From: Nocardioides panacis | GTDB lineage: Bacteria; Actinomycetota; Actinomycetes; Propionibacteriales; Nocardioidaceae | NCBI RefSeq assembly: GCF_019039255.1 | Contig: NZ_CP077062.1 | Span: 248,001-312,000, forward strand | Direction: 5' to 3' | Length of the DNA stretch: 64,000 nucleotides | Part shown: positions 1-64,000 of the stretch, in pieces | How the letters are laid out: every line of letters starts with the position of its first letter | How positions within the stretch are numbered: position 1 is the first letter of the stretch | Notes under the pieces: model-generated | What the model saw: only the letters and a program-made list of their open reading frames with translations | What the model was told of the DNA's origin: nothing | Database searches by the model: none | Made by a program: the position numbers and the translations under genes

Positions 1-146
1 CGGGCGACGGCCCGCTCGAGGTCACGAAGGAGGGGCGCGGCATCGTGATGCGGGTGCCCCTCGAAGGTGGTGGCCGCCTGGTGGTCGAACTCAACGCTGA
101 CGAGGCCAAGGCACTCGGCGAGGCGCTCGACGCCGTCGTCGGCTGA
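1..146 (+). CDS. DUF3117 family protein, C-terminal part
   Basis: The frame is open from base 3 to a TGA at 144-146 and gives about 47 residues beginning GDGPLEVTKEGRG and ending ALGEALDAVVG. This pattern is typical of the small (about 55-75 aa) actinobacterial DUF3117 family, whose function is unknown. The start lies outside the window. M. tuberculosis has such a gene (Rv1211, from memory) a few genes before its sigE region, in agreement with what follows here. The family call is confident; no function can be given. Confidence 0.85.
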   Translation, partial: GDGPLEVTKEGRGIVMRVPLEGGGRLVVELNADEAKALGEALDAVVG

Positions 147-290
147 CCCTCGTCCCTGCACGACGTCAGGACCCCGTCCGCTCCCCGGAGCGGGCGGGGT
201 CCTCGCGTTCCCGCCGCCGCAGGTAGGGTCGGGGCACCCGAGCCCCGCGGCATGCGTCGCAGCTCGTACGTCGATGCAGAAGGAGGCGCC

Positions 291-1826
291 GTGGCGCTGC
301 CCACCCAGGTGTCGCCGCCGCAGGTCGCGGTCAGTGACGTCGCCCCGTCCGCCGTCGTCGGCGCCGACGTCGTCGCGATCCCCGTGCTTCCCGGGCCCGA
401 CGGGCCCACCCTCGGTCCCGGTGCCGCCGAGCTCCTCGACGAGCTCGACGCGGACCTGTTCGGCCTCCTCGACGCGTTCTCGGTCACCGGTGCGGTCGGC
501 GAGGTCGTCGAGCACCCGGTCCTCGACACCACCGGGCTGAGCAACCCCGACCTGCGGGTGCTGCTGCTCGTCGGGGTCGGCGACGGCACCCCCGACGACC
601 TGCGGCGCGCCGGCGCGACGCTGGCCCGGCGGACCCGTGGCCGGCTGTCGGTCGCGACCTCGCTGGCGGCGCTGTGCGACGACGCCGGCATCCGGGCGCT
701 CGTCGAGGGCCTGGTGCTCGGCTCCTACGAGTTCCACTGGCGCTCCGACGGGCCGTCGACGCAGCCCGTGGGCCGGGTCGTGCTGGCCGGCCTCGTCGGC
801 GCGGACGACCGCCGGGACGTCGTACGACGGGCGCTGGCGGTGGCCGGTGCCGGCTGGCGGGCGCGCACGCTCGCGCTCGTGCCCTCCAACGTGAAGAACC
901 CCGTCTGGCTGGCCGAGCAGGCCTCCGAGGCAGCCACCGCGGCCGGCCTGCAGGTCAAGGTCTGGGACGAGAAGGCGCTGGCGGCCGACGGCTTCGGCGG
1001 GATCCTCGGGGTCGGCCAGGGCTCCGACAACCCGCCCCGGCTGGTGCGGCTCGACTACACCCCGAAGCGCGGCGGCCGGAAGGCCCCGCACGTCGTGCTG
1101 GTCGGCAAGGGCATCACCTTCGACACCGGTGGCCTCTCGATCAAGCCGCGCGACAACATGATGACGATGAAGCGGGACATGACCGGCGCCGGCGTCGTGC
1201 TCGCGGTGATGGCCGCGCTGGCCGACGTCGACTGCCCGGTGCGGGTGACCGGCCTGCTGCCGCTCGCCGAGAACTCCGTGGGCGCCCGCTCGACCCGGCC
1301 CGGCGACGTGCTGACGCACTTCGGCGGTCGCACCACCGAGGTCACCAACACCGACGCCGAGGGCCGGCTGGTGCTGGCCGACGCCCTCGCCTACGCGGTC
1401 GCGGAGCTCGAGCCCGACGTCCTCGTCGACATCGCCACGCTGACCGGGGCGATGAAGACCTCGCTCGGCCAGAAGACCGGCGGCTTCTTCGCCACCGACG
1501 ACGCGCTCGCGGCCACGCTGCGGACCGCCTCGCTGGCGAGCGGCGAGCCGCTGTGGCGGATGCCCCTGGTGGCCGACTACGAGGAGCGGATCTCCTCCAA
1601 GGTCGCCGACGCCGACAACGCCGGCGGCGGCCCGGGCGCGATCACCGCCGCGCTGTTCCTGCAGCACTTCACCGGCGGCCTGCCGTGGGCGCACCTCGAC
1701 GTCGCGTCCGTCGGGGACTCCCCGGTCGACGAGTACGAGTACAGCAAGGGCGCCACCGGCTTCGGGGCCCGCGTCCTGCTGTACTGGCTGGAGCAGCGCG
1801 AGCCGCTGGCCGGGGTCCAGGGCTGA
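291..1826 (+). CDS. pepA: leucyl aminopeptidase (M17 family)
   Basis: This is a cytosolic metallo-aminopeptidase that removes N-terminal residues from peptides. The protein is about 511 aa, normal for M17 enzymes. The M17 signature NTDAEGRLVLADAL is at about residue 353, and the metal-binding stretch GKGITFDTGG is at about 271-280; both are intact. An upstream ATG at 252 is in frame, but the GTG at 291 has an AGGAGG ribosome site at 281-286 and is the better start. It stands alone between the DUF3117 gene and a GNAT gene. Confidence 0.93.
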   Translation: MALPTQVSPPQVAVSDVAPSAVVGADVVAIPVLPGPDGPTLGPGAAELLDELDADLFGLLDAFSVTGAVGEVVEHPVLDTTGLSNPDLRVLLLVGVGDGTPDDLRRAGATLARRTRGRLSVATSLAALCDDAGIRALVEGLVLGSYEFHWRSDGPSTQPVGRVVLAGLVGADDRRDVVRRALAVAGAGWRARTLALVPSNVKNPVWLAEQASEAATAAGLQVKVWDEKALAADGFGGILGVGQGSDNPPRLVRLDYTPKRGGRKAPHVVLVGKGITFDTGGLSIKPRDNMMTMKRDMTGAGVVLAVMAALADVDCPVRVTGLLPLAENSVGARSTRPGDVLTHFGGRTTEVTNTDAEGRLVLADALAYAVAELEPDVLVDIATLTGAMKTSLGQKTGGFFATDDALAATLRTASLASGEPLWRMPLVADYEERISSKVADADNAGGGPGAITAALFLQHFTGGLPWAHLDVASVGDSPVDEYEYSKGATGFGARVLLYWLEQREPLAGVQG

Positions 1827-1904
1827 CGAGGTGCACGGTCCGCTGGTCGCCGGCCGGCGGGTCCGCGCGCCGCGCCGCTGCGTCGTACGCCTGAGGCGGG
1901 TGGG

Positions 1905-2492
1905 ATGACGCTCCGGCTCTCCGAGCCCGACCCGGCGCTGCAGGCGTCGTACCTCGGTGCGCTGGCGGAGCTCACCGCCGAGGGCAACGGGCACTTCCTG
2001 GCGATGGTGCACCCGCCGGAGCCCGGGTACGTCGGGGCGGACTACACCCTGGAGACGCTCGCCGACCCGGCGACCTTCGCGGCGTTCTGCGAGCGCGAGG
2101 TCGCGCTGTCGCAGCCCGGGACCCCCCGGCCGACCGGGTGGGTGAGCGGCACCTACCTCTGGATGGTCGACGACACCGCCGACGGCCCGCAGGTCGTGGG
2201 CCGCATCTCGCTGCGGCACGAGCTCACCGCGTGGCTGCTCGAGGTCGGTGGGCACATCGGGTACGCCGTCCGGCCCTCGGCGCGACGCCGCGGGCACGCC
2301 ACCCGAGCGCTCGCGCTGATGCTGCCGATCGCCGCCGAGCGCGGCCTGGACCGGGTGCTGGTGACCTGCGACGAGGACAACGTGGGCTCCCGCCGCGTGA
2401 TCGAGGCGAACGGAGGCGTCCTGGAGGACGTCCGCGGCACCAAGCGCCGCTACTGGCTCCCCACCCGGCCCACCCACCCGCCCCAGAGCTGA
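1905..2492 (+). CDS. GNAT family N-acetyltransferase
   Basis: The 195-aa protein has the GCN5-related fold. The acetyl-CoA pyrophosphate-binding loop appears as RRRGHATRALAL at about residues 125-137, and the C-terminal helix-strand region (DEDNVGSRRVIEANGG) is typical of small-molecule or ribosomal-protein acetyltransferases. The substrate cannot be inferred. It starts 78 bases after pepA and runs toward the O-methyltransferase gene, from which it is separated by a GC-rich repeat block. Confidence 0.85.
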   Translation: MTLRLSEPDPALQASYLGALAELTAEGNGHFLAMVHPPEPGYVGADYTLETLADPATFAAFCEREVALSQPGTPRPTGWVSGTYLWMVDDTADGPQVVGRISLRHELTAWLLEVGGHIGYAVRPSARRRGHATRALALMLPIAAERGLDRVLVTCDEDNVGSRRVIEANGGVLEDVRGTKRRYWLPTRPTHPPQS

Positions 2493-2498
2493 CCCGGG

Positions 2499-2596
2499 CC
2501 CACATTCACCCCGACCCGGGCCCGAGCTCACCCCGACCCGGGCCCGAGCTCACCCCGACCCGGGCCCCAGCTCGCCGGGGGCCCGGGTCGAGATGG
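2499..2596. repeat. 22-bp tandem repeat between convergent genes
   Basis: Two perfect copies of a 22-bp unit (CCCGAGCTCACCCCGACCCG + GG) occupy 2521-2542 and 2543-2564. A diverged copy precedes them (about 2501-2520), and inverted GCCCGGGTCG segments follow at 2580-2590 and 2602-2612. Direct and inverted copies can fold into GC-rich hairpins, so the block may end transcription from both the GNAT and the O-methyltransferase genes. There is no T-rich tail. Confidence 0.7.
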
Positions 2597-2632
2597 ACTA
2601 CGGCCCGGGTCGGCGTGCGTGACGAGGGCGGG

Positions 2633-3284
2633 TCAGGCGCCGGGGGTCCAGACCTTCTTGGCGACCAGGAGGCCGTCGCCGACGGGGAGCAGCACCGGCA
2701 GCAGCGAGTCGTGCTCGCGGACCGTGCGGCCGAGCTCGCGGATCGCGACGGTCTCGGCGTCCCGCTGGGCGGGGTCGGCGACCCGGTCGTGCCACAGGGC
2801 GTTGTCGAAGGCCACGATGCCGCCCGGCTTGAGCAGCCGCAGCGCCTCGGCGAGGTACTCGGGGTACTCCGTCTTGTCGCCGTCGCAGAACACCAGGTCG
2901 TAGTGCCCGTCGGTGAGCCGGGGCAGCACGTCGAGCGCCGCCCCCCGGGATCAGCCGGACCCGCTGCGGGGCGATGCCGGCCTCGGTGAAGGCCTGCTTG
3001 GCCAGCCGCTGGTGCTCGGCCTCGAGGTCGACGGTGGTCAGCACGCCGTCGGGGCGCATGCCGCGCAGCATCCAGACGCCGGAGACGCCGGTGCCGGTGC
3101 CGATCTCGACGACCGCGCGGGCCTCGGTGACCGCGGCCAGGAACCGCAGGGCAGCGCCGCCGCCGTTGCCGATCGGGGCGACCCCGACCTCCTCGGCGCG
3201 GGCGCGCGCCGCGGTCAGCACCTCGTCCTCGGTGACGTACTCCTCGGCGTAGGTCCAGCTCGCCGGCTTCAGTCCCGTGACGAT
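2633..3284 (-). CDS. class I SAM-dependent O-methyltransferase (frameshifted)
   Basis: This is a caffeoyl-CoA/catechol-type O-methyltransferase; the M. tuberculosis equivalent lies beside sigE (Rv1220c). The N-terminal part has SAM motif I ([12 protein letters not shown]) and the acidic TVDLEAEH; the C-terminal part has [12 protein letters not shown] and [11 protein letters not shown]. The halves lie in different frames. The break is at 2941-2946 (six C on this strand), where five would give [13 protein letters not shown] and a continuous protein of about 216 aa, the usual length. The 5' end is also odd: a good GGAGG site is followed by no ATG, GTG or TTG in frame, so the start near 3284 is a guess. 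Confidence 0.8.
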
Positions 3285-3382
3285 GACGGCCTCCCAGTGT
3301 CGTGACCCGTGTCCGCGGTCAGCAGTGTGTGCGATGCGACGGTGTTCGCTATCTGGCGGGACTCTACCGTCTGGCCCGGGCC

Positions 3383-3415
3383 GTTCCCGGGAACAACCGA
3401 CGGGGTCGGTCCGTT
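3383..3415 (+). promoter_or_regulatory. possible ECF-type promoter of sigE
   Basis: GGAAC at 3390-3394 and CGTT at 3412-3415 are spaced by 17 bases, which fits the GGAAC-N16-18-GTT pattern recognised by actinobacterial ECF sigma factors of the SigE type. This would be an autoregulatory promoter. The GGAAC is the right half of a perfect 12-bp palindrome, GTTCCCGGGAAC (3383-3394). The leader to the chosen sigE start is about 140 bases. This is based on motif match alone. Confidence 0.4.
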
Positions 3416-3558
3416 GTCCGGGCAGAGCACCACGAGATCGACAGCTTCGCGAGGGTTTTTCCCTCAGCCGGCTCTCAGGAGCGGCTTCTAGCCTGGAGGC
3501 AGTCAGTACGACGATGGCGGGACCCACAGCGTCACCCACCCGGGCCGAGGAGCAGCGC

Positions 3559-4191
3559 ATGACCCAGTCGACGAGTCAGGCCGACCCCGACGGCACCGAT
3601 GCGAGCCTGGAGTGGCAGGCGCCCTCCTGGGACGAGATCGTCGCCCAGCACTCGGCCCGCGTCTACCGGCTCGCCTACCGGCTGACCGGGAACCCGCACG
3701 ACGCCGAGGACCTCACCCAGGAGGTCTTCGTCCGGGTGTTCCGGTCGCTGTCGTCGTACACCCCGGGCACCTTCGAGGGCTGGCTGCACCGCATCACCAC
3801 GAACCTGTTCCTCGACCAGGCCCGCCGCAAGGCCAAGATCCGCTTCGACGCGCTCGCCGACGACGCGGAGACCCGGCTGCCGAGCAAGGCCCTCGCGCCC
3901 GACGTGCAGGTCCTCGACGGCCTGTTCGACGAGGACGTGGAGTCCGCCCTGGCCGCGCTGCCCCCGGACTTCCGGGCCGCGGTCGTGCTCTGCGACATCG
4001 AGGGCCTCAGCTACGAGGAGATCGCCGACGTCCTCGGCCTCAAGCTCGGCACCGTCCGCTCCCGGATCCACCGCGGCCGCACGATGCTGCGCAAGGCGCT
4101 CGCGCACCGCGCGCCGGTCGCCGGCCGCTCCCGCTACTCCGGCCCCACCGAGTCACGGCGCCGTCCGCGGCTGGCCCCGCAGGTCACGTGA
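3559..4191 (+). CDS. sigE: ECF RNA polymerase sigma factor SigE
   Basis: The 210-aa protein has sigma region 2 ([20 protein letters not shown] and [10 protein letters not shown], about residues 35-75) and region 4 ([20 protein letters not shown] followed by [16 protein letters not shown], about 135-175). In actinobacteria SigE directs the response to envelope and surface stress. ATG 3559 was chosen because GAGGAG precedes it by about 7 bases; an upstream in-frame ATG at 3514 would add 15 residues. The stop overlaps the start of the anti-sigma gene, and htrA follows, as in the M. tuberculosis sigE-rseA-htrA order. Confidence 0.92.
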
Positions 4192-4760
4192 TGCCATCGA
4201 TCCGGCGCCTGGGTGGACATCTCGGCTCCTCGGTCAGCGCGCTCGTCGACGGCCAGCTCGACGACGAGTCCACCGAGCGGGCCTGGGCGCACGTGATGAA
4301 CTGCCCGCCGTGCCGCCGCCTGGTCGAGCACGAGGGCTGGGTGAAGCGGCAGCTCGCCCAGATCGCCGGCACGCCGCGTCCCGAGGAGCCCTCCGACCGC
4401 TTCCTGGGCGCCCTGCTCGACCTCGACCCGGCCACCGTTGACGTGTCGGCGGCCTGGGCCGAGACCGACCGCATCGAGGACCGCAGCCGCACCCGCCGCC
4501 GGGCGGGCATCGCGCTCGTCGGGGCCGGGTCCGTCTCGGCCGCGGTGCTCGGGTTGACCACGCTCGGTGCCGCCCCCCTGGGCATCGGAGGTACGACGGG
4601 CACGCCGGCGTCCTCCATCGGGGGCGCCAGCACGTCGACCTCGCCCACCCCGGCCTACGTCGCCCCGGCCGCGTCGGTGCACGGCCGGTTGCAGGGCTGG
4701 CGGCTGGGCGCCCGGGACAGCGGTGTCGCGCATGCCCGCTCGGTCGGCGACCGCCGCTGA
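4191..4760 (+). CDS. zinc-finger anti-sigma factor (RseA-like)
   Basis: The 189-aa protein begins in the stop codon of sigE (TGATG), showing translational coupling. A zinc-associated anti-sigma motif H-x3-C-x2-C (HVMNCPPC) is at about residues 29-36. A Ser/Thr-rich tail follows a weakly hydrophobic alanine/glycine stretch at about 105-130, which could be a membrane segment. By position and motif it sequesters SigE until envelope stress. A six-C run near 4573 lies inside the gene and the frame used looks natural across it. Confidence 0.85.
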   Translation: MPSIRRLGGHLGSSVSALVDGQLDDESTERAWAHVMNCPPCRRLVEHEGWVKRQLAQIAGTPRPEEPSDRFLGALLDLDPATVDVSAAWAETDRIEDRSRTRRRAGIALVGAGSVSAAVLGLTTLGAAPLGIGGTTGTPASSIGGASTSTSPTPAYVAPAASVHGRLQGWRLGARDSGVAHARSVGDRR

Positions 4761-4811
4761 GCACGTTCCGGCATCCGACCCGCCGCCCCGGGGGTTGGAC
4801 CGTGAGTGAGA

Positions 4812-6218
4812 ATGGGTGACGTGAGCCAGAACGACGACGCCGACCGTCCCGAGCAGCAGCCCGGGCGCGACGCCGCGTCCGGACAGCCGGACGGCCCCGC
4901 GGACGAGCGCGACCTGAGCGACACCCAGCCGCTCGGCTCGTCGTACCCGCCGCCGCTCCCGGGCCACCCGGAGACCCAGCAGGCACCGCAGCAGCCGGGC
5001 CCCTACGGCCAGCCGTACGGCGCCCAGCAGCCCACCTCGACCTACCCGACCCAGCCGCAGCCGGACTACGCCTACGCCCCGACCGCCCCGCGGGCCCCGC
5101 ACGCCGCGGGCGACCGGGGCGCCCGGCTCCCGGGCTGGGCCTGGCCGGTCATCACCGTGGTCGCGCTCGTCGTCGGCCTGCTCGGCGGCGTGATCGGCGG
5201 CGTCGCGGTGTCCAGCTCGATGTCCTCGGGCGGCGTGGGCCAGATCCCGGTGATCGGCACCGACAACGGGGCCGCCGCCCCGCTCGACGCGCACAACGGC
5301 AGCGTCGCGGCCGTCGCCGCCAAGCTGCTGCCCAGCACCGTGCAGATCCAGGCCAACGGCGGCTCCGACGGCACCACCCAGGGCGGCGCGACCGGTTCGG
5401 GGTTCGTCCTGGACGACAAGGACCACGTGATCACCAACAACCACGTGGTCGCCGACGCCACCGGCGAGGGCCAGCTCAAGGTCGTCGACCAGAACGGCAA
5501 GAAGCACGACGCGAAGATCATCGGCCGCAGCCCGGTCTACGACATCGCCGTCCTCGAGGTCACCGACGCCCACACGCTGCGGCCGGCCGCGATCGGGTCC
5601 TCCCGGTCGATGCGGGTCGGCGACACGGTGGTCGCGATCGGCTCGCCGCTCGGGCTGAGCAGCACCGTCACCTCCGGCATCGTCAGCGCCACCGACCGGC
5701 CGGTGACCACCGGCGACCAGGACCAGTCCTCCTACATCAACGCCGTGCAGACCGACGCCGCGATCAACCCCGGCAACTCCGGCGGCCCGCTGGTCAACCT
5801 GCGCGGCCAGGTGGTCGGGGTGAACTCCGCGATCGCCACCACCGGCGGCACGGTCGGCGGCGAGTCCGGCAACATCGGGGTCGGGTTCGCGATCCCGATG
5901 GAGCAGGTGCGGATCACCGCCTCGCAGATCCTGGCCACCGGCAAGGCGCGCTACCCGGTGATCGGGGCCAACGTGAACACCGGTGCGCAGAGCGAGGGCG
6001 CCGAGGTGGTCGACGTACCGTCCGGCACCCCGGCCGCCGCGGCCGGCCTGCAGAAGGGTGACGTGGTCACCAGCGTGGACGGCAAGCAGATCACCGACGG
6101 GATCAGCCTGATCGTGGCGATCCGCAGCCACCAGCCCGGTGAGACGGTCACCCTCGAGGTGCGGCGCTCGGGCCAGGACAAGCGGGTCGAGGTCACCCTC
6201 GACGGCAAGGTCGGCTGA
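4812..6218 (+). CDS. htrA: HtrA/DegP-type serine protease with PDZ domain
   Basis: This is a membrane-anchored periplasm-side protease for envelope quality control. A Pro/Gln-rich disordered N-terminus (about 110 residues) is followed by one membrane segment (WPVITVVALVVGLLGGVIGG). The S1C protease domain comes next with its triad: His211 in NNHVV, Asp244 in YDIAVLEV, Ser323 in NPGNSGGPL. A C-terminal PDZ domain starts at about residue 375. The length is about 468 aa. The start is unsure (ATG 4812 or GTG 4821; neither has a strong ribosome site). It follows sigE and its anti-sigma gene and is a likely SigE target. Confidence 0.93.
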   Translation: MGDVSQNDDADRPEQQPGRDAASGQPDGPADERDLSDTQPLGSSYPPPLPGHPETQQAPQQPGPYGQPYGAQQPTSTYPTQPQPDYAYAPTAPRAPHAAGDRGARLPGWAWPVITVVALVVGLLGGVIGGVAVSSSMSSGGVGQIPVIGTDNGAAAPLDAHNGSVAAVAAKLLPSTVQIQANGGSDGTTQGGATGSGFVLDDKDHVITNNHVVADATGEGQLKVVDQNGKKHDAKIIGRSPVYDIAVLEVTDAHTLRPAAIGSSRSMRVGDTVVAIGSPLGLSSTVTSGIVSATDRPVTTGDQDQSSYINAVQTDAAINPGNSGGPLVNLRGQVVGVNSAIATTGGTVGGESGNIGVGFAIPMEQVRITASQILATGKARYPVIGANVNTGAQSEGAEVVDVPSGTPAAAAGLQKGDVVTSVDGKQITDGISLIVAIRSHQPGETVTLEVRRSGQDKRVEVTLDGKVG

Positions 6219-6251
6219 CCGGCCGGTCGGGCGGACCGACCGGGCGGCGCG

Positions 6252-6590
6252 TCAGGTGGCGTCGCTGTCGTACGGCGGCAGCTCGCCGTCCTCGAGGGCA
6301 CGGTGGCCGGCCTTCGGGACGGTGCTGCCGGCCTCGTCGTCGGTCTCGTCCCAGGCGTCCTGGATGTACTTCCGCATGGCGCGGCGCGGGTCGAGGTCGG
6401 TGAGCTCGAAGTTCGCGAACTCCGGGCCGAGCTCGGAGCGGATGTCGTCGCGCGCGGTCTGCGTGAAGGTGCGCACCTGGCGGACCAGCCGGCCGGCCTG
6501 GCGGGCGAAGTCCGGGAGCCGATCGGGACCGAACACGACGACGGCCACCACGAGGATGACCATGAGCTCCGGCAGCCCGATCCCGAACAT
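6252..6590 (-). CDS. tatB: Sec-independent protein translocase TatB
   Basis: The 112-aa protein begins with the TatA/B signature: a short N-terminal membrane helix (LPELMVILVVAVVVF), the hinge GPDRLPDFARQAGR, and then an amphipathic helix and an acidic tail. The length and long second helix fit TatB rather than TatA. It belongs to the twin-arginine export machinery. It starts two bases after the mrp stop, so the two genes are co-transcribed, and it faces htrA tail to tail. Confidence 0.92.
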   Translation of the reverse strand: MFGIGLPELMVILVVAVVVFGPDRLPDFARQAGRLVRQVRTFTQTARDDIRSELGPEFANFELTDLDPRRAMRKYIQDAWDETDDEAGSTVPKAGHRALEDGELPPYDSDAT

Positions 6591-6592
6591 GG

Positions 6593-7759
6593 CTACAACC
6601 TACCGGCGGGGCTCAGGCCGAGCTGCAGGCCGGCGAGCCCGCGGCCCCGGCCGGACAGCGTGGCCGCGATCTTCGTGAGGGCCTGCGCCGCCGGGGTGTC
6701 GGGGTGGGTGTCCACGATCGGGGTGCCGGCGTCGCCGCCCTCGCGGAGCGTGAGGTCCAGCGGGATCTCGCCGAGCACCGGCACGTCGTAGCCGAACCGG
6801 CCGGACAGCGTCGCGGCCACCCGCTTGCCGCCGCCGGAGCCGAACACCTCGAGGCGGTGCTCCGGGCCGCAGTGCGGGCAGGGCAGGAAGGACATGTTCT
6901 CCACGACGCCGACGACGCGCTGGTGCATCATCGAGGCCATCGTGCCGGCCCGCTCGGCCACCTCGGCGGCGGCCTCCTGCGGGGTGGTCACCACGACGAC
7001 CTCGGCGTTGGGCAGGTGCTGGCCCAGCGAGATCGCGATGTCCCCGGTGCCCGGTGGCAGGTCGAGGAGCAGCGCGTCGAGGTCGCCCCAGTAGACGTCG
7101 CTGAGCATCTGCACGAGCGCCCGGTCGAGCATCGGGCCGCGCCAGGCGACCACCTGGTCGCGCCGCGGCTTGAGCATCCCGATGCTGATCACCGAGAGCT
7201 GGCCCTCGACGACGCCGGGGGTCGGCACCGGCATGATCATGTCCTCGACCTGGGTCGGGCGGACGTCGCCGAGGCCGAGCATGGCCGGCACGGAGTGGCC
7301 GTAGATGTCGGCGTCCACGATGCCGACCTTGAGGCCCTGCTTGGCCATCGCCGCGGCCAGGTTGACCGTGACCGAGGACTTGCCGACCCCGCCCTTGCCG
7401 GACGCGATCGCGTAGACCTTGGTGAGCGAGTCCGGCTTGCCGAAGGGGATCTCCTTCTGCGCCTGGCCACCGCGGAGTTTCTCCTGCAGGCCGGCGCGCT
7501 GCTCGGCACTCATCACGCCCAGCGTCAGGTCCACCCCGGTGACACCGGGGACCTTGCCGACCGCGCCGGTCACGTCCCGGGTGATCGTGTCCTTCAGGGG
7601 GCAGCCGGAGACGGTCAGCAGCACGGTGACCGCGACCGAGCCGTCGGCGGCGACCACGACGGACTCGACCATGCCGAGGTCCGTGATCGGTCGGCGGATC
7701 TCGGGGTCGTTGACGGTCGCGAGCGCGGCGTTGATCTGCTCGAGATCGGGGGAGGTCAT
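6593..7759 (-). CDS. mrp: Mrp/NBP35 family ATP-binding Fe-S carrier
   Basis: The 388-aa protein has an N-terminal MIP18/DUF59 domain (about residues 5-85) and a P-loop NTPase domain with the deviant Walker A GKGGVGKSS at 121-129. The Mrp signature DLPPGTGDIAISL and a C-terminal CPHC cluster ligand pair (near residue 297) are present. Such proteins bind and hand over Fe-S clusters to apoproteins in the cytosol. The gene lies immediately upstream of tatB on the same strand, as in mycobacteria where both are near sigE. Confidence 0.93.
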   Translation of the reverse strand: MTSPDLEQINAALATVNDPEIRRPITDLGMVESVVVAADGSVAVTVLLTVSGCPLKDTITRDVTGAVGKVPGVTGVDLTLGVMSAEQRAGLQEKLRGGQAQKEIPFGKPDSLTKVYAIASGKGGVGKSSVTVNLAAAMAKQGLKVGIVDADIYGHSVPAMLGLGDVRPTQVEDMIMPVPTPGVVEGQLSVISIGMLKPRRDQVVAWRGPMLDRALVQMLSDVYWGDLDALLLDLPPGTGDIAISLGQHLPNAEVVVVTTPQEAAAEVAERAGTMASMMHQRVVGVVENMSFLPCPHCGPEHRLEVFGSGGGKRVAATLSGRFGYDVPVLGEIPLDLTLREGGDAGTPIVDTHPDTPAAQALTKIAATLSGRGRGLAGLQLGLSPAGRL

Positions 7760-7797
7760 GACTGCCAGCGTACGTGGGCCACCAGCACCGGCAGGGG

Positions 7798-8394
7798 TCA
7801 GGTGTCCCAGTCGGAGTCGTCGTGCTCGTCGGACTCGCGCTGGCGCTGGTCCTCGAGGTCCTGGAGCAGGGAGCGCAGCTCGGAGCGCACGTAGTCACGG
7901 GTGGCGACCTCGCCGAGCGCCATCCGGATCGAGGCCATCTCCCGGGCCAGGAACTCCATGTCGGCGTGCGCCCGGGAGTTCGCCTGCCGGTCCTGCTCGC
8001 CGATCACCCGGTCCCGGTCCTCCTGCCGGTTCTGCGCGAGCAGGATCAGCGGCGCGGCGTACGACGCCTGGAGGCTGAGGATCAGGGTCAGGAAGATGAA
8101 GGCGTACGGGTCGAAGCGCAGGTGCGCCGGGGCCAGGGCGTTCCAGAGCAGCCAGACCGCCACGAAGCCGGTCATGTACATCAGGAACCGGGCGGTGCCC
8201 ATGAAGCGCGCGAACGTCTCGGCGAACCGGCCGAAGGTGTCGGAGTCGACGTTGGGACGCCGGATGATCTGCCGGCGGGTGTCCCGGGGCACGTCGAGCC
8301 GGGGACCGCGGGACTCGCGGTGCGGCTCGCGGCTCCGGTCGCGGCGCCGCTCCTTGCGGGCGTCCTGCCGCTGGCGCGCGGGGGTCCTATCCAC
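7798..8394 (-). CDS. DUF1003 membrane protein
   Basis: The 198-aa protein has a very basic, disordered N-terminus (about 45 residues) and then two membrane helices (FLMYMTGFVAVWLLWNAL and the region around YAFIFLTLILSLQASYAAPL). A charged coiled C-terminus with DMEFLAREMASIR completes the usual DUF1003 layout. The family's function is unknown. Its start overlaps the end of the CBS/MgtE_N gene by 8 bases, so the two are coupled. Confidence 0.88.
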   Translation of the reverse strand: MDRTPARQRQDARKERRRDRSREPHRESRGPRLDVPRDTRRQIIRRPNVDSDTFGRFAETFARFMGTARFLMYMTGFVAVWLLWNALAPAHLRFDPYAFIFLTLILSLQASYAAPLILLAQNRQEDRDRVIGEQDRQANSRAHADMEFLAREMASIRMALGEVATRDYVRSELRSLLQDLEDQRQRESDEHDDSDWDT

Positions 8395-9679
8395 GGCTGC
8401 CCCCCGGGTTGGTCCCGCCGATCCGGACCGGGTTGGCGGGCCGGCCGGGGGTGTCGCGCCAGTTCTCCGGCAGCAGGTGGTCCAGCAGGTCGTCGACCGT
8501 CACGGCGCCGACCAGCCGGCCGTCGTCGTCGACCACCGGCGCCGCGACCAGGTTGTACGTCGCGAGGTGCCGCGCGCAGTCCTCGAGGCTGGACGTCGCG
8601 CGCAGCGGCTCGATGTCGCTGTCCAGGACGTGCCCGACCATCGTGGAGGGCGGCTCGCGCAGCAGTCGCTGGATGTGCGCGACACCGAGCAGGCGACCCG
8701 TCGGGGGCTCGAGCGGCGGCCGGACGACGTACACCAGGGCCGCCAGCGAGGGGCTGAGCTCGACGTTGCGGACGTGCGCGAGGGCGTCGGCGACGGTCGC
8801 GTCGGGGGGCAGGATCACCGGCTCGGTGGTCATCATGCCGCCGGCGGTGTGCTCCTCGTAGGACATCAGCCGCCGGACGTCCTCGGCCTCCTCGGGGTCC
8901 ATCAGCTGCAGCAGCTTCTCGGCGGTCTCCGGGGGCAGCTCGGCGATCAGGTCGGCGGCGTCGTCGGGCGACATCTCCTCGAGGACGTCGGCGGCGCGCT
9001 CGTTGTCCAGGGCGCCGAGGATCTCGACCTGGTCCTCCTCGGGCAGCTCCTCCAGCACGTCGGCGAGCCGCTCGTCGTCGAGGGCGGCGGCGATCTCGGC
9101 CCGCCGCTTGGGGGGCAGGTCGTGGATCACGTTGGCGAGGTCGGCCGGGCGCATCTCGTCGAGCGCGGCGAGCAGGTGCGTCGCGCCCTGCACGCCGTCC
9201 GGGGCGGCGAAGCCCTCCACGTCGCGCCACTCCACGACGTGGGTCTGGCCCTTGCGGCCGAAGCGCTTGGAGCCCTCCTGCAGCGCGACCCGGCTGATCA
9301 CCCAGTCCCGGCTCCGCTCGGGCTCCATCGCCACGTCGTAGACCGACCCGACCACGCCGGTGCCGCGGACCGTCACCTGCCGGTCGAGCATCTGCCCGAA
9401 CACCAGCGTCTCGGTGGGGCGCTGCTCGAAGCGGCGCATGTTCACCACGCCGGTGGTGATCACCTGGCCGCTGTCGACGTGGGTGACCCGGGTCATCGGC
9501 AGGAAGATCGAGCGGCGACCGAACACCTCGACGACCAGGCCGAGGACACGGGGCGGCAGGCCGCCCGGGCGGAGCACCACGACGATGTCGCGGATCTTCC
9601 CGACCTGGTCGCCCGCGGGGTCGAAGACCGGCAGCCCGGACAGGCGGGCCGCGAAGACGCGGGACGGGGAAGTGCTCAC
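8387..9679 (-). CDS. MgtE_N / CBS domain protein with PRC-barrel-like N-terminus
   Basis: The 430-aa protein starts with PRC-barrel-like repeats (GLPVFDPAGDQVGKIRDIVV and a second copy near residue 105). An MgtE intracellular N domain follows (helical repeats with LADVLEELPEED and AADVLEEMSPDDA, about residues 190-270). Two CBS domains end the protein (about 285-400; TAGGMMTTEPV). It lacks the MgtE transporter channel, so it is a soluble relative, perhaps a Mg2+ or nucleotide sensor. M. tuberculosis has a homologue near sigE (Rv1232c). Confidence 0.88.
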   Translation of the reverse strand: MSTSPSRVFAARLSGLPVFDPAGDQVGKIRDIVVVLRPGGLPPRVLGLVVEVFGRRSIFLPMTRVTHVDSGQVITTGVVNMRRFEQRPTETLVFGQMLDRQVTVRGTGVVGSVYDVAMEPERSRDWVISRVALQEGSKRFGRKGQTHVVEWRDVEGFAAPDGVQGATHLLAALDEMRPADLANVIHDLPPKRRAEIAAALDDERLADVLEELPEEDQVEILGALDNERAADVLEEMSPDDAADLIAELPPETAEKLLQLMDPEEAEDVRRLMSYEEHTAGGMMTTEPVILPPDATVADALAHVRNVELSPSLAALVYVVRPPLEPPTGRLLGVAHIQRLLREPPSTMVGHVLDSDIEPLRATSSLEDCARHLATYNLVAAPVVDDDGRLVGAVTVDDLLDHLLPENWRDTPGRPANPVRIGGTNPGGSRG

Positions 9680-9714
9680 GAGTGCTCAGGTTAGCCGCAT
9701 GGAGAATGGCTGCC

Positions 9715-10617
9715 ATGCCACTCACCTTCGACATCGTCGACGTGTTCACCGACCGGCCCTTCGCGGGCAACCAGCTGGCCGTCGTGCACGGCGCCGACGC
9801 GCTCTCGACCGACCAGTGCCAGGCGCTCGCCCGCGAGTTCGGGTTCTCGGAGTCGACGTTCCCGGGTGCGGTCGTCGACGGGCGGGAGTACGCCACCCGG
9901 ATCTTCACCCCCGAGCAGGAGATCCCGTTCGCCGGACACCCGACGCTGGGCACGGCATGGGCGCTGCGCTCGCGGGGCCTGCTCACCGCCGACGAGGCCA
10001 CGCAGGTGTGCGGCGCCGGCCGGATCGGGGTGCGCTTCGACGGCGAGCAGGTCGAGCTGACCGCCGTACCGCGGGACCTGGCGGGGCCGGTGCCGACCGA
10101 CGTGGTCCGGTCGCTGCTGCGGGCGCTCGGGCTGCTGGTGTCCGACATCGCCGGCGAGTCCTGGGTGGCCGGGTGCGGGCTGAGCTTCGTGCACGTGCCG
10201 GTGACCGAGGAGGCGCTGGTGCGGGCGTCCGCGTCCAGCCACGCGTTCCCACCGGTCGCCGAGCGGCTCTCCGGCCTGGGCCGGGTCGAGGACCTGCTGG
10301 ACGCGGTGAACCTGTACGCCGTCGCGGGCAGCTCCCCGCACCTCGACGTGCACAGCCGGGTGTTCGTGCCCGGCGCCGGCGTCCCGGAGGACCCGGCGAC
10401 CGGGTCGGCCGCCGCCGGCCTGGGCCTGGCCCTGGTGGCGACCGGGCTGCTGCCGGAGGGGGGCCGCTACACGATCCGGCAGGGCCTCGAGATGGGCCGC
10501 CCCTCGACGCTGTCCGGACGCGTGGAGGCCACCGGCGGCTCCGCGACGCTGTGCCACGTCGGCGGCCGGGTGCAGCCGGTGGCGTCGGGCGAGATCGCCG
10601 TGCCGCCCGGCTCCTGA
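9715..10617 (+). CDS. PhzF family epimerase/isomerase-like protein
   Basis: The 300-aa protein has the PhzF/diaminopimelate-epimerase-like double fold: the N-terminal DVFTDRPFAGNQLAVV, the catalytic region IPFAGHPTLGTAWAL, and the C-terminal EDPATGSAAAGLG. All three are family signatures. The members' substrates vary and none is evident here. ATG 9715 was chosen for its GGAG about 10 bases upstream; in-frame codons at 9682 and 9706 are poorer. It is divergent from the CBS gene. Confidence 0.9.
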   Translation: MPLTFDIVDVFTDRPFAGNQLAVVHGADALSTDQCQALAREFGFSESTFPGAVVDGREYATRIFTPEQEIPFAGHPTLGTAWALRSRGLLTADEATQVCGAGRIGVRFDGEQVELTAVPRDLAGPVPTDVVRSLLRALGLLVSDIAGESWVAGCGLSFVHVPVTEEALVRASASSHAFPPVAERLSGLGRVEDLLDAVNLYAVAGSSPHLDVHSRVFVPGAGVPEDPATGSAAAGLGLALVATGLLPEGGRYTIRQGLEMGRPSTLSGRVEATGGSATLCHVGGRVQPVASGEIAVPPGS

Positions 10618-10627
10618 GTGCCGGCAG

Positions 10628-11182
10628 TCAGGACAGCTTCGGCCGGCGGGTCACCCGGCGGTGCAGGATCCGGGGCAGCGGGCCGCGGGTGGTCGCCGGC
10701 GACCCGACCGGGGTGGCCCGGTGGTCGGTGTCGGACAGGTCGCCCGGTGCCTCGACCAGCTCGCCGGTGGGCACCACCCGGCGGACCACGCTGGTCCGGG
10801 CCCAGCCGTCGGCGGCCGTGGTCAGGTCCGGGGCGTTCAGCCGGCCGGTCACCAGCGCACCGGTCGCCGGCCCCCAGTGCTCGGACCCCGGCGGTACGAC
10901 GGACGCGGTGCCGACCCACGTGAGCAGCCGGCCGCCGTTGTCCTTGCTGCGCATCACCACCTCGACCCGGGCGCCGTCCGGGAGGTCCGGCAGCGGCTGC
11001 TCGGTGCCGCCGGACACCAGGCACAGGGCGTCCTCGGCCCAGGCGTGCCACACGGCGTGCCACCGCATGGGGACGCCGGGGCCGGCCGCGGGGTCGGGCC
11101 GTAGCCAGCAGACACCGGTCTTCTTCGCGAGCTCGGCGACCAGCGCGGTGCCGAGGGCGGTCCGGTCCGCGTCGTGGCTCAT
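10628..11182 (-). CDS. conserved hypothetical protein, possible FMN/heme-binding split barrel
   Basis: The 184-aa protein begins MSHDADRTALGTALVAELA. Residues 20-110 (CWLRPDPA, HAVWHAWAEDALCLVSGG, RVEVVMRSKDNGGRLLTWVG) recall split-barrel pyridoxamine-phosphate-oxidase-like proteins, but I cannot confirm the family. The basic C-terminal tail (about 30 residues) looks disordered. It is divergent from the EamA transporter gene with only 42 bases between the starts. Confidence 0.6.
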   Translation of the reverse strand: MSHDADRTALGTALVAELAKKTGVCWLRPDPAAGPGVPMRWHAVWHAWAEDALCLVSGGTEQPLPDLPDGARVEVVMRSKDNGGRLLTWVGTASVVPPGSEHWGPATGALVTGRLNAPDLTTAADGWARTSVVRRVVPTGELVEAPGDLSDTDHRATPVGSPATTRGPLPRILHRRVTRRPKLS

Positions 11183-11224
11183 GCCCCTGAGCCTGCCAGA
11201 CGCGCGACCCGGACAATAGGCGCC

Positions 11225-12103
11225 GTGCGCACCCTGCTCCTGCTCGCCGTCGGCGTCGTCGCGGTCTCGCTGTCCGGCCCGCTGATGGCCGCGACGGTCG
11301 TCCCCCCGCTGGCGATCGCGTTCTGGCGCAACGCGTTCGCGACGGTGGCGCTGGGCCCGGGGGTGACGGTCCGGCGCGAGGAGCTCTCCGGACTGCGCGG
11401 CCGACCGCTCGGCCTGGTGGTCGCGAGCGGCGCCGCGCTGGCGCTGCACTTCGGCACCTGGGTCACCTCGCTGACGCTGACGTCGGTCGCGTCGGCCACC
11501 GCGATCGTGTGCCTGCAGCTCGCCTGGGTGGTGGCCTGGCAGCTGCTGCACGGCGAGCGGTTCGGCGTCGGGGTGCTGGCCGGCCTGGTGACCGCGCTGG
11601 TCGGAGTCCTGGTCGTCTCGGGCGTCGACTTCTCGGTGTCCCCGGAGGCGCTGCTCGGCGACCTGCTCGCGCTCGTCGGCGGGGCGGCGGCCGCGGCGTA
11701 CATGCTGATCGGGGCACGGGCCCGTCAGGCGACGTCCACGACGACGTACACCTTCGTCTGCTACGGAACCTGCGCGGCGATCCTGGCGGTGGCCTGCCTG
11801 GTCGCGGGTCAGGACCTGGGCGGCTACCCGCTGCGCCAGTGGGGGCTGCTGCTGCTGGTCACCGCGACCGCGCAGCTGATGGGGCACTCGGTGTTCAACC
11901 ACCTGCTCGCCACCACCAAGCCGATCGTGGTCTCGCTGGCGCTGCTGCTCGAGGTGCCCGGCGCGGCCCTGCTCGCCGCGCTGATCCTCGGCCAGGTCCC
12001 GCCGCTCGGCGCCGCCGTCGGGCTGGTGGTGATCCTGGTCGGGATGGCGCTGGTCGTGGTGAACAACCGGGCGCCCGGCCTCGACGCGGCACCGATGGAC
12101 TGA
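11225..12103 (+). CDS. EamA/DMT-superfamily transporter
   Basis: The 292-aa protein is almost wholly hydrophobic with about ten membrane helices in two EamA repeats. Examples are the N-terminal TLLLLAVGVVAVSLSGPLMA and the second-half VSLALLLEVPGAALLAALIL. It is a drug/metabolite-type permease; the substrate is unknown. The start at GTG 11225 leads straight into the first helix; an upstream in-frame codon at 11174 would add a basic, non-membrane stretch. Confidence 0.88.
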   Translation: MRTLLLLAVGVVAVSLSGPLMAATVVPPLAIAFWRNAFATVALGPGVTVRREELSGLRGRPLGLVVASGAALALHFGTWVTSLTLTSVASATAIVCLQLAWVVAWQLLHGERFGVGVLAGLVTALVGVLVVSGVDFSVSPEALLGDLLALVGGAAAAAYMLIGARARQATSTTTYTFVCYGTCAAILAVACLVAGQDLGGYPLRQWGLLLLVTATAQLMGHSVFNHLLATTKPIVVSLALLLEVPGAALLAALILGQVPPLGAAVGLVVILVGMALVVVNNRAPGLDAAPMD

Positions 12104-12162
12104 GACGTTTCCCACGGTCCGGGAGGGTCCCGGCGAGCGACCGGCGTCAGTACAGTCCAGGC

Positions 12163-13125
12163 ATGTCTGCCGCCCGTGAGATCCGTGCCCGTCGCTCCTG
12201 CCACGCCGTCCCCGGCTCCAACCCCCGGTTCCTCGAGAAGGCCCAGGGCCTCGAGTCGGACCAGGTGTTCCTGGACCTCGAGGACTCGGTGGCCCCGATC
12301 GCGAAGCCGGCCGCCCGGGCGAACATCGTCGAGGTGCTGAACACCGGCGAGTGGGGCACCCGGGTGAAGACCGTCCGGGTCAACGACTGGACGACCCAGT
12401 GGACCTACAAGGACGTCATCGAGGTCGTCGAGGGCGCCGGCGCGAACCTCGACTGCCTCATGCTGCCGAAGGTGCAGACCGCCGACCAGGTCAAGGCGCT
12501 CGACGTGCTGCTCACCCAGATCGAGACCGCGATGGGCTACGAGGTCGGCAAGATCGGCATCGAGGCGCAGATCGAGAACGCGCTGGGCCTGATCAACGTC
12601 GACGACATCGCCACCGCGTCCCCGCGCATCGAGACGATCATCTTCGGCCCGGCCGACTTCATGGCCTCGATCAACATGAAGTCGCTGGTCGTCGGCGAGC
12701 AGCCGCCCGGGTACGACGTCGGCGACGCCTACCACTACATCCTGATGCGGCTGCTGATGGCGGCCCGCGCGCACGACCTCCAGGTCATCGACGGGCCCTA
12801 CCTGCAGATCAAGGACCTGGACGGCTACCGCCGGGTCGCCGGCCGCTCCGCCGCCCTCGGCTTCGACGGCAAGTGGACGCTGCACCCCTCGCAGATCGAG
12901 GTCGCCAACGACGTGTACTCCCCGGACCAGGGCGACTACGACCACGCCGAGAACATCCTGGACGCCTACGAGTACTACACCTCCGAGAAGGGCGGCGCGA
13001 AGGGCGCGGTCATGCTCGGCGACGAGATGATCGACGAGGCCTCCCGCAAGATGGCGCTGGTGATCTCCGGCAAGGGCCGCGCCGCCGGGATGTCCCGCGG
13101 CGAGAAGTGGACCCCCGAGGGCTGA
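12163..13125 (+). CDS. HpcH/HpaI aldolase / malyl-CoA lyase-type CoA ester lyase
   Basis: The 320-aa TIM-barrel protein belongs to the CitE/malyl-CoA lyase family: RSCHAVPGSN, the metal-binding FLDLEDSVAP, KIGIEAQIENALGL, the FGPADFM loop and KWTLHPSQIEVAN are all present. In the ethylmalonyl-CoA pathway this type cleaves methylmalyl-CoA and malyl-CoA. The acyl-CoA dehydrogenase (17024) and MaoC gene (20522) would fit the same pathway, although other genes lie between. A strong hairpin follows the stop. The exact substrate is inference. Confidence 0.85.
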   Translation: MSAAREIRARRSCHAVPGSNPRFLEKAQGLESDQVFLDLEDSVAPIAKPAARANIVEVLNTGEWGTRVKTVRVNDWTTQWTYKDVIEVVEGAGANLDCLMLPKVQTADQVKALDVLLTQIETAMGYEVGKIGIEAQIENALGLINVDDIATASPRIETIIFGPADFMASINMKSLVVGEQPPGYDVGDAYHYILMRLLMAARAHDLQVIDGPYLQIKDLDGYRRVAGRSAALGFDGKWTLHPSQIEVANDVYSPDQGDYDHAENILDAYEYYTSEKGGAKGAVMLGDEMIDEASRKMALVISGKGRAAGMSRGEKWTPEG

Positions 13126-13140
13126 CCCTCCGAACGTCAC

Positions 13141-13177
13141 GAACGGCACCGTTCCCCGCCCGGGAGCGGTGCCGTTC
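13141..13177. terminator. hairpin terminator after the CoA ester lyase gene
   Basis: GAACGGCACCG at 13141-13151 pairs perfectly with CGGTGCCGTTC at 13167-13177 around a 15-base loop. It lies between the lyase gene and the converging broken DUF559-like gene, so it may act in both directions. There is no U-tract. Confidence 0.75.
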
Positions 13178-13178
13178 G

Positions 13179-13793
13179 TCACTCTCGGTGCCGGGCGGGC
13201 TCGTGCAGCGACCGCGGTACGTCGCGGTGGTCGAGCACCTCGTCCAGGGTGGGTGGGACCTCCCACCTCGACCGGGCCCGGGCGGCGAGCATCCGCCGGA
13301 CCCCCCGGTCCGTCGACAGCAGGTCGGGGCCGGTCACGCGGAAGACCTCCAGCCCGGCAGCGACGTCGAGCAGGTCCACGATGCCGAGCAACCGCCCGCC
13401 GCGGTCGAAGACCGGCTGGGCTCGCCGGAGTGGTCGAGGGCGGCCGACACCCGTCGTACGCCACGGCTGCCGGCGCGCGTGGCGAGGTAGGCACGCATCC
13501 GGCGCACGGAGACCAGGTCCGCGGCCGCAGCCATCTCCATCGCGCTGGGTGCGCCCGTCGGTGTGCAGGCCGTCGAAGAAGGCGGCCCCGTGCAGGCGGC
13601 ACGCCGCCCATCCGGTCACGGCTCCGCCGGGGGGCAACCGGGCCGCCTGCTCCACGATGCGCTGCTCCGGCAGGTCGTCGTCGGCGGACGCCGGGACGTA
13701 GAGGCCGTGGCTGGACCGGCGCCACGCGCGGCCCCGGGCGGCGCCGCGGGTGGGACCGCTGACCCCGTCCGGGTCGAGGGTGACGGGGTGCAC
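13179..13793 (-). pseudogene. degraded DUF559/AbiEi-like endonuclease-domain gene with internal deletions
   Basis: Nocardioides-type genomes carry many proteins of about 300 aa of this kind (N-terminal winged-helix region, C-terminal vsr-like DUF559 nuclease). Here only about 204 codons remain and the family-like segments fall in alternating frames. First comes SSHGLYVPASADDD to FFDGLHTDG. Then AMEMAAAADLVSVRRMRAYL is read from a second frame (about 13543-13420). Then PVFDRGGRLLGIVDLLDVAA returns to the first frame, joined directly to FRVTGPDLLSTDR with the catalytic part missing. At least two out-of-frame losses and one in-frame loss are implied. The family assignment is from memory of the pattern. 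Confidence 0.65.
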
Positions 13794-13904
13794 GAGTCCC
13801 CGTGGCGGGAGCGCGACCGGGTTCCACCGGTGACGGGGGGTGACGGCAGGCCCGCATGGTGCCTGCCCCGGACCGCAGATGCCTCCGGTCGTCCACAGGC
13901 GCCA

Positions 13905-13961
13905 CGAGTGTCACGTCCGGCCTCTCCCGGGTCGCGGATGTGGTGCCGGACGTGACACTCG
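13905..13961. promoter_or_regulatory. 17-bp perfect inverted repeat upstream of LicD-methyltransferase gene
   Basis: CGAGTGTCACGTCCGGC (13905-13921) and GCCGGACGTGACACTCG (13945-13961) are exact reverse complements separated by 23 bases. The element ends 22 bases before the GTG at 13984, in the gap between two divergent genes, so it is not an ordinary terminator. It could be an operator for a dimeric regulator or a leader hairpin that limits translation. Confidence 0.6.
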
Positions 13962-13983
13962 ACGCTTCCCGTACGATCCCCTC

Positions 13984-15562
13984 GTGTCCACAGCCACCGA
14001 CGTCACCGGCGTGCGCGTCGACGACGAGGGGGTGCGGGCCGGGTCCGCGTCCGAGGTCGTCCTCGACGTGCTGTTCGACGGCCGGCGCATCTGGTCCTTC
14101 TGGCTGCACCGCGACGGCGAGCCGAGCGGTGCCGCCCACCTGGTCCGCTGGCCCTCCGCGCTCCGCCGCTTCCTGCACGGTACGACGCAGGTGCGCGTGG
14201 TCGCGCACGTCAGCGGGGACGTGGTCTACGACGCCGAGGTGCGGCTGGGCGAGCGGGACCAGGAGCGGGCGGACGGCCGGATCGCCGTGGTCAACGACCG
14301 CGGGCTGCCGCTGGGCATCGACAAGTCGCTGCGGCTCGCGCAGACGTTCGACACCCGCAGCGCCGAGCACGTCAAGCCGCTGCTCGACTCGATCGAGGAG
14401 GTGCTGGGAGCCCTCGCGAAGGCCGGCATCGACGCCTTCCCGGCCTACGGCACGCTGCTCGGCGCGGTCCGCGAGGGCCGGCTGATCGGCCACGACAGCG
14501 ACGCCGACCTCGGCTACGTCAGCGACCACACGCACCCGGTCGACGTGGTCCGGGAGTCCTTCCGGCTGCAGCGGGCGCTGGCGGACATGGGCTACCGCAT
14601 CTCCCGCTACAGCGGCGCCGCGTTCAAGGTCGACGTCGCCGAGGCGGACGGGTCCGTGCGGGGGCTCGACGTCTTCGGCGGCTTCCTGGCCGACGGCCAC
14701 CTGCACCTGATGGGCGAGATCCGCACCCCGTTCCGGCGCGAGTGGATCTTCCCCCCTGGGCACCTGCTCGCTGGAGGGCCGCGAGCTCCCGGCCCCCGCG
14801 AACACCGACGAGTTCCTCACCGCGACCTACGGCCCCGGCTGGAAGGTCCCCGACCCGGCGTACAAGTTCGAGACCCCGGAGAGCACGCACCGCCGGCTGA
14901 ACGGCTGGTTCCGGGGCACCCGCGTCAAGCGCGAGAGCTGGGACCGCGCCTACTCCCGGCTGCCCGCCGAGCCGCCGGTCGTCGAGCCCTCCGACTTCGC
15001 GACCTGGGTGGTGGAGCAGGAGGGCGGGGTGCCCCGGCGGGTCGTGGACATCGGCTGCGGCCGGGGCGTCGACGACCTCTGGTTCGCCCGGCAGGGCGCG
15101 CAGGTGATCGGCTTCGACTACGCGCTGCGCGGCAGCCTGCCGGTCGCCGGCCTCGCGGCCGAGGAGGGTGTCGACCTCGAGCTCCGGGACCTGAACCTCT
15201 GCGAGCTCCGCTCGGTGCTGACCGAGGGGGCCCGCGTCGCCCGGCTGCCCGGCCGCACCGTGGTCACGGCGCGGCACGTCGCGGACGCCACCGACAAGGT
15301 CGGCCGCGCGCACCTGTGGCGGGTCTGCGAGATGATGCTCAGCGGCGGCGGCCGGCTGTACGTCGAGTTCGTCAGCCAGCGCGGCGAGGACGACCCGTTC
15401 ACGCGGGACAACCACTTGCGCACGCTGGCGGTGCGCCGGGTGGTCGAGGAGCTCGAGGACCGGGGCGCGACCGTGGTGTCGCGCACGGTGACCGAACACG
15501 AGGGCCCCGACGTCACGACGGGGCACCGGACCGGACGATTGGTGGTCGAATGGCAACGATGA
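13984..15562 (+). CDS. LicD-like nucleotidyltransferase / SAM methyltransferase fusion (frameshifted)
   Basis: After a beta-rich N-terminal domain (about 1-100) comes a LicD-type domain (about 130-270) with AYGTLLGAVREGRLIGHDSD, the HDSDAD metal-binding pattern of the family. A SAM methyltransferase domain follows (motif I VVDIGCGRGVDD at about 350). LicD proteins attach phosphocholine-like groups to surface glycans. The frame breaks at 14751-14756 (six C); five would read WIFPLGTCSLEGRELPAP and give 525 aa, close to the intact 521-aa paralogue at 18498-20063. The stop overlaps the next gene by 13 bases. The substrate is unknown. Confidence 0.75.
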
Positions 15563-15825
15563 AGGCACTGAGCGGGCGCCTCAAGGTCCGCGGCCGGGAG
15601 GCCGCCCGCAACGTCGGGCGGTTCCGGGCCGGGGTGCAGGCCGAGGGGATCGACGCGCTGCGCGACCGGGTCGCGGTCCTAGAGGACGAGGTCCAGGAGT
15701 GCCGCCAGCTCAACCTGCGGCTCGCCGAGCTGACCGACGTGGTCCAGGAGCTGCTGCTGCCGGTGGCCGCGCGGGACGAGCAGCGGATCACCGAGGCCCT
15801 GGAGAAGTACTCGCGGGGACTGTGA
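15550..15825 (+). CDS. small coiled-coil protein, cassette 1
   Basis: The 91-aa protein has a basic N-terminus (KALSGRLKVRGREAARNVGR) and a predicted coiled coil (RDRVAVLEDEVQECRQLNLR then LAELTDVVQELLLPVAARDE). It starts inside the end of the methyltransferase gene. A clear relative (DAVEENRRLNQRLADVVDVV) follows the second LicD-methyltransferase gene at 18244-18501, so the pair is a repeated two-gene unit. It may be a scaffold or partner of the fusion enzyme. No function is known to me. Confidence 0.75.
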   Translation: MATMKALSGRLKVRGREAARNVGRFRAGVQAEGIDALRDRVAVLEDEVQECRQLNLRLAELTDVVQELLLPVAARDEQRITEALEKYSRGL

Positions 15826-15829
15826 CGAG

Positions 15830-16951
15830 GTGGCGCGCACCGTCTACTTCCACGTCGGCCTGCCCAAGACCGGGACGACGTACCTCCAGACCCTGCTGTG
15901 GAACAACGCCGAGGAGCTGCGCCGACAGGGCGTGCTGATGCCGGGCCTCTCGGTCCGCGAGCACCTGTGGGCCAGCGGCGCCGTCCGCGAGGACCCGCGG
16001 CTCGACCGGCGCGGCCCCGAGGCGGCCGGCGCGTGGGACCGGATCGCCGAGGAGATCGTCGCCTGGCCCGGGACGGCCGTGGTCAGCCACGAGTTCTTCG
16101 CGGCTGCGAGCGCGGAGCAGGCCGCGCGGGCGATGCAGCGGCTCGGGGACGCCGAGGTGCACGTGGTCGTGACCGCGCGCGACACGGTCAGCCTGGTGAC
16201 CGCGCGCTGGCAGGAGTTCGTGAAGAACGGCTCCACGGTGCCGATCGACGAGTACCCCACCCGCGAGGAGACCTCCCCGGAGTACGAGTGGGACTGGGGC
16301 ACCCTCGACCTGGCCGACGTGCTCGCCCGGTGGGGCGCCTCGCTGCCGCCCGCGCGCGTGCACGTCCTCACGCTGCCCAAGCCGGGCGCCCCGCGCGACG
16401 AGCTGTGGCTGCGCTTCGCCCGGCTGGTGGGCATCGACCCGGCCGCCTGCGACCCCTCCGGCTCGGTGCAGAACGAGTCCCTGGGCGTCGTCGAGGTCGA
16501 GCTGCTGCGGCGCGTGAACGGCGACCTCGTCGACTTCACCTCCGCGCTCGACCGCGGCAACTGGATCCGCGGCTACCTCGCGCAGGGCAAGCTGGTCCCG
16601 CGCGGCGGCGAGAAGTTCTGGCCGTCGGCGGACCGGGTCGAGGCGCTGCGCGCCCGCGGCGACCGGGCCGTCGACTTCGTGTGCGCGCAGGGGTACGACG
16701 TGATCGGCGACGTCGAGGACCTCCGCACGCCGCGGGTCCTCGGCGAGCGGCGGCACCCCCAGGACGTGACCGACGCCGAGCTGGTCGAGGCGGCCTCCGC
16801 GACCATCGCGGCGATGATGGCCGACGTACGCCAGCTGACCCGGGAGCGGCGCGGGGCCCGCGAGGCCGCCCGCAGCGCCGAGGCCCGCACGCCCCGGGGC
16901 CGGTCCCGCGCCGCGCTCAGACGGGTGCGCCGAATGTGGTCCCGTTCATAG
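15830..16951 (+). CDS. sulfotransferase family protein
   Basis: The 373-aa protein opens with the 5'-phosphosulfate-binding P-loop of sulfotransferases, FHVGLPKTGTTYLQTLLWNN (residues about 7-26). The second, 3'-phosphate-binding, region is VVVTARDTVSLVTARWQEFV at about 110-130. PAPS-dependent transfer of sulfate to a glycan or lipid is the expected reaction. It starts 4 bases after the coiled-coil gene and so belongs to the same transcript as the LicD-methyltransferase. The basic C-terminus (about 35 residues) is low in complexity. Confidence 0.85.
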   Translation: MARTVYFHVGLPKTGTTYLQTLLWNNAEELRRQGVLMPGLSVREHLWASGAVREDPRLDRRGPEAAGAWDRIAEEIVAWPGTAVVSHEFFAAASAEQAARAMQRLGDAEVHVVVTARDTVSLVTARWQEFVKNGSTVPIDEYPTREETSPEYEWDWGTLDLADVLARWGASLPPARVHVLTLPKPGAPRDELWLRFARLVGIDPAACDPSGSVQNESLGVVEVELLRRVNGDLVDFTSALDRGNWIRGYLAQGKLVPRGGEKFWPSADRVEALRARGDRAVDFVCAQGYDVIGDVEDLRTPRVLGERRHPQDVTDAELVEAASATIAAMMADVRQLTRERRGAREAARSAEARTPRGRSRAALRRVRRMWSRS

Positions 16952-17023
16952 CGACCCACGCGGGCATCGGTGATACTCGGCGGTAACCCACCCGCCTGCC
17001 CTGCAGCATGGAAGGACCCCCTG

Positions 17024-18220
17024 ATGGGACGCCTCTGCGAGACCGAGGACCTCACCGACGACCAGTCCGAGATCCTCAAGGCCGTCCGCACGTTCGTGGA
17101 GGACAAGATCCTTCCGGTCGCGACCGAGCTGGAGCACGCGGACGAGTACCCGCAGGAGATCGTCGACGGGCTCAAGGAGCTCGGCATCTTCGGGCTGATG
17201 ATCCCCGAGGAGTACGACGGGCTGGGCGAGTCGCTGCTGACCTACGCGCTGTGCGTGGAGGAGATCGCGCGCGGCTGGATGAGTGTCTCGGGGGTCATCA
17301 ACACGCACTTCATCGTCGCCTACCTGCTGATGCAGCACGGCACCGAGGAGCAGAAGCGGAAGTACCTCCCGCGGATGGCGACCGGCGAGGTGCGCGGCTC
17401 GTTCTCGATGTCGGAGCCCAGCCTCGGCTCGGACGTGTCGGCGATCCGGACCAAGGCGACCCGCACCGAGGACGGCTACGAGATCACCGGCCAGAAGATG
17501 TGGCTGACGAACGGTGGCACCTCGAACCTGGTGGCGGTGCTGGTGAAGACCGACGAGGGTGCCGAGTCGGTCTACAAGAACATGACGACCTTCCTGGTGG
17601 AGAAGGAGACCGGCTTCGGCGAGACCGCGCAGGGCCTCACCATCCCCGGCAAGATCGACAAGATGGGCTACAAGGGCGTCGACACCACCGAGGCGATCTT
17701 CGAGGGGCACCGGATCTCCGCCGACCAGGTGCTGGGCGGCGAGCCGGGCAAGGGCTTCTACCAGATGATGGACGGCGTCGAGGTGGGCCGCGTCAACGTC
17801 GCGGCCCGGGCCTGCGGGATCGCCAACCGGGCCTTCGAGCTGGGCATCTCCTACGCCCAGCAGCGGGAGACGTTCGGCAAGAAGATCGCCGAGCACCAGG
17901 CGATCCTGTTCCGCCTGGCCGAGATGGCGACCAAGGTCGAGACCGCGCACGCGATGATGGTCCGGGCCGCCCGGCTCAAGGACAAGGGCCAGCGCAACGA
18001 CGTCGAGGCCGGGATGGCGAAGATGCTGGCGGCGGAGTACTGCAACGAGGTGGTCCAGGACTCGTTCCGGATCCACGGCGGATACGGCTACTCCAAGGAG
18101 TACGAGATCGAGCGGCTCTACCGCGAGGCCGCGTTCATGCTGATCGGCGAGGGCACCGCCGACGTCCAGAAGATGATCATCGGCCGCAGCCTGCTCAAGG
18201 AGTACAAGCTCAAGGGCTGA
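17024..18220 (+). CDS. acyl-CoA dehydrogenase
   Basis: The 398-aa FAD enzyme is complete: FSMSEPSLGSDVSAI (FAD-binding signature 1), then GRVNVAARACGIANRAFELG and RETFGKKIAEHQAILF, and the C-terminal signature QDSFRIHGGYGYSKEYEIER with the region of the catalytic glutamate. ATG 17024 has GGAAGGA about 8 bases upstream. Its neighbours in other genomes with a malyl-CoA lyase and this MaoC type suggest a (2S)-methylsuccinyl-CoA dehydrogenase-like role in the ethylmalonyl-CoA pathway, but a short-chain or general dehydrogenase is equally possible. Confidence 0.9.
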   Translation: MGRLCETEDLTDDQSEILKAVRTFVEDKILPVATELEHADEYPQEIVDGLKELGIFGLMIPEEYDGLGESLLTYALCVEEIARGWMSVSGVINTHFIVAYLLMQHGTEEQKRKYLPRMATGEVRGSFSMSEPSLGSDVSAIRTKATRTEDGYEITGQKMWLTNGGTSNLVAVLVKTDEGAESVYKNMTTFLVEKETGFGETAQGLTIPGKIDKMGYKGVDTTEAIFEGHRISADQVLGGEPGKGFYQMMDGVEVGRVNVAARACGIANRAFELGISYAQQRETFGKKIAEHQAILFRLAEMATKVETAHAMMVRAARLKDKGQRNDVEAGMAKMLAAEYCNEVVQDSFRIHGGYGYSKEYEIERLYREAAFMLIGEGTADVQKMIIGRSLLKEYKLKG

Positions 18221-18243
18221 CCCCGGCTCCGCCGGTGGGTGGG

Positions 18244-18501
18244 TCAGCCCTCGTCGAGGGTCTTGTTCAGGTTGGCCAGCGCCGCGGCGACCCGGGCGTC
18301 GTCGCGGTCCAGGGCCGGCACGAGCAGCTCGGTGACCACGTCGACGACGTCGGCGAGCCGCTGGTTGAGCCGGCGGTTCTCCTCGACGGCGTCCTCCAGC
18401 GCGGCGACGCGGGCGACCAGGCCGGGGGAGTGGACGTGGCCCTGCGCCCCGTCGGGCGGGGCCGGCTCGGTGCGGCGCAGCCGGGACAGCAGTCTGCTCA
18501 T
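18244..18501 (-). CDS. small coiled-coil protein, cassette 2
   Basis: The 85-aa protein has a basic N-terminus (MSRLLSRLRRTEP) and a coiled coil (RVAALEDAVEENRRLNQRLA followed by DVVDVVTELLVPALDRDDAR). It is the counterpart of the 15550-15825 product: both carry the leucine/valine heptads with a RxxxLN core and the TELLVPALDRD/QELLLPVAARD segment. Its ATG overlaps the stop of the upstream LicD-methyltransferase gene (ATGA), so both are translated together. Confidence 0.75.
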   Translation of the reverse strand: MSRLLSRLRRTEPAPPDGAQGHVHSPGLVARVAALEDAVEENRRLNQRLADVVDVVTELLVPALDRDDARVAAALANLNKTLDEG

Positions 18502-20063
18502 GGGGTCCACCTCACGACGATTCGGGCGATGTGCGGGTTCTCGGTGCCGAGCGGGGCCAGGCCCCGGCCGGTCTCGCGGTGCACGACGGTGCCACCGTAG
18601 GCCGCCACCTCGCGGGCGACGAGGTCCGGGTCGACGTACTCCCGCAGGTGCACGCCGAAGTGCTTGGGCTCCTGGCGGGACTGCGGGGTGCGGAACTCCA
18701 GGAAGGTCTCGCCGCCGCGGCGCTGCACCATCGAGGCGAACCGCCAGAAGTTGTCGCGCCCGACCGGTCCGAGGGTGTCGAGCAGCCCGCGGGCGTAGAC
18801 CTCGCGGACGCCGCCGCGGTGCGCGAACCGGGTGCCGGTGACCAGGACCGAGCGCAGGTCCTCGAAGTTCATCGACCGCACGGTCACGCGGCCGGCCGCG
18901 TCCTCGCGCAGCTTCTTGGTCTGCCGCATGCCCAGCGTGGAGAAGTCCAGGGCGACCACGCGGTGACCCTGCCCGGCGAAGTACGCCGTGTCGCGACCGG
19001 TGCCGGCGCCGGCGTCGAGCACGGTGCCGTCGCCGCGGCCGGCGGTGACCAGCCGCTGCTGGGTCCAGTGGGCGAAGGAGGACGGCTCGGTGGGCACCCG
19101 GGTGGCGTCGGGGCTCTTGTAGAAGTCGTGCCAGAAGCGCAGCCGACGGCGCGGGCCGCGGAACCAGGCGTCCATGCGCGCCACGTCGACCGGGTCGTGG
19201 TCGAAGTGGAAGGCCGGGTCCGGGACGCGCCAGTGCGGGCCGTAGGTGAAGGCGAGCACCTCCTCGGGCCGTGCCGGGGCGGTGATCTCGCGCCCCTCCA
19301 GGGTGACCGTCCCGAACGGCAGCAGGGCCGAGCGGTCCAGGGGACCGGTCAGCGAGCCGGTGACGTAGAACCGGTCGCCGATGTGGAACGAGCCGAACAC
19401 GTCGATGCCGCAGCGGCGGCCGTCCGGGAGCGGCACCCAGACCTTGAAGTTCGCGCCGGACATCTTCACGACCTTCCAGCCCAGCGCCTTCATCCGGCGG
19501 ATCGCGGCCGTGCACTCGCGGATGATGTCGAAGGGGTGGGTGTGCGCGGACAGGTAGGCGACGTCGGCGTCCGAGTCGTGCCCGATCATGTGGCCGTCCC
19601 GGATCGCGCCGAGCAGGCAGCCGTACATCAGGTAGGTGTCCAGGCCGCACTCGACGGTCAGGTCGTGCATGACCTTCTCAAGCGCGTCCATGATCTCGTC
19701 GCGGGCGGAGTCCTCGGTGTTGCTGAAGTCGCGCTGCAGCCGGCCGCCCTTGTCCACCGCCAGCGGGTTGCCCTCGGCGTCGACCACGCCGACCCGGCCC
19801 TCGCCCCGGCCGAAGCGGACGGTCTGGGTGTGCAGGACGTCGCGGCTCACGTGGTCCACGAGCTCGACGTCGGCGACCCCCTCGAGGTGCTGCACCAACG
19901 CCTTGGGCCAGGCCACCTCGCGGGTGTCCTCGCTCCCGGCCCTGCCGTCGCGGTCGGGGTTGAACGACCAGACCCGCTGACCGTCGAGGAGCACGTCGAT
20001 GGCGCCCGAGCAGGAGCCGGGAACGACCAGACCCCGCGTGTCGACATCGATTCCGCGTGCCAC
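18498..20063 (-). CDS. LicD-like nucleotidyltransferase / SAM methyltransferase fusion (intact paralogue)
   Basis: This intact 521-aa protein has the same three parts as the 13984 gene: a beta-rich N-terminal domain (1-100, VLLDGQRVWSFN), a LicD-type domain (about 125-275) with YGCLLGAIRDGHMIGHDSDA, and a class I methyltransferase domain (about 345-521; TVLDAGAGTGRDTAYFAGQG). The GTG start has AGGAGG six bases upstream. The combination suggests an enzyme that both transfers and methylates a phospho-base on a surface polymer. It faces the first cassette across the acyl-CoA dehydrogenase gene. The substrate is inference. Confidence 0.8.
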   Translation of the reverse strand: MARGIDVDTRGLVVPGSCSGAIDVLLDGQRVWSFNPDRDGRAGSEDTREVAWPKALVQHLEGVADVELVDHVSRDVLHTQTVRFGRGEGRVGVVDAEGNPLAVDKGGRLQRDFSNTEDSARDEIMDALEKVMHDLTVECGLDTYLMYGCLLGAIRDGHMIGHDSDADVAYLSAHTHPFDIIRECTAAIRRMKALGWKVVKMSGANFKVWVPLPDGRRCGIDVFGSFHIGDRFYVTGSLTGPLDRSALLPFGTVTLEGREITAPARPEEVLAFTYGPHWRVPDPAFHFDHDPVDVARMDAWFRGPRRRLRFWHDFYKSPDATRVPTEPSSFAHWTQQRLVTAGRGDGTVLDAGAGTGRDTAYFAGQGHRVVALDFSTLGMRQTKKLREDAAGRVTVRSMNFEDLRSVLVTGTRFAHRGGVREVYARGLLDTLGPVGRDNFWRFASMVQRRGGETFLEFRTPQSRQEPKHFGVHLREYVDPDLVAREVAAYGGTVVHRETGRGLAPLGTENPHIARIVVRWTP

Positions 20064-20193
20064 TGGAGCCTCCTGAGAAAAACCTCGGTGAGCCTACCGC
20101 GGGCGCGCAGGGCAATTCCGTCGACCCGCTGGTCCGGCCGTGGGAGGGTGGGGGCGCCCACCCACCAGCCACGCACCGCACGGAGGACCACCG

Positions 20194-20394
20194 ATGTCAG
20201 CCAAGGACCAGAGCTCCGGCACCGAGGGCAACGACGACCTCAAGGCCAAGATGCGCGAGGCCCTCGACCGCAAGCAGGGCAACGACCGCGGGGTCGCCCA
20301 TCCGGCCGGCTCCAAGGAGAAGGCGCACGGTTCGGAGGTCGTCGGCGGCGGCCCGAAGATCCACCGGCGCAAGGCCGGCGGCGGCGGTTCCTGA
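20194..20394 (+). CDS. DUF5302 family small protein
   Basis: The 66-aa hydrophilic protein has the family's LKAKMREALDRKQ helix and the C-terminal GPKIHRRKAGGGGS tail seen in many actinobacterial DUF5302 proteins. Its function is unknown; the composition suggests an unfolded, basic protein. The ATG has CGGAGGA about 7 bases upstream. It is divergent from the LicD-methyltransferase gene. Confidence 0.88.
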   Translation: MSAKDQSSGTEGNDDLKAKMREALDRKQGNDRGVAHPAGSKEKAHGSEVVGGGPKIHRRKAGGGGS

Positions 20395-20521
20395 GCCTGT
20401 CCCGACCCCGTGCCCCGTGCCGGCGTCCGCGGGGCGCGTGAGGTTTCCCACGCCCGGGTGACCTCCCGCGCCGACCGCGGTTCCGCCACGATGGCCCTCA
20501 CCCCACAGTGAGGAGCAGCGG

Positions 20522-21040
20522 ATGCAGTTCGGCCGGAGCTACGAGGAGTTCGAGGTCGGTGCGACGTACAAGCACTGGCCGGGCAAGACGGTCACGGAGT
20601 ACGACGACCACCTGTTCTGCCTGCTGACCATGAACCACCACCCGCTGCACCTCGACGCGAACTACGCCGGGAGCAGCACCCAGTTCGCCAAGAACGTCGT
20701 GGTCGGCAACTACGTCTACTCGCTGCTGCTGGGGATGAGCGTCCCCGACGTGTCCGGCAAGGCGATCGCGAACCTCGAGGTCGAGTCGCTCAAGCACGTC
20801 GCACCGACCTTCCACGGCGACACGATCTACGGCCAGACCGAGGTCCTCGACAAGTGGGAGTCGAAGTCCAAGGACGACCGGGGCGTGGTCCACGTCGAGA
20901 CGAAGGGCTACAACCAGGACGGCACGCTGGTGTGCATCTTCCGCCGCAAGGTGATGGTGCCCAAGCAGTCCTACCTCGACGCCCGCGGCGGCGAGCAGCC
21001 GGGCCGTCCGGAGCTCGTGGAGCCCGAGCCGAAGGCCTGA
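20522..21040 (+). CDS. MaoC family dehydratase
   Basis: The 172-aa single hot-dog protein begins GRSYEEFEVGATYKHWPGKT and contains the hydratase-2 motif as TMNHHPLHLDANYA (catalytic Asp/His region at about residues 37-50). This subtype usually accompanies ccr, ecm and malyl-CoA lyase genes in actinobacteria and is then thought to act as mesaconyl-CoA hydratase; here those partners are partly 3-8 kb away (12163, 17024) and ccr/ecm are not in the window. A GAGGAG site precedes the ATG. Confidence 0.85.
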   Translation: MQFGRSYEEFEVGATYKHWPGKTVTEYDDHLFCLLTMNHHPLHLDANYAGSSTQFAKNVVVGNYVYSLLLGMSVPDVSGKAIANLEVESLKHVAPTFHGDTIYGQTEVLDKWESKSKDDRGVVHVETKGYNQDGTLVCIFRRKVMVPKQSYLDARGGEQPGRPELVEPEPKA

Positions 21041-21111
21041 CGCCGGGCCGGTCTTCCGGGCGACCTGGGCGATTTGCCCCGGAAAACGTCGCCGTGGCAG
21101 GGTCGGAACAC

Positions 21112-22581
21112 GTGAGTACTTCGAGCACGACGCACGAGTCGGACCAGCAGTCGACCGGCTTCTTCGGGCAGCCCCGTGTCCTCGCCAACCTGTTCGGCGT
21201 GGAGATGTGGGAGCGGTTCAGCTTCTACGGCATGCAGGGCATCCTGCTGATCTACCTGTACTACAGCGCCGAGCGTGGCGGCCTCGGCATCGACAAGGGC
21301 GTCGCGGCGGGCATCGTCGGGGCGTACGGCGGCGGGGTCTACCTGTCCACGATCCTCGGGGCCTGGCTGGCGGACCGGCTGATCGGCGCCGAGCGGACGC
21401 TGTTCTACAGCGCCGTGGTCGTGATGGCCGGGCACGTCGCGCTGTCCCTGGTGCCCGGCCTCGCCGGCGTCGGGGTCGGCCTGGTGCTGATCGCGTTCGG
21501 CAGCGGCGGGGTGAAGGCCAACGCGACCTCGCTGGTCGGCTCGCTCTACGCCGAGCACGACGAGCGCCGGGACGCCGGGTTCTCGCTGTTCTACATGGGC
21601 ATCAACCTCGGCGCCCTGGTCGGCCCGCTGCTCACCGGTCTGCTGCAGACCACCTGGGGCTTCCACGTCGGCTTCGCGCTCGCCGCGCTCGGGATGGCCG
21701 CCGGCCTGGTGCAGTACTCCCTCGGCCGCTCGAGGCTGCCCGCCGAGACCCAGCACGTCCCCAACCCGCTGCCCCGCGGATCGGCGCTGCGCTACGGCGT
21801 CCTGGCGGTCGTCGCGGTCGCCGCCGTCGTCGCGCTCACCCTCGCCGGGCTGATCACCGCGGACCGGCTGGCCACGATCGTCGCCTGGGTCAGCGGGCTC
21901 GCCGCGGTGGCCTACTTCGCGGTGATCCTGCTGGACCGCGAGATCACCCGCGTGGAGCGGCAGCGGGTCTACGCGTTCATCCCGATGTTCGTCGCCAGCG
22001 CGGTGTTCTGGTCGCTGTACCAGCAGCAGTTCACCGTCGTGACGATCTACTCCGACGAGCGCCTGGACCGCAGCGTGCTCGGCTGGGAGATGCCGGTCTC
22101 GTGGGTGCAGTCGATCAACCCGGTGTTCATCATCGTGCTCGCCGGGGTGTTCGCCGCGATGTGGACCCGGCTCGGGGACCGGCAGCCCTCCACGCCGGTG
22201 AAGTTCGCCCTCGGCACGGCCAGCATCGGCGTCTCGTTCCTGCTGTTCATCCCGATGGCCGGCGGCGGCGCGAACAGCGCGCCCCTGCTCGGCCTGGTCG
22301 GCGTGCTGCTGTTCTTCACGATCTCCGAGCTGCTGCTGTCCCCGGTGGGCCTCTCGCTGTCGACCAAGCTGGCACCGGCGAAGTTCCACACCCAGATGGT
22401 CGCGCTGTTCTTCTTGTCCATCGCGCTCGGCACCGCGCTGTCCGGCCTGCTCAGCGGCTACTACGACGCGCGGCACGAGGTGCCCTACTTCCTGGTGCTG
22501 GGCGTGGCCGCGATCGTGGTGGGCGGGGTGCTGCTGGCGATCGTCAAGCCGGTGACCAGGCTGATGAACGGCGTCCACTAG
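21112..22581 (+). CDS. POT/PTR family proton-dependent oligopeptide transporter
   Basis: The 489-aa protein has about 12-14 membrane helices and the POT signatures: MWERFSFYGMQGILLIYLYY (the ExxERFxYYG motif), the region GGVKANATSLVGSLYAEHDE, and FYMGINLGALVGPLLTGL (PTR2 signature). It imports di- and tripeptides with protons at the cytoplasmic membrane. The GTG start at 21112 was chosen as the first codon before the conserved region without an upstream extension into the MaoC gene. Confidence 0.93.
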   Translation: MSTSSTTHESDQQSTGFFGQPRVLANLFGVEMWERFSFYGMQGILLIYLYYSAERGGLGIDKGVAAGIVGAYGGGVYLSTILGAWLADRLIGAERTLFYSAVVVMAGHVALSLVPGLAGVGVGLVLIAFGSGGVKANATSLVGSLYAEHDERRDAGFSLFYMGINLGALVGPLLTGLLQTTWGFHVGFALAALGMAAGLVQYSLGRSRLPAETQHVPNPLPRGSALRYGVLAVVAVAAVVALTLAGLITADRLATIVAWVSGLAAVAYFAVILLDREITRVERQRVYAFIPMFVASAVFWSLYQQQFTVVTIYSDERLDRSVLGWEMPVSWVQSINPVFIIVLAGVFAAMWTRLGDRQPSTPVKFALGTASIGVSFLLFIPMAGGGANSAPLLGLVGVLLFFTISELLLSPVGLSLSTKLAPAKFHTQMVALFFLSIALGTALSGLLSGYYDARHEVPYFLVLGVAAIVVGGVLLAIVKPVTRLMNGVH

Positions 22582-22591
22582 GTTGGGCGCC

Positions 22592-23164
22592 ATGGGTGAG
22601 GAGCGCGAGGCCGAGCTGTGGCTGGTCCGGCACGGCGAGACCGAGTGGAGCCGCGACGGCCGGCACACCTCCACCACGGACCTCGACCTCACCGAGAGCG
22701 GCGTGCAGGTCGCCTGCACCCTCAAGGACCGGCTGGCCGGTGAGACGTTCGACCTGGTGCTGTCCAGCCCCCGCCGGCGCGCCCGTCGTACGGCGGAGCT
22801 GGCGGGGTTCCCCGACGTCGAGGTCGACGAGGACCTGGTCGAGTGGGACTACGGCGACTACGAGGGCATCACCACCCCGGAGATCCGCGAGACGGTCCCC
22901 GACTGGAGCATCTGGACGCACCCCACGCCCGGCGGGGAGACCGCCCAGGACGTGACCGACCGGCTCGACCGGGTGGTGGCCCGGATCCGCTCGGTCGGCG
23001 GCCGCACGCTGGTGTTCGGGCACGGCCACTCGCTGCGGGCGCTGACCGCCCGCTGGATCGAGCAGCCCGTCACCGAGGGCCGGTTCTTCAAGCTGGACAC
23101 CGCGACCGTCAGCACCCTGGGCTACGAGCGGGACTTCCCCGTCGTGCTCCGCTGGAACTCCTGA
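22592..23164 (+). CDS. histidine phosphatase family protein
   Basis: The 190-aa protein has the phosphoglycerate-mutase-like signature LVRHGETEWSRDGRHTS with the catalytic His at about residue 14 and the second His in LVFGHGHSLRALTARW (about 149). The substrate is open. A related gene lies next to the ParA-like gene in M. tuberculosis (Rv3214), so this marks the start of the second conserved block. Confidence 0.9.
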   Translation: MGEEREAELWLVRHGETEWSRDGRHTSTTDLDLTESGVQVACTLKDRLAGETFDLVLSSPRRRARRTAELAGFPDVEVDEDLVEWDYGDYEGITTPEIRETVPDWSIWTHPTPGGETAQDVTDRLDRVVARIRSVGGRTLVFGHGHSLRALTARWIEQPVTEGRFFKLDTATVSTLGYERDFPVVLRWNS

Positions 23165-23204
23165 CCCTCCACGCCACCCGCCCGGCGCGTCCGCGTCGTC
23201 CCCG

Positions 23205-23633
23205 TCACGGTAGCCGGAGCACCTGCCAGGCGGTGAGGGCGTCGACCAGGCCGGGGGAGCAGTCGAGGCGACGTACCTCCGCCTCGGTGAACCACCCTGC
23301 GTCGTCCGCGTCGTCGCCCGCGCGTACGGCGGCCACGTCGGCCCCGGGCGCCGGCCGGCACGCGTAGTCCCGGATCACGTAGACGCCGCCACCCGGCGCG
23401 TCCCGCTGCACCGTCCCGACCAGCGCCCCGACCTCGACGCGCAGCCCGGTCTCCTCCAGCACCTCGCGCGCGGTCGCGGCCGCGTCGGACTCGCCCGGCT
23501 CGACCCGTCCGCCGGGGACCGACCAGGTGCCCTTCGCCGGCTCCTGACCGCGCCGCACGAGCAGCAGCCGCCACGGGACCCCGGGCCGGTCGTCGACGAC
23601 CAGGCCGCCGACGCAGGGGATCGGTGCGCTCAC
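23205..23633 (-). CDS. NUDIX hydrolase
   Basis: The 142-aa protein has a full Nudix box, GRVEPGESDAAATAREVLEE followed by TGL (about residues 41-63). It is a small single-domain hydrolase of a nucleoside-diphosphate-linked compound; MutT-like housekeeping is possible but not shown. It is divergent from the DUF6758 gene. Confidence 0.9.
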   Translation of the reverse strand: MSAPIPCVGGLVVDDRPGVPWRLLLVRRGQEPAKGTWSVPGGRVEPGESDAAATAREVLEETGLRVEVGALVGTVQRDAPGGGVYVIRDYACRPAPGADVAAVRAGDDADDAGWFTEAEVRRLDCSPGLVDALTAWQVLRLP

Positions 23634-23685
23634 CGGTCCACCGTAGGCGCTTGACGCTGCCGATCCGGGCCACCACGGTTAGCAG

Positions 23686-24321
23686 GTGACACTAGGAGCC
23701 GGGTGCCCGCGCTGCGCGTCGCCGGTGTCGGAGGACGACGGCACCTGGCGCTGCACGGACCACGGTCCGATCACCCCGCTGTGGCGGCCCACGGTCGCCG
23801 ACTACGGCGGGTTCGCCGAGCTGCTCACCCGGTCCCGGGCGATCCCGACGCTGATGCCGTGGCCGCTGACGCCGGGCTGGTCGGTCACCGACTTCGGCGT
23901 GGTCGCCGCCGCCGGCCAGGACGCCCGGGCGGGCTTCGTGACCTGCAGCGGGCCCAGCGAGCCGGACGGCGTCGTGGAGCTGACCGTGGTCACCGAGGAG
24001 CCCGGCGTCGGGCTGGGCGCGCGCTGCGCGGGCGTGCGGCACACCGACCCGGGCGCGGAGATCGGCGAGGGCCCGCCGCTGGTCAAGGTCCGCATCGACG
24101 GGCACCCGATCTCGCTGTGGCCGGTGCTGACGGCTGACGCCGACGTGGCCTTCGACCGGTCGGTGTTCGCCGGCGAGGCGCTCGGCCGCTGGCTGTGGCT
24201 GGTGCTCCGTCCGGCGTCGGCGGCGCTGCTGCTGAGCGACGAGTGGGTGCTGATGGACGTGGCCGGCCTGGGGCCGGAGCTCATGGAGCTACCGTTCGGC
24301 GGCAGCCCGCCCGGCTGGTGA
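23686..24321 (+). CDS. DUF6758 family protein
   Basis: The 211-aa protein has an N-terminal zinc-ribbon-like segment (GCPRCASPV then WRCTDHG, residues 6-28) followed by a conserved body with TPLWRP, MPWPLTPGWSVTDFGVV and GPSEPDGVVELTVVTEEPGV. It matches a Streptomyces/Nocardioides family placed next to PHP-domain and MarC genes, as here. The function is unknown. It starts with GTG at 23686. Confidence 0.8.
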   Translation: MTLGAGCPRCASPVSEDDGTWRCTDHGPITPLWRPTVADYGGFAELLTRSRAIPTLMPWPLTPGWSVTDFGVVAAAGQDARAGFVTCSGPSEPDGVVELTVVTEEPGVGLGARCAGVRHTDPGAEIGEGPPLVKVRIDGHPISLWPVLTADADVAFDRSVFAGEALGRWLWLVLRPASAALLLSDEWVLMDVAGLGPELMELPFGGSPPGW

Positions 24322-24369
24322 GCGGTTCCGCCGGTCCGCGCGGGGGTGGCCCGCACTAGGCTCGCGCCT

Positions 24370-25251
24370 GTGCGCATCGACCTCCACACGCACTCGAACC
24401 GTTCCGACGGGACCGAGTCGCCGGCCGAGCTGGTCCGTCGTGCCCGGGCCGAGGACATCGACGTCCTCGGGCTGACCGACCACGACACCACCGAGGGGTG
24501 GGACGAGGCCGCCGACGTCGCGGTGCGCTGCGACCTGACCCTGGTCCGCGGCATCGAGGTCAGCTGCACGTTCGCGGGGTACGGCGTCCACCTGCTCGCC
24601 TACCTCCCGGACCCCTCCTACCCGGCGCTGGCCGCCGAGCTGCAGCGCGTCCTGGACGGCCGCAACTCGCGCCTGCCGGCGACCCTGGAGCGGCTGCGCG
24701 GCCTCGGCATCGACATCGACGTGCGCGACGTACGCGCGGTGGCCGGCGAGTCCGCCGCGACCGGCCGGCCGCACGTCGCGGACGCGCTGGTCGCCCTGGG
24801 GGTGGTGGCCGACCGCAACGAGGCGTTCAACCGCTTCCTCGGACCGCAGGGCCCCGCCTACGTCCACCGCTACGCCGCCGACCTGGAGACGATGATCGGC
24901 ACCGTCGCCGACGCCGGTGGGGTGAGCGTCGTGGCGCACCCGTGGGCGTCGCGGCACGACCACACCGCGCTCGACGAGGCCGGGCTCGCCCGGCTGCAGG
25001 CCGCCGGCCTGGCCGGCATCGAGGTCGACCACGAGGACCACGACGCGGCCACCCGCGCGGCGCTGCGGGCGATCGCGCGCGACCTCGACCTGGTGGTCAC
25101 CGGGTCCAGCGACCACCACGGGCTCGGCAAGGTCGGCCACGACCTCGGCTGCAACACCACCGCCCCCGACCAGCTCGAGCGGCTGCTGGCCCTGGCCGGC
25201 GCGGCCGCGGACGCCTCGGGGCGCACCACGCCCGGGGTGCTCACCGGATGA
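24370..25251 (+). CDS. PHP domain metal-dependent phosphoesterase (RNase AM/YciV-like)
   Basis: The 293-aa protein shows the PHP motifs: RIDLHTHSNRSDGT (H-x-H), GLTDHDT, VRGIEVSCTF, VSVVAHPWAS and VVTGSSDHHG. The family includes 3',5'-nucleotide phosphatases and the 5'-3' exonuclease RNase AM. The GTG start was picked as the first codon of the domain. Its stop overlaps the marC start (ATGA), so DUF6758, PHP, MarC and the RecB-type nuclease form one operon. Confidence 0.9.
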   Translation: MRIDLHTHSNRSDGTESPAELVRRARAEDIDVLGLTDHDTTEGWDEAADVAVRCDLTLVRGIEVSCTFAGYGVHLLAYLPDPSYPALAAELQRVLDGRNSRLPATLERLRGLGIDIDVRDVRAVAGESAATGRPHVADALVALGVVADRNEAFNRFLGPQGPAYVHRYAADLETMIGTVADAGGVSVVAHPWASRHDHTALDEAGLARLQAAGLAGIEVDHEDHDAATRAALRAIARDLDLVVTGSSDHHGLGKVGHDLGCNTTAPDQLERLLALAGAAADASGRTTPGVLTG

Positions 25252-25865
25252 GCGACCTGGTCAGCCTGACCCTGCTCACCGAGGTCTTCGTGACGCTGTT
25301 CGTGATCATGGACCCGATCGGCAAGATCCCGATCTTCCTGTCGCTGACCCGCGGCCGGTCCCAGGCGTCCGCCCGGCGCGCGGCCTGGCAGGCGGTCGCG
25401 GTGTCCTTCGGGGTGATCGTGGCGTTCGCCTTCTTCGGTCAGCGGATCCTGGACTACCTGGGCATCTCGCTCCCGGCGCTGCAGGCCGCCGGTGGTCTGC
25501 TGCTCCTGCTGGTCGCGCTGGAGCTGCTGACCGGCAAGGAGCAGGCGCCCACCGCCGCCTCCGACGTCAACGTCGCGCTCGTCCCGCTGGGCACCCCGCT
25601 GCTGGCCGGGCCGGGCGCGATCGTGGCCACGATGGTGCTCTCCCGCGAGGTGGACCACGTCGCCGAGTTCGTGGCCGTCGCCCTCGGGGTGGTCCTCGTG
25701 CACGTCGCGCTGTGGCTGTCCATGCGGTTCTCGCTGCCGATCCTGCGGTTGCTCCGGGAGGGCGGCGTCGTGCTGGTGTCCCGGATCGCCGGCCTGCTGC
25801 TGTCCGCGATCGCGGTGCAGCTCGTCGCGGACGCCGTCCGGGCGTTCATCGCGGGCGAGGGATGA
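25248..25865 (+). CDS. MarC family integral membrane protein
   Basis: The 205-aa protein has six membrane helices and the MarC/UPF0056 signatures: TLFVIMDPIGKIPIFLSLT near the start and NVALVPLGTPLLAGPGAIVA in the middle. Its physiological role is unsettled (it is not a multiple-antibiotic-resistance factor despite the name). It is coupled by overlaps to both neighbours. Confidence 0.92.
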   Translation: MSDLVSLTLLTEVFVTLFVIMDPIGKIPIFLSLTRGRSQASARRAAWQAVAVSFGVIVAFAFFGQRILDYLGISLPALQAAGGLLLLLVALELLTGKEQAPTAASDVNVALVPLGTPLLAGPGAIVATMVLSREVDHVAEFVAVALGVVLVHVALWLSMRFSLPILRLLREGGVVLVSRIAGLLLSAIAVQLVADAVRAFIAGEG

Positions 25866-26704
25866 GCCACCCGACCCTCGACGGGATGCCCGACCGGCTG
25901 TACCCCGCGACGCCGGCCCGGCTGACCACCTACCTGGACTGCCCCCGCCGCTACCGGCACGCCTACCTCGACCGGCCGACCCCGTCGAAGGGCGCGCCGT
26001 GGGGCCACAACTCGGTGGGCTCCTCGGTGCACACCGCGCTGGCCCGCTGGTGGGCGCTGCCCCGCGAGCGCCGCACCCCGCGGGCCGGCGGAGCGCTGCT
26101 GGTCGACGCCTGGCTCACCGACGGGTTCCGCGACGCCCGGCAGCTGCGCGCGGCCCGGGACCGGGCGCGGGAGCAGGTCGAGCGCTACCTCGCCGGCATC
26201 GACCCCGACCACGAGCCGGTCGGCATCGAGCGCACCGTGTCGGTCCGCACCGCCCGGGCCTCGCTGTGGGGCCGCGCCGACCGGCTCGACGCCCGGGGCG
26301 AGGGGGTCGTCGTCGTGGACTACAAGACCGGCCGCTCGGTGCTCACCGTCGACGACGCGCGCTCGTCGCTGGCCCTCGCGGTGTACGCCGCCGGGGCCGC
26401 CCGGGTGCTGCACCGGCCCTGCACCCGCGTCGAGCTGCACCACCTGCCCACCGGCGACACGCTCGCGTGGGAGCACACCCCCGAGTCCCTCGAGGAGCAC
26501 CTGGCCCGGGCCGACGAGTGGGCGGCCCGGCTGGCCGGGCTCGACGAGCGCTTCGTGGCCGGGATGGCGCCCGGGGAGGCCGACGAGGTGTTCCCCGCCC
26601 GGGTCGGTCCGCGCTGCGGCTGGTGCGACTTCCGGTCCGTGTGCGGTCCCGGCCAGTCCGTCCCGCCGCGTCAGCCCTGGGCCGGCGTGGTCGACGCCGA
26701 CTGA
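25862..26704 (+). CDS. RecB-family PD-(D/E)XK nuclease-domain protein
   Basis: The 280-aa protein is a stand-alone RecB/Cas4-like nuclease domain: an N-terminal Cys in YLDCPRRYRHAYL (about residue 26), the nuclease motifs ERTVSVRTARASLWGRADRL and VVVVDYKTG, and a C-terminal C-x2-C-x5-C cluster (CGWCDFRSVCGPG) that could bind Fe-S together with the first Cys. It is likely DNA repair-related. The start overlaps marC (ATGA). Confidence 0.88.
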   Translation: MSHPTLDGMPDRLYPATPARLTTYLDCPRRYRHAYLDRPTPSKGAPWGHNSVGSSVHTALARWWALPRERRTPRAGGALLVDAWLTDGFRDARQLRAARDRAREQVERYLAGIDPDHEPVGIERTVSVRTARASLWGRADRLDARGEGVVVVDYKTGRSVLTVDDARSSLALAVYAAGAARVLHRPCTRVELHHLPTGDTLAWEHTPESLEEHLARADEWAARLAGLDERFVAGMAPGEADEVFPARVGPRCGWCDFRSVCGPGQSVPPRQPWAGVVDAD

Positions 26705-26727
26705 GCCCGCACCTGCCGGCGCCCGGC

Positions 26728-27080
26728 TTAGGACCGCAGCGCGCGCAGGAAGTCCGCCTCCCCGAACGCCGGCCACATCACCCGCGCGAGGTGCAGCTCG
26801 GCGCCGGCGCTCTGCCACGGGAAGAACCCGGAGAGCCGGGTCTCCCCGCTGGTGCGGATCACCAGGTCGATGTCCTTGACCGGCCCGCCGGCCAGGCAGC
26901 CGCTGATGTCCTCGACCAGCACCTCGGCGCCGTCCGAGCGGGCCACGGCCGCCCGCACCGCGGCCACGATGTCCGCCCGACCGTCGTACGCGACGGCGAG
27001 GGTCAGGTGCGCGAGGCCCCCCGCGGTCGCGTCCACGGCGTCCAGCAGCACCCGGCGCGTGCTCGCCGGCAGCAGGTTAC
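26728..27080 (-). pseudogene. 5'-truncated (2Z)-prenyl diphosphate synthase (UppS-like)
   Basis: The readable part, ending at 26728, has TLAVAYDGRADIV, the family signature DLVIRTSGETRLSGFFPW, QSAGAELHL and WPAFGEADFLRALRS. This is the C-terminal 45% of a cis-prenyltransferase. The N-terminal half with the catalytic Asp (MDGNRRWA region) is missing: the frame runs only to about 27080 before the stop of the SDR gene at 27092. A GTG at 27051 could start a 107-aa product, but it could not be active. The SDR has replaced or deleted the 5' half. Confidence 0.8.
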
Positions 27081-27091
27081 CGGTGCCAGCA

Positions 27092-27856
27092 CTACCGCCG
27101 GCCCAGGCCCTGGAACCGGGCCTGCAGGCCGGTCGGGGTGTACTTCGCGGCCGCGGCGAGCACCTTGTAGCGCCGGCTCGGCACCGAGATCGTCCGGCCC
27201 CGGCGCAGGTCGCGCAGCGCGTCGGCGACCAGCCGGTCGACGTCGAGCCACATCCAGGACGGGGCCGACTCGCGGCTGACGTCCATCCGGGCGTGGAACT
27301 CGGTCTTGGTGAACCCGGGCAGCAGCGCCATCACCCGGACGCCGCGGTCGCGGTAGGTCAGGTCGGCCCACTCGCTCAGCGAGGTGACGTAGGCCTTGGC
27401 GGCGCTGTAGGTGCCGCGGGGGAGGTAGCCGGCCACGCTGGAGACGTTCACGATCGAGCCGCTGCCGCGCTGCACCATCGGCCCCAGCGCGGCGTGGGTC
27501 AGCCGGAGCACCGCGGAGACCAGCACGTCGAGGAGGTACTGCTCGTCCTCGACGGAGTTGTCGAGGAACTTCTCCTTCAGCCCGAAGCCGGCGTTGTTCA
27601 CCAGCAGGTCCACGGGCCGCGACGCGTCGGCGAGCCGGGCCTCGACGGCGGCCAGGGCGGCCCGGTCCCCAAGGTCGGCGACGATCACGTCGGCCTCGAC
27701 GCCGTACCGCTCGCGCACCTCGGCGGCGAGCTTCTCCAGCCGGTCGCGGGTGCGCGAGACCAGCACCAGGTCGTGCCCGGACGCGGCGAGCTGGTGGGCG
27801 AAGGACAGGCCGATGCCGGCGGTGGGGCCGGTGACCAGGGCGAGGGGTCGGGACAT
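27092..27856 (-). CDS. short-chain dehydrogenase/reductase
   Basis: The 254-aa classical SDR has the cofactor loop TGPTAGIGLSFA, NNAGFGLKE, the catalytic Ser in IVNVSSVAGYL, and Tyr/Lys in YSAAKAYVTS. The substrate is unknown. ATG 27856 (MSRPLALVTG) is preferred over an upstream ATG at 27868. It ends 12 bases from the broken prenyltransferase remnant. Confidence 0.9.
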   Translation of the reverse strand: MSRPLALVTGPTAGIGLSFAHQLAASGHDLVLVSRTRDRLEKLAAEVRERYGVEADVIVADLGDRAALAAVEARLADASRPVDLLVNNAGFGLKEKFLDNSVEDEQYLLDVLVSAVLRLTHAALGPMVQRGSGSIVNVSSVAGYLPRGTYSAAKAYVTSLSEWADLTYRDRGVRVMALLPGFTKTEFHARMDVSRESAPSWMWLDVDRLVADALRDLRRGRTISVPSRRYKVLAAAAKYTPTGLQARFQGLGRR

Positions 27857-27916
27857 GTCGCCCAGCATTCATGGGCAGTGGTCGGGACCGCAACACGCCT
27901 CGGGCATGATGGTCCC

Positions 27917-28684
27917 GTGTCCGCCTCGAAGACCCGGGTTCTCGCGGTCGCCAACCAGAAGGGTGGCGTCGCCAAGACCACCACCGTCGCCTCCCTCGGC
28001 GCCGCACTGGCCGAGCTCGGCCACCGCGTGCTGCTGGTCGACCTCGATCCCCAGGCCTGCCTGACGTTCTCGCTCGGGATCGACCCCGAGGACCTCGAGC
28101 TCTCCGTGCACCACGTGCTCACCAAGGGCCTGGACGCCACCGAGGTGATCGTCGCGACCGACGACGGCGTCGACCTGCTGCCGGCCACCATCGAGCTGGC
28201 CCGCGCCGAGGCCGACCTGCTGACCCGCACCGGCCGCGAGCACGTCGTGAAGATGGCGCTCGAGGACCTGGAGTACGACTGGGTGCTGCTGGACTGCCCG
28301 CCGTCCCTGGGCGTGCTCACCGTCGCCGCCCTGACCGCCGCCCAGGGGGTGCTGATCCCGCTGCAGTGCGAGACGCTGTCGCACCGCGGCGTCGGGCAGC
28401 TGCTGGACACCGTGCACGACGTCCGGCGCTTCACCAACCGCAAGCTCGAGGTGTGGGGCGTGCTGCCCACCCTGTACGACGGGCGCACCAACCACGCCCG
28501 CGCGGTGCTCGAGAACATCTCCGAGACCTACCAGCTCGACGTGATCGAGCCGCCGATCCCGAAGTCGATCCGCTTCGCGGAGGCGCCGGCCGCCGGGCGG
28601 TCGATCCTGGGGACCAGCCGGTCCCACCGGGGCGCCGACGCATACCGCGCCGTCGCGGCGGGCCTCACCAAGCGCAGCCGCTAG
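27917..28684 (+). CDS. ParA family ATPase
   Basis: The 255-aa protein has the deviant Walker A NQKGGVAKTTTVASL (residues about 12-26), LLVDLDPQACLTFSLG, and Walker B VLLDCPPSLGVLT. No parB or centromere-like sites lie nearby, so it is an orphan ParA, like the ParA-related Rv3213c at the same relative place in M. tuberculosis. Its cargo is unknown. It is divergent from the SDR with 60 bases between. Confidence 0.88.
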   Translation: MSASKTRVLAVANQKGGVAKTTTVASLGAALAELGHRVLLVDLDPQACLTFSLGIDPEDLELSVHHVLTKGLDATEVIVATDDGVDLLPATIELARAEADLLTRTGREHVVKMALEDLEYDWVLLDCPPSLGVLTVAALTAAQGVLIPLQCETLSHRGVGQLLDTVHDVRRFTNRKLEVWGVLPTLYDGRTNHARAVLENISETYQLDVIEPPIPKSIRFAEAPAAGRSILGTSRSHRGADAYRAVAAGLTKRSR

Positions 28685-28694
28685 CCGGTCTAGC

Positions 28695-29381
28695 ATGCCC
28701 GTCATGGGACGCCTCCGTGACGGACACGGCGGGCCGTCGGCCCGCCCCCGCTACAAGCGCCTCGGCGCGGCCGCCGGCGCGCTCGCGGTGACGCTCGTCG
28801 CGGTCCTCGGCGGGATGGGCGTGCTGCCCTCCGAGCAGGGCACCGCCGTCGCGGCGGCCGGGCTGCCGGGCCGCCAGCAGGTGCAGCCCGACGGCAAGCC
28901 GGCCGCGGCCACCCGCGACGAAGCCGTCCCCGGCGCCGGTGCCCGCGGCGAGCAGGCCACCGCCAAGGTGCCCGTCCCGACCCTGCCGGTCAACAGCGGG
29001 TCCGGTCGGCGGATCGTGTTCGCGATGGGGGAGCAGCGGGTCTGGCTCGTGGGCGGGTCGGACGACGTACGTCGCACCTACCTCGTCTCGGGCAGCGTGA
29101 CCGACAACCTGCACCCGGGCAGCTACTCGGTCTACTCCAAGTCGCTGCACGCGATCGGCGTCGACGACTCCGGGACGATGCGCTACATGGTGCGGTTCAC
29201 CCAGGGCGACAACGCCGCGATCGGCTTCCACGACATCCCGGTGCTCGACCACGCGCTGGTCCAGGGCCGCGACGACCTCGGCACGCCGCAGTCCCACGGC
29301 TGCATCCGGCAGTGGCGCCCGGACGCCAAGGCGCTGTGGGACTTCGCGCCGGTCGGCACCCCGGTCGTCGTCGTCGCCTGA
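28695..29381 (+). CDS. L,D-transpeptidase (YkuD domain), exported
   Basis: The 228-aa protein has a basic N-terminus and one membrane or signal segment (LGAAAGALAVTLVAVLGGMG, about residues 23-42), a Pro/Ala-rich linker, then a YkuD domain. Its catalytic motif is H-x-G-(x)-SHGCIR (SHGCIRQW at about 199-206) with the upstream IGFHDIP. Such enzymes make 3-3 cross-links in peptidoglycan or attach proteins to it. Starts at 28695 or 28704 are both possible. Confidence 0.88.
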   Translation: MPVMGRLRDGHGGPSARPRYKRLGAAAGALAVTLVAVLGGMGVLPSEQGTAVAAAGLPGRQQVQPDGKPAAATRDEAVPGAGARGEQATAKVPVPTLPVNSGSGRRIVFAMGEQRVWLVGGSDDVRRTYLVSGSVTDNLHPGSYSVYSKSLHAIGVDDSGTMRYMVRFTQGDNAAIGFHDIPVLDHALVQGRDDLGTPQSHGCIRQWRPDAKALWDFAPVGTPVVVVA

Positions 29382-29388
29382 GCCAGTC

Positions 29389-29438
29389 GGGTCGTCCGGT
29401 CGCGGGCGCGCCCCAGCGCACGCTCAACCGGACGACCC
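29389..29438. terminator. bidirectional terminator hairpin
   Basis: GGGTCGTCCGGT (29389-29400) is perfectly complementary to ACCGGACGACCC (29427-29438). It sits in the 61-base gap between the converging L,D-transpeptidase and RNA helicase genes. Confidence 0.75.
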
Positions 29439-29442
29439 GGGG

Positions 29443-30993
29443 TTACTCGGCGGCCTGCGAGGACGAGCTGCTGCCGCTGCGCCGACGGCGACGGTTGCGG
29501 CTGCGGGCCGGCTGGTCGCCGCCCTCGGTGGCGGTGTCCGACCCGGAGGCGGCCGGGGTCGCCGCGGTCGCCGGTGCGGCGGACGCCGAGGAGTCGACGG
29601 TCTCGCCGCTGCGGGTCCGGCTGCGGTTGCGACGCGGACGGTCCTCGCGGGGAGCGCCCTCGGCAGCTGACGAGCCGCCACGGCCGCCGCCACCACCGGA
29701 CCGGCCGCCGGAGCGACCGGCCGAGGAGCTCTTCTCGCGCGGCTCGGCCGGCTTCTCGGGCTTGAGCCGGCCCTTGGTGCCCGGGGGGATGCCCATGTCG
29801 TGGAAGAAGTGCTCGGAGGTGGAGTACGTCTCGGCCGGGTCGTCGAACGGCAGCGCGAGCGCCTTGTTGATCGTCTTCCAGCGGGTGACGTCCGCCCAGT
29901 CGACGAACGTGACCGCGACACCGGTGGCGCCGGCGCGGCCGGTGCGACCGATCCGGTGGACGTAGGTCTTCTCGTCCTCGGGGCAGCTGTAGTTGATCAC
30001 GTGGGTGACGTCGGCGACGTCGATGCCGCGGGCGGCCACGTCGGTGGCGACGAGCACCCGGAGCTTGCCCTCGCGGAACCGGGCGAGCGCCTTCTCGCGG
30101 GCGACCTGCTGCATGTCGCCGTGCAGCGGGCTGGCGTCGAAGCCGCGGTCGTCGAGGTCCTCGGCCACCCGCTGCGCCGCGCGCTTGGTGCGGGTGAACA
30201 CGATGGTGAGCCCGGAGTTCTCGGCCTGCAGGATGCGGGCGATCAGCTCGGGCTTGTCGAGGTCGTGGACCTGGTAGATGAACTGCGCGGTGGCCGGCAC
30301 GGTCTGCTGCGCGTCGCCGGACTCGGCGCGGATGTTCATCGGGTGCCGCATGTGGGTGCGGGCCAGGGAGACGATGGCGCCCGGCATGGTGGCCGAGAAC
30401 AGCATCGTCTGGCGGGTCTCGGGGGTCTTGGCGATCAGCCGCTCGACGTCGGGCAGGAAGCCGAGGTCCAGCATCTCGTCGGCCTCGTCGAGGACCAGCA
30501 CCTTGATGTGCGAGAGGTCCAGGGCCCGGCGGTTCATCAGGTCGATCAGCCGTCCCGGCGTGCCGACGACGACGTCCACGCCGGCCTTGAGCGTGTCGAG
30601 CTGGTTGTCGTAGCCGACACCGCCGTACACGGTCAGGACCCGGGTGCCGCGGTCCGCGCTGGCCACCGACATGTCGTTGGAGACCTGGAGCGCGAGCTCA
30701 CGGGTCGGCGCGACGATCAGTGCCTGGGGCTTGCCGGGGGCCGCGAGGTCGGAGTAGTCGACGTCGTGCTGGGAGAGGGTCCGCTGCAGGACCGGGATGC
30801 CGAAGGCCAGGGTCTTGCCGGTGCCGGTGCGCGCCTGACCGATCAGGTCGGTGCCCATCAGGGCGACCGACAGGGTCATCTCCTGGATCGGGAAAGGGGT
30901 GACGATGCCGACGCGCTCGAGGGCGTCTGCGATCTCGGGGAGCACCCCGAGCTCTCGAAAGGTAGTCAGGATCTTGCCTGTTCTGTTGGGCAC
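29443..30993 (-). CDS. DEAD-box RNA helicase (RhlE-like)
   Basis: The protein of about 516 aa has the Q motif (FPIQEMTLSVAL), Walker A (ARTGTGKT), PTRELALQ, the DEAD box (VLDEADEMLDLGF), SAT, and the C-terminal motifs VATDVAARGIDV and YVHRIGRTGRAG. A long Gly/Arg/Ser-rich basic tail (about 110 residues, RSGGRSGGGGGRGG and RNRRRRRSG) should help bind RNA. The start is uncertain: GTG 30993 is the best in-frame codon before the conserved FRELGVLPEIADALE. M. tuberculosis rhlE (Rv3211) holds the same position relative to the ferritin-like and DUF3107 genes. Confidence 0.9.
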   Translation of the reverse strand: MPNRTGKILTTFRELGVLPEIADALERVGIVTPFPIQEMTLSVALMGTDLIGQARTGTGKTLAFGIPVLQRTLSQHDVDYSDLAAPGKPQALIVAPTRELALQVSNDMSVASADRGTRVLTVYGGVGYDNQLDTLKAGVDVVVGTPGRLIDLMNRRALDLSHIKVLVLDEADEMLDLGFLPDVERLIAKTPETRQTMLFSATMPGAIVSLARTHMRHPMNIRAESGDAQQTVPATAQFIYQVHDLDKPELIARILQAENSGLTIVFTRTKRAAQRVAEDLDDRGFDASPLHGDMQQVAREKALARFREGKLRVLVATDVAARGIDVADVTHVINYSCPEDEKTYVHRIGRTGRAGATGVAVTFVDWADVTRWKTINKALALPFDDPAETYSTSEHFFHDMGIPPGTKGRLKPEKPAEPREKSSSAGRSGGRSGGGGGRGGSSAAEGAPREDRPRRNRSRTRSGETVDSSASAAPATAATPAASGSDTATEGGDQPARSRNRRRRRSGSSSSSQAAE

Positions 30994-31116
30994 AACGTTC
31001 AGCGCTGGGCGTCTGGAAACCCGCCAGAGAAGCTCCCGCTCCACGGCCCGGGTGGGGCGCGGTGCGTCGTGCACTCGACGGCGGTACGCCGGTGAGTCTA
31101 TCGGTAGGCTGGCCGT

Positions 31117-31854
31117 ATGACTGAATTGCCGCTGGACACTCCGGGCGCCCCGCGGCCGACGCTGGCGGCGGGCGACCTGCCGGTGGCCTTCTCCGACCCC
31201 GTCTACCTCGCGGCGGTGGTCGACCTGCTCGGCGCGATCGCCTACGGCGAGATGTCGGCGTTCGACCGGCTCAGCGAGGACGCCAAGATGGCCCCGGAGC
31301 TCGCCGACAAGGTCGAGCTGGCCCGGATGGCGTGCACCGAGTTCGCGCACTTCGAGGGCCTGAGCCAGCGGCTCACCGAGCTCGGGGCCCAGCCGTTCGA
31401 GGCGATGGCGCCGTTCCAGGTGCCCTTCGACGCCTTCCACGCGCGTACGGCGCCCTCCGACTGGCTCGAGGGGCTGGTCAAGGCCTACGTCGGGGACGGC
31501 CTGGCCGGCGACTTCTACCGGGAGATCGCCACGTTCCTGGACTCCGACACCCGCACGATCATCGTGGAGAGCCTCTCCGACGCCGGCCAGTCCCGGTTCG
31601 TGGTCGACCGGGTCCGGGCCGCGATCGCCAAGGACCCCCGGGTCGGCGGCCGGCTGGCCCTGTGGGGACGGCGGCTGATGGGGGAGGCGCTGTCCCAGGC
31701 GCAGCGGGTCGCCGCCGAGCGGGACGCGCTGACCGCGCTGCTCGCGGGCGGCGTGGACCGGCCCGGGATGGACCTGGCCGCGATCGGGCGGCTGTTCACC
31801 CGGCTGACCGAGAACCACTCCCAGCGCATGGAGTCGCTCGGCCTCTCGGCCTGA
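31117..31854 (+). CDS. ferritin-like / MiaE-like di-iron domain protein
   Basis: The 245-aa protein has a ferritin-like four-helix pattern with conserved acidic and His pairs (AYGEMSAFDRLS, ACTEFAHFEGLSQRL, GDFYREIATFLD). It corresponds to the actinobacterial ferritin-like family (Rv3210c in M. tuberculosis). An iron-dependent hydroxylase role is possible; no substrate is known. It is divergent from the helicase gene. Confidence 0.8.
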   Translation: MTELPLDTPGAPRPTLAAGDLPVAFSDPVYLAAVVDLLGAIAYGEMSAFDRLSEDAKMAPELADKVELARMACTEFAHFEGLSQRLTELGAQPFEAMAPFQVPFDAFHARTAPSDWLEGLVKAYVGDGLAGDFYREIATFLDSDTRTIIVESLSDAGQSRFVVDRVRAAIAKDPRVGGRLALWGRRLMGEALSQAQRVAAERDALTALLAGGVDRPGMDLAAIGRLFTRLTENHSQRMESLGLSA

Positions 31855-31877
31855 GCGCCCCGGGAGACCCGGGGCGC
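31855..31877. terminator. GC-rich terminator hairpin
   Basis: GCGCCCCGGG (31855-31864) pairs perfectly with CCCGGGGCGC (31868-31877) around a 3-base loop, directly after the ferritin-like gene and before the end of the converging GlsB-type gene. Confidence 0.75.
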
Positions 31878-31903
31878 ACGGGGCGGAGCGACGGTGGAGA
31901 GGG

Positions 31904-32179
31904 TCAGCGCCGGGCGCGCCGGCCGGACACGGTCGAGGCGACGGCCACGAGCACGGCGGCCGTCAGCACCGCCACCAGGCCCTGGGTCCAGTCCAGGCCG
32001 CGGCTGCCGTTGCCGCCGGCGGCGCGGTAGATCACGTCACCGACGAGCATGCCGCCGACGCCGCACACGATCGTGAGCCACAGCGGGATGTTGTCCCGGC
32101 TGCCGGGCGCGACGAACTTCCCGAGCAGACCGACGACGGTGCCGACGATCAGGTAGAACAGGATCGTGCCGACGGTCAC
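31904..32179 (-). CDS. GlsB/YeaQ/YmgE family stress membrane protein
   Basis: The 91-aa protein has three membrane helices and the family patterns FYLIVGTVVGLLGKFVAPG and IPLWLTIVCGVGGMLVGDVI. Such transglycosylase-associated proteins respond to stress; their action is unknown. It overlaps the DUF3107 gene by 4 bases (ATGA). Confidence 0.88.
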   Translation of the reverse strand: MTVGTILFYLIVGTVVGLLGKFVAPGSRDNIPLWLTIVCGVGGMLVGDVIYRAAGGNGSRGLDWTQGLVAVLTAAVLVAVASTVSGRRARR

Positions 32180-32400
32180 GACCGGTAGCCGACCTGACCC
32201 GTCGTCGACGTGCCGATCTCGACATAGGCGAGCTTGTCGGCCGGGACGATCACCTTGCGGCCCTTGCTGTCGGAGAGGACCAGCACCTTGCTCTCACCGC
32301 TGAGCGAGGCCGACACGGCCTTCTCGACCTCGTCGGCGGACTGCGAGGAGTCCACCACGAGCTCGCGGTTGGTGTTCTGCACGCCGATCTTGACCTCCAC
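32176..32400 (-). CDS. DUF3107 family protein
   Basis: The 74-aa protein begins VEVKIGVQNTNRELVVDSSQ and ends AYVEIGTSTTGQVGYRS, typical of actinobacterial DUF3107 (M. tuberculosis TB9.4, Rv3208A), of unknown function. The GTG at 32400 has AGGAGG 9 bases upstream. As in mycobacteria it follows a TetR gene. Confidence 0.9.
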   Translation of the reverse strand: MEVKIGVQNTNRELVVDSSQSADEVEKAVSASLSGESKVLVLSDSKGRKVIVPADKLAYVEIGTSTTGQVGYRS

Positions 32401-32456
32401 CGGAGGACCTCCTGTTGTGTCGCTGTGTCTGGTTGCTTCGTCGTGGGGGATGCGGG

Positions 32457-33086
32457 TCAGGGCTGCTCGTCGGAGCGGGGGTATCCCCGGATGCCCCGCC
32501 AGGCCAGCCCTGCGACGAGCGTAGCGGCGTCCTCCTGAGAGATGTCGTGGCCGGTGTCCAGCCAGAACCGCGCGCTGACCTGGGCCATCCCCACCAGGGA
32601 CACCGCCAGCAGGCGGGACTGCTCGCCGGGGAGGCCGGTGTCCTCGTGGATCACCTCGGCGATCGCCTCGGCGCACTCCCGGGTGACCCGGTCGACGCGC
32701 TCGCGGACCGGGCTCTCGTTGGTCAGGTCGGACTCGAAGACCAGCCGGAAGGCGCCCTGCGCGGAGGACACGTAGTCGTAGAACACGTGCATCGTCGCGG
32801 TCACGCGCATCTTGTTGTCGTCGGTGGAGGCCAGCGCCTCGTTGCACGCGTGGATGATCGTGTCGCAGGACTGGTCCAGGAGCGCGAGGTAGAGGTCGAG
32901 CTTGCCCGGGAAGTGCTGGTAGAGGACCGGCTTGGAGACGCCCGCCTTCTCGGCGATGTCGTCCATCGCGGCGGCGTGGTAGCCCTGCGCGACGAAGACC
33001 TCCAGCGCCGACTCGAGGAGCTGGGCGCGCCGGGCCGTCCGGGGCATCCGGCCGCCGCGGGGCTTCTGGTCGTGCGTCGTGGTCAC
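32457..33086 (-). CDS. TetR family transcriptional regulator
   Basis: The 209-aa protein has an N-terminal helix-turn-helix (RAQLLESALEVFVAQGYHAA then MDDIAEKAGVSKPVLYQHFP, about residues 18-58) and a ligand-binding C-terminal domain. It lies in the conserved TetR-DUF3107 pair (Rv3208-Rv3208A in M. tuberculosis). Its targets are unknown, and the 8-bp inverted repeat at 33247-33277 is one candidate operator in the gap before moeZ. Confidence 0.9.
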   Translation of the reverse strand: MTTTHDQKPRGGRMPRTARRAQLLESALEVFVAQGYHAAAMDDIAEKAGVSKPVLYQHFPGKLDLYLALLDQSCDTIIHACNEALASTDDNKMRVTATMHVFYDYVSSAQGAFRLVFESDLTNESPVRERVDRVTRECAEAIAEVIHEDTGLPGEQSRLLAVSLVGMAQVSARFWLDTGHDISQEDAATLVAGLAWRGIRGYPRSDEQP

Positions 33087-33418
33087 GCGCAGAGCCTACT
33101 CTGCGGTAACGCCACCCCCGGTGAGCCAGGTCTCGTCGGCCGTTCGGCCAGCCGGGTGCAGCCGTTCGCCGGGCGAAATGGTCCGCGGCGGTCTCGCGGG
33201 CGTCGTACGCCTTCGCGGACAGTAGGAACCGTCACCGCGGTCTCCGTCGGTCACGCGACCTGGGGGCGTGTGACCGAGGGGGGCCGCGGTCCGCACGTGG
33301 CCCTGTGGGCCGTCTGCATGCCGGGACGCGCACGTGAGGTCCGGCCACCTCGGGGAACATGGCGAGGGTCCGGCGCGTTACGCCCGGAGTCACACCCCAG
33401 ATGCGCCGAGGAGAGTTC
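33087..33418. other. 332-bp intergenic region between TetR and moeZ genes
   Basis: No gene is supported here. The stretch separates two divergent genes and must hold both promoters. The only structure I see is the inverted repeat TCGGTCAC (33247-33254) / GTGACCGA (33270-33277) with a 15-base gap, which could bind a regulator such as the adjacent TetR protein. That assignment is a guess. Confidence 0.4.
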
Positions 33419-34633
33419 GTGTCCCTGCCACCCCTGGTCGAGCCCGCTGACGAGCTCACCATCGACGAGGTCCGCCGCTACAGCCGCCACCTGATCATCC
33501 CCGACGTCGGGATGACCGGGCAGAAGCGGCTCAAGAACGCCAAGGTGCTGGTCATCGGCGCCGGTGGTCTCGGCAGCCCCGCGCTGCTGTACCTCGCCGC
33601 CGCCGGCGTCGGCACCCTCGGCATCGCCGAGTTCGACGAGGTCGACGAGTCCAACCTGCAGCGCCAGGTCATCCACGGCCAGAGCGACATCGGGAAGTCC
33701 AAGGCGATCTCCGCGCAGGAGTCGCTGGCCGAGACCAACCCGCTGGTCAACGTCGTGGTGCACAACGAGCGCCTCGACAACGACAACGTGCTGCAGGTCT
33801 TCGAGGGCTACGACCTCATCGTCGACGGCACCGACAACTTCGCGACCCGCTACATGGTCAACGACGCGGCGTACTTCTTGAAGATCCCCTACGTGTGGGG
33901 CTCGATCTACCGGTTCGACGGCCAGGCGTCGGTGTTCTGGCCGACCCTCGAGGGCGCCGAGGCGCCCTGCTACCGGTGCCTCTACCCCGAGCCGCCGCCG
34001 CCGGGGATGGTGCCCTCGTGCGCCGAGGGCGGCGTGCTGGGCGTGCTGTGCGCCTCCATCGGGTCGATCCAGGTCAACGAGGCGATCAAGCTGCTGACCG
34101 GCATCGGTGACCCGATCGTCGGCAAGCTCGTGATCTACGACGCCCTCGAGATGGAGTACCGCAAGCTCAAGGTCCGCAAGGACCCGAGCTGCGCGCTGTG
34201 CGGGGAGAACCCCACCGTCACCGGGCTGATCGACTACGACGCGTTCTGCGGGGCGATCTCCGACGAGGCCGCCGACGCCGCCGCGGGCTCGACGATCTCG
34301 GTGACCCAGCTCGAGCAGATGCTCAAGGAGCGCGAGAACGGCGAGCGCGACTTCGTGCTGGTCGACGTCCGCGAGCAGAACGAGTACGAGATCAACCGGA
34401 TCCCCGGCTCGGTGCTGATCCCCAAGGGCGACTTCCTCAACGGGTCCGCCTTCGACGAGCTGTCCCGGCTGACCAGCAACAACCAGCAGCTGGTGCTGCA
34501 CTGCAAGTCCGGCGTGCGCTCGGCCGAGGCGCTGGCCGTCGCCAAGGGTGCCGGCTACGCCGACGCGGTGCACGTCGGTGGCGGCGTGGTGGCCTGGGTC
34601 AACCAGATCGACCCGTCGCAGCCGTCGTACTGA
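33419..34633 (+). CDS. moeZ: molybdopterin-synthase adenylyltransferase/sulfurtransferase MoeZ
   Basis: The 404-aa protein joins an E1-like ThiF/MoeB adenylation domain (GAGGLGSPALLYLAAAGVG at about residue 45; zinc cysteines in PCYRCLYPE and CALCGENP) to a C-terminal rhodanese domain with the active Cys in LHCKSGVRSAEA (about residue 361). It adenylates and sulfurates small carrier proteins for molybdopterin and thio-metabolite synthesis. The GTG start at 33419 has GAGGAGA about 5 bases upstream. M. tuberculosis moeB1/moeZ (Rv3206c) is in the same neighbourhood. Confidence 0.93.
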   Translation: MSLPPLVEPADELTIDEVRRYSRHLIIPDVGMTGQKRLKNAKVLVIGAGGLGSPALLYLAAAGVGTLGIAEFDEVDESNLQRQVIHGQSDIGKSKAISAQESLAETNPLVNVVVHNERLDNDNVLQVFEGYDLIVDGTDNFATRYMVNDAAYFLKIPYVWGSIYRFDGQASVFWPTLEGAEAPCYRCLYPEPPPPGMVPSCAEGGVLGVLCASIGSIQVNEAIKLLTGIGDPIVGKLVIYDALEMEYRKLKVRKDPSCALCGENPTVTGLIDYDAFCGAISDEAADAAAGSTISVTQLEQMLKERENGERDFVLVDVREQNEYEINRIPGSVLIPKGDFLNGSAFDELSRLTSNNQQLVLHCKSGVRSAEALAVAKGAGYADAVHVGGGVVAWVNQIDPSQPSY

Positions 34634-34674
34634 CGCAGACGTCCCCCCGCTCCGGCAGCCCGCCGGAGCGTCCC

Positions 34675-34709
34675 GAAGGCCCCCGTGGACACGCTCCGCG
34701 GGGGCCTTC
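34675..34709 (+). terminator. terminator after moeZ
   Basis: GAAGGCCCCCG (34675-34685) pairs perfectly with CGGGGGCCTTC (34699-34709) around a 13-base loop, 42 bases after the moeZ stop. Confidence 0.8.
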
Positions 34710-34799
34710 GGCGTCCCTCGGGCGCCGTCGGGGCGTGACCTCCGCCTCATCGGCTCGTTGGACCCGGTGACACCGGAACCCCTCGGGAAGGAACCCCAC

Positions 34800-35672
34800 A
34801 TGCAGAAGTCTCGGACCCGCGCCCTCGCCGCCACCGGCGCCGGCCTCCTGGTCGCCGCCGCAGGGATCGCCGCCACCACCGCTCCCGTCCAGGCCGCCGC
34901 GGGCTACGCACCCGCCGCCACCGCGGAGATCCACCCCGGCACGATGATGTACACCGACGGCGCGCAGTGCACCGCGAACTTCGTCTACACCGACGGTGCC
35001 GGCAACACCTACGTCGGCTACGCCGCGCACTGCGCCGGCACCGGGGCCGCCACGGACACCGACGGCTGCAGCACCCAGTCCCTCCCGCTCGGGACCGAGG
35101 TGACCTTCAACGAGGGCGGCAGCCTGGTCGACGAGGGCACCCAGGTCGGCACCGGCACGCTCGCCTACAGCAGCTGGCTGACCATGCAGAAGAACGGCGA
35201 GAAGGACACCAACACCTGCGCCTACAACGACCTGGCGCTCGTCAAGGTCGACAGCGCCGACGCCGGCAAGGTGAACCCCTCGGTCCCGTTCTGGGGCGGC
35301 CCGACCGGCATCGACACCGACGGTACGGCGGCCGGCGACCGCGTCTACACCTACGGCAACTCCAGCCTCCGCGCCGGGGTCGAGCAGCTCAAGCCGCACT
35401 CCGGCGCGAGCCTCGGCGACGACGCGGCCGACGGCGGCTGGTCGCACCCGGTCTACACCGTCACGCCGGGCATCCCCGGTGACTCCGGCAGCGGGTTCAT
35501 GAACGCCGACGGCCAGGCCCTCGGCGTGCTCTCGACGGTGGCGCTCGCGCCGCTGGCCGGGTCGAACGGCGTCGGCGACCTGGGCAAGGAGCTGGCCTAC
35601 GCACAGGCGAGCTCCGGCATCGCCGGCCTGGACCTGGTCGAGGGCACGGAGCCGTTCGCACCGATCCTCTGA
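34800..35672 (+). CDS. secreted trypsin-like serine protease
   Basis: The 290-aa protein has a Sec signal peptide (basic MQKSRTR, hydrophobic ALAATGAGLLVAAAGIAATT, cleavage near VQA-AAG). The chymotrypsin-type triad is readable: His in GYAAHCAG, Asp in YNDLALVKV, Ser in PGDSGSGFM. Cys in QCTAN/AAHC and NTCAY may pair. It acts outside the cell. AAGGAA about 6 bases upstream supports the ATG. It is flanked by strong terminators on both sides and so forms its own transcription unit. Confidence 0.88.
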   Translation: MQKSRTRALAATGAGLLVAAAGIAATTAPVQAAAGYAPAATAEIHPGTMMYTDGAQCTANFVYTDGAGNTYVGYAAHCAGTGAATDTDGCSTQSLPLGTEVTFNEGGSLVDEGTQVGTGTLAYSSWLTMQKNGEKDTNTCAYNDLALVKVDSADAGKVNPSVPFWGGPTGIDTDGTAAGDRVYTYGNSSLRAGVEQLKPHSGASLGDDAADGGWSHPVYTVTPGIPGDSGSGFMNADGQALGVLSTVALAPLAGSNGVGDLGKELAYAQASSGIAGLDLVEGTEPFAPIL

Positions 35673-35683
35673 CCCCTGACCGC

Positions 35684-35716
35684 TCGGGCCCGGACCGTCC
35701 CAGGGTCCGGGCCCGA
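35684..35716 (+). terminator. terminator after the secreted protease gene
   Basis: TCGGGCCCGGACC (35684-35696) and GGTCCGGGCCCGA (35704-35716) form a perfect 13-bp stem with a 7-base loop, 12 bases after the protease stop. Confidence 0.85.
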
Positions 35717-35788
35717 CGTCGTTCCCGGGGCCGGTCTTCGTGATGCGAACGAGACCCGGCCGGGTGGGCCGAGGACTAGGCTCCGGGC

Positions 35789-36496
35789 GTGACGGGGACA
35801 CGACGAGCACCGGCTGGGGCGGCACTGCTGCCCACCGTCGTCGTGGTCGGGCTGCTGGTGCTGGTCTGGGCGGCCGCCACTGGCCCGGTCCGGATGCTGC
35901 ACGACTCAGGCCGGCGCTACCTGTTCGTCCCGCCGCCCACCCCGAGCGAGACCGCCGAGGTCACGCCCGGCTCCTCGGCGCGCGAGATCACCAAGGGCGT
36001 CCAGCAGCAGGTCGACCTGTCCTGGCTCGGCAACGTCATCGCGACGGCGCTGCTGCTCGCCGTGTGCGTGCTGGTGTTCCTGGTGCTGCGCTGGGGCTGG
36101 CTGCACCGGTGGCGCGCCCCCGAGCGGCCGCAGGAGGTGGACTTCGACGTGCTCCCGGACCGGCTGGTCGAGGCGATGCGCGCCGACGCCGACGCCCAGG
36201 TGCTGGCCGTCGACCACGGCAGCCCGCGCAACGCGATCGTGGCCTGCTGGCTGCGGCTCCAGGAGGTGGCGACCGAGGCCGGGCTGCCACCGGGCCCCGC
36301 CGAGACCTCCACCGAGTTCGTGGTGCGCGCGCTGCACACCCTCGACCTCGACCCCCGGGCGATCGGCTCGCTGGCCGCGCTCTACCGGGAGGCCCGGTTC
36401 TCCGAGCACGAGCTCGGCGAGACCGCCCGGGACGACGCCCGGTCCGCCCTGGCGCAGCTCCGCGACGACCTGCGCGCCCCGGGGACGGTCGGGTGA
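35789..36496 (+). CDS. DUF4129 domain membrane protein
   Basis: The 235-aa protein has two membrane helices (LLPTVVVVGLLVLVWAAATG near the start and VIATALLLAVCVLVFLVLRW at about 82-101). A cytosolic C-terminal DUF4129 domain follows, with NAIVACWLRLQEVATEAGLP and the typical AALYREARFSEHEL. It heads a five-gene operon with MoxR and DUF58 genes, which in actinobacteria usually carries a DUF4129 member. Confidence 0.85.
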   Translation: MTGTRRAPAGAALLPTVVVVGLLVLVWAAATGPVRMLHDSGRRYLFVPPPTPSETAEVTPGSSAREITKGVQQQVDLSWLGNVIATALLLAVCVLVFLVLRWGWLHRWRAPERPQEVDFDVLPDRLVEAMRADADAQVLAVDHGSPRNAIVACWLRLQEVATEAGLPPGPAETSTEFVVRALHTLDLDPRAIGSLAALYREARFSEHELGETARDDARSALAQLRDDLRAPGTVG

Positions 36497-37028
36497 GCAC
36501 CGCTGAGCCGGTGCCGTCGACCGCGTCGGCACCGGACCGGTCCGAGGCCCGCGCCCGCTGGACGGCGAGGATCGGACTGGCCTTCGCGCTCTGGGCGGTG
36601 CTCGTGGTGATCGCCTTCCTCGAGGGCAACCGGCCCGACGGGCTGCTGCTCGGCCTCACCGTCGCGGCGTTCGCGACCACGCTCTGGCTGTTCCTGGACG
36701 CCGGGCTGCACAGCGAGGCGCCCCGGTGGGACCTCGCCGACGACGACCCGGTCCGCCCGCCGGGGGAGGACCCCCGGCTGGCCCTGCTGACCCGGGTCGT
36801 GGCTCAGCACCTCGACGCCCGCGAGGTCGGCGACGTGCTGCACCGGCACCTGTGCGAGCTCGCCGACCAGCGGCTGATGGCCGCGCACGGCGTGAGCTGG
36901 CGCGTCGACCCGGACCGGGCCGCAGCGCTGCTCGGGCCCGAGCTGGTCGCGCTCGCCCGGCAGCGGGCTCCCCACCCCCGGATGGACCCGCGGCAGATCG
37001 ACGTACTCCTCTCCCGGATCGAGGCCCT

Positions 37029-37032
<4 letters not shown>
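36493..37032 (+). CDS. membrane protein of the MoxR-DUF58 cassette
   Basis: The 179-aa protein has two membrane helices (IGLAFALWAVLVVIAFLEG and GLLLGLTVAAFATTLWLFLD) and a cytosolic C-terminal domain (about 75-179; VVAQHLDAREVGDVLHRHLC). I do not recognise a named family. Its GTG overlaps the previous stop (GTGA) and its end overlaps the MoxR start, so it is part of this operon. Confidence 0.75.
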
Positions 37033-38048
<1,016 letters not shown>

Positions 38049-38049
38049 C

Positions 38050-39351
38050 GTGCTGCACGGCGGCACCTGGCACCCGACCCCCTCGCTGGTCCGGGCCGCC
38101 CTCGGCTCGTCGGCGCTGGCGCTGACGGCCGTCGTGATGGGCCGGCCGGACCTGCTGGTGCTCGCCGCGCCGCTGCTGGTGCACGCCGTCGCCGCCGTCG
38201 TACGGCGGGCCACCACCGTGCCCCGGTCCGGCGACGCCGTTCTCGGCACGGACCACGTGCGCGAGGGCGAGGGCACCACCGTCCGGGTGCGCCTGGACCG
38301 CGCCGACGACGTGGAGCACGCGGTGCTCGCGCTGACCCCGCACCGGCACCTGGTGGCGCGGCCGGCCCCGGGCATGACCGACGGCACGCTCGCCGCGGAC
38401 GCCGACCGGCTCGAGCTGGCGGTCCCGGTGGCCAGCCTGCGCTGGGGCCGGCGCCCCGTCGGCGACGGCCTGGTAGCCGCGACCAGCCCGTGGGCGGGGT
38501 ACCTGTGGGGTCCGCTGCCGGTGGCCCCGCAGCACCTCACCACGCTGCCGCAGCCCGGCCGGTTCGACAGCCGCGCGGCGTCCCCGCACCCGATCGGCCT
38601 GGTCGGGCAGCACCCCGCGCGGCGCCGCGGCGACGGCTCGGAGTTCGAGAGCATCCGGCCGTTCCAGCCGGGCGACCGGCTGCGCCGCGTGCAGTGGCGG
38701 GTCAGCCTGCGCACCGGCCGGCTGCACGCCACCAGCACGGTCGCCGAGGAGGACGCGAGCGTGCTGCTGCTGGTGGACAGCGGCGTCGAGGTGGGGGTGA
38801 GCGGTGGCGTGACCGGGGCCGCGAGCACGCTGGACGTCGCGGTGCGCGCGGCCGGGGCCGTCGCCGAGCACTACCTGGTCCGCGGTGACCGGGTCGGCCT
38901 GCGGGTCCTCGGCTCGACCGGCCGCACCGCCGTGCACACCGCCGCGGGACGCCGGCACCTGCGCCGGCTGCTGGACACCCTGGCCCGCGTCGTACCGGGG
39001 GAGAGCCGCGACGTCGACCCGGCGCGGATGCGGTTCCAGGTGCCGGCCGGCAGCATCGTGCTGGTCTTCTCCCCGATGCTGTCCCAGGTCGCGGTGGCGG
39101 CCACCACGACCCTCGCCGCGCGCGGCCTCGACGTGGTGGTCGTGGACTGCCTGCCCGCGGACGTCGCGATGGAGGACGACCAGCGGCTCGCGCTGGCCTG
39201 GCGGATGCGGCTGCTGGAGCGCGAGGCGCTGCTCGGCCGGCTGCGCCGCTCCGGGACCCCGGTGGTCGCCTGGCGCGGGCCGGGCACCCTCGACGAGGTG
39301 CTGCGCCGACTGGGCCGTCGCGGCACGCGGGCGACGGCGGGCCGGTCGTGA
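38050..39351 (+). CDS. DUF58 domain protein
   Basis: The 433-aa protein has one or two N-terminal membrane segments (LALTAVVMGRPDLLVLAAPL). The DUF58 core follows with GSEFESIRPFQPGDRLRRVQ and a VWA-like stretch (ASVLLLVDSGVEVGV; loss of the full MIDAS DxSxS, with DSGV instead). It probably works with the MoxR ATPase just upstream. The GTG start is one base after the previous stop. Confidence 0.88.
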   Translation: MLHGGTWHPTPSLVRAALGSSALALTAVVMGRPDLLVLAAPLLVHAVAAVVRRATTVPRSGDAVLGTDHVREGEGTTVRVRLDRADDVEHAVLALTPHRHLVARPAPGMTDGTLAADADRLELAVPVASLRWGRRPVGDGLVAATSPWAGYLWGPLPVAPQHLTTLPQPGRFDSRAASPHPIGLVGQHPARRRGDGSEFESIRPFQPGDRLRRVQWRVSLRTGRLHATSTVAEEDASVLLLVDSGVEVGVSGGVTGAASTLDVAVRAAGAVAEHYLVRGDRVGLRVLGSTGRTAVHTAAGRRHLRRLLDTLARVVPGESRDVDPARMRFQVPAGSIVLVFSPMLSQVAVAATTTLAARGLDVVVVDCLPADVAMEDDQRLALAWRMRLLEREALLGRLRRSGTPVVAWRGPGTLDEVLRRLGRRGTRATAGRS

Positions 39352-39908
39352 CCCGGTCCGGCGGGGGCGCGGTGCTGGACCGCCTGGCGCTCTCCAGCCC
39401 GCAGCAGCGGCTCTTCCGGGCCGTGGCCCTGGCCGCCCCGTGCGGGTTCCTCGCGGTGGTCCCGCTCGCCGGCGGGGTGTTCCACCCGGTGTTCACCGCG
39501 GCCGGCGTGCTGCTGGCCGTGGTGGTCGCGCTGGCCCCCGACTCGCACGCCCCGCTCGGGCTGGTGGCCTACCTCGGCGTCCTGTGGATGCTCGCGGACC
39601 CCGGGCTCGACCTGTGGACGCCGGTCGCCGCCGCCGCCCTGCTCGCGGGGCACCTGGCGTGCACGCTCGCGTCGTACGGGCCGCCGGGTCTGGTGCTCGA
39701 CCGGGCGCTGCTGGCCCGGTGGCGGACGCGTGCGGCGGCCTGCCTCGGCGCCGGCGTGCTGGTCTGGCTGGCCGCCGGGGCGGTGGCGTTCCTGGACCTG
39801 CCGCCGGACGCGCTCGCGGTCGGCGCGGCGCTGCTCGTGCTGCTCGGCTGGGTCGGCTTCCTGACCGTCCGGCTGACCGTCCGGCCGGGGGAGGACCGGC
39901 CTGGCTAG
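39348..39908 (+). CDS. integral membrane protein, last gene of the MoxR cassette
   Basis: The 186-aa protein is mostly hydrophobic, with about five helices (for example VALAAPCGFLAVVPLAGGVF and AAACLGAGVLVWLAAGAVAF). I know no family name. Its GTG overlaps the DUF58 stop, so it is the last coupled gene of the cassette. The usual transglutaminase-like member of such operons is absent. Confidence 0.75.
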   Translation: MTRSGGGAVLDRLALSSPQQRLFRAVALAAPCGFLAVVPLAGGVFHPVFTAAGVLLAVVVALAPDSHAPLGLVAYLGVLWMLADPGLDLWTPVAAAALLAGHLACTLASYGPPGLVLDRALLARWRTRAAACLGAGVLVWLAAGAVAFLDLPPDALAVGAALLVLLGWVGFLTVRLTVRPGEDRPG

Positions 39909-39918
39909 GCTGCCGCGC

Positions 39919-40221
39919 ATGGATCCCGATGCGTACGTCGAGGCGGTGCTCAGCCTCGTGGAGCAGGTCCCGCCGGGCCGGGTGACGACCTACGGGACGC
40001 TGGCCGAGGCGGTGGGGTACGGCGGTCCCCGGCGGGTCGGCCGGGTGATGTCGACGTACGGCGGCTCGGTGCCGTGGTGGCGGGTCGTGCGCGCCGACGG
40101 GTCGCTGCCGCCCAGCCACGACGAGGAGGCCCGGGCGCACTACCTCGACGAGGGCACCCCGTTGCGCAGCGCCGGCCGGATGGACATGGCACAGGCGTTC
40201 TTCGGCGACTTCCGCCCCTGA
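39919..40221 (+). CDS. alkyltransferase-like protein (ATL)
   Basis: The 100-aa protein is related to O6-alkylguanine-DNA alkyltransferases, but the acceptor Cys motif PCHR is replaced by PWWRVVRADGS at about residues 52-62. This is the mark of ATL proteins, which bind O6-alkylguanine and pass it to nucleotide excision repair rather than repairing it. The helix-turn-helix GRVTTYGTLAEAVGYGGPRR is intact. M. tuberculosis has a homologue (Rv3204) at this place. Confidence 0.92.
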   Translation: MDPDAYVEAVLSLVEQVPPGRVTTYGTLAEAVGYGGPRRVGRVMSTYGGSVPWWRVVRADGSLPPSHDEEARAHYLDEGTPLRSAGRMDMAQAFFGDFRP

Positions 40222-40257
40222 AACCTGCCCGCAACGCCGGGCTCCTACCCTGGCCCG

Positions 40258-40848
40258 GTGAGTCTCTCCACCGCCGCCGACCTGCCCGTGACCGTGTCCA
40301 TCACCCGGCACGTCGAGCCCGACCGGGTCGACCAGATGATCGCCTGGGTGCGGGCCGGGTCCGCGCTGGCCGAGCGGTTCCCCGGGTTCCTCGGCACCGG
40401 CTGGGTGCGCCCGAGCGTGGCCTCCGACGAGTGGCACATGCTCTACCGCTTCGACAGCGCCGCGTCCCTGGGTGCGTGGGAGGCCTCGGACCAGCGGGCC
40501 TGGTGGCTCGGGTCGGCGCAGGGCCTGGTCGGTGAGTCGCTGCGGGAGCGTCGTACCGGGATCGAGGGGTGGTTCGACGAGCCCCTCGAGCACGACGTCG
40601 AGGACCTCCGGCCGCTGCCCTCGGCGCCGCCGCGGTGGAAGCAGGCGGTGATGATCTGGACCGCCTTCTTCCCGCTGAGCCTGCTCGCCGGGCTGCTGCT
40701 CGGCCGGTTCGCCCCGGGGCTGTCGATCGTGCCGCGGGTGCTGGTCACCACGCTGCTGATGACGCCGGTCATGACCTACCTCGTGCTCCCGCAGCTCACC
40801 CGCCGCCTGGACTGGTGGCTGCACGGGCGACGTGCCCCCTGGCGGTGA
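40258..40848 (+). CDS. antibiotic-biosynthesis-monooxygenase-like domain membrane protein
   Basis: The 196-aa protein has an N-terminal ABM-like domain (about 10-105: VSITRHVEPDRVDQMIAWVR, WHMLYRFDSAASLGAWEAS) and two C-terminal membrane helices (VMIWTAFFPLSLLAGLLLGR and VLVTTLLMTPVMTYLVLPQL). Such ABM-membrane proteins are widespread, with no settled role. It starts with GTG between the ATL and adnA genes. Confidence 0.82.
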   Translation: MSLSTAADLPVTVSITRHVEPDRVDQMIAWVRAGSALAERFPGFLGTGWVRPSVASDEWHMLYRFDSAASLGAWEASDQRAWWLGSAQGLVGESLRERRTGIEGWFDEPLEHDVEDLRPLPSAPPRWKQAVMIWTAFFPLSLLAGLLLGRFAPGLSIVPRVLVTTLLMTPVMTYLVLPQLTRRLDWWLHGRRAPWR

Positions 40849-40883
40849 CCGGTTCTGTCGGCCGTCGGTGATGTGATGGCACC

Positions 40884-43800
40884 GTGACGACGTACCGGCT
40901 GTCCCTCGACCGGTCCGCTCCCGTGGCACCGCCGGTCCTGGACGAGTTCCAGCAGTCGGTCGTGGACCACCCGGGCGGGCCGCTCCTCGTGCTGGCCGGA
41001 CCCGGCACCGGCAAGACCACCACGCTCGTCGAGGCGATCGTCGACCGCATCGAGCGGGGCGGCGCGAGGCCGGAGTCCGTGCTGGCGCTGACCTTCAGCC
41101 GCAAGGCCGCCGAGCAGCTGCGCGACCGGGTCACCGCCCGGCTCGGGCGCACGATGGCGACCACGCTCAGCTCGACGTTCCACTCCTTCGCCTACGGCCT
41201 GGTCCGCCGCTACTCCACCGCCGAGCTGTACGCCGCCCCGCTGCGGCTGCTCTCCGCGCCCGAGCAGGACGTCGTGCTGCAGGAGCTGCTCGCGGGCAGC
41301 CGGGAGGACGAGCTGTGGCCGCGGGCGCTCGACCAGGCCGTGGCGACCCGGGGGTTCGCGCGCGAGGTGCAGGCCGTCCTGGCCCGGGCCCGCGAGAAGG
41401 GCCTGGACCCCCTCGACCTCAAGGTGCTGGGGGAGGACGCCGGGGCACCCGAGCTGGTCGCGGCGGCCCGGTTCATGCAGCAGTACCAAGTCATCCTCGA
41501 CGACCAGAGCTCCATCGACTACCCCGAGCTGATCTACCGTGCGGTGCTGCTGGCCGAGCAACCGGCGATCCGGGCTGACCTGCGGGCTCGGTTCGGGCAC
41601 GTGTTCGTCGACGAGTACCAGGACACCGACCCGAGCCAGGTGCGGCTGCTGCGCGCCCTCGCCGGCGACGGGCGCAACCTCACCGTGGTGGGCGACCCGG
41701 ACCAGTCGATCTACGCGTTCCGCGGTGCCGAGGTGCGCGGCATCCTGGACTTCCCGCAGGCGTTCCCGCAGCGCGACGGCAGCCGTGCGCCCACGGTGGC
41801 GCTGCGGGTCACCCGGCGCTTCGGCCCCCGGCTGCTGCGGCTCTCCCGGGCCGTGGTGTCCGGGCTGGCCACGACCGGCTCCATCGACGCGGCCACCTTC
41901 GAGGCGTTCCGGAACCCCGAGGCCAGGTCCGGGTCGTTCGGCGCCGGCCGCGCCGACGTGCTGACCTTCGACACCGAGCGTGCGGAGACCGAGCACGTCG
42001 CCGACCTGCTCCGCCGCGCGCACCTGGAGGACGGGGTCCCGTGGTCGGAGATGGCGGTGCTGGTCCGCTCGGGCCGCACCAGCATCCCGCGGTTGCGGCG
42101 GGCCCTGGGGGCAGCCGGCGTGCCGGTCGAGGTGGCCAGCGACGACACCCCGCTGGTCCAGGAGCCGGCGGTGCTGCCGCTGCTCGACGCGCTCCGGGCG
42201 GTCGTGGACCTCGACAACGACGACCCGGCCGACCTCGACCACTTCGGTGCCGACCGCGCCGAGGCGCTGCTCGGCTCCCCCCGTGGGCGGGCTCGACGCG
42301 ACCGAGGTGCGGTCGCTCGCCCGGGCGCTGCGGGCCCGGGAGAAGCGCGCGCTGGCGGAGAGTCCCGACGTCCCGGACGGGGAGAGCGGTCCGGTCGCGC
42401 GCTCCTCCCCGGAGCTGCTGCGGAGCGCCCTGCTGCACCCCGAGCTGCTGGACGGGGTCCGTGAGCGCGGTGCGACCAAGGCCCTGGCGCTCGCGACGCT
42501 GCTGCAGCGCAGCCGGGTGCTCCTCGACGAGGGCTCCACGGCCGAGGAGGTGCTGTGGCTGCTCTGGTCCGGCACCGAGTGGCCCCGTCGGCTCCGCCGC
42601 GGCGTCGACCTCGGTGGCCAGGCCGCCCGCCTGGCCCATCGTGACCTGGACGCGATCTGTGCGCTCTTCGAGGTCGCCGCCCGGACCGAGGAGCAGCGCG
42701 GCCACACCAGCGTGGTCAGCTTCCTGGAGTCGTTGCGGGCCCAGCAGATCCCGGCCGACACCCTGGCCGAGCGGGGGGTGCGCGGCGAGGCCGTGCGGCT
42801 GCTCACCGCCCACCGGTCCAAGGGCCTGGAGTGGCGGTTCGTGGTGGTCGCGCACGTCCAGGACGAGGGCTGGCCCGACCTGAGACGCCGGTCCTCGTTG
42901 CTGCAGGCGGACCGGATCGGGGCCGACGGGATCCTGCCGGCACTGGGTCGCCAGGCGCTGCTGGCCGAGGAGCGGCGACTCTTCTACGTCGCCTGCACCC
43001 GCGCCCGCGAGCGGCTGCTGGTCACCGCGGTGGCGTCCCCCGAGGACGACGGCGAGCAGCCGTCCCGGTTCGTCGACGAGCTGGCCGCCGCGGCCCAGGC
43101 CGACGGCGCGGGCGGCTACGTCCGGCACAGCCACCTCCAGGGCCGACCGCAGCGGCCGCTGTCCCTGCACGGGCTGGTGGCGGACCTGCGCCGCACGCTC
43201 TCCGAGCCCACCGCCTCCCCGGCGCTCCGCCGCGCGGCGGCCGACCGTCTCGCCGTGCTGGCGCAGTCCTCGCACCGCGGCCAGCCCCTGGTGGCCGCCG
43301 CCGACCCCGGTCAGTGGTGGGGCACCCGGGCGCGCAGCGTCTGCGCGGTCCCCGTCGAGCGGTCCGACGAGCCGGTGACGCTGTCCGCGAGCTCGCTCGA
43401 CGGGATCCTCAGCTGCCCGGCGAAGTGGTTCCTGGAGCGCAAGGCCGGTGGCGAGATGCCGTCGAGCCAGTCGCAGGGCTTCGGGCTCGTCGTGCACACG
43501 CTGGCCGACCGGATCGCCAAGGGCGAGATCGCCGCCGGCGACGGTTCCCGCGAGGAGCTGCTCGGGGAGCTGATGGGTCACGTGGACACCGTCTGGGACC
43601 ACCTCGCGTTCCGCACCCCCTGGTCCCGCTCGCGCGAGCGGGAGGAGGTCGCGGCGGCCCTCGGCCGGTTCCTCGACTGGCACACCTCGCCGGGGGCGCG
43701 CACCGTGCTGGCCACCGAGCAGCGGCTCACCGCGGAGGTCACCTTGCCCGACGGCCAGCTGGTCCGGCTCAACGGCTACGCCGACCGACTCGAGCTCGAC

Positions 43801-44196
43801 GAGCTCGGCCGGGTCGTGGTCATCGACCTCAAGACCTCGAAGTACCCGCCCACGGACAAGGACCTCCCACTGAACCCGCAGCTCGGCATCTACCAGTTCG
43901 CCGTCGCCCACGGCGCCGTCGACCACCTCGTCGCCGACGCCGTGGACGGGCCTGGTGTGCCGGGCGGCGCCGAGCTGGTGCAGCTGCGCGTCGAGCGGGT
44001 CACCGGGGCGAAGGTCCAGAAGCAGGAGCCGCAGGAGCCCGATGCCGAGGGACGCCTCCCGGTGGAGCTGCAGCTGATGCGGGCCGCGGAGGTGGTGCGC
44101 GGCGAGGTGTTCGACGCGACCCCCGGCAAGCACTGCGACCACTGCCAGTTCCACGCGATCTGCCCGACCAAGGCGGCCGGGACGGTGCTCTCGTGA
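40884..44196 (+). CDS. adnA: AdnA-type UvrD/REP helicase-nuclease (frameshifted)
   Basis: AdnAB is the actinobacterial double-strand-break end-resection motor-nuclease. This first subunit has Walker A AGPGTGKTTTLVEAI (about residue 38), VFVDEYQDTDPSQV, GDPDQSIYAFRG, LLTAHRSKGLEW, and a C-terminal RecB-type nuclease (VVVIDLKTSKYPP). Four Cys (LSCPAKWF, HCDHCQFHAIC) could hold an Fe-S cluster. Six C at 42277-42282 break the frame; five give SPVGGLDATEVRSLAR and 1103 aa. GTG start. The A/B naming follows gene order in M. tuberculosis (Rv3202c first). Confidence 0.85.
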
Positions 44197-47100
44197 CGAG
44201 CTCCCCTCCCGTGATGCGCCTGGACACCCCCGAGAGCCTGCAACGGCTGATGGGCGCTGCCTACCCGCTCAGCGACCAGCAGTTCGCCGCCGTCACCGCC
44301 CCGCTCGCGCCGCAGGTGGTGATCGCCGGCGCCGGGTCCGGCAAGACCACGGTGATGGCCGCGCGCGTCGTGTGGCTGGTGGCCACCGGGCTGGTCGCGC
44401 CCCAGGAGGTGCTCGGGCTGACCTTCACCACCAAGGCGACCCACGAGCTCGGCACCCGCATCCGGGACTCGCTCCGGGCCGCGCACATCCTGCGGCCGCC
44501 GGGGGAGCGGCTGACCGACCCGCGCGGCGCCGGGGAGGACGAGGAGCCCGAGGAGCCGACGGTGGCGACGTACAACGCCTACGCCGCCTCGCTGCTCACC
44601 GAGCACGGGCTGCGGATCGGGCACGAGCCGGACACCCGGGTGGTCGCGGACGCGTCGCGCTACCAGCTCGCCGCCCGGGTCATCGCCCGGCACCGTGGCC
44701 GGATCGAGCTGCTCAGCGACCACCCCGAGACCGTCATCAACTACCTGCTCGCCCTCGACGCGGCCATGAGCGAGCACCTGGTGCAGCCCGACGACGTACG
44801 CGCGTTCCAGGACCGTCGCCGTCCCGCCTTCGAGGAGGCGCTGGCCACCGAGTCGCTCAAGACCAAGCAGGCCCTGGTGGCCAAGGTGCTGAACACGTTC
44901 GGGCGGCGCGAGGAGCTGCTCGGGCTCGTCGAGTCCTACCGCCGCCTCAAGCGCGAGCTCGGGCTGATGGACTTCTCCGACCAGATCGAGCTCGGTGCCC
45001 GGCTGGCCATCGACCAACCGCAGGTCGGCGCCCTGGAGCGCGACAAGTACCGCGTCGTGCTGCTCGACGAGTACCAGGACACCTCGGTGGCGCAGGCGTT
45101 GATGCTGAGCCGGCTGTTCTCCGGGCCGGACCCCGCGCACGGTGCCGGCCATGCGGTCAGCGCCGTCGGCGACCCCAACCAGGCCATCTACGGCTGGCGC
45201 GGTGCGTCGGTCTCGAACATCGTCGGGTTCGGCGCGGACTTCCCGGCTGCCGACGGGTCGACCGACGTCGCGACGTACCCGCTCAGCGTCAACCGCCGCT
45301 CGGACGCCCGCATCCTCCAGGCCGCCAACGACCTGGCCGCGCCGCTCTACGCGCAGTTCACCTCGGTGCGGGAGCTCGAGCCGAAGCCGCACGCGGAGCC
45401 CGGCACGGTGCGGGTCGCCGTGCACGAGACCTACCTCGACGAGCTGGCCTGGCTGCCGGGGCAGGTGCGGGCGGCGCACCGGGCGATGACGGAGCCGTCG
45501 TGGCGCGAGATCGGTGTGCTGACCCGCGACAACTCGCACGCCGCCGACGTGTTCGACGCGCTGACCCGCGCCGACATCCCGGTGGAGATCGTCGGCCTCC
45601 AGGGGCTGCTCCGGCTGCCCGAGGTGGCCGAGGTCGTCGCCACGCTCACCCTGCTGCACGACCTGACGGCCAACGCCGAGCTGCTGACCCTGCTGACCGG
45701 GCCGCGCTGGGCGCTCGGCGCGCGTGACCTGGCGCTGCTCGGTCGCCGGGCCCGGGAGCTGACCCGGTTCAGCGAGCCGCGGGAGCGCGAGCGCCTGCGG
45801 GCGCTGGGGGAGGAGCTCGAGGCCGCGGTCGCCGGTGCCGACCCGACCGAGGTGGTGTCGCTCAGCGACGCGTTGGAGGACCCGGGTGAGGGCGACTACT
45901 CCCCGGAGGCGGCCGAACGGTTCCGGTTGCTGGCGGGCGAGCTGCGCTACCTGCGCGCCCACGCCGGCGAGCCGCTGCTCGACCTGGTCCGGCGGATCGT
46001 CGACACCACCGGGATCGACGTCGAGCTCGCCTCCTCGGTCAGCCCGGCGGCACAGGCGCGGCGCGACAACCTGGACCTGTTCGTCAAGGCTGTCGCGGAG
46101 TTCCAGGCCGTCGACGGCGCCGTCACCCTGCCGTCCCTGCTGGCCTACCTCGCGGCCGAGGACGACTACGGGTCCGGTCTGGACGTGGCGACCCCGACCG
46201 AGGCGGACTCGGTCAAGCTGCTGACCGTGCACCGCTCCAAGGGCTTGGAGTGGGACGCGGTCTTCCTGCCGGGCGTCTCCGACGGCAAGTTCCCGAGCGG
46301 GACCTCGCGGACCAAGTGGACGGCCGGTCCGGCCGTGCTGCCCAACGAGCTGCGCGGTGACGCGGTCGACCTGCCGTCCTTGTCCGGCTGCTCCGGGGCC
46401 GACCTCGAGCGGTTCCGCGACGACAGCAGGGCCCACGAGCTCCAGGAGGAGCTGCGGCTGGGGTACGTCGCACTGACCCGCGCCCGGCACCTGCTGGTCG
46501 TCTCGTCCTACTGCTGGAGCCCGACCCGGACCACCCCGCTCGGCCCGTCGCCCTACCAGCACACGCTGCGCGACACCCTCGCGCGATGGGGTCAGGAGCC
46601 CGAGCGCTGGCAGGACAAGCCGGCCAAGAAGTCACCCAACCCCCCTTGCCGCCGTGCCCACCGCCCGCCCCTGGCCGATGGAGGCGCACGCCGGCGAGGT
46701 GGAACGCCGCCTGCGTGCCGCCGAGCTGGTGCTCGAGGCCGTGGCCCGGCGCGCGTCCGGCGAGACGGCGACGGCGGACGACGGGTTGGACATGGTCGAG
46801 GCGGCCCGGGTCCAGGAGTGGGACGACGAGCTCGAGCGGCTGATGGTCGAGGCCCGGCTCGAACACGCCGACGAGGTGCCGGTGCCGCTGCCCTCGAGCC
46901 TGTCCGCGACGGCACTGGCCCGGTTGCGCGACGATCCCGACCGGCTCGCGGCCGACCTGGCCCGGCCGATGCCTCGCAAGCCGTCGCCGTCGGCGCGGTT
47001 CGGCACCCGGTTCCACGCCTGGGTGGAGGCACGCTTCGGCCAGCAGGAGCTGGTCGACCCCGACGAGCTGCCCGGCCGGGGCGACGCCGACATCGACGAC

Positions 47101-47481
47101 GACGACGACCTGCGCGAGCTGATCGGCTTGTTCGAGAAGGGCGACTTCGCCGATCGCACCCCGGTCGCCGTCGAGCCGCCCTTCGCCCTGGTGCTGGCCG
47201 GACAAGTGGTCCGCGGCCGGATCGACGCGGTCTACGCCGACCGGGTCGACGGCGAGGACGGCTTCCTGCTCGTGGACTGGAAGACCAACCGGGCCCAGAA
47301 CGCCGACCCGCTCCAGCTCGCGATCTACCGGGTGGCCTGGGCCGAGCTGGCCGGCGTCCCCCTCGACCGGGTCCGAGCGGCCTTCTACTACGTCCGCTCC
47401 GGCGACCTCGTCGAGCCGGGGGACCTTCCGGCCCGGGACGGGCTCGAGGCCCTGCTCCGCGCGCCGACCGAGCCGGCCTGA
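44193..47481 (+). CDS. adnB: AdnB-type UvrD/REP helicase-nuclease (frameshifted)
   Basis: This is the second subunit of the end-resection complex. It has Walker A IAGAGSGKTTVMAAR (about residue 44), LLDEYQDTSVAQALML, AVGDPNQAIYGWRGAS, LLTVHRSKGLEWDAVF, GYVALTRARHLL, and a RecB-type nuclease motif GFLLVDWKTNRAQ near the C-terminus, without the Cys cluster of the partner. Six C at 46640-46645 break the frame; five give KSPNPLAAVPTARPWP and a product of about 1095 aa. Its GTG overlaps the adnA stop, so the subunits are coupled. Confidence 0.85.
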
Positions 47482-47518
47482 CCCGGGCCGCCGGTCTGTC
47501 GCCCGACCAGGCCCGGGT
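47481..47518 (+). terminator. possible terminator after adnB
   Basis: ACCCGGGCC (47481-47489) pairs with GGCCCGGGT (47510-47518) around a 20-base loop directly at the adnB stop. It separates the helicase operon from the small Cys/Trp-rich ORF that follows. Confidence 0.55.
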
Positions 47519-47578
47519 GGTCCAGTCGGGCCATGGACTCGGCGCGCGAGAGGTCGACCATGGGGGGCAGGAGGTTCC

Positions 47579-47737
47579 ATGAGCATCCACTCCCCGGAGC
47601 GCACCGCCCGCACGCTCCCGACCCAGCCCGCGCCCACCGAGCCGCAGCCGCCCGAGCAGCCCGTCGACCACGTCCGGAAGCACCCGCCCGGCTGCTACTG
47701 GGACCTGCGCGACTGCCGCTGGGTCTGCCGCCCCTGA
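47579..47737 (+). CDS. small Cys/Trp-rich protein of unknown function
   Basis: A 52-residue reading frame starts at ATG 47579 with GCAGGAGG four bases upstream, a strong ribosome site. The first 35 residues are Pro/Glu/Thr-rich and likely unfolded (TLPTQPAPTEPQPPEQPVDH). The last 16 are compact, GCYWDLRDCRWVCRP, with three Cys and two Trp. This could be a metal-binding or disulfide knot, or the core of a modified peptide, but no modifying enzymes are adjacent. I do not recognise a family. Confidence 0.6.
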   Translation: MSIHSPERTARTLPTQPAPTEPQPPEQPVDHVRKHPPGCYWDLRDCRWVCRP

Positions 47738-47812
47738 CGAGCGCTCCCGCTCACCTCTGGGGACGGTCCTCCGACCTCGGAGGGCACGAGTGACCCCCCA
47801 GGTCGCGTTCGG

Positions 47813-48559
47813 TCAGCGAGGTCGGTGCAGGGCGGGGTCGGCGGTCCGGACCGCGAGCATCGCGTCGAGGGCGATCGCGACCATGTCCTCGAAGGTCTCC
47901 TGGCGCTCCTGCGCGGTGGTCTCCTCGCCGGTGACCAGGTGGTCCGAGACCGTGCAGATCGCCAGGGCCCGCCGCCCGTGCTGCGCCGCGAGCGTGTACA
48001 GCGCGCTCGCCTCCATCTCGACCGCCAGGACGCCGTACCCGACCATCCGCTGCATCAGCTCGGGCCGCGCCGCGTAGAACGAGTCGCTGGAGAAGATCAG
48101 CCCCACCCGGGCCGCGACGTCGAGGTCCCGCGCGTCGAAGGCGTCGTGCGCCGCACGCAGCAGCGGGTAGTCCGCCACCGGTGCGTAGTCCAGGCCCTCG
48201 AACCGGATCCGGTTCATCGAGGAGTCCGTGCACGCCCCGGACGCGATCACCAGGTCGCGCAGCGCGAGATCCTCGGTGAGCGCCCCGCACGACCCGACGC
48301 GTACGACGGTCTGCACGTCGTACTCCCGGAACAGCTCGTTGACGTAGATCGACAGGGAGGGCAGCCCCATCCCGGAGCCCTGCACCGAGACCCGTTCGCC
48401 GCGGTAGGTGCCGGTGTAGCCGTACATCCCGCGGACCTCGGAGTAGCACCGCGCGTCCTCGAGGAACGTCTCGGCGATCCACCGCGCCCGCAGCGGGTCG
48501 CCGGGCAGCAGGACGTGGGGCGCGATCTCGCCGAGACCGGCGCCGATGTGGGTGCTCAT
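47813..48559 (-). CDS. deoD: purine-nucleoside phosphorylase, DeoD type
   Basis: The 248-aa protein has the NP-1 family features: [16 protein letters not shown], the glycine-rich [40 protein letters not shown], and [14 protein letters not shown]. DeoD cleaves purine (deoxy)ribonucleosides with phosphate in the cytosol for salvage. It is divergent from nudC with 24 bases between the starts, so their promoters overlap the coding ends or the start of either may be further in. Confidence 0.92.
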
Positions 48560-48583
48560 GGGCCTCATCGTAGGGTCGGGACC

Positions 48584-49492
48584 GTGACCTCCCCGCAGTT
48601 CCCGGCCCCCGGTTCCACCGACATCGCGCTGTCCGTGCGCACCCACGACCGGGTGGGCGAGCGGCGCACCGACACCGCGTGGCTGGAGGAGACCTGGGCC
48701 GACCCGGCCAGCCGGATCGTGCCGGTCGCGGGCAACCGGTTCCCGGTCGACGAGGCCGGCGGGACGGTGCGCTGGCAGGGCGCCGCCGAGCTGCCGGACC
48801 AGGGGCTGCGGCTGTTCCTCGGGATGCGCGGCGAGGTGGCGCACTTCGCCCTGGTCGTGGAGGAGCCCACCGACGACGGCCCCTGGGCCGCCTTCCGCTC
48901 GGTGCTCGCGACGCTGCCCGAGCCGGACGCCGGCTTCATGGTGCACGCGGTGGCGCTGGCGGAGTGGCACGCCTCCCACCGGTTCTGCCCGCGCTGCGGC
49001 AGCCCGCTGGTGTCGACGGCCGCCGGCCACGTGCTGCGCTGCGCCGAGAACGACCACCAGCAGTTCCCGCGCACCGACCCGGCGGTGATCATGATGGTCA
49101 CCGACGGCGAGCGGGCGCTGCTGGGCCGGCAGGCGGCCTGGCCCGAGGGGCGCTACTCGACGCTGGCCGGGTTCGTCGACCCGGGGGAGAGCCTCGAGGA
49201 GGCGGTGATCCGCGAGGTGGCCGAGGAGACCGGCGTGCACGTCACCGACGTCGCCTACTTCGGCAACCAGCCGTGGCCGTTCCCGCAGAGCCTGATGGTC
49301 GGGTTCTTCGCCCGTGCGACCTCCACCGACATCCTGGTCGACGGCGAGGAGATCCAGGACGCCCGCTGGTTCACCCGTGCGGAGATGAAGGAGCAGGCCG
49401 AGGCCGGCACCCTGGTGCTGCCGGGCGGCATCTCGATCAGCCGGTCCCTCGTCGAGGCGTGGTACGGCGGTCCGCTGCCCGGCTCCTGGTGA
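48584..49492 (+). CDS. nudC: NAD(H) pyrophosphatase / RNA deNADding enzyme NudC
   Basis: The 302-aa protein has the NudC layout: an N-terminal domain, a zinc-ribbon region (FCPRCGSPL then LRCAENDH, about 133-157), the link [12 protein letters not shown], the Nudix box [20 protein letters not shown] (about 200-220), and the family-specific [11 protein letters not shown]. It hydrolyses NADH and can remove NAD caps from RNA. The order nudC-mrx1-uvrD2 matches M. tuberculosis Rv3199c-Rv3198A-Rv3198c. Confidence 0.93.
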
Positions 49493-49504
49493 GGCCGGGC
49501 CGGC

Positions 49505-49792
49505 TCACGCCAGGGCGGAGAGCTTCGCCTTGACCTGCGCGACGGACGGGTTCGTCTGGGCGGTGCCGTCGGAGTAGACCAGGGTCGGCACGGTCTGGTT
49601 GCCCCCGTTGGCCTGCTCCACGATGAACGCCGCGTCGGGCACCCGCTCGATGTCGACGACCTCGTAGGCGATGCCCTCGCGGTCGAGCTGGCTCCTGAGC
49701 CGGTGGCAGTACCCGCACCACTGGGTGGAGTACATCGTCACGGCGGGGCCGGTGGGGGACTGGTCCACAGGACCGGTTGCAGGGGCAGTCAT
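49505..49792 (-). CDS. mrx1: mycoredoxin (Mrx1-type glutaredoxin)
   Basis: The 95-aa thioredoxin-fold protein has the active site WCGYC (Cys26, Cys29) followed by HRLRSQLD, and the cis-Pro loop QTVPTLVYSDGT. Mycoredoxin reduces mixed disulfides with mycothiol, the actinobacterial glutathione substitute. It is convergent with nudC and divergent from uvrD2. Confidence 0.9.
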   Translation of the reverse strand: MTAPATGPVDQSPTGPAVTMYSTQWCGYCHRLRSQLDREGIAYEVVDIERVPDAAFIVEQANGGNQTVPTLVYSDGTAQTNPSVAQVKAKLSALA

Positions 49793-49894
49793 GACTGTCC
49801 TTCCTCGCGTCTACGCTGATCTCGTCGAGCCGGTGCGACGGCACGTCCTCGTCGAACCCCAGCAGAACGCCCTATCCGAGGAGATTGTTCCCTG

Positions 49895-52015
49895 ATGCAC
49901 GCGGCCACGAGCGCCGACCAGCTCCTCGACGCGCTCGACCCCGAGCAACGGGCGGTCGCCTCGGCCCTGCGTGGCCCGGTCCGGGTGCTCGCCGGCGCCG
50001 GCACCGGCAAGACCCGGGCGATCACGCACCGGATCGCCTACGGCGTCGCCTCGGGGGTCTACAACCCGCACGAGGTGCTCGCGGTCACCTTCACCACCCG
50101 CGCGGCCGGCGAGATGCGCACCCGGCTGCGCGCCCTCGGTGCGGGCGGGGTGCAGGCCCGCACCTTCCACTCCGCCGCGCTGCGCCAGGCCCGGTTCTTC
50201 TGGCCCCGGGTGTACGGCGGCGACCTGCCCGCCCTCACGGAGTCCAAGCTCGGCCTGATTGGCAACGCCGCCCGCCGCAACCGGGTGCAGACCGACCAGT
50301 CCACGCTGCGCGACCTGGCCAGCGAGGTGGAGTGGGCCAAGGTCAGCAACGTCCGGCCCGACGACTACCCCCGGATCGCCGAGGCGCGCGGCCGGACGGT
50401 GAGCGGCCAGGACGCCGCCACGGTGGCCCGGGTGTTCGCGACCTACGAGGACGTCAAGCGCGAGCAGGGCCGGATGGACATGGAAGACGTCCTGCTGTGC
50501 GCCGCCGCCCTGCTCGCCGAGGACGAGCGGGTCGCCGCCCAGGTCCGTCAGCAGTACAAGTGGTTCGTGGTCGACGAGTTCCAGGACGTCAGCCCGATCC
50601 AGTCCGCGCTGCTCGACCTCTGGCTCGGCGGGCGCGACGACCTGTGCGTGGTGGGCGACCCGGCCCAGACGATCTACTCCTTCGCCGGCGCGAACTCCTC
50701 CTTCCTCCTGGACTTCCCGAAGAAGCACGCCCGCACCACGTCGGTGGAGCTGGTCCGCAACTACCGGTCCACGCCGCAGGTGGTCAACGCCGCCAACCGG
50801 CTGCTCGCGGGCACCTCGAGCGCCGGCGTGCAGCTGCGCTCGCAGCAGGAGAGCGGCCACGAGATCGTGTTCGCCGAGCACTCCGACGAGGTCGCCGAGG
50901 CCGAGCAGGTGGCCGCCGACATCCGGGCGATGATCGACGCCGGCACCCCGGCCCGCGAGATCGCGGTGCTGTTCCGGATCAACGCCCAGTCCGAGGCGTT
51001 CGAGGAGGCGTTCGTCGCGCGCTCGGTGCCCTACGTCCTGCGCGGCGCGGCCCGGTTCTTCGAGCGGGCCGAGGTCAAGCAGGCCGTCACGCTGCTGCGC
51101 GGCAACGCCCGCGGCGGCGAGGGGTCCGGGGGCGGGCTGGTCGAGGACGTCCGGGCCGTGCTGTCCGGGATGGGCTGGTCGGAGAAGCCGCCGACCGGGC
51201 GCGGCAACGCCCGCGACCGCTGGGAGTCCCTGCAGGCGATCGTCTCCCAGGGCGAGGAGCTGCTGGCCGGCCGGGCCGACGCCACGCTGGCCGACTTCGT
51301 CGCGGAGCTGGACCGCCGGGCCACCGAGCAGCACGCGCCGGTCGCCGAGGGCGTCACGCTGGCGACCCTGCACGCCGCCAAGGGCCTCGAGTGGGACGTG
51401 GTGTTCGTGGCCGGCATGCAGGAGGGCACGATGCCGATCATCTACGCCGAGGGCCCGGCCGCGGTGGAGGAGGAGCGCCGGCTGCTCTACGTCGGCATGA
51501 CCCGCGCCCGGGCCCGGCTGACGGTCTCCTGGTCGCTGGCCCGCACCCCCGGCGGCCGGTCCTCCCGCAAGCCGTCGCGCTTCCTGGCCGGGTTGCGCCC
51601 CACGAGCGTCTCGGAGGCCGCCCCCGCACGCGGGCCCTCCAGCCGGATCCGCCGGACGGTCGCGCACTGCCGCGAGTGCGGCACGCCGCTCGGCACGACC
51701 GCGGAGCGCAAGAGGGGCCGCTGCGAGGGCTGCCCGGCGTCGTACGACGAGGAGCTGTTCGAGCGGCTGCGGGCCTGGCGGGCGTCCCGGGCGGCGCAGG
51801 AGCGGGTGCCGGCGTACGTCGTGTTCACCGACCTGACGCTGGAGGCGATCGCGGAGGTCCAGCCGGCGGATCCCCAGGCCCTGCTGCGGATCAACGGCAT
51901 CGGCGCGTCCAAGCTCACGAAGTACGGCGACGAGGTGCTGGCCGTGGTCGCCGGCGACGAGGTCCTCCACGACGGCGCGCCACCGGTGCCGGACGAGGCG
52001 CCGGCGGCGGACTGA
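49895..52015 (+). CDS. uvrD2: ATP-dependent DNA helicase UvrD2
   Basis: The 706-aa SF1A helicase has Walker A LAGAGTGKTRAITHRIAYG (about residue 33), VVDEFQDVSPIQSALL, GDPAQTIYSFAGANSSF, and LATLHAAKGLEWDVVF. UvrD2 hallmarks follow: a tetracysteine zinc module (HCRECGTPLG, RCEGCPASY, about 590-613) and a C-terminal HRDC domain (YVVFTDLTLEAIAEVQP, about 635-690). In mycobacteria it acts in DNA repair and its helicase core needs the Cys module. Confidence 0.94.
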   Translation: MHAATSADQLLDALDPEQRAVASALRGPVRVLAGAGTGKTRAITHRIAYGVASGVYNPHEVLAVTFTTRAAGEMRTRLRALGAGGVQARTFHSAALRQARFFWPRVYGGDLPALTESKLGLIGNAARRNRVQTDQSTLRDLASEVEWAKVSNVRPDDYPRIAEARGRTVSGQDAATVARVFATYEDVKREQGRMDMEDVLLCAAALLAEDERVAAQVRQQYKWFVVDEFQDVSPIQSALLDLWLGGRDDLCVVGDPAQTIYSFAGANSSFLLDFPKKHARTTSVELVRNYRSTPQVVNAANRLLAGTSSAGVQLRSQQESGHEIVFAEHSDEVAEAEQVAADIRAMIDAGTPAREIAVLFRINAQSEAFEEAFVARSVPYVLRGAARFFERAEVKQAVTLLRGNARGGEGSGGGLVEDVRAVLSGMGWSEKPPTGRGNARDRWESLQAIVSQGEELLAGRADATLADFVAELDRRATEQHAPVAEGVTLATLHAAKGLEWDVVFVAGMQEGTMPIIYAEGPAAVEEERRLLYVGMTRARARLTVSWSLARTPGGRSSRKPSRFLAGLRPTSVSEAAPARGPSSRIRRTVAHCRECGTPLGTTAERKRGRCEGCPASYDEELFERLRAWRASRAAQERVPAYVVFTDLTLEAIAEVQPADPQALLRINGIGASKLTKYGDEVLAVVAGDEVLHDGAPPVPDEAPAAD

Positions 52016-52016
52016 G

Positions 52017-52060
52017 GGCCACCGGGGGGCCACCGGGCGGCCACCGGGCGGCCACCGGGC
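52017..52060. repeat. four tandem copies of an 11-bp unit
   Basis: Starting two bases after the uvrD2 stop, GGCCACCGGGS (S = G in the first copy, C in the other three) is repeated four times without gaps (52017-52027, 52028-52038, 52039-52049, 52050-52060). The period of 11 fits helical phasing or slippage expansion. It does not code for anything evident. Confidence 0.85.
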
Positions 52061-52136
52061 AACACCGTCCGAGGGCGCTGTGATGGCCCGTCCGGGCCAT
52101 CGGAAGATGCGCGCGAAGAAATTCGCGGAAATACCC

Positions 52137-52176
52137 AAAAAATCGATTGCCGCTTACAGGGCCGGACCGGTAAGTT
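52137..52176 (+). promoter_or_regulatory. whiB7 promoter with AT-rich WhiB7-binding element
   Basis: An AAAAAATCGA stretch (52137-52146) lies directly upstream of a -35-like TTGCCG (52147-52152), an 18-base spacer and a -10-like TAAGTT (52171-52176). An AT-rich block abutting the -35 is the known feature of WhiB7-activated promoters, bound by the protein's AT-hook; whiB7 promoters are autoregulated. Transcription would start near 52183, leaving a leader of about 420 bases. Confidence 0.75.
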
Positions 52177-52252
52177 CTCTCTCGTTCAGTCCGACCCCGC
52201 GCACACCGGCCCTGACAAGGCCCGCGCCCGTCACCCAGAGGAGGTGATCGCA

Positions 52253-52492
52253 GTGATCAACACCATTGTGAACTTCAGCCAGCACGTCGACCGTGGCCTG
52301 GCCGTTTCTCGCGTCCGCGTGGCATCCCTGCGCGCCTTCCCGATGACGACCGCGCCCATGTCCGTCGTGTCTGGCCAGGTGTGCGCCCTCATGGACCAGG
52401 CCCTGGTGATCGATGGCTACCGCCTCGTCGCCGGCGTCGCCGTCACCACGGGTGCGTTCCCGGGTACCTCCGCCTGGAGTCCGCCGATCTAG
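52253..52492 (+). CDS. whiB7 leader ORF (uORF)
   Basis: A GTG at 52253 with AGGAGG (52239-52244) at ideal spacing opens a 79-residue frame, VINTIVNFSQHVDRGLAVSR and onward, ending with TAG at 52490-52492. GTG 52244, overlapping the Shine-Dalgarno, is a poorer start. In mycobacteria and Streptomyces a translated uORF in the whiB7 leader senses ribosome-targeting drugs: stalling changes the RNA fold and prevents termination. The position before the attenuator fits that role. The peptide itself need not be functional. Confidence 0.7.
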   Translation: MINTIVNFSQHVDRGLAVSRVRVASLRAFPMTTAPMSVVSGQVCALMDQALVIDGYRLVAGVAVTTGAFPGTSAWSPPI

Positions 52493-52571
52493 ATGAAGCT
52501 CCTTCATCAGCTCGGCAGCCTCCAGGCCGCGGAACCCGAAACCCGGGATCCGCGGCCTTTCTGTTTCTCCC
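52492..52571 (+). terminator. whiB7 leader attenuator
   Basis: A small hairpin GATGAAG-CTC-CTTCATC (52492-52508) starts at the uORF stop. It is followed by an intrinsic terminator: AGGCCGCGGA (52524-52533) pairs with TCCGCGGCCT (52549-52558), extended by an inner CCC/GGG, with a U-rich TTTCTGTTTCT tail (52558-52568). This is the clearest T-tailed terminator in the window, and it lies 38 bases upstream of the whiB7 ATG, so it can only act as an attenuator. Confidence 0.85.
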
Positions 52572-52605
52572 ACCAGAGATCGAAGTCACAAGGAGGTGAC
52601 AAGAG

Positions 52606-52896
52606 ATGAGTATCAGCGTCCTCGACACGTACGCGGTCCCCGCGGCCGAGATCGCCGACGACCAGCTGCCGTGCCGACGCGAGAACCCCGAGCTGTTCTT
52701 CGCCGAGACCCCGCAGGACGTCGAGGTGGCCAAGGCCCTCTGCCTGGACTGCCCGGTCCGCGCGGAGTGCCTCGCCGGAGCCCTCGACAGGCGGGAGCCC
52801 TGGGGGGTGTGGGGCGGCGAGCTGTTCCTGCAGGGAGTGGTGATCCCCCGCAAGCGGCCCCGTGGCCGGCCCCGCAAGAACGACGTGGCGGCCTGA
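52606..52896 (+). CDS. whiB7: WhiB7 transcriptional activator of intrinsic drug resistance
   Basis: The 96-aa protein has the four WhiB Fe-S cysteines (Cys23, Cys46, Cys49, Cys55), the turn EPWGVWGGE at about 64-72, and the C-terminal AT-hook RGRPRKN that defines WhiB7. It binds sigma-A and activates resistance genes on ribosome-drug stress. AAGGAGG about 9 bases before the ATG is strong. Regulation by the leader and attenuator upstream is readable in the sequence. Confidence 0.95.
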   Translation: MSISVLDTYAVPAAEIADDQLPCRRENPELFFAETPQDVEVAKALCLDCPVRAECLAGALDRREPWGVWGGELFLQGVVIPRKRPRGRPRKNDVAA

Positions 52897-52970
52897 CCGG
52901 CAGCCGGGTCAGCACCAGCACAGCACCAGTGAGACGACCAGCCAGCAGCACACGACCGACGGAGAGTGCC

Positions 52971-53132
52971 ATGTACGGAAACGAGACCATCGCGAGGTCG
53001 CAGTACCTCGAGCGGGTGGGGGAGGCCGAGCAGCTACGGCGCGGCCACTACCTCGCTCTCGCCCGACGCAGCTCGCGTCGCGCGGAGCGGGCAGCCCTCC
53101 AGGCTCGACTCGTGCTCGCCCGCTCGCTCTGA
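52971..53132 (+). CDS. small basic helical protein downstream of whiB7, copy 1
   Basis: The 53-residue frame MYGNETIARSQYLERVGEAE and onward has a GGAGAG site 5 bases upstream. Its C-terminal 40 residues (RRGHYLALARRSSRRAERAA then LQARLVLARSL) are nearly the same as those of the next ORF (53179-53373). It is predicted to be one Arg/Ala-rich amphipathic helix. No function is known; nucleic-acid or ribosome binding is conceivable from the charge. Confidence 0.65.
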   Translation: MYGNETIARSQYLERVGEAEQLRRGHYLALARRSSRRAERAALQARLVLARSL

Positions 53133-53178
53133 CCGAGACACCTCGGCCCGAGCACCACACGAAGGACGACCCTCACCC

Positions 53179-53373
53179 ATGAACCACCACACGAACCGGA
53201 GCACCAAGATGAATCTCATGAACGAAGACCTGGCGCGGGCACAGATGTCCGAGCGCCTGGGAGAGGCGCACGAACTGCGACGCGGGCACCAGCTCGCGAT
53301 GGCCCGGCGGCTCTCCCGCCGTGCCGAGCGCGCCGCCCAGCAGGCGCGACTCGCACTCGCCCGCTCGCTCTGA
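53179..53373 (+). CDS. small basic helical protein downstream of whiB7, copy 2
   Basis: The 64-residue frame shares with copy 1 the block ERLGEAHELRRGHQLAMARR and LSRRAERAAQQARLALARSL (about three-quarters identical, ending identically in LARSL). The start may be 53179 (GAAGGA about 12 bases upstream) or ATG 53209. Tandem duplication of a small gene is the simplest reading. It ends in front of a strong terminator at 53473-53505, so whiB7 and both copies could share one transcript. Confidence 0.65.
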   Translation: MNHHTNRSTKMNLMNEDLARAQMSERLGEAHELRRGHQLAMARRLSRRAERAAQQARLALARSL

Positions 53374-53435
53374 GGCCGGAGTCCCCTGACCACCGAGGCT
53401 TGTCGCCGTCGGGGGACCTCCGCTCCCAGTCGTGA

Positions 53436-53472
53436 GCACACCGCACCACCACCACCGCACCACCACCACCAC
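53436..53472. repeat. CAC/ACC triplet repeat
   Basis: A low-complexity run of CAC triplets with two CGC interruptions precedes the terminator hairpin. It lies outside the supported genes and is probably slippage-derived. Confidence 0.7.
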
Positions 53473-53505
53473 CCGGGCCCCGCAGCGAGCCGCTGCGGGG
53501 CCCGG
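53473..53505 (+). terminator. 15-bp perfect terminator hairpin
   Basis: CCGGGCCCCGCAGCG (53473-53487) and CGCTGCGGGGCCCGG (53491-53505) form a perfect 15-bp stem with a 3-base loop, about 100 bases after the second small basic ORF. It ends the whiB7-side transcription unit. Confidence 0.85.
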
Positions 53506-53525
53506 CCGCGTCCTACGATGACGAG

Positions 53526-53696
53526 ATGACCGCACGACCGACCTGCGACTTCTGCGGGACGACCGCGCCCGACGCCGAGCTGCCGCTGACCTGGACCACG
53601 GCGGTGGAGAACGGCCGGTCCCGGGTGTTCTGCACCGGCTGCTCGCGCGAGCACCTGCGCGCGATCGAGGGCAAGCTCGACAGCGAGTGGTGGTAG
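53526..53696 (+). CDS. small zinc-ribbon-like protein
   Basis: The 56-residue frame starts at ATG 53526 and contains two C-x2-C pairs, TCDFCGTTAPD and FCTGCSREHL, 29 residues apart, followed by an acidic end KLDSEWW. The pattern is that of a small structural zinc ribbon, as in many actinobacterial hypothetical proteins. It converges on the ABC1 kinase gene, 5 bases away. The ATG at 53518 leads to an immediate stop and is not the start. Confidence 0.7.
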   Translation: MTARPTCDFCGTTAPDAELPLTWTTAVENGRSRVFCTGCSREHLRAIEGKLDSEWW

Positions 53697-53701
53697 GCCG
53701 G

Positions 53702-55036
53702 TCAGGCCTCGGCGAACCCCGGCAGCGCGTCGGTGAGGATCTGCCGGAACGGCAGCTCCGCCTCGAGCTGGCAGAGCACCCCGATGCTGCCGATCCAGAC
53801 CCGGTGGATCAGCAGGTACGACGGGGGCAGGTTCAGCCGGAGCGCCAACGTCGAGCCGGGCTGGCGCGGGTCCTGGACCCGCTGGAACTGCTCGCGCATC
53901 CAGCCCCGGGAGAACGCGAACGTCTCCGGGCGGGCCGGCTCGACGAACGGGCCGAGGTAGTCGCGGAGCTCCTCGGGGTCGATGGTGATGTTCGGCTTCA
54001 CGAAGCCCTCGGAGCGCAGGCCCTCCAGGACGTCGGCGTAGTCGTCGTACGTCGCGATCCGGATCAGCGAGCCCATGGTGTGCGGCAGGGACTTCTCGGG
54101 CAGCCGGGCCACCGCGCCGTAGTCGACGATCCCGAGGCCGCCCAGCGCGCCGTCCTCGGTGGCCAGCACCCGGAAGTTGCCGGGGTGCGGGTCGGCGTGC
54201 AGCAGGCCGGCGCGGGCCGGGCCCTCGAACAGGAAGCGGACGTAGAGCTCGCCGTAGTGGTTGCGCTCCTCCTGGGTGCCCTCGGCGATCAGCCGGGCCA
54301 GGGAGGCGGGGCTGTCGATCCACTCCGAGACCAGCACCTTGTCGGTGTGCGCGACCACGCCGGGGACCAGGAAGTCCGGGTCGCCCCGGAACGCCTCGGC
54401 GAAGGCCGCCTGCGCCTCGGCCTCCAGCGCGTAGTCGAGCTCCTCGGCGACCCGGTCCTGGAGCTCGGTGATCAACGGCTTGATGTCGATGCCCGGGATC
54501 ATCGAGCCGACGGTGCGGGCCACCCGGCTGAGCTGGCGGAGGTCGGACATCAACGCCTCGCCGGCGCCGGGGTACTGCACCTTGACCGCGACCTGGCGGC
54601 CGTCGGCCCAGCGGCCCTTGTGCACCTGCCCGATCGACGCGGCGGCCGCGGGGTCGTCGTCGAACTCGACGAGCTGCCGGCGCCAGCCGGTGCCGAGCTG
54701 GGAGGCCAGCACGTGGTGCACGGTGGCCGCCGACATCGGGGGAGCGGAGTCCTGGAGCTTGGTGAGCTGGCGGCGGTAGGGCTCGGCCAGCTCCTCGGGG
54801 AGCACCGACTCCATGATGGACAGCGCCTGGCCCATCTTCATCGCGCCGCCCTTGAGGTCGCCCAGGGTCTTGAACAGCTGCTCGGCGGTGCGCTGCTGGA
54901 CGTCGAGCATCACCGCGTCGGCGTTGGCGCCGCCGAACCGCCGGCCCATCCCGACCGCCGTGCGGCCGGCGTAGCCCAGGGGCAGCGCCGCCAGTCGTGC
55001 GGTGCGGCCCAGGGCGCGGCGGGGGAGCTCGGTCAT
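53702..55036 (-). CDS. ABC1/UbiB (AarF) atypical kinase family protein
   Basis: The 444-aa protein has the family motifs: the KxGQ-like KMGQALSIMESVLPEEL, AAASIGQVHKGRWADGRQVA (A-rich loop and Lys), VAVKVQYPGAGEAL, and HADPHPGNFRV with the catalytic region. A mycobacterial homologue (Rv3197) is found beside whiB7, as here, and has been linked to macrolide resistance; in many bacteria the family aids quinone synthesis. ATG 55036 was chosen over an ORF extension to 55117, which lacks a ribosome site. Confidence 0.88.
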   Translation of the reverse strand: MTELPRRALGRTARLAALPLGYAGRTAVGMGRRFGGANADAVMLDVQQRTAEQLFKTLGDLKGGAMKMGQALSIMESVLPEELAEPYRRQLTKLQDSAPPMSAATVHHVLASQLGTGWRRQLVEFDDDPAAAASIGQVHKGRWADGRQVAVKVQYPGAGEALMSDLRQLSRVARTVGSMIPGIDIKPLITELQDRVAEELDYALEAEAQAAFAEAFRGDPDFLVPGVVAHTDKVLVSEWIDSPASLARLIAEGTQEERNHYGELYVRFLFEGPARAGLLHADPHPGNFRVLATEDGALGGLGIVDYGAVARLPEKSLPHTMGSLIRIATYDDYADVLEGLRSEGFVKPNITIDPEELRDYLGPFVEPARPETFAFSRGWMREQFQRVQDPRQPGSTLALRLNLPPSYLLIHRVWIGSIGVLCQLEAELPFRQILTDALPGFAEA

Positions 55037-55177
55037 GCCGGGTTCCCGGGCGTGGGGTGGTGCGGCGAGCAGGTGCGTGAGGTGCGCATGTCCCCATTGT
55101 GTCCGACCGGTCCACACCGGGCGGGTCCGGCGACGGCGCGGCGGCCCCGCGATGCCCGGGCCGGGGCCCCGGACCGG

Positions 55178-56050
55178 TCAGTCCCAGCTGCAGCTGCACC
55201 CGGGGTGGCGCAGCCAGGACCGCGACTCGAGCGCGGCGACGCCGGTGTGCAGCGTGAGGGTGGTCGACCAGGTCGAGGGGCGGTGCCCGTCGACGTACGC
55301 CGCCAGGTCGCGGGCCGCCCAGCCGACGGCGATCGCGGCGAGCAGCGGGTCGAGCGGCTCGGGGGCGCCGTCGGCCCGGTCGCGCGAGCAGGCGGCGGCG
55401 TACTGCCGGACCAGCAGCGGCCACGCCGGGTCGACGTCGGTGTGGTGGGCGTCCAGGCAGCGCAGGCACGCGGTCGTGCCCGGCACCACGAACGGGCCGA
55501 CGACCGCGCGGCCCTCGGTGAGCCGGACCAGGAGGTACGGCGTCCCGGCGCGGGTCCACGCGTCGACCAGCTCCCGGTCGGGCTCGCCGACCCCGACGAG
55601 CACGCCGCAGTCGGGTGCGGAGCGGCCCCGGTGCGCGTGCAGCCCGGCGGTCTCGAGCAGCGCCTCCAGGTCCCGCCGCACGACGGACCCGGCGGGGTGC
55701 CCGAAGGTGCGCGTCTCGGTGCGCCACCGGCCGCGCGCGCGACGGACGTCCGGTGCCCGGGGGCCGGCGGACCGCGCGAGCGCGGCGACCGTGGGGCCGG
55801 CGAGGGCGTCGCGACCGGGTGGCGGCACGAGCGCCCGCTCGTCGAGCAGCAGGTCGTGGGCGGCGAGCACGTCGAGGGTGGCGCCGTCGCGGTGCTCGGC
55901 GACGTCCGCCGACGCGGCGATCAGCCGCAGCGCGTCCCGGACCGGGGGCGAGTCGGGGAGCACCAGCGCGGTGCGCGGGTCGAGCCCCACCTGGAGCTCG
56001 CCGGTGCCGCGGCTGAGCACGTGGGTGCCGGGGCGGAGGATCGGACGCAT
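55178..56050 (-). CDS. TOMM cyclodehydratase/ThiF-like protein (orphan)
   Basis: The 290-aa protein begins MRPILRPGTHVLSRGTGELQ, typical of the N-terminal part of bacteriocin (TOMM) biosynthesis cyclodehydratase-type proteins. It ends with a Cys-rich HPGCSCSWD, and TTACLRCLDAHHTDVDPAWP lies at about 198-217; the Cys pairs could bind zinc. The ATP-binding YcaO partner and a precursor peptide are not in the window. M. tuberculosis Rv3196 occupies this position. The actual function is unknown. Confidence 0.65.
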   Translation of the reverse strand: MRPILRPGTHVLSRGTGELQVGLDPRTALVLPDSPPVRDALRLIAASADVAEHRDGATLDVLAAHDLLLDERALVPPPGRDALAGPTVAALARSAGPRAPDVRRARGRWRTETRTFGHPAGSVVRRDLEALLETAGLHAHRGRSAPDCGVLVGVGEPDRELVDAWTRAGTPYLLVRLTEGRAVVGPFVVPGTTACLRCLDAHHTDVDPAWPLLVRQYAAACSRDRADGAPEPLDPLLAAIAVGWAARDLAAYVDGHRPSTWSTTLTLHTGVAALESRSWLRHPGCSCSWD

Positions 56051-56114
56051 GCGGCCAGCCTTGCCCAGCCGCCGGGGCGGCGCGAACGCTCGTCCACAGG
56101 GTCCGGACACAGCA

Positions 56115-56145
56115 GCAGCGGGACCCCCCGAGGGGATCCCGCTGC
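56115..56145 (-). terminator. hairpin after the DUF5679 gene
   Basis: GCAGCGGGACCCC (from 56115) pairs with GGGGATCCCGCTGC (to 56145) with a single bulged base. On the minus strand it lies 24 bases after the DUF5679 stop and so separates that gene from the TOMM-like gene. Confidence 0.65.
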
Positions 56146-56168
56146 AGAGAGACTGAGTCGCTAGGTGC

Positions 56169-56327
56169 TCAGGCCTTGCCGAGGATGCGGTTCAGGTTGG
56201 TGCTGCACACGGGGCACACGGCCTTCGCCATGCGGGTGCCCTTGTCGTTCACCTTGACCTCGCCCTCCGCCTCGCGCTTCTCCTTGCACTTCACGCAGTA
56301 GAACTCGCCGCTCCAGGTCTCCGCCAT
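56169..56327 (-). CDS. DUF5679 small zinc-ribbon protein
   Basis: The 52-aa protein has two C-x2-C pairs (FYCVKCKEKRE and KAVCPVCSTNL) about 27 residues apart, the DUF5679 pattern of a structural zinc ribbon, and ends LNRILGKA. The ATG has AAGGAGG about 6 bases upstream. Its role is unknown; some relatives are fused to topoisomerase-type zinc modules. Longer upstream extension of the frame lacks a ribosome site. Confidence 0.88.
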   Translation of the reverse strand: MAETWSGEFYCVKCKEKREAEGEVKVNDKGTRMAKAVCPVCSTNLNRILGKA

Positions 56328-56590
56328 GACGGCCTCCTTGCTTATCGTCGAACTGGTCGTCGGCGGGAGTCTTGGGAAGACCCGCCGGGGCCGCGCCGGG
56401 TGGCGACCGCTCCGCACACTACGGCAGGCGGCGGGCCGATTCATGCAGGCGCAGCCTCATCCGGGCCGATTCACGCTCAGCGTCCAGGCGTTTTGCACCC
56501 TTCGCCGGATTTGACGGCTTGCGGCTCCCGGGCTGCGAGGGATCTCTCACGAGCGGCGCCGGAGCGCTCCGGATCGGTAGGGTCCCGCCC

Positions 56591-57397
56591 ATGACCGACA
56601 CCTCCCCCGACCGCGCCCACCTCCGCCTCGAGCGCCGCGACGACGGTGTCGCGGTGCTCACCCTGGACAACCCCGGGCAGCGCAACGCGATGTCGGAGGA
56701 GATGACGCAGTCCTGGGTGGCCGCGGTGGACGAGCTGGCCACGGACCGGGACGTCCGCGCGGTGGTCGTCACCGGCTCCGGGAGCGCGTTCTGCTCGGGC
56801 GGCGACACCTCCTGGATCGCCAGCGAGCCCGACGCGACCGTCGACGAGCTGCGCACCCGGATGATCGCGTTCTACCGCGCCTGGCTCTCGGTCCGCCGGC
56901 TCGAGGTGCCGACCCTCGCCGCCGTGAACGGCCCGGCGATCGGGGCCGGCCTCTGCCTGGCGCTCGCCTGCGACCTCCGGTACGCCGCCCAGGGCGCCCG
57001 GCTCGGCGTGCCGTTCGTGCGGCTCGGGATGCACGCCGGGATGGCCGCGACGTACCTGCTGCCGAACGTCGTCGGCGAGGCGCACGCCCGCGACCTGCTG
57101 CTGACCGGCCGCACCGTGGACGCCGACGAGGCGCTGCGCCTCGGTCTCGTCTCCCGGGTGCTGCCCGCGGACAGCTTCCTCGACGGTGTCCTCGCGGTCG
57201 CCGCCGGCATCGCCGCCACGGCCCCGGTGGCGAGCCGGCTCACCACGCTCGCGCTGCGCGACGGCGGGCACGCGGACTTCGAGAGCGCCGTGCAGTGGGA
57301 GGCGCTCGCCCAGCCGCTCACGCTGGCCACCGCCGACCTGCAGGAGGGCATCGCCGCCGCCCGCGAGCGGCGGGCCCCGCGGTTCACCGGGCGCTGA
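56591..57397 (+). CDS. enoyl-CoA hydratase/isomerase family protein
   Basis: The 268-aa crotonase-fold protein has the oxyanion-hole loops TGSGSAFCSGGDTSW (about 60-74) and AAVNGPAIGAGLCLALACDL (about 112-131), plus a conserved FVRLGMHAGMAATYLLP. The Glu pair of classical hydratases is not evident at the usual place (GMHAGMA), so it may be an isomerase-like or otherwise diverged member. The substrate is unknown. Confidence 0.9.
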   Translation: MTDTSPDRAHLRLERRDDGVAVLTLDNPGQRNAMSEEMTQSWVAAVDELATDRDVRAVVVTGSGSAFCSGGDTSWIASEPDATVDELRTRMIAFYRAWLSVRRLEVPTLAAVNGPAIGAGLCLALACDLRYAAQGARLGVPFVRLGMHAGMAATYLLPNVVGEAHARDLLLTGRTVDADEALRLGLVSRVLPADSFLDGVLAVAAGIAATAPVASRLTTLALRDGGHADFESAVQWEALAQPLTLATADLQEGIAAARERRAPRFTGR

Positions 57398-57758
57398 ACG
57401 CCGGTCGGCGGTGCGCGACGGGGGCCCCGCGGAGAAAGAGGCCCCCTGCCTCGCCGGTGCGCCGCCTGCCTTCCCCTGCGAGCGTCACACCGAGTCGGCC
57501 GGGGGCCTCATCTGCCGACCAACCTAGGGGCGCCCGGGACGAGGGTCAACGACCGGTCGTCCACCCCTGTGGATAACCCTGTGGACGACGTGTGGACGGT
57601 GCTCCACAGCCTGTGGACCGGGCGGTGGAGAGCGGGGACAAGCCTGTGGGGGACACGCCCGGCGGTCTGTCGCGCTGCGCGCTGACCAGCAAGAATGGCC
57701 GTGCACACCGTGTGGACGGAAAAAGTCGGCATATCGCCGGACGAAAGGGGGGCGGGAC
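57398..57758. other. 361-bp intergenic region with terminator-like hairpins and a DnaA-box cluster
   Basis: No gene is supported. The first part carries GC-rich inverted repeats (AGGCCCCC at about 57440 and GGGGGCCT at about 57501), probably ending the crotonase transcript. The second part (57568-57719) holds repeated TGTGGA motifs, described separately. The last 40 bases lead into the GTG of the PHP/HhH gene. Confidence 0.7.
57568..57719. promoter_or_regulatory. cluster of DnaA-box-like sequences
   Basis: Five sites in the same orientation match the reverse of the DnaA box (TTATCCACA or TTGTCCACA): TGTGGATAA (57568, perfect), TGTGGACGA (57580), TGTGGACGG (57591), TGTGGACCG (57612) and TGTGGACGG (57711). 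There is also a weaker TGTGGGGGA (57645). Spacings of 12, 11 and 21 bases put the first four near one face of the helix. It is not accompanied by dnaA or dnaN, so it is not the usual origin. A DnaA-titrating or DnaA-regulated site is possible. Confidence 0.6.
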
Positions 57759-58802
57759 GTGAGCCGTGGCGCCCCGACCGGCCCCGACCCGGTCGCCACC
57801 CTGCGCAGGATCGCGTTCCTGCTCGAGCGCCGGCTGGCCGACGGCTACCGGATCAAGGCCTACCGCGGCGCGGCCGCCACGCTGCTCACCCTCGACGCCG
57901 CCGAGGTCCGCGAACGGGCCGCCGCCGGCACCCTGCGCGACCTGCCCGGGATCGGCGCGAAGACCGCCGCCCTCGTCGAGGACTGCGTCGCCGGCCGGGT
58001 GCCGGCGTACCTCTCCGAGCTGGAGGAGACCGCCGGACCGCTGGTCGCGGGCGGCGAGGCCTACCGGGCGGCGCTGCGCGGCGACCTGCACACGCACTCG
58101 GACTGGTCCGACGGCGGCTCGCCGCTGGAGGAGATGGCGATGACCGCGCTCGAGCTCGGTCACGAGTACGTCGTGCTCACCGACCACTCGCCCCGGCTCC
58201 GGGTCGCCAACGGGCTCTCGGCGGCCCGGCTCACCGAGCAGCTGGCCGTGGTCGCGGCCGTCAACGAGCACCTCGCGGCCGGCGGCGGCTTCCGGATGCT
58301 GACCGGCATCGAGGTGGACATCCTCGAGGACGGCGGCCTGGACCAGACCGAGGAGATGCTCGGCCGCCTGGACCTGGTGGTCGCCTCCGTGCACTCCAAG
58401 CTGCGGATGGACCCCGCCCCGATGACCCGCCGGATGCTCGGCGCGATCCGCACCCCGCGCACCAACGTCCTGGGGCACTGCACCGGTCGGCTGGTCACCG
58501 GCGGCCGTGGCACCCGGCCGCCGAGCGATTTCGACGCGCAGGCGGTGTTCGCGGCCTGCGCCGAGCACGACGTCGCGGTGGAGATCAACTCCCGGCCCGA
58601 GCGCTGCGACCCGCCCGACGAGCTGGTCGGGCTCGCGCTGGAGGCCGGCTGCCTGTTCTCGATCGACAGCGACGCGCACGCGCCGGGCCAGCTCGACTTC
58701 CTGGCGTACGGCGCGGAGCGGGCCGAGCGGCTCGGCGTACCGCTGGACCGGATCGTCAACACCTGGCCGCGCGAGCGCCTCCTCGCCTGGGCGAACGGGT
58801 AA
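57759..58802 (+). CDS. PHP domain protein with N-terminal helix-hairpin-helix (PolX-like)
   Basis: The 347-aa protein has an N-terminal Pol-beta-like helical region with a helix-hairpin-helix (RDLPGIGAKTAALVEDCVAG, about residues 60-80). A PHP metal-phosphoesterase domain follows (GDLHTHSDWSDGGS, LTDHSPRLRVANGLS, TGIEVDILEDG, VASVHSKLRM, GHCTGRLV, EINSRP, IDSDAHA). It resembles bacterial PolX without the polymerase core, and is probably a DNA repair phosphatase or nuclease. It starts with GTG. The DnaA-box cluster lies directly upstream. Confidence 0.88.
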   Translation: MSRGAPTGPDPVATLRRIAFLLERRLADGYRIKAYRGAAATLLTLDAAEVRERAAAGTLRDLPGIGAKTAALVEDCVAGRVPAYLSELEETAGPLVAGGEAYRAALRGDLHTHSDWSDGGSPLEEMAMTALELGHEYVVLTDHSPRLRVANGLSAARLTEQLAVVAAVNEHLAAGGGFRMLTGIEVDILEDGGLDQTEEMLGRLDLVVASVHSKLRMDPAPMTRRMLGAIRTPRTNVLGHCTGRLVTGGRGTRPPSDFDAQAVFAACAEHDVAVEINSRPERCDPPDELVGLALEAGCLFSIDSDAHAPGQLDFLAYGAERAERLGVPLDRIVNTWPRERLLAWANG

Positions 58803-58812
58803 TCTCCGTCAC

Positions 58813-59415
58813 ATGAGCGCAGCGCAGGCGACCTCCGACGACCTCCCGGGCGACCCCGTCGTCGAGGTCCGCCGGTCGCGCAAGCGCCGCCGCACGGTCG
58901 CCGCCTACCGCGAGGACGACAAGGTCGTGGTGCTCGTCCCGGCCCGGTTCACCCGCGCCGAGGAGCGGGAGTGGGTGGCCACCATGCTGGCCCGGCTCGA
59001 GCGCTCGGAGCGGCGCCGGCGTCCCAGCGACGCCGGGCTCGAGCGCCGGGCCACCGAGCTCAGCGCGAAGTTCCTCGACGGCCTCGCCGAGCCGCTGCAG
59101 GTGCGCTGGGTGGCCAACCAGAACAGCCGGTGGGGCAGCTGCACGCCCAGCGACCGGTCGATCCGGCTGTCCGTCCGGCTGCAGGGCATGCCGGCCTGGG
59201 TGATCGACTACGTCCTCGTGCACGAGCTCGCGCACCTGATCGAGGCCGGCCACACCCCGTCGTTCTGGGCCTGGGTGGACCGCTACCCGAAGGCCGAGCG
59301 GGCCAAGGGGTTCCTCGAGGGCGTCGCCGCCGCCTCGTCGCTCGACGTGGCGGCCGGGCCGCCGGACTGCTCCGACGAGGGGGCCGCTCAGATGGCCCGC
59401 GACGACCACGCCTGA
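58813..59415 (+). CDS. SprT/YgjP-like zinc metallopeptidase (DUF45)
   Basis: The 200-aa protein has the YgjP/UPF0054-like signature: QNSRWGSCTPSDRSIRLSVR and the zinc motif VLVHELAHLIEAGHTPSFWA (HELAH at about residues 137-141, third ligand in EAGH). It is a predicted metal-dependent hydrolase of unknown substrate. It follows the PHP gene by 10 bases, so co-transcription is likely. Confidence 0.9.
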   Translation: MSAAQATSDDLPGDPVVEVRRSRKRRRTVAAYREDDKVVVLVPARFTRAEEREWVATMLARLERSERRRRPSDAGLERRATELSAKFLDGLAEPLQVRWVANQNSRWGSCTPSDRSIRLSVRLQGMPAWVIDYVLVHELAHLIEAGHTPSFWAWVDRYPKAERAKGFLEGVAAASSLDVAAGPPDCSDEGAAQMARDDHA

Positions 59416-59954
59416 GCCAGCGCGACACCGGCCGCGACCAGCTCGCGGAGCTCCGCGGACTCGGTGGGCAGGTCCCCGACCGGCCACCACCGCACGTCCA
59501 GCGACTCCTCGCTGACCTCCGGCACCGCCCCGGCGGGCGCCAGCGCGAGGAACCGTACGTCGAGGTGGGTCACCTGCGGGTGCTCGCCGCAGAAGCCCAC
59601 GACGTGCGCGTCGAGGTGCAGCGGGCCGGGCACCAGCACCAGGTCCGGGACGCCGGACTCCTCGAGGCCCTCGCGCAGCGCGGCCGCCGCCAGGGTCCGG
59701 TCCTGCGGCTCGCAGTGACCGCCGAGGTGGAACCACCGGCGGGCCTTGGCGTGCAGGGTGAGCAGCACGTGCCGGTGGTCGTCGGAGAGCACCAGCACCC
59801 CGGCCGTGACGTGCGCACCGGGGCAGGAGCGCCCGAGACCGTCCGGGTGCGCCTCGAGGTGGGTCACCATCCGCTCGCGCAGCGCCTGCTGGCGGGCGTC
59901 GCCGGACCCCCACGCCCGCAGCGTCGCGAGGGCGTCGTCGTGCAGCGCGGTCAC
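59388..59954 (-). CDS. NUDIX hydrolase
   Basis: The 188-aa protein has a Nudix domain (about residues 45-180) with the box GGHCEPQDRTLAAAALREGL then EESGV; the first Gly and both acidic clusters are present. The N-terminal 40 residues form an extra helical region (LHDDALATLRAWGSGDARQQ). It overlaps the end of the upstream DUF2342 gene by 4 bases and the end of the metallopeptidase gene by 28, tail to tail. Confidence 0.87.
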   Translation of the reverse strand: MTALHDDALATLRAWGSGDARQQALRERMVTHLEAHPDGLGRSCPGAHVTAGVLVLSDDHRHVLLTLHAKARRWFHLGGHCEPQDRTLAAAALREGLEESGVPDLVLVPGPLHLDAHVVGFCGEHPQVTHLDVRFLALAPAGAVPEVSEESLDVRWWPVGDLPTESAELRELVAAGVALAQAWSSRAI

Positions 59955-61327
59955 GGGGTGGGCTGACCGCCCCCGGTGCCGCCGGCGTCGCCGTCACCCG
60001 ACTCGTTGTCGAGCAGCTCGGCCAGCGCGGCGTCGAACTCGTCGTCGGACAGCGCCTGGGACGCCGGCACCGAGCCCTCCTGGAAGCCGAGCGGGTCGTC
60101 CAGGTCGGCCGAGGTGGGCAGCAGGTCGGGGTGCGACCAGACCGCGTCGCGGGCGTCCTGTCCCTTGCGGGAGCGCAGCGAGCCCCACAGCGCGGAGGCG
60201 TCGCGCAGCCGGCGCGGCCGCAGCTCGAGGCCGACGAGCGCGGCGAACGTGGACTCCGCCGGCCCGCCCGCGGCGCGACGGCGGCGGACCGCCTCCTGCA
60301 TCTTGGCGGCGGCCGGCATCCGGGTCTCGGTGGCCTGGCCGACGACCTCGTCGACCCAGCCCTCGACCAGCGCGAGGATCGTCTCGAGCCGGGTCAGCGC
60401 GGCCTGCTGGGCCGGTGACTTCTCGGGCTCGAACAGGCCGCCGTCGAGTGCCTCCTGGATCGAGGCCGGGTTGGTCGGGTCGATGTCGCGCATCGACGAC
60501 TCGATCTTGGACATGTCGATGGTGGTGCCGCGGCCGTAGTCCTCGACCGCCGCGAGCAGGTGCCCGCGCAGCCACGGCACGTGCGCGAAGAGCCGCTGGT
60601 GGGCCGCCTCGCGCAGCGCCAGGTAGAGGAGCACGTCGTCCTGGCCGACGTCGAGGCCGTCGGCGAAGGCCGCGACGTTGACCGGCAGCAGCGCCGCCTT
60701 GCCGCCGGGTCCGAGGGGCAGGCCGATGTCGGAGGCGCTGAGCACCTCCCCGGCGAGCCCGCCGAGCGCCTGCCCGACCTGGCTGCCGAACATCGCGCCG
60801 CCGGCCTGGCCGAGCAGCCCCATCAGCGGTCCGGCCATCTGCTGCGCCTCGGGCGGGAGCGCGCCGCCCATCGCGGACACCACGTGCTCCGCCACCGGCT
60901 CGACGAGGACCTTCCAGACGTCGATGGTCTGCTCGACCCACTCGGCGCGGCTCCAGGCCGCGGACGAGGTCACGCCGGAGGCGAACTCCGTCGACGAGTC
61001 GAGCCAGTGGTCCGCGAGCCGCAGCGCGTCGGCGATCTCGCCGGCCTGCCGCTCGGTCGGGGACGGGTCCGGCTGCTCGGCCACGGTGCGGCGGGCCACG
61101 TCCTTGGCCAGCGCCCAGTTCACCGACCCCTCGTGCGGCGACATCATCGCCTGCATCTGGCTCATCAGCGCCGACAGGTCGGGCATGCCGGCGCCTCCCG
61201 GCATCCCCGGGAAGCCGCCTCCGGAGCCGCCGAGGCCGCCGAACGCGTTGAAGATCTGCTCGAACGGGGTGCCCTTGAAGGGGTTGGGCTGCTCGTCGTC
61301 CGGACGGTCGCCTGGCTCGTTCGTCAT
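59951..61327 (-). CDS. zinc-dependent metalloprotease, DUF2342 family
   Basis: The 458-aa protein has the DUF2342 features: an N-terminal Gly/Pro/Met-rich part (NPFKGTPFEQIFNAFGG), SVNWALAKDVARRTVAEQPD, and the zinc-motif variant LREAAHQRLFAHVPWLRGHL (HQRLFAH at about 242). It is found only in Actinobacteria and M. tuberculosis Rv3195 is its orthologue. A protease role is assumed from the motif, not shown. It is divergent from moaE with 58 bases between. Confidence 0.9.
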   Translation of the reverse strand: MTNEPGDRPDDEQPNPFKGTPFEQIFNAFGGLGGSGGGFPGMPGGAGMPDLSALMSQMQAMMSPHEGSVNWALAKDVARRTVAEQPDPSPTERQAGEIADALRLADHWLDSSTEFASGVTSSAAWSRAEWVEQTIDVWKVLVEPVAEHVVSAMGGALPPEAQQMAGPLMGLLGQAGGAMFGSQVGQALGGLAGEVLSASDIGLPLGPGGKAALLPVNVAAFADGLDVGQDDVLLYLALREAAHQRLFAHVPWLRGHLLAAVEDYGRGTTIDMSKIESSMRDIDPTNPASIQEALDGGLFEPEKSPAQQAALTRLETILALVEGWVDEVVGQATETRMPAAAKMQEAVRRRRAAGGPAESTFAALVGLELRPRRLRDASALWGSLRSRKGQDARDAVWSHPDLLPTSADLDDPLGFQEGSVPASQALSDDEFDAALAELLDNESGDGDAGGTGGGQPTP

Positions 61328-61385
61328 GCCCCCAAACTACTCGCCGCGTCCAACGGGCGGCGCACCGTGTGGGTACGCTCGACGC

Positions 61386-61820
61386 GTGACCACCGACCTG
61401 CCCGTCGTACGCCTCGTCGACATCCGGGAGACCCCGCTCGACGTGGCCGAGGTGCTCGCCGCCCTGGCCGACCGGGCCGCCGGGGGAGTGGACGTGTTCG
61501 TCGGCACCGTCCGCGACCACGACCACGACCAGGGCGTCACCGGCCTGGACTACTCCGCGCACCCGACCGCGATGCAGCGGCTGGTCGAGGTCGCGGAGCG
61601 GATCGCCGAGAAGTACGACGTGATCGCGGTCGCCGCGGTGCACCGGGTCGGCCGGCTCGCGATCGGCGACGCCGCCGTCGTGGTGGCCACCGCTGCCGCG
61701 CACCGGGGCGAGGCCTTCGAGGCCTCCCGCGCACTCATCGACGAGCTCAAGGCGTCGGTGCCGATCTGGAAGCACCAGGTCTTCACCGACGGCACCGACG
61801 AGTGGGTCGGCACGCCGTAG
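61386..61820 (+). CDS. moaE: molybdopterin synthase catalytic subunit MoaE
   Basis: The 144-aa protein has DVFVGTVRDHDHD, GLDYSAHPTAMQRL, AAVHRVGRLAIGDAAVVVA, AAHRGEAFEASRALIDELKA and the C-terminal PIWKHQVFTDG with the catalytic Lys. MoaE with MoaD makes the dithiolene of molybdopterin in the cytosol. MoeZ (33419) is the partner activating enzyme for MoaD-type proteins elsewhere in this window. Confidence 0.92.
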   Translation: MTTDLPVVRLVDIRETPLDVAEVLAALADRAAGGVDVFVGTVRDHDHDQGVTGLDYSAHPTAMQRLVEVAERIAEKYDVIAVAAVHRVGRLAIGDAAVVVATAAAHRGEAFEASRALIDELKASVPIWKHQVFTDGTDEWVGTP

Positions 61821-61866
61821 GGCGTGGCTCACCGGCAACCCGCGTCGCGCTGCCTAGGCTGCCGAC

Positions 61867-62139
61867 GTGGAGATCCTGGCGTGGTTGGTGCCCTCGGGCG
61901 TGGTCCTCGTGATCGCGATGGTCTGGGCCGCCTGGGCGGGCCGTCCCCAGCGCGAGGAGACCGACCGCACCGGCGCCGCCTACGAGAAGTTCGCGGCGGC
62001 GATCGTCCGCGAGCACCCCGGAGCCGGTCGCGCGGGACCCGTCGCGGCCCGCGACCGGAGCACCGGCATCGCCGTCCGGCCGTCCCGGTCCGGCACCCCG
62101 CGTCCCTCCGGCCAGGACGGCACCCGACGCTCCGCATAG
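61867..62139 (+). CDS. small membrane-anchored hypothetical protein
   Basis: The 90-aa protein has an N-terminal membrane helix (WLVPSGVVLVIAMVWAAWAG) and a hydrophilic basic tail. It has the pattern of a single-span protein of unknown role; I know no family. It sits between moaE and the PDZ-Lon gene and starts with GTG. Confidence 0.72.
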   Translation: MEILAWLVPSGVVLVIAMVWAAWAGRPQREETDRTGAAYEKFAAAIVREHPGAGRAGPVAARDRSTGIAVRPSRSGTPRPSGQDGTRRSA

Positions 62140-62165
62140 TTGTGGTGTGATGAGAAGGTTGCGGC

Positions 62166-63222
62166 ATGAACCGCCGCAGCCTGGCCAGCATCTCGGTGTT
62201 CAGCCTGCTGGTCGCCCTGGTCGCGGTCGCTGCCTTCCTCCCGGTGCCCTACGTCACCGAGAGCCCCGGTCCGACGATCAACGTCCTCGGGAAGTCGAAG
62301 GACCAGCCGATCATCTCGGTGAGCGGCCACAAGACCTTCCCGACCGAGGGTGACCTGCGGCTGACGACGGTGTCGGTGACCAACCCGACCCACCGGATCG
62401 GGCTCGGCGAGGCGCTCGCCGCCTGGTTCGACGGTGCCCGGGCGGTCTACCCGCGCGACGTGATCTACCCACCGGAGCAGAGCGCCGACGAGGTCGAGAA
62501 GCAGAGCGCCGGGGAGATGGTCAGCTCCCAGGACTCCGCCAAGGTCGCCGCGCTGCGCGCGCTGGGCTACCACCTGCCGACCACGGTGAAGGTCGTCTCG
62601 GTGAGCAAGGGGGCGCCGGCCCGGGGCCGGCTGCGGCCCGGCGACGTCATCACCCGCGTGGACGGCACGCCCACCAGGAACGCCCAGGCGGTCACCCGTG
62701 CCGTCCAGGCGGCCGGTGCGGGCACGCCCGTCACCCTCGAGGTCCGCCGGGGCGGGGCGACGAAGACCGTGACGGTGACCCCCCGCGGCATCGCCCGACG
62801 ACCCGTCCAAGGCGCTGCTGGGCATCCAGATCCAGCCCTCCTACGACTTCCCGTTCGACGTCGAGGTGCGGCTCGGCGACGACATCGGCGGCCCCAGCGC
62901 GGGGCTGATCTTCTCCCTCGGCGTCTACGACACCCTGACGCCCGGCTCCCTGACCGGGGGAGCCAACATCGCCGGAACGGGAACCATCAGTGCCGACGGA
63001 CGCGTTGGACCCATTGGAGGCATCCAGCAGAAGATCGTGGCCGCCGCGGACGCGGGCGCCAAGATCTTCCTCGTGCCTCCGGCCAACTGCGACTCGGCCC
63101 TCCACGCCGACGTGACGAAGGACGACATCTTGCTCGTGAAGGCTGCCACCCTGAAGAGTGCGGTCGCGTCGCTGAAGGCCTACGCCCAGGACCCGTCCGC
63201 CGACCTGCCCTCCTGCCGATGA
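62166..63222 (+). CDS. PDZ-domain Lon-like serine protease (YlbL family, frameshifted)
   Basis: The protein has one N-terminal membrane anchor (SISVFSLLVALVAVAAFLPV), a PDZ domain (about 130-215; LRPGDVITRVDGTP), and a C-terminal S16 domain with catalytic Ser in DDIGGPSAGLIFSL and Lys in VGPIGGIQQKIVAAA. It probably degrades envelope substrates. Six C at 62779-62784 break the frame between PDZ and protease; five give TVTPAASPDDPSKALLGIQ and a complete 351-aa product of usual length. M. tuberculosis Rv3194c is the counterpart. Confidence 0.88.
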
Positions 63223-63780
63223 GCGAGGAGCAGACGCCGACCCCGCCGGCGGGCCCCGAGGTCGACCCGGTGCTGCGCGCCGCCGTACGCGAGATCGAGG
63301 AGCACGCCTCCGAGGCCGGCTGGGACCAGCCCGCCCGGCTCTACGCGCTCGTCCCCACCACCGACCTGCTCGCCCGCGAGCCCGCGCTGGCGGCGGCGAT
63401 GGGGCTCGAGGAGTCCACCGCCGCGGGGTCGCTGACCCCGATCGAGCAGGACGAGGTGCCGGTCGACAAGCCGCTGGAGTCGGTGCTGGAGCAGATCATG
63501 TGGCCCGCCGAGGTGTTCGGCTGCGCCGCGGTGGTCGAGCGCCTCGTGCTGCCCCCCCGAGGCCGACCAGCAGATGCCCGACGACCCGCGCAGCGCCGAG
63601 GAGTACGCCGCCGCGCACCCGGACCGCCAGGAGGTGCGGATCGTCGCGGGCGCGACCCGCGACGGGTCGACGTACTGCGCCCTGCGGATGCGGTCCCACG
63701 ACGACGCCTTCTCCGTGCTGGAGTCACCTGACCTGGTGCCGGCACTCCTAGAGTTGGTGCGCAGCACCCTCGAGAACTGA
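63219..63780 (+). CDS. PPA1309 family protein (frameshifted)
   Basis: The protein has REIEEHASEAGWDQPARLYA, the QIMWPAEVFGCAAVVERLV core, and the second-frame MPDDPRSAEEYAAAHPDRQE to LLELVRSTLEN, all of the actinobacterial PPA1309 family, function unknown. Seven C at 63552-63558 break the frame; six would read LPPEADQQMPDD and give 186 aa. The ATG overlaps the PDZ-Lon stop (ATGA). Confidence 0.85.
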
Positions 63781-63807
63781 AACCCGGACGGGACGGAAAG
63801 AGCCAGC

Positions 63808-64000
63808 GTGAGCGGAATCTTCGACGACGGCACCCCCGAGCGGCCCCGACGCGTGCCACCACCGGGGTCCCAGCAGCGGTCCCGGGCGCTGATCGGGACG
63901 ATCATCGTGCTGGTCGTGGCGTTCTTCCTGGTGTCGGTGTTCACCGGGGTCTGGACCGACCGGCTGTGGTTCAGGAGCGTCGGCTACTCCGGGGTGTTCA
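63808..64000 (+). CDS. UPF0182 large membrane protein, N-terminal part
   Basis: From GTG 63808, 64 codons are read before the window ends: a basic, Pro-rich N-terminus (SGIFDDGTPERPRRVPPPGS), the first membrane helix (LIGTIIVLVVAFFLVSVFTG), then VWTDRLWFRSVGYSGVF. This is the start of the UPF0182 family (about 900-1000 aa, M. tuberculosis Rv3193c), which follows PDZ-Lon and PPA1309 in actinobacteria. A GGA-rich site precedes it. The function is unknown. Confidence 0.88.
   Translation, partial: MSGIFDDGTPERPRRVPPPGSQQRSRALIGTIIVLVVAFFLVSVFTGVWTDRLWFRSVGYSGVF

Follow-up and report, generated by a model that had tools for sequence, protein, structure and literature searches.

The window, a stretch of 64,000 nucleotides from Nocardioides panacis, holds two facing cassettes in which a LicD-methyltransferase fusion is encoded next to a small coiled-coil protein. 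Copy 2 lies on the minus strand, and its fusion gene (18498..20063) is a single intact open reading frame (ORF) of 521 codons. Within this frame, an N-domain (about 19728-20063) is followed by a LicD/FKRP-type domain (about 19155-19727) and then by a class I SAM methyltransferase (about 18501-19154), with the limits set by us on alignment A2. The product scored 24.3 bits with Pfam LicD (PF04991; curated cut-off 22.6) and 29.4 with Methyltransf_25 (curated cut-off 27). The HDSDAD motif is encoded at 19563..19580 (residues 162-167), and VLDAGAGTGRD, which we take to be SAM-binding motif I, at 18990..19022 (residues 348-358). The stop of the fusion gene shares 4 nt (18501/18498) with the ATG of the partner gene, which encodes 85 aa (18244..18501, minus strand).

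Copy 1, on the plus strand, has the same domain and gene order, and a sulfotransferase-like gene then follows it. The translation placed its N-domain and LicD part at 13984..14752 in one frame, while third-position GC and the methyltransferase motif placed the methyltransferase part at 14753..15562 in another. Both the translation and the GC content by codon position switch frame at a run of C (14751..14757), and because this frameshift splits the reading frame, copy 1 does not encode one protein in the present sequence. Owing to the switch near 14753, the 661-codon ORF at 13840-15825 consists of the N-domain and LicD part, out-of-frame residues and the coiled coil. The partner gene (15550..15825, 91 aa) has a second ATG at 15559, with a 4-nt overlap to the end of the methyltransferase frame. 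The copy 1 LicD match (18.0 bits) was under the cut-off of 22.6, and its methyltransferase part matched methyltransferase families, every one under the curated cut-off. Compared with three orthologues, the N-domain and LicD part showed 81-86% identity and the methyltransferase part 70-74%. The preliminary description had reported the same two-gene unit twice; this holds for copy 2, a single ORF with LicD and Methyltransf_25 matches, but copy 1 is frameshifted. That description overlooked the frameshift, as well as the family identity of the small proteins.

The relatives of copy 1 are intact. In the 78 named loci, which are those of the best 80 of 334 relatives, 81 fusion members of 490-546 aa were called, and the full-length relatives in a search of 61 genomes had no internal stop. 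As the relatives carry the gene in one frame, the frameshift may either have arisen recently by mutation or reflect a sequence error within the homopolymer. Programmed frameshifting was rejected for the same reason. A few shorter fusion calls also occurred among the relatives, some of them at contig ends. By the NG86 method, the dN/dS values of the two copy 1 pieces against the orthologue in L058 were 0.117/0.536 and 0.196/0.520, and the comparison for copy 2 gave 0.182/0.55; these values are indicative of past constraint and do not date the frameshift.

The genome also encodes a third paralogue at another place, again with a DUF6752 gene of its own. In a tree of 71 rows, made from the first 300-320 residues only of genes of at least 480 aa and including this paralogue and a random 12 of the 31 TagD-type members, the two cassettes fell in separate, old clades. 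It supports the old duplication that had been suggested earlier. Repeats between the cassettes reflect their paralogy.

The sulfotransferase-like gene (15830..16951, plus strand) encodes 373 aa with a GLPKTGTT loop. The gene stands after copy 1 as described previously, but its name is less secure, since the protein (P0006) matched Sulfotransfer_3 at E 0.04, under the cut-off. Only 4 of 28 family members matched Sulfotransfer_3 at E<=0.01, and the single profile match of the family in the PDB covered 25 residues of m4D2, which is not a sulfotransferase. The gene was present in 26 of the 78 loci, so the sulfation that had been considered possible would be optional. Between the cassettes lies an acyl-CoA dehydrogenase gene (17024..18220, plus strand; named by Pfam), which was found in 21 of the 78 loci and is thought to be a conserved neighbour outside the system. 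No site emerged from a scan for promoters and terminators.

Pairing of the fusion with DUF6752

Both small proteins belong to Pfam DUF6752 (PF20537). The partner of copy 2 scored 70.1 bits and that of copy 1 scored 91.0 bits against a cut-off of 27, and scores so far over the cut-off indicate that they are more than chance ORFs. The proposal of coiled-coil partners of 85-91 aa was thus confirmed.

The fusion and DUF6752 were found in the identical 32 of 61 related genomes. In the underlying search, 46 of the 61 genomes were listed at E<=0.001, many through short methyltransferase matches; the pairing count took fusion matches with E below 1e-30, excluded weaker rows, omitted the stand-alone methyltransferase matches G058:C7:1741, G011:C4:48323 and G050:C4:296067, and treated both coordinate pieces of copy 1 as a single row. 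Among the 78 loci of the best 80 of 334 relatives, 76 had a same-strand DUF6752 gene no more than 3 kb away, and the remaining 2 stop at a contig edge. The DUF6752 model used here derives from the members of these loci themselves, and a locus was counted if any fusion gene had one near; gene calling yielded no fusion gene in L093 and L098. A sample of 196 genomes drawn from the whole class, which overlaps the family draw in some genomes, contained 13 with DUF6752, and all 13 also had the fusion. DUF6752 is therefore a near-constant companion of the fusion, and its presence beside the fusion in 32 of 61 genomes and 76 of 78 loci bears out the pairing that the preliminary description had made its own test.

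Different arrangements were seen at a distance. G136, a genome from a different family, has a fusion ORF that itself terminates in a coil resembling DUF6752 (23.4 bits, under the cut-off of 27), two remote relatives (G104 and G128) have the LicD and methyltransferase domains without DUF6752, and two genomes of another genus (G037 and G056) have the methyltransferase and LicD as two adjacent genes, also without DUF6752. The distances among fusions and among DUF6752 proteins were correlated (Mantel r 0.76, compared with at most 0.16 in 2000 permutations), which fits co-inheritance and is no proof of contact.

Conservation of the catalytic domains

The N-domain showed no convincing match in Pfam or the PDB (two PDB profile matches, E 0.47 and 1.8), and scattered Pfam matches came from single members only. 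It had been called beta-rich, and some strands do appear in a crude propensity profile.

The LicD match is weak when sequences are taken singly: a PF04991 search of the own genome at E<=0.01 found copies 1 and 2 and missed the third paralogue. All 69 members of alignment A2 match PF04991 at E<=0.01. The sole PDB match of the LicD sub-profile A4 was FKRP (E 2.5e-11, residues 284-437 of 455), so that by profile comparison the domain is closest to this ribitol-phosphate transferase. In the HMMER alignment, D163, D165 and D167 of copy 2 align with D360, D362 and D364 of FKRP, and D221 (19401-19403) aligns with D416. Aspartate is kept at these four positions in 68/69, 69/69, 69/69 and 69/69 members, respectively. 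The available portion of PMC6965139 reports that D360, D362, D364 and D416 are required for FKRP activity.

In the methyltransferase domain, G352, G354 and D358 are kept in all 69 members and G356 in 64. Position 373, which we assume to be the acidic residue after strand 2 of class I methyltransferases, is D in 66 members and E in 3. The active-site residues that had been expected, the LicD aspartates and the SAM motif, are thus conserved, at the level of sequence, in the 69-member alignment. It is conceivable, though improbable, that one of the parts has been misnamed: the methyltransferase might have a regulatory role or modify something unrelated, or the LicD part might be a CpsC-like polymerase. 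The methyltransferase part is the less conserved (38% mean identity to P0001 vs 49% for the LicD part), and the accessible text of PMC11666461 presents CpsC, of the LicD family, as a polyol-phosphate polymerase. However, the key positions of the SAM motif are invariant, and both parts are fused or adjacent in distant genomes.

Neighbouring genes and the proposed function

Within up to 10 kb on each side, a CDP-forming-type nucleotidyltransferase was present in 44 of the 78 loci from the best 80 of 334 relatives. In 31 loci it is TagD/PCYT2-like, and in the layouts its gene immediately precedes a fusion gene; in 9, the neighbour is related to a protein whose top PDB match, a weak one (8e-5), is CTP:inositol-1-phosphate cytidylyltransferase, and in 4 to a protein whose top PDB match is LicC (1.8e-12). 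The TagD-type neighbour has its best whole-sequence PDB match in ethanolamine-phosphate cytidylyltransferase (PCYT2; 5e-15, two stretches; TagD 3.5e-8), whereas its best single stretch is to TagD (36.6 bits vs 33.6 for PCYT2). No further glycan gene was recognised in the layouts of the TagD-type loci. GlmU-like neighbours, in 8 loci, and Prs-like neighbours, in 7, were named by eye. No cytidylyltransferase was seen adjoining the two cassettes of the window, and a genome search with the inositol-type neighbour protein found nothing; the nearest TagD-type gene of the own genome stands by the third paralogue. Four PF04464 matches (TagB/TagF type), 3 of them strong, occur in this genome, which makes a polyol-phosphate polymer plausible. 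A few loci contain glycan exporter and glycosyltransferase genes, and, together with the 44 loci with CDP-forming-type neighbours, they support the surface-glycan setting proposed previously.

We consider it probable, by a modest degree, that the fusion joins a phospho-alcohol transferase, dependent on CDP carriers, to a methyltransferase and decorates or caps a wall glycan with DUF6752 as its partner. Domain order, catalytic residues, pairing and CDP-forming-type neighbours are observed; we infer the substrate, the order and location of the steps and the role of DUF6752. The cytidylyltransferase would make a CDP-alcohol carrier for the fusion, and the LicD/FKRP-type domain would, in the cytoplasm, move the alcohol phosphate, most likely that of ribitol, glycerol or another polyol, from this carrier to a glycan of the cell surface. 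Methylation by the fused SAM domain may follow, either on the group so transferred or on the adjoining glycan. The short coiled coil of DUF6752, probably translated from the same mRNA, might oligomerise or position the enzyme, and the sulfotransferase-like enzyme may work on the same glycan in about a third of relatives.

The preliminary description had proposed transfer of a phospho-base. LicD is the transferase family of lic1 loci, and the lic1 system, with its LicA, LicB and LicC genes, transfers phosphocholine. Phosphocholine or phosphoethanolamine could similarly be moved here from a CDP carrier and the amine N-methylated on the glycan. The LicC-type neighbour in 4 of the 78 loci (1.8e-12) and the PCYT2 match of the TagD-type neighbour agree with this, as do the phosphoethanolamine N-methyltransferases matched in the PDB by the fusion profile (1.2e-5), although they rank low among the many class I methyltransferases matched. 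However, the one solved relative of the LicD part, FKRP, is a polyol enzyme, and the G136 fusion adjoins an IspD-SDR protein of CDP-ribitol synthase type (175 against the NCBIfam cut-off of 166 for D-ribitol-5-phosphate cytidylyltransferase). Moreover, the 4 LicC-type loci among the best 80 of 334 relatives also carry a relative of glycerol-1-phosphate dehydrogenase (245 bits for the relative tested, cut-off 413). Taken together, the neighbours favour CDP-choline or CDP-ethanolamine no more than CDP-polyols, and the phospho-base is one option, which we regard as rather unlikely.

As a special case of phospho-alcohol transfer, the methylated phospho-group may cap the growing glycan end and halt its extension like that of WbdD, with the coiled coil recruiting the enzyme to the membrane or polymerase. 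In the cassettes too, a coiled coil goes with a phosphotransferase and a methyltransferase, and in G136 all three form one ORF a few kb from a TagGH/Wzm-Wzt-like ABC exporter, itself under curated cut-offs. However, relatives of this exporter occur in only 4 of the 78 loci (best 80 of 334 relatives), and the DUF6752 coil, of only some 30-35 residues, is too short for a ruler. A kinase domain was absent from P0001, P0003 and P0004 in Pfam and NCBIfam searches up to E 1. Looser clustering gave ABC ATPases in 8 loci, and around the cassettes of the window no glycan ABC exporter was recognised. Such a terminator is in our opinion doubtful. Equally speculative is an actinobacterial capping machine, made of other components than WbdD, in which the FKRP-like domain would add a phospho-polyol, methylation would end the chain and DUF6752 coils would tether the enzyme to the membrane or polymerase; in that case, the paired old facing cassettes would imply two different caps per cell.

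Comparison with known systems

The component families are known, and their combination seems to be undescribed. In the open-licence literature, we found no description of a LicD-methyltransferase combination (with sulfotransferase, cytidylyltransferase or glycerol phosphate) or of DUF6752, and the articles on the Nocardioides wall, judged by title and the start of the abstract, contained nothing on the subject. DUF6752 has been a family without function, and its tie to the LicD-methyltransferase fusion gives it a first functional setting. If phospho-alcohol transfer and methylation are confirmed, many Nocardioidaceae and some Gordonia and Pseudonocardiaceae would carry an unrecognised methylated phospho-modification of wall glycans.

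In the available parts of PMC3482155 and PMC11231755, WbdD has a coiled coil and both phosphorylates and methylates the phosphate so added. Terminators of this type (E. coli O9a; K. pneumoniae O3 and O7) share phospho-group addition, methylation and a coiled coil with the cassette, but the same texts describe an ATP-dependent kinase instead of a LicD domain and a long coiled-coil ruler in the same chain. CpsC and the fusion both belong to the Pfam LicD family, and CDP conjugates are the donors of CpsC according to the portion of PMC11666461 available, in which CpsC has an N-terminal TPR domain in place of the fused methyltransferase. The human ribitol-phosphate transferases FKRP and fukutin have in common with the fusion the NTase-fold LicD-type domain and the four aspartates; in FKRP, this domain is C-terminal. 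FKRP acts on the dystroglycan glycan, as stated in the accessible part of PMC6965139. Unlike the fusion, FKRP as matched is without a methyltransferase and without DUF6752; the cassettes join, in bacteria, the fold of a phosphotransferase related to muscular dystrophy to a methyltransferase.

The two cassettes and their relatives

Copy 2 of the fusion gene (18498-20063, minus strand) is a single ORF, 521 codons long, that scores above the Pfam cut-offs for both LicD and Methyltransf_25, and the ATG of its 85-aa partner (18244-18501, minus strand) overlaps the fusion stop by 4 nt. Copy 1 has the same order of parts, with a 91-aa partner (15550-15825, plus strand) and a sulfotransferase-like gene, P0006, 3' of it (15830-16951, plus strand). 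However, its N-domain and LicD domain lie in one frame and the methyltransferase (to 15562) in another; translation and GC content by codon position place the switch within a C run near 14751-14757, so copy 1 is not a single protein in this sequence. The two-gene unit of the preliminary description is therefore real, but only copy 2 carries the fusion as one ORF. Intact fusions (81 members, 490-546 aa) were called in the 78 named loci, drawn from the best 80 of 334 relatives. The source genome, one contig of 4.9 Mb, holds a third paralogue at 1.20 Mb, which is likewise accompanied by a DUF6752 gene of its own.

The relatives of this genome in our tree are Nocardioidaceae. The tree (71 rows; genes of at least 480 aa, first 300-320 residues) included 12 of the 31 TagD-type members and the third paralogue. 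It separated a copy-1 clade (16 rows, 100/100) from a copy-2 clade (12 rows, 100/98), with copy 2 falling on the same side as the TagD-type clade (99/96). Facing fusion genes flanking an acyl-CoA dehydrogenase were read by eye in the layouts of 11 of the 78 loci (L077, L079-L085, L087, L088, L094). These pairs are not orthologous throughout, as the second member in L088 falls outside the copy-2 clade and the first in L083 outside the copy-1 clade; the second in L085 was too short and was left out of the tree. The separate clades and the facing pairs indicate that the duplication predates these species, in agreement with an old duplication, one of the two options proposed earlier.

An HpcH/HpaI lyase (12163-13125), the acyl-CoA dehydrogenase (17024-18220) and a mesaconyl-CoA-hydratase-like MaoC gene (20522-21040) flank and separate the cassettes; their order is repeated in several relatives, though the genes look metabolic. 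Directly 3' of the lyase gene, a 27-nt inverted repeat (13130-13188, 85% complementary, 5-nt loop) may be a terminator that lacks a T run. The L103 contig, labelled Acidobacteriaceae, clusters with Gordonia in the tree (100/100) and is probably mis-binned.

The DUF6752 partner

Both small proteins belong to DUF6752, a Pfam family without assigned function (70.1 bits for copy 2 and 91.0 for copy 1; cut-off 27); no mention of it was found in the open-licence papers searched. The fusion (E < 1e-30) occurred in 32 of 61 genomes of the family, and DUF6752 in the identical 32. Of the 51 fusion places, 33 are followed on their own strand by DUF6752 within 300 bases, and 14 others have it no more than 4 kb away, again on that strand; the remaining places had it on the opposite strand (one), far off (one) or not on the contig (two). 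For three of 50 DUF6752 matches the contig carried no fusion. Among 196 genomes drawn across the class, DUF6752 occurred in 13, all with the fusion, which was found (E<=1e-20) in 15; the other two, G104 and G128, are remote matches that lack DUF6752.

The conservation of the small gene beside the fusion, as first proposed, was borne out in 76 of the 78 named loci, with a same-strand DUF6752 within 1 kb in 71 and within 3 kb in five; in L129 and L148 the contig stops 311 and 3 bases past the fusion. With starts set by the gene caller, 34 of the 71 adjacent pairs show the 4-nt overlap. In G136, a genome of another family, the fusion ORF itself ends at the C-terminus in a coil that resembles DUF6752 but scores under the family cut-off (23.4 against 27 bits). 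Of seven heptad registers tried on the DUF6752 core, the best is hydrophobic at 73% of a/d positions versus 36% elsewhere (next-best register, 71% versus 37%), a pattern consistent with a short coiled coil. In loci L096 and L097 (about 6400-11540), a single TagD-type gene precedes three consecutive fusion genes, among which one DUF6752 was called.

Catalytic domains and the putative donor

The single PDB match of the LicD-part profile was FKRP (E 2.5e-11). D362, D364 and D416 of FKRP, and also D360, are reported as essential in PMC6965139. They align with D165, D167, D221 and D163 of the fusion, which are aspartate in 69, 69, 69 and 68 of 69 members, and G352, G354 and D358 of the SAM motif are kept in all 69. 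The active-site residues of both domains are thus present, as judged by alignment. The N-domain had no convincing relative in Pfam or PDB profile searches. In G037 and G056, genomes of another genus with no DUF6752 match, the methyltransferase and LicD-type protein are encoded by separate, abutting genes, so the two activities are linked even when unfused. Remote LicD-methyltransferase fusions without DUF6752 (L176:8664-10388, L177:8996-10573; two genomes of another family) lie near genes that look by eye mazG-like and enolase-like.

In flanking stretches of up to 10 kb on either side, 44 of the 78 loci encode a CDP-forming-type nucleotidyltransferase. This is a TagD/PCYT2-like cytidylyltransferase in 31, where the layouts place it immediately upstream of a fusion gene. 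Nine others carry a relative of a protein with CTP:inositol-1-phosphate cytidylyltransferase as its best, weak PDB match (8e-5), and four a relative of one best matching LicC (1.8e-12). In G136 the fusion's neighbour is an IspD-SDR protein that passes the NCBIfam threshold for D-ribitol-5-phosphate cytidylyltransferase; a few kb off lie exporter genes resembling TagGH/Wzm-Wzt, which score under the curated cut-offs. These neighbours make a CDP-activated alcohol a donor well supported by context. The preliminary description had proposed transfer of a phospho-base; a polyol is no less likely to be the alcohol than choline or ethanolamine. A LicD-family enzyme that uses polyols, CpsC, is described in PMC11666461.

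In addition, the four LicC-type loci contain genes related to a glycerol-1-phosphate-dehydrogenase-like protein, to a GlfT2-like glycosyltransferase and to the G136 exporter. With fusion and DUF6752 genes in the same glycan loci, L124, L130, L140 and L145 are well suited for studying the pathway.

Beside the two cassettes of the window no CDP-forming nucleotidyltransferase was recognised; the closest TagD-type gene of this genome sits beside the third paralogue. A search of the genome with the inositol-type protein gave no match. Three strong and one partial TagB/TagF-type matches suggest that the organism can make polyol-phosphate polymers. A second TagD-type gene (L182:9150-9551, about 81.1 kb in the genome) adjoins, by eye, CDP-alcohol-phosphotransferase-like and flippase-like genes.

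The sulfotransferase name of P0006 comes from a GLPKTGTT loop of the PAPS-binding type and from weak matches in Pfam. Sulfation had been considered possible, and a P0006-like gene does occur in 26 of the 78 loci; the gene is thus optional, however, and the PDB profile search with P0006 matched no sulfotransferase.

Comparison with known systems

The data are best explained if the fusion acts as a CDP-alcohol:glycan phosphotransferase that carries its own methyltransferase and is almost always accompanied by a small coiled-coil protein; what it transfers, in which order the steps run and what DUF6752 does are inferred. The explanations offered overlap, and their odds need not sum to one. The component families are known, and as far as our searches of open-licence papers reach, their combination is undescribed. 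WbdD terminators, as described in PMC3482155 and PMC11231755, likewise combine a phospho-group, methylation and a coiled coil. WbdD has a kinase domain, whereas the fusion system has none among its Pfam and NCBIfam matches and so is not a WbdD-type member; it may possibly still work in the manner of a WbdD terminator.
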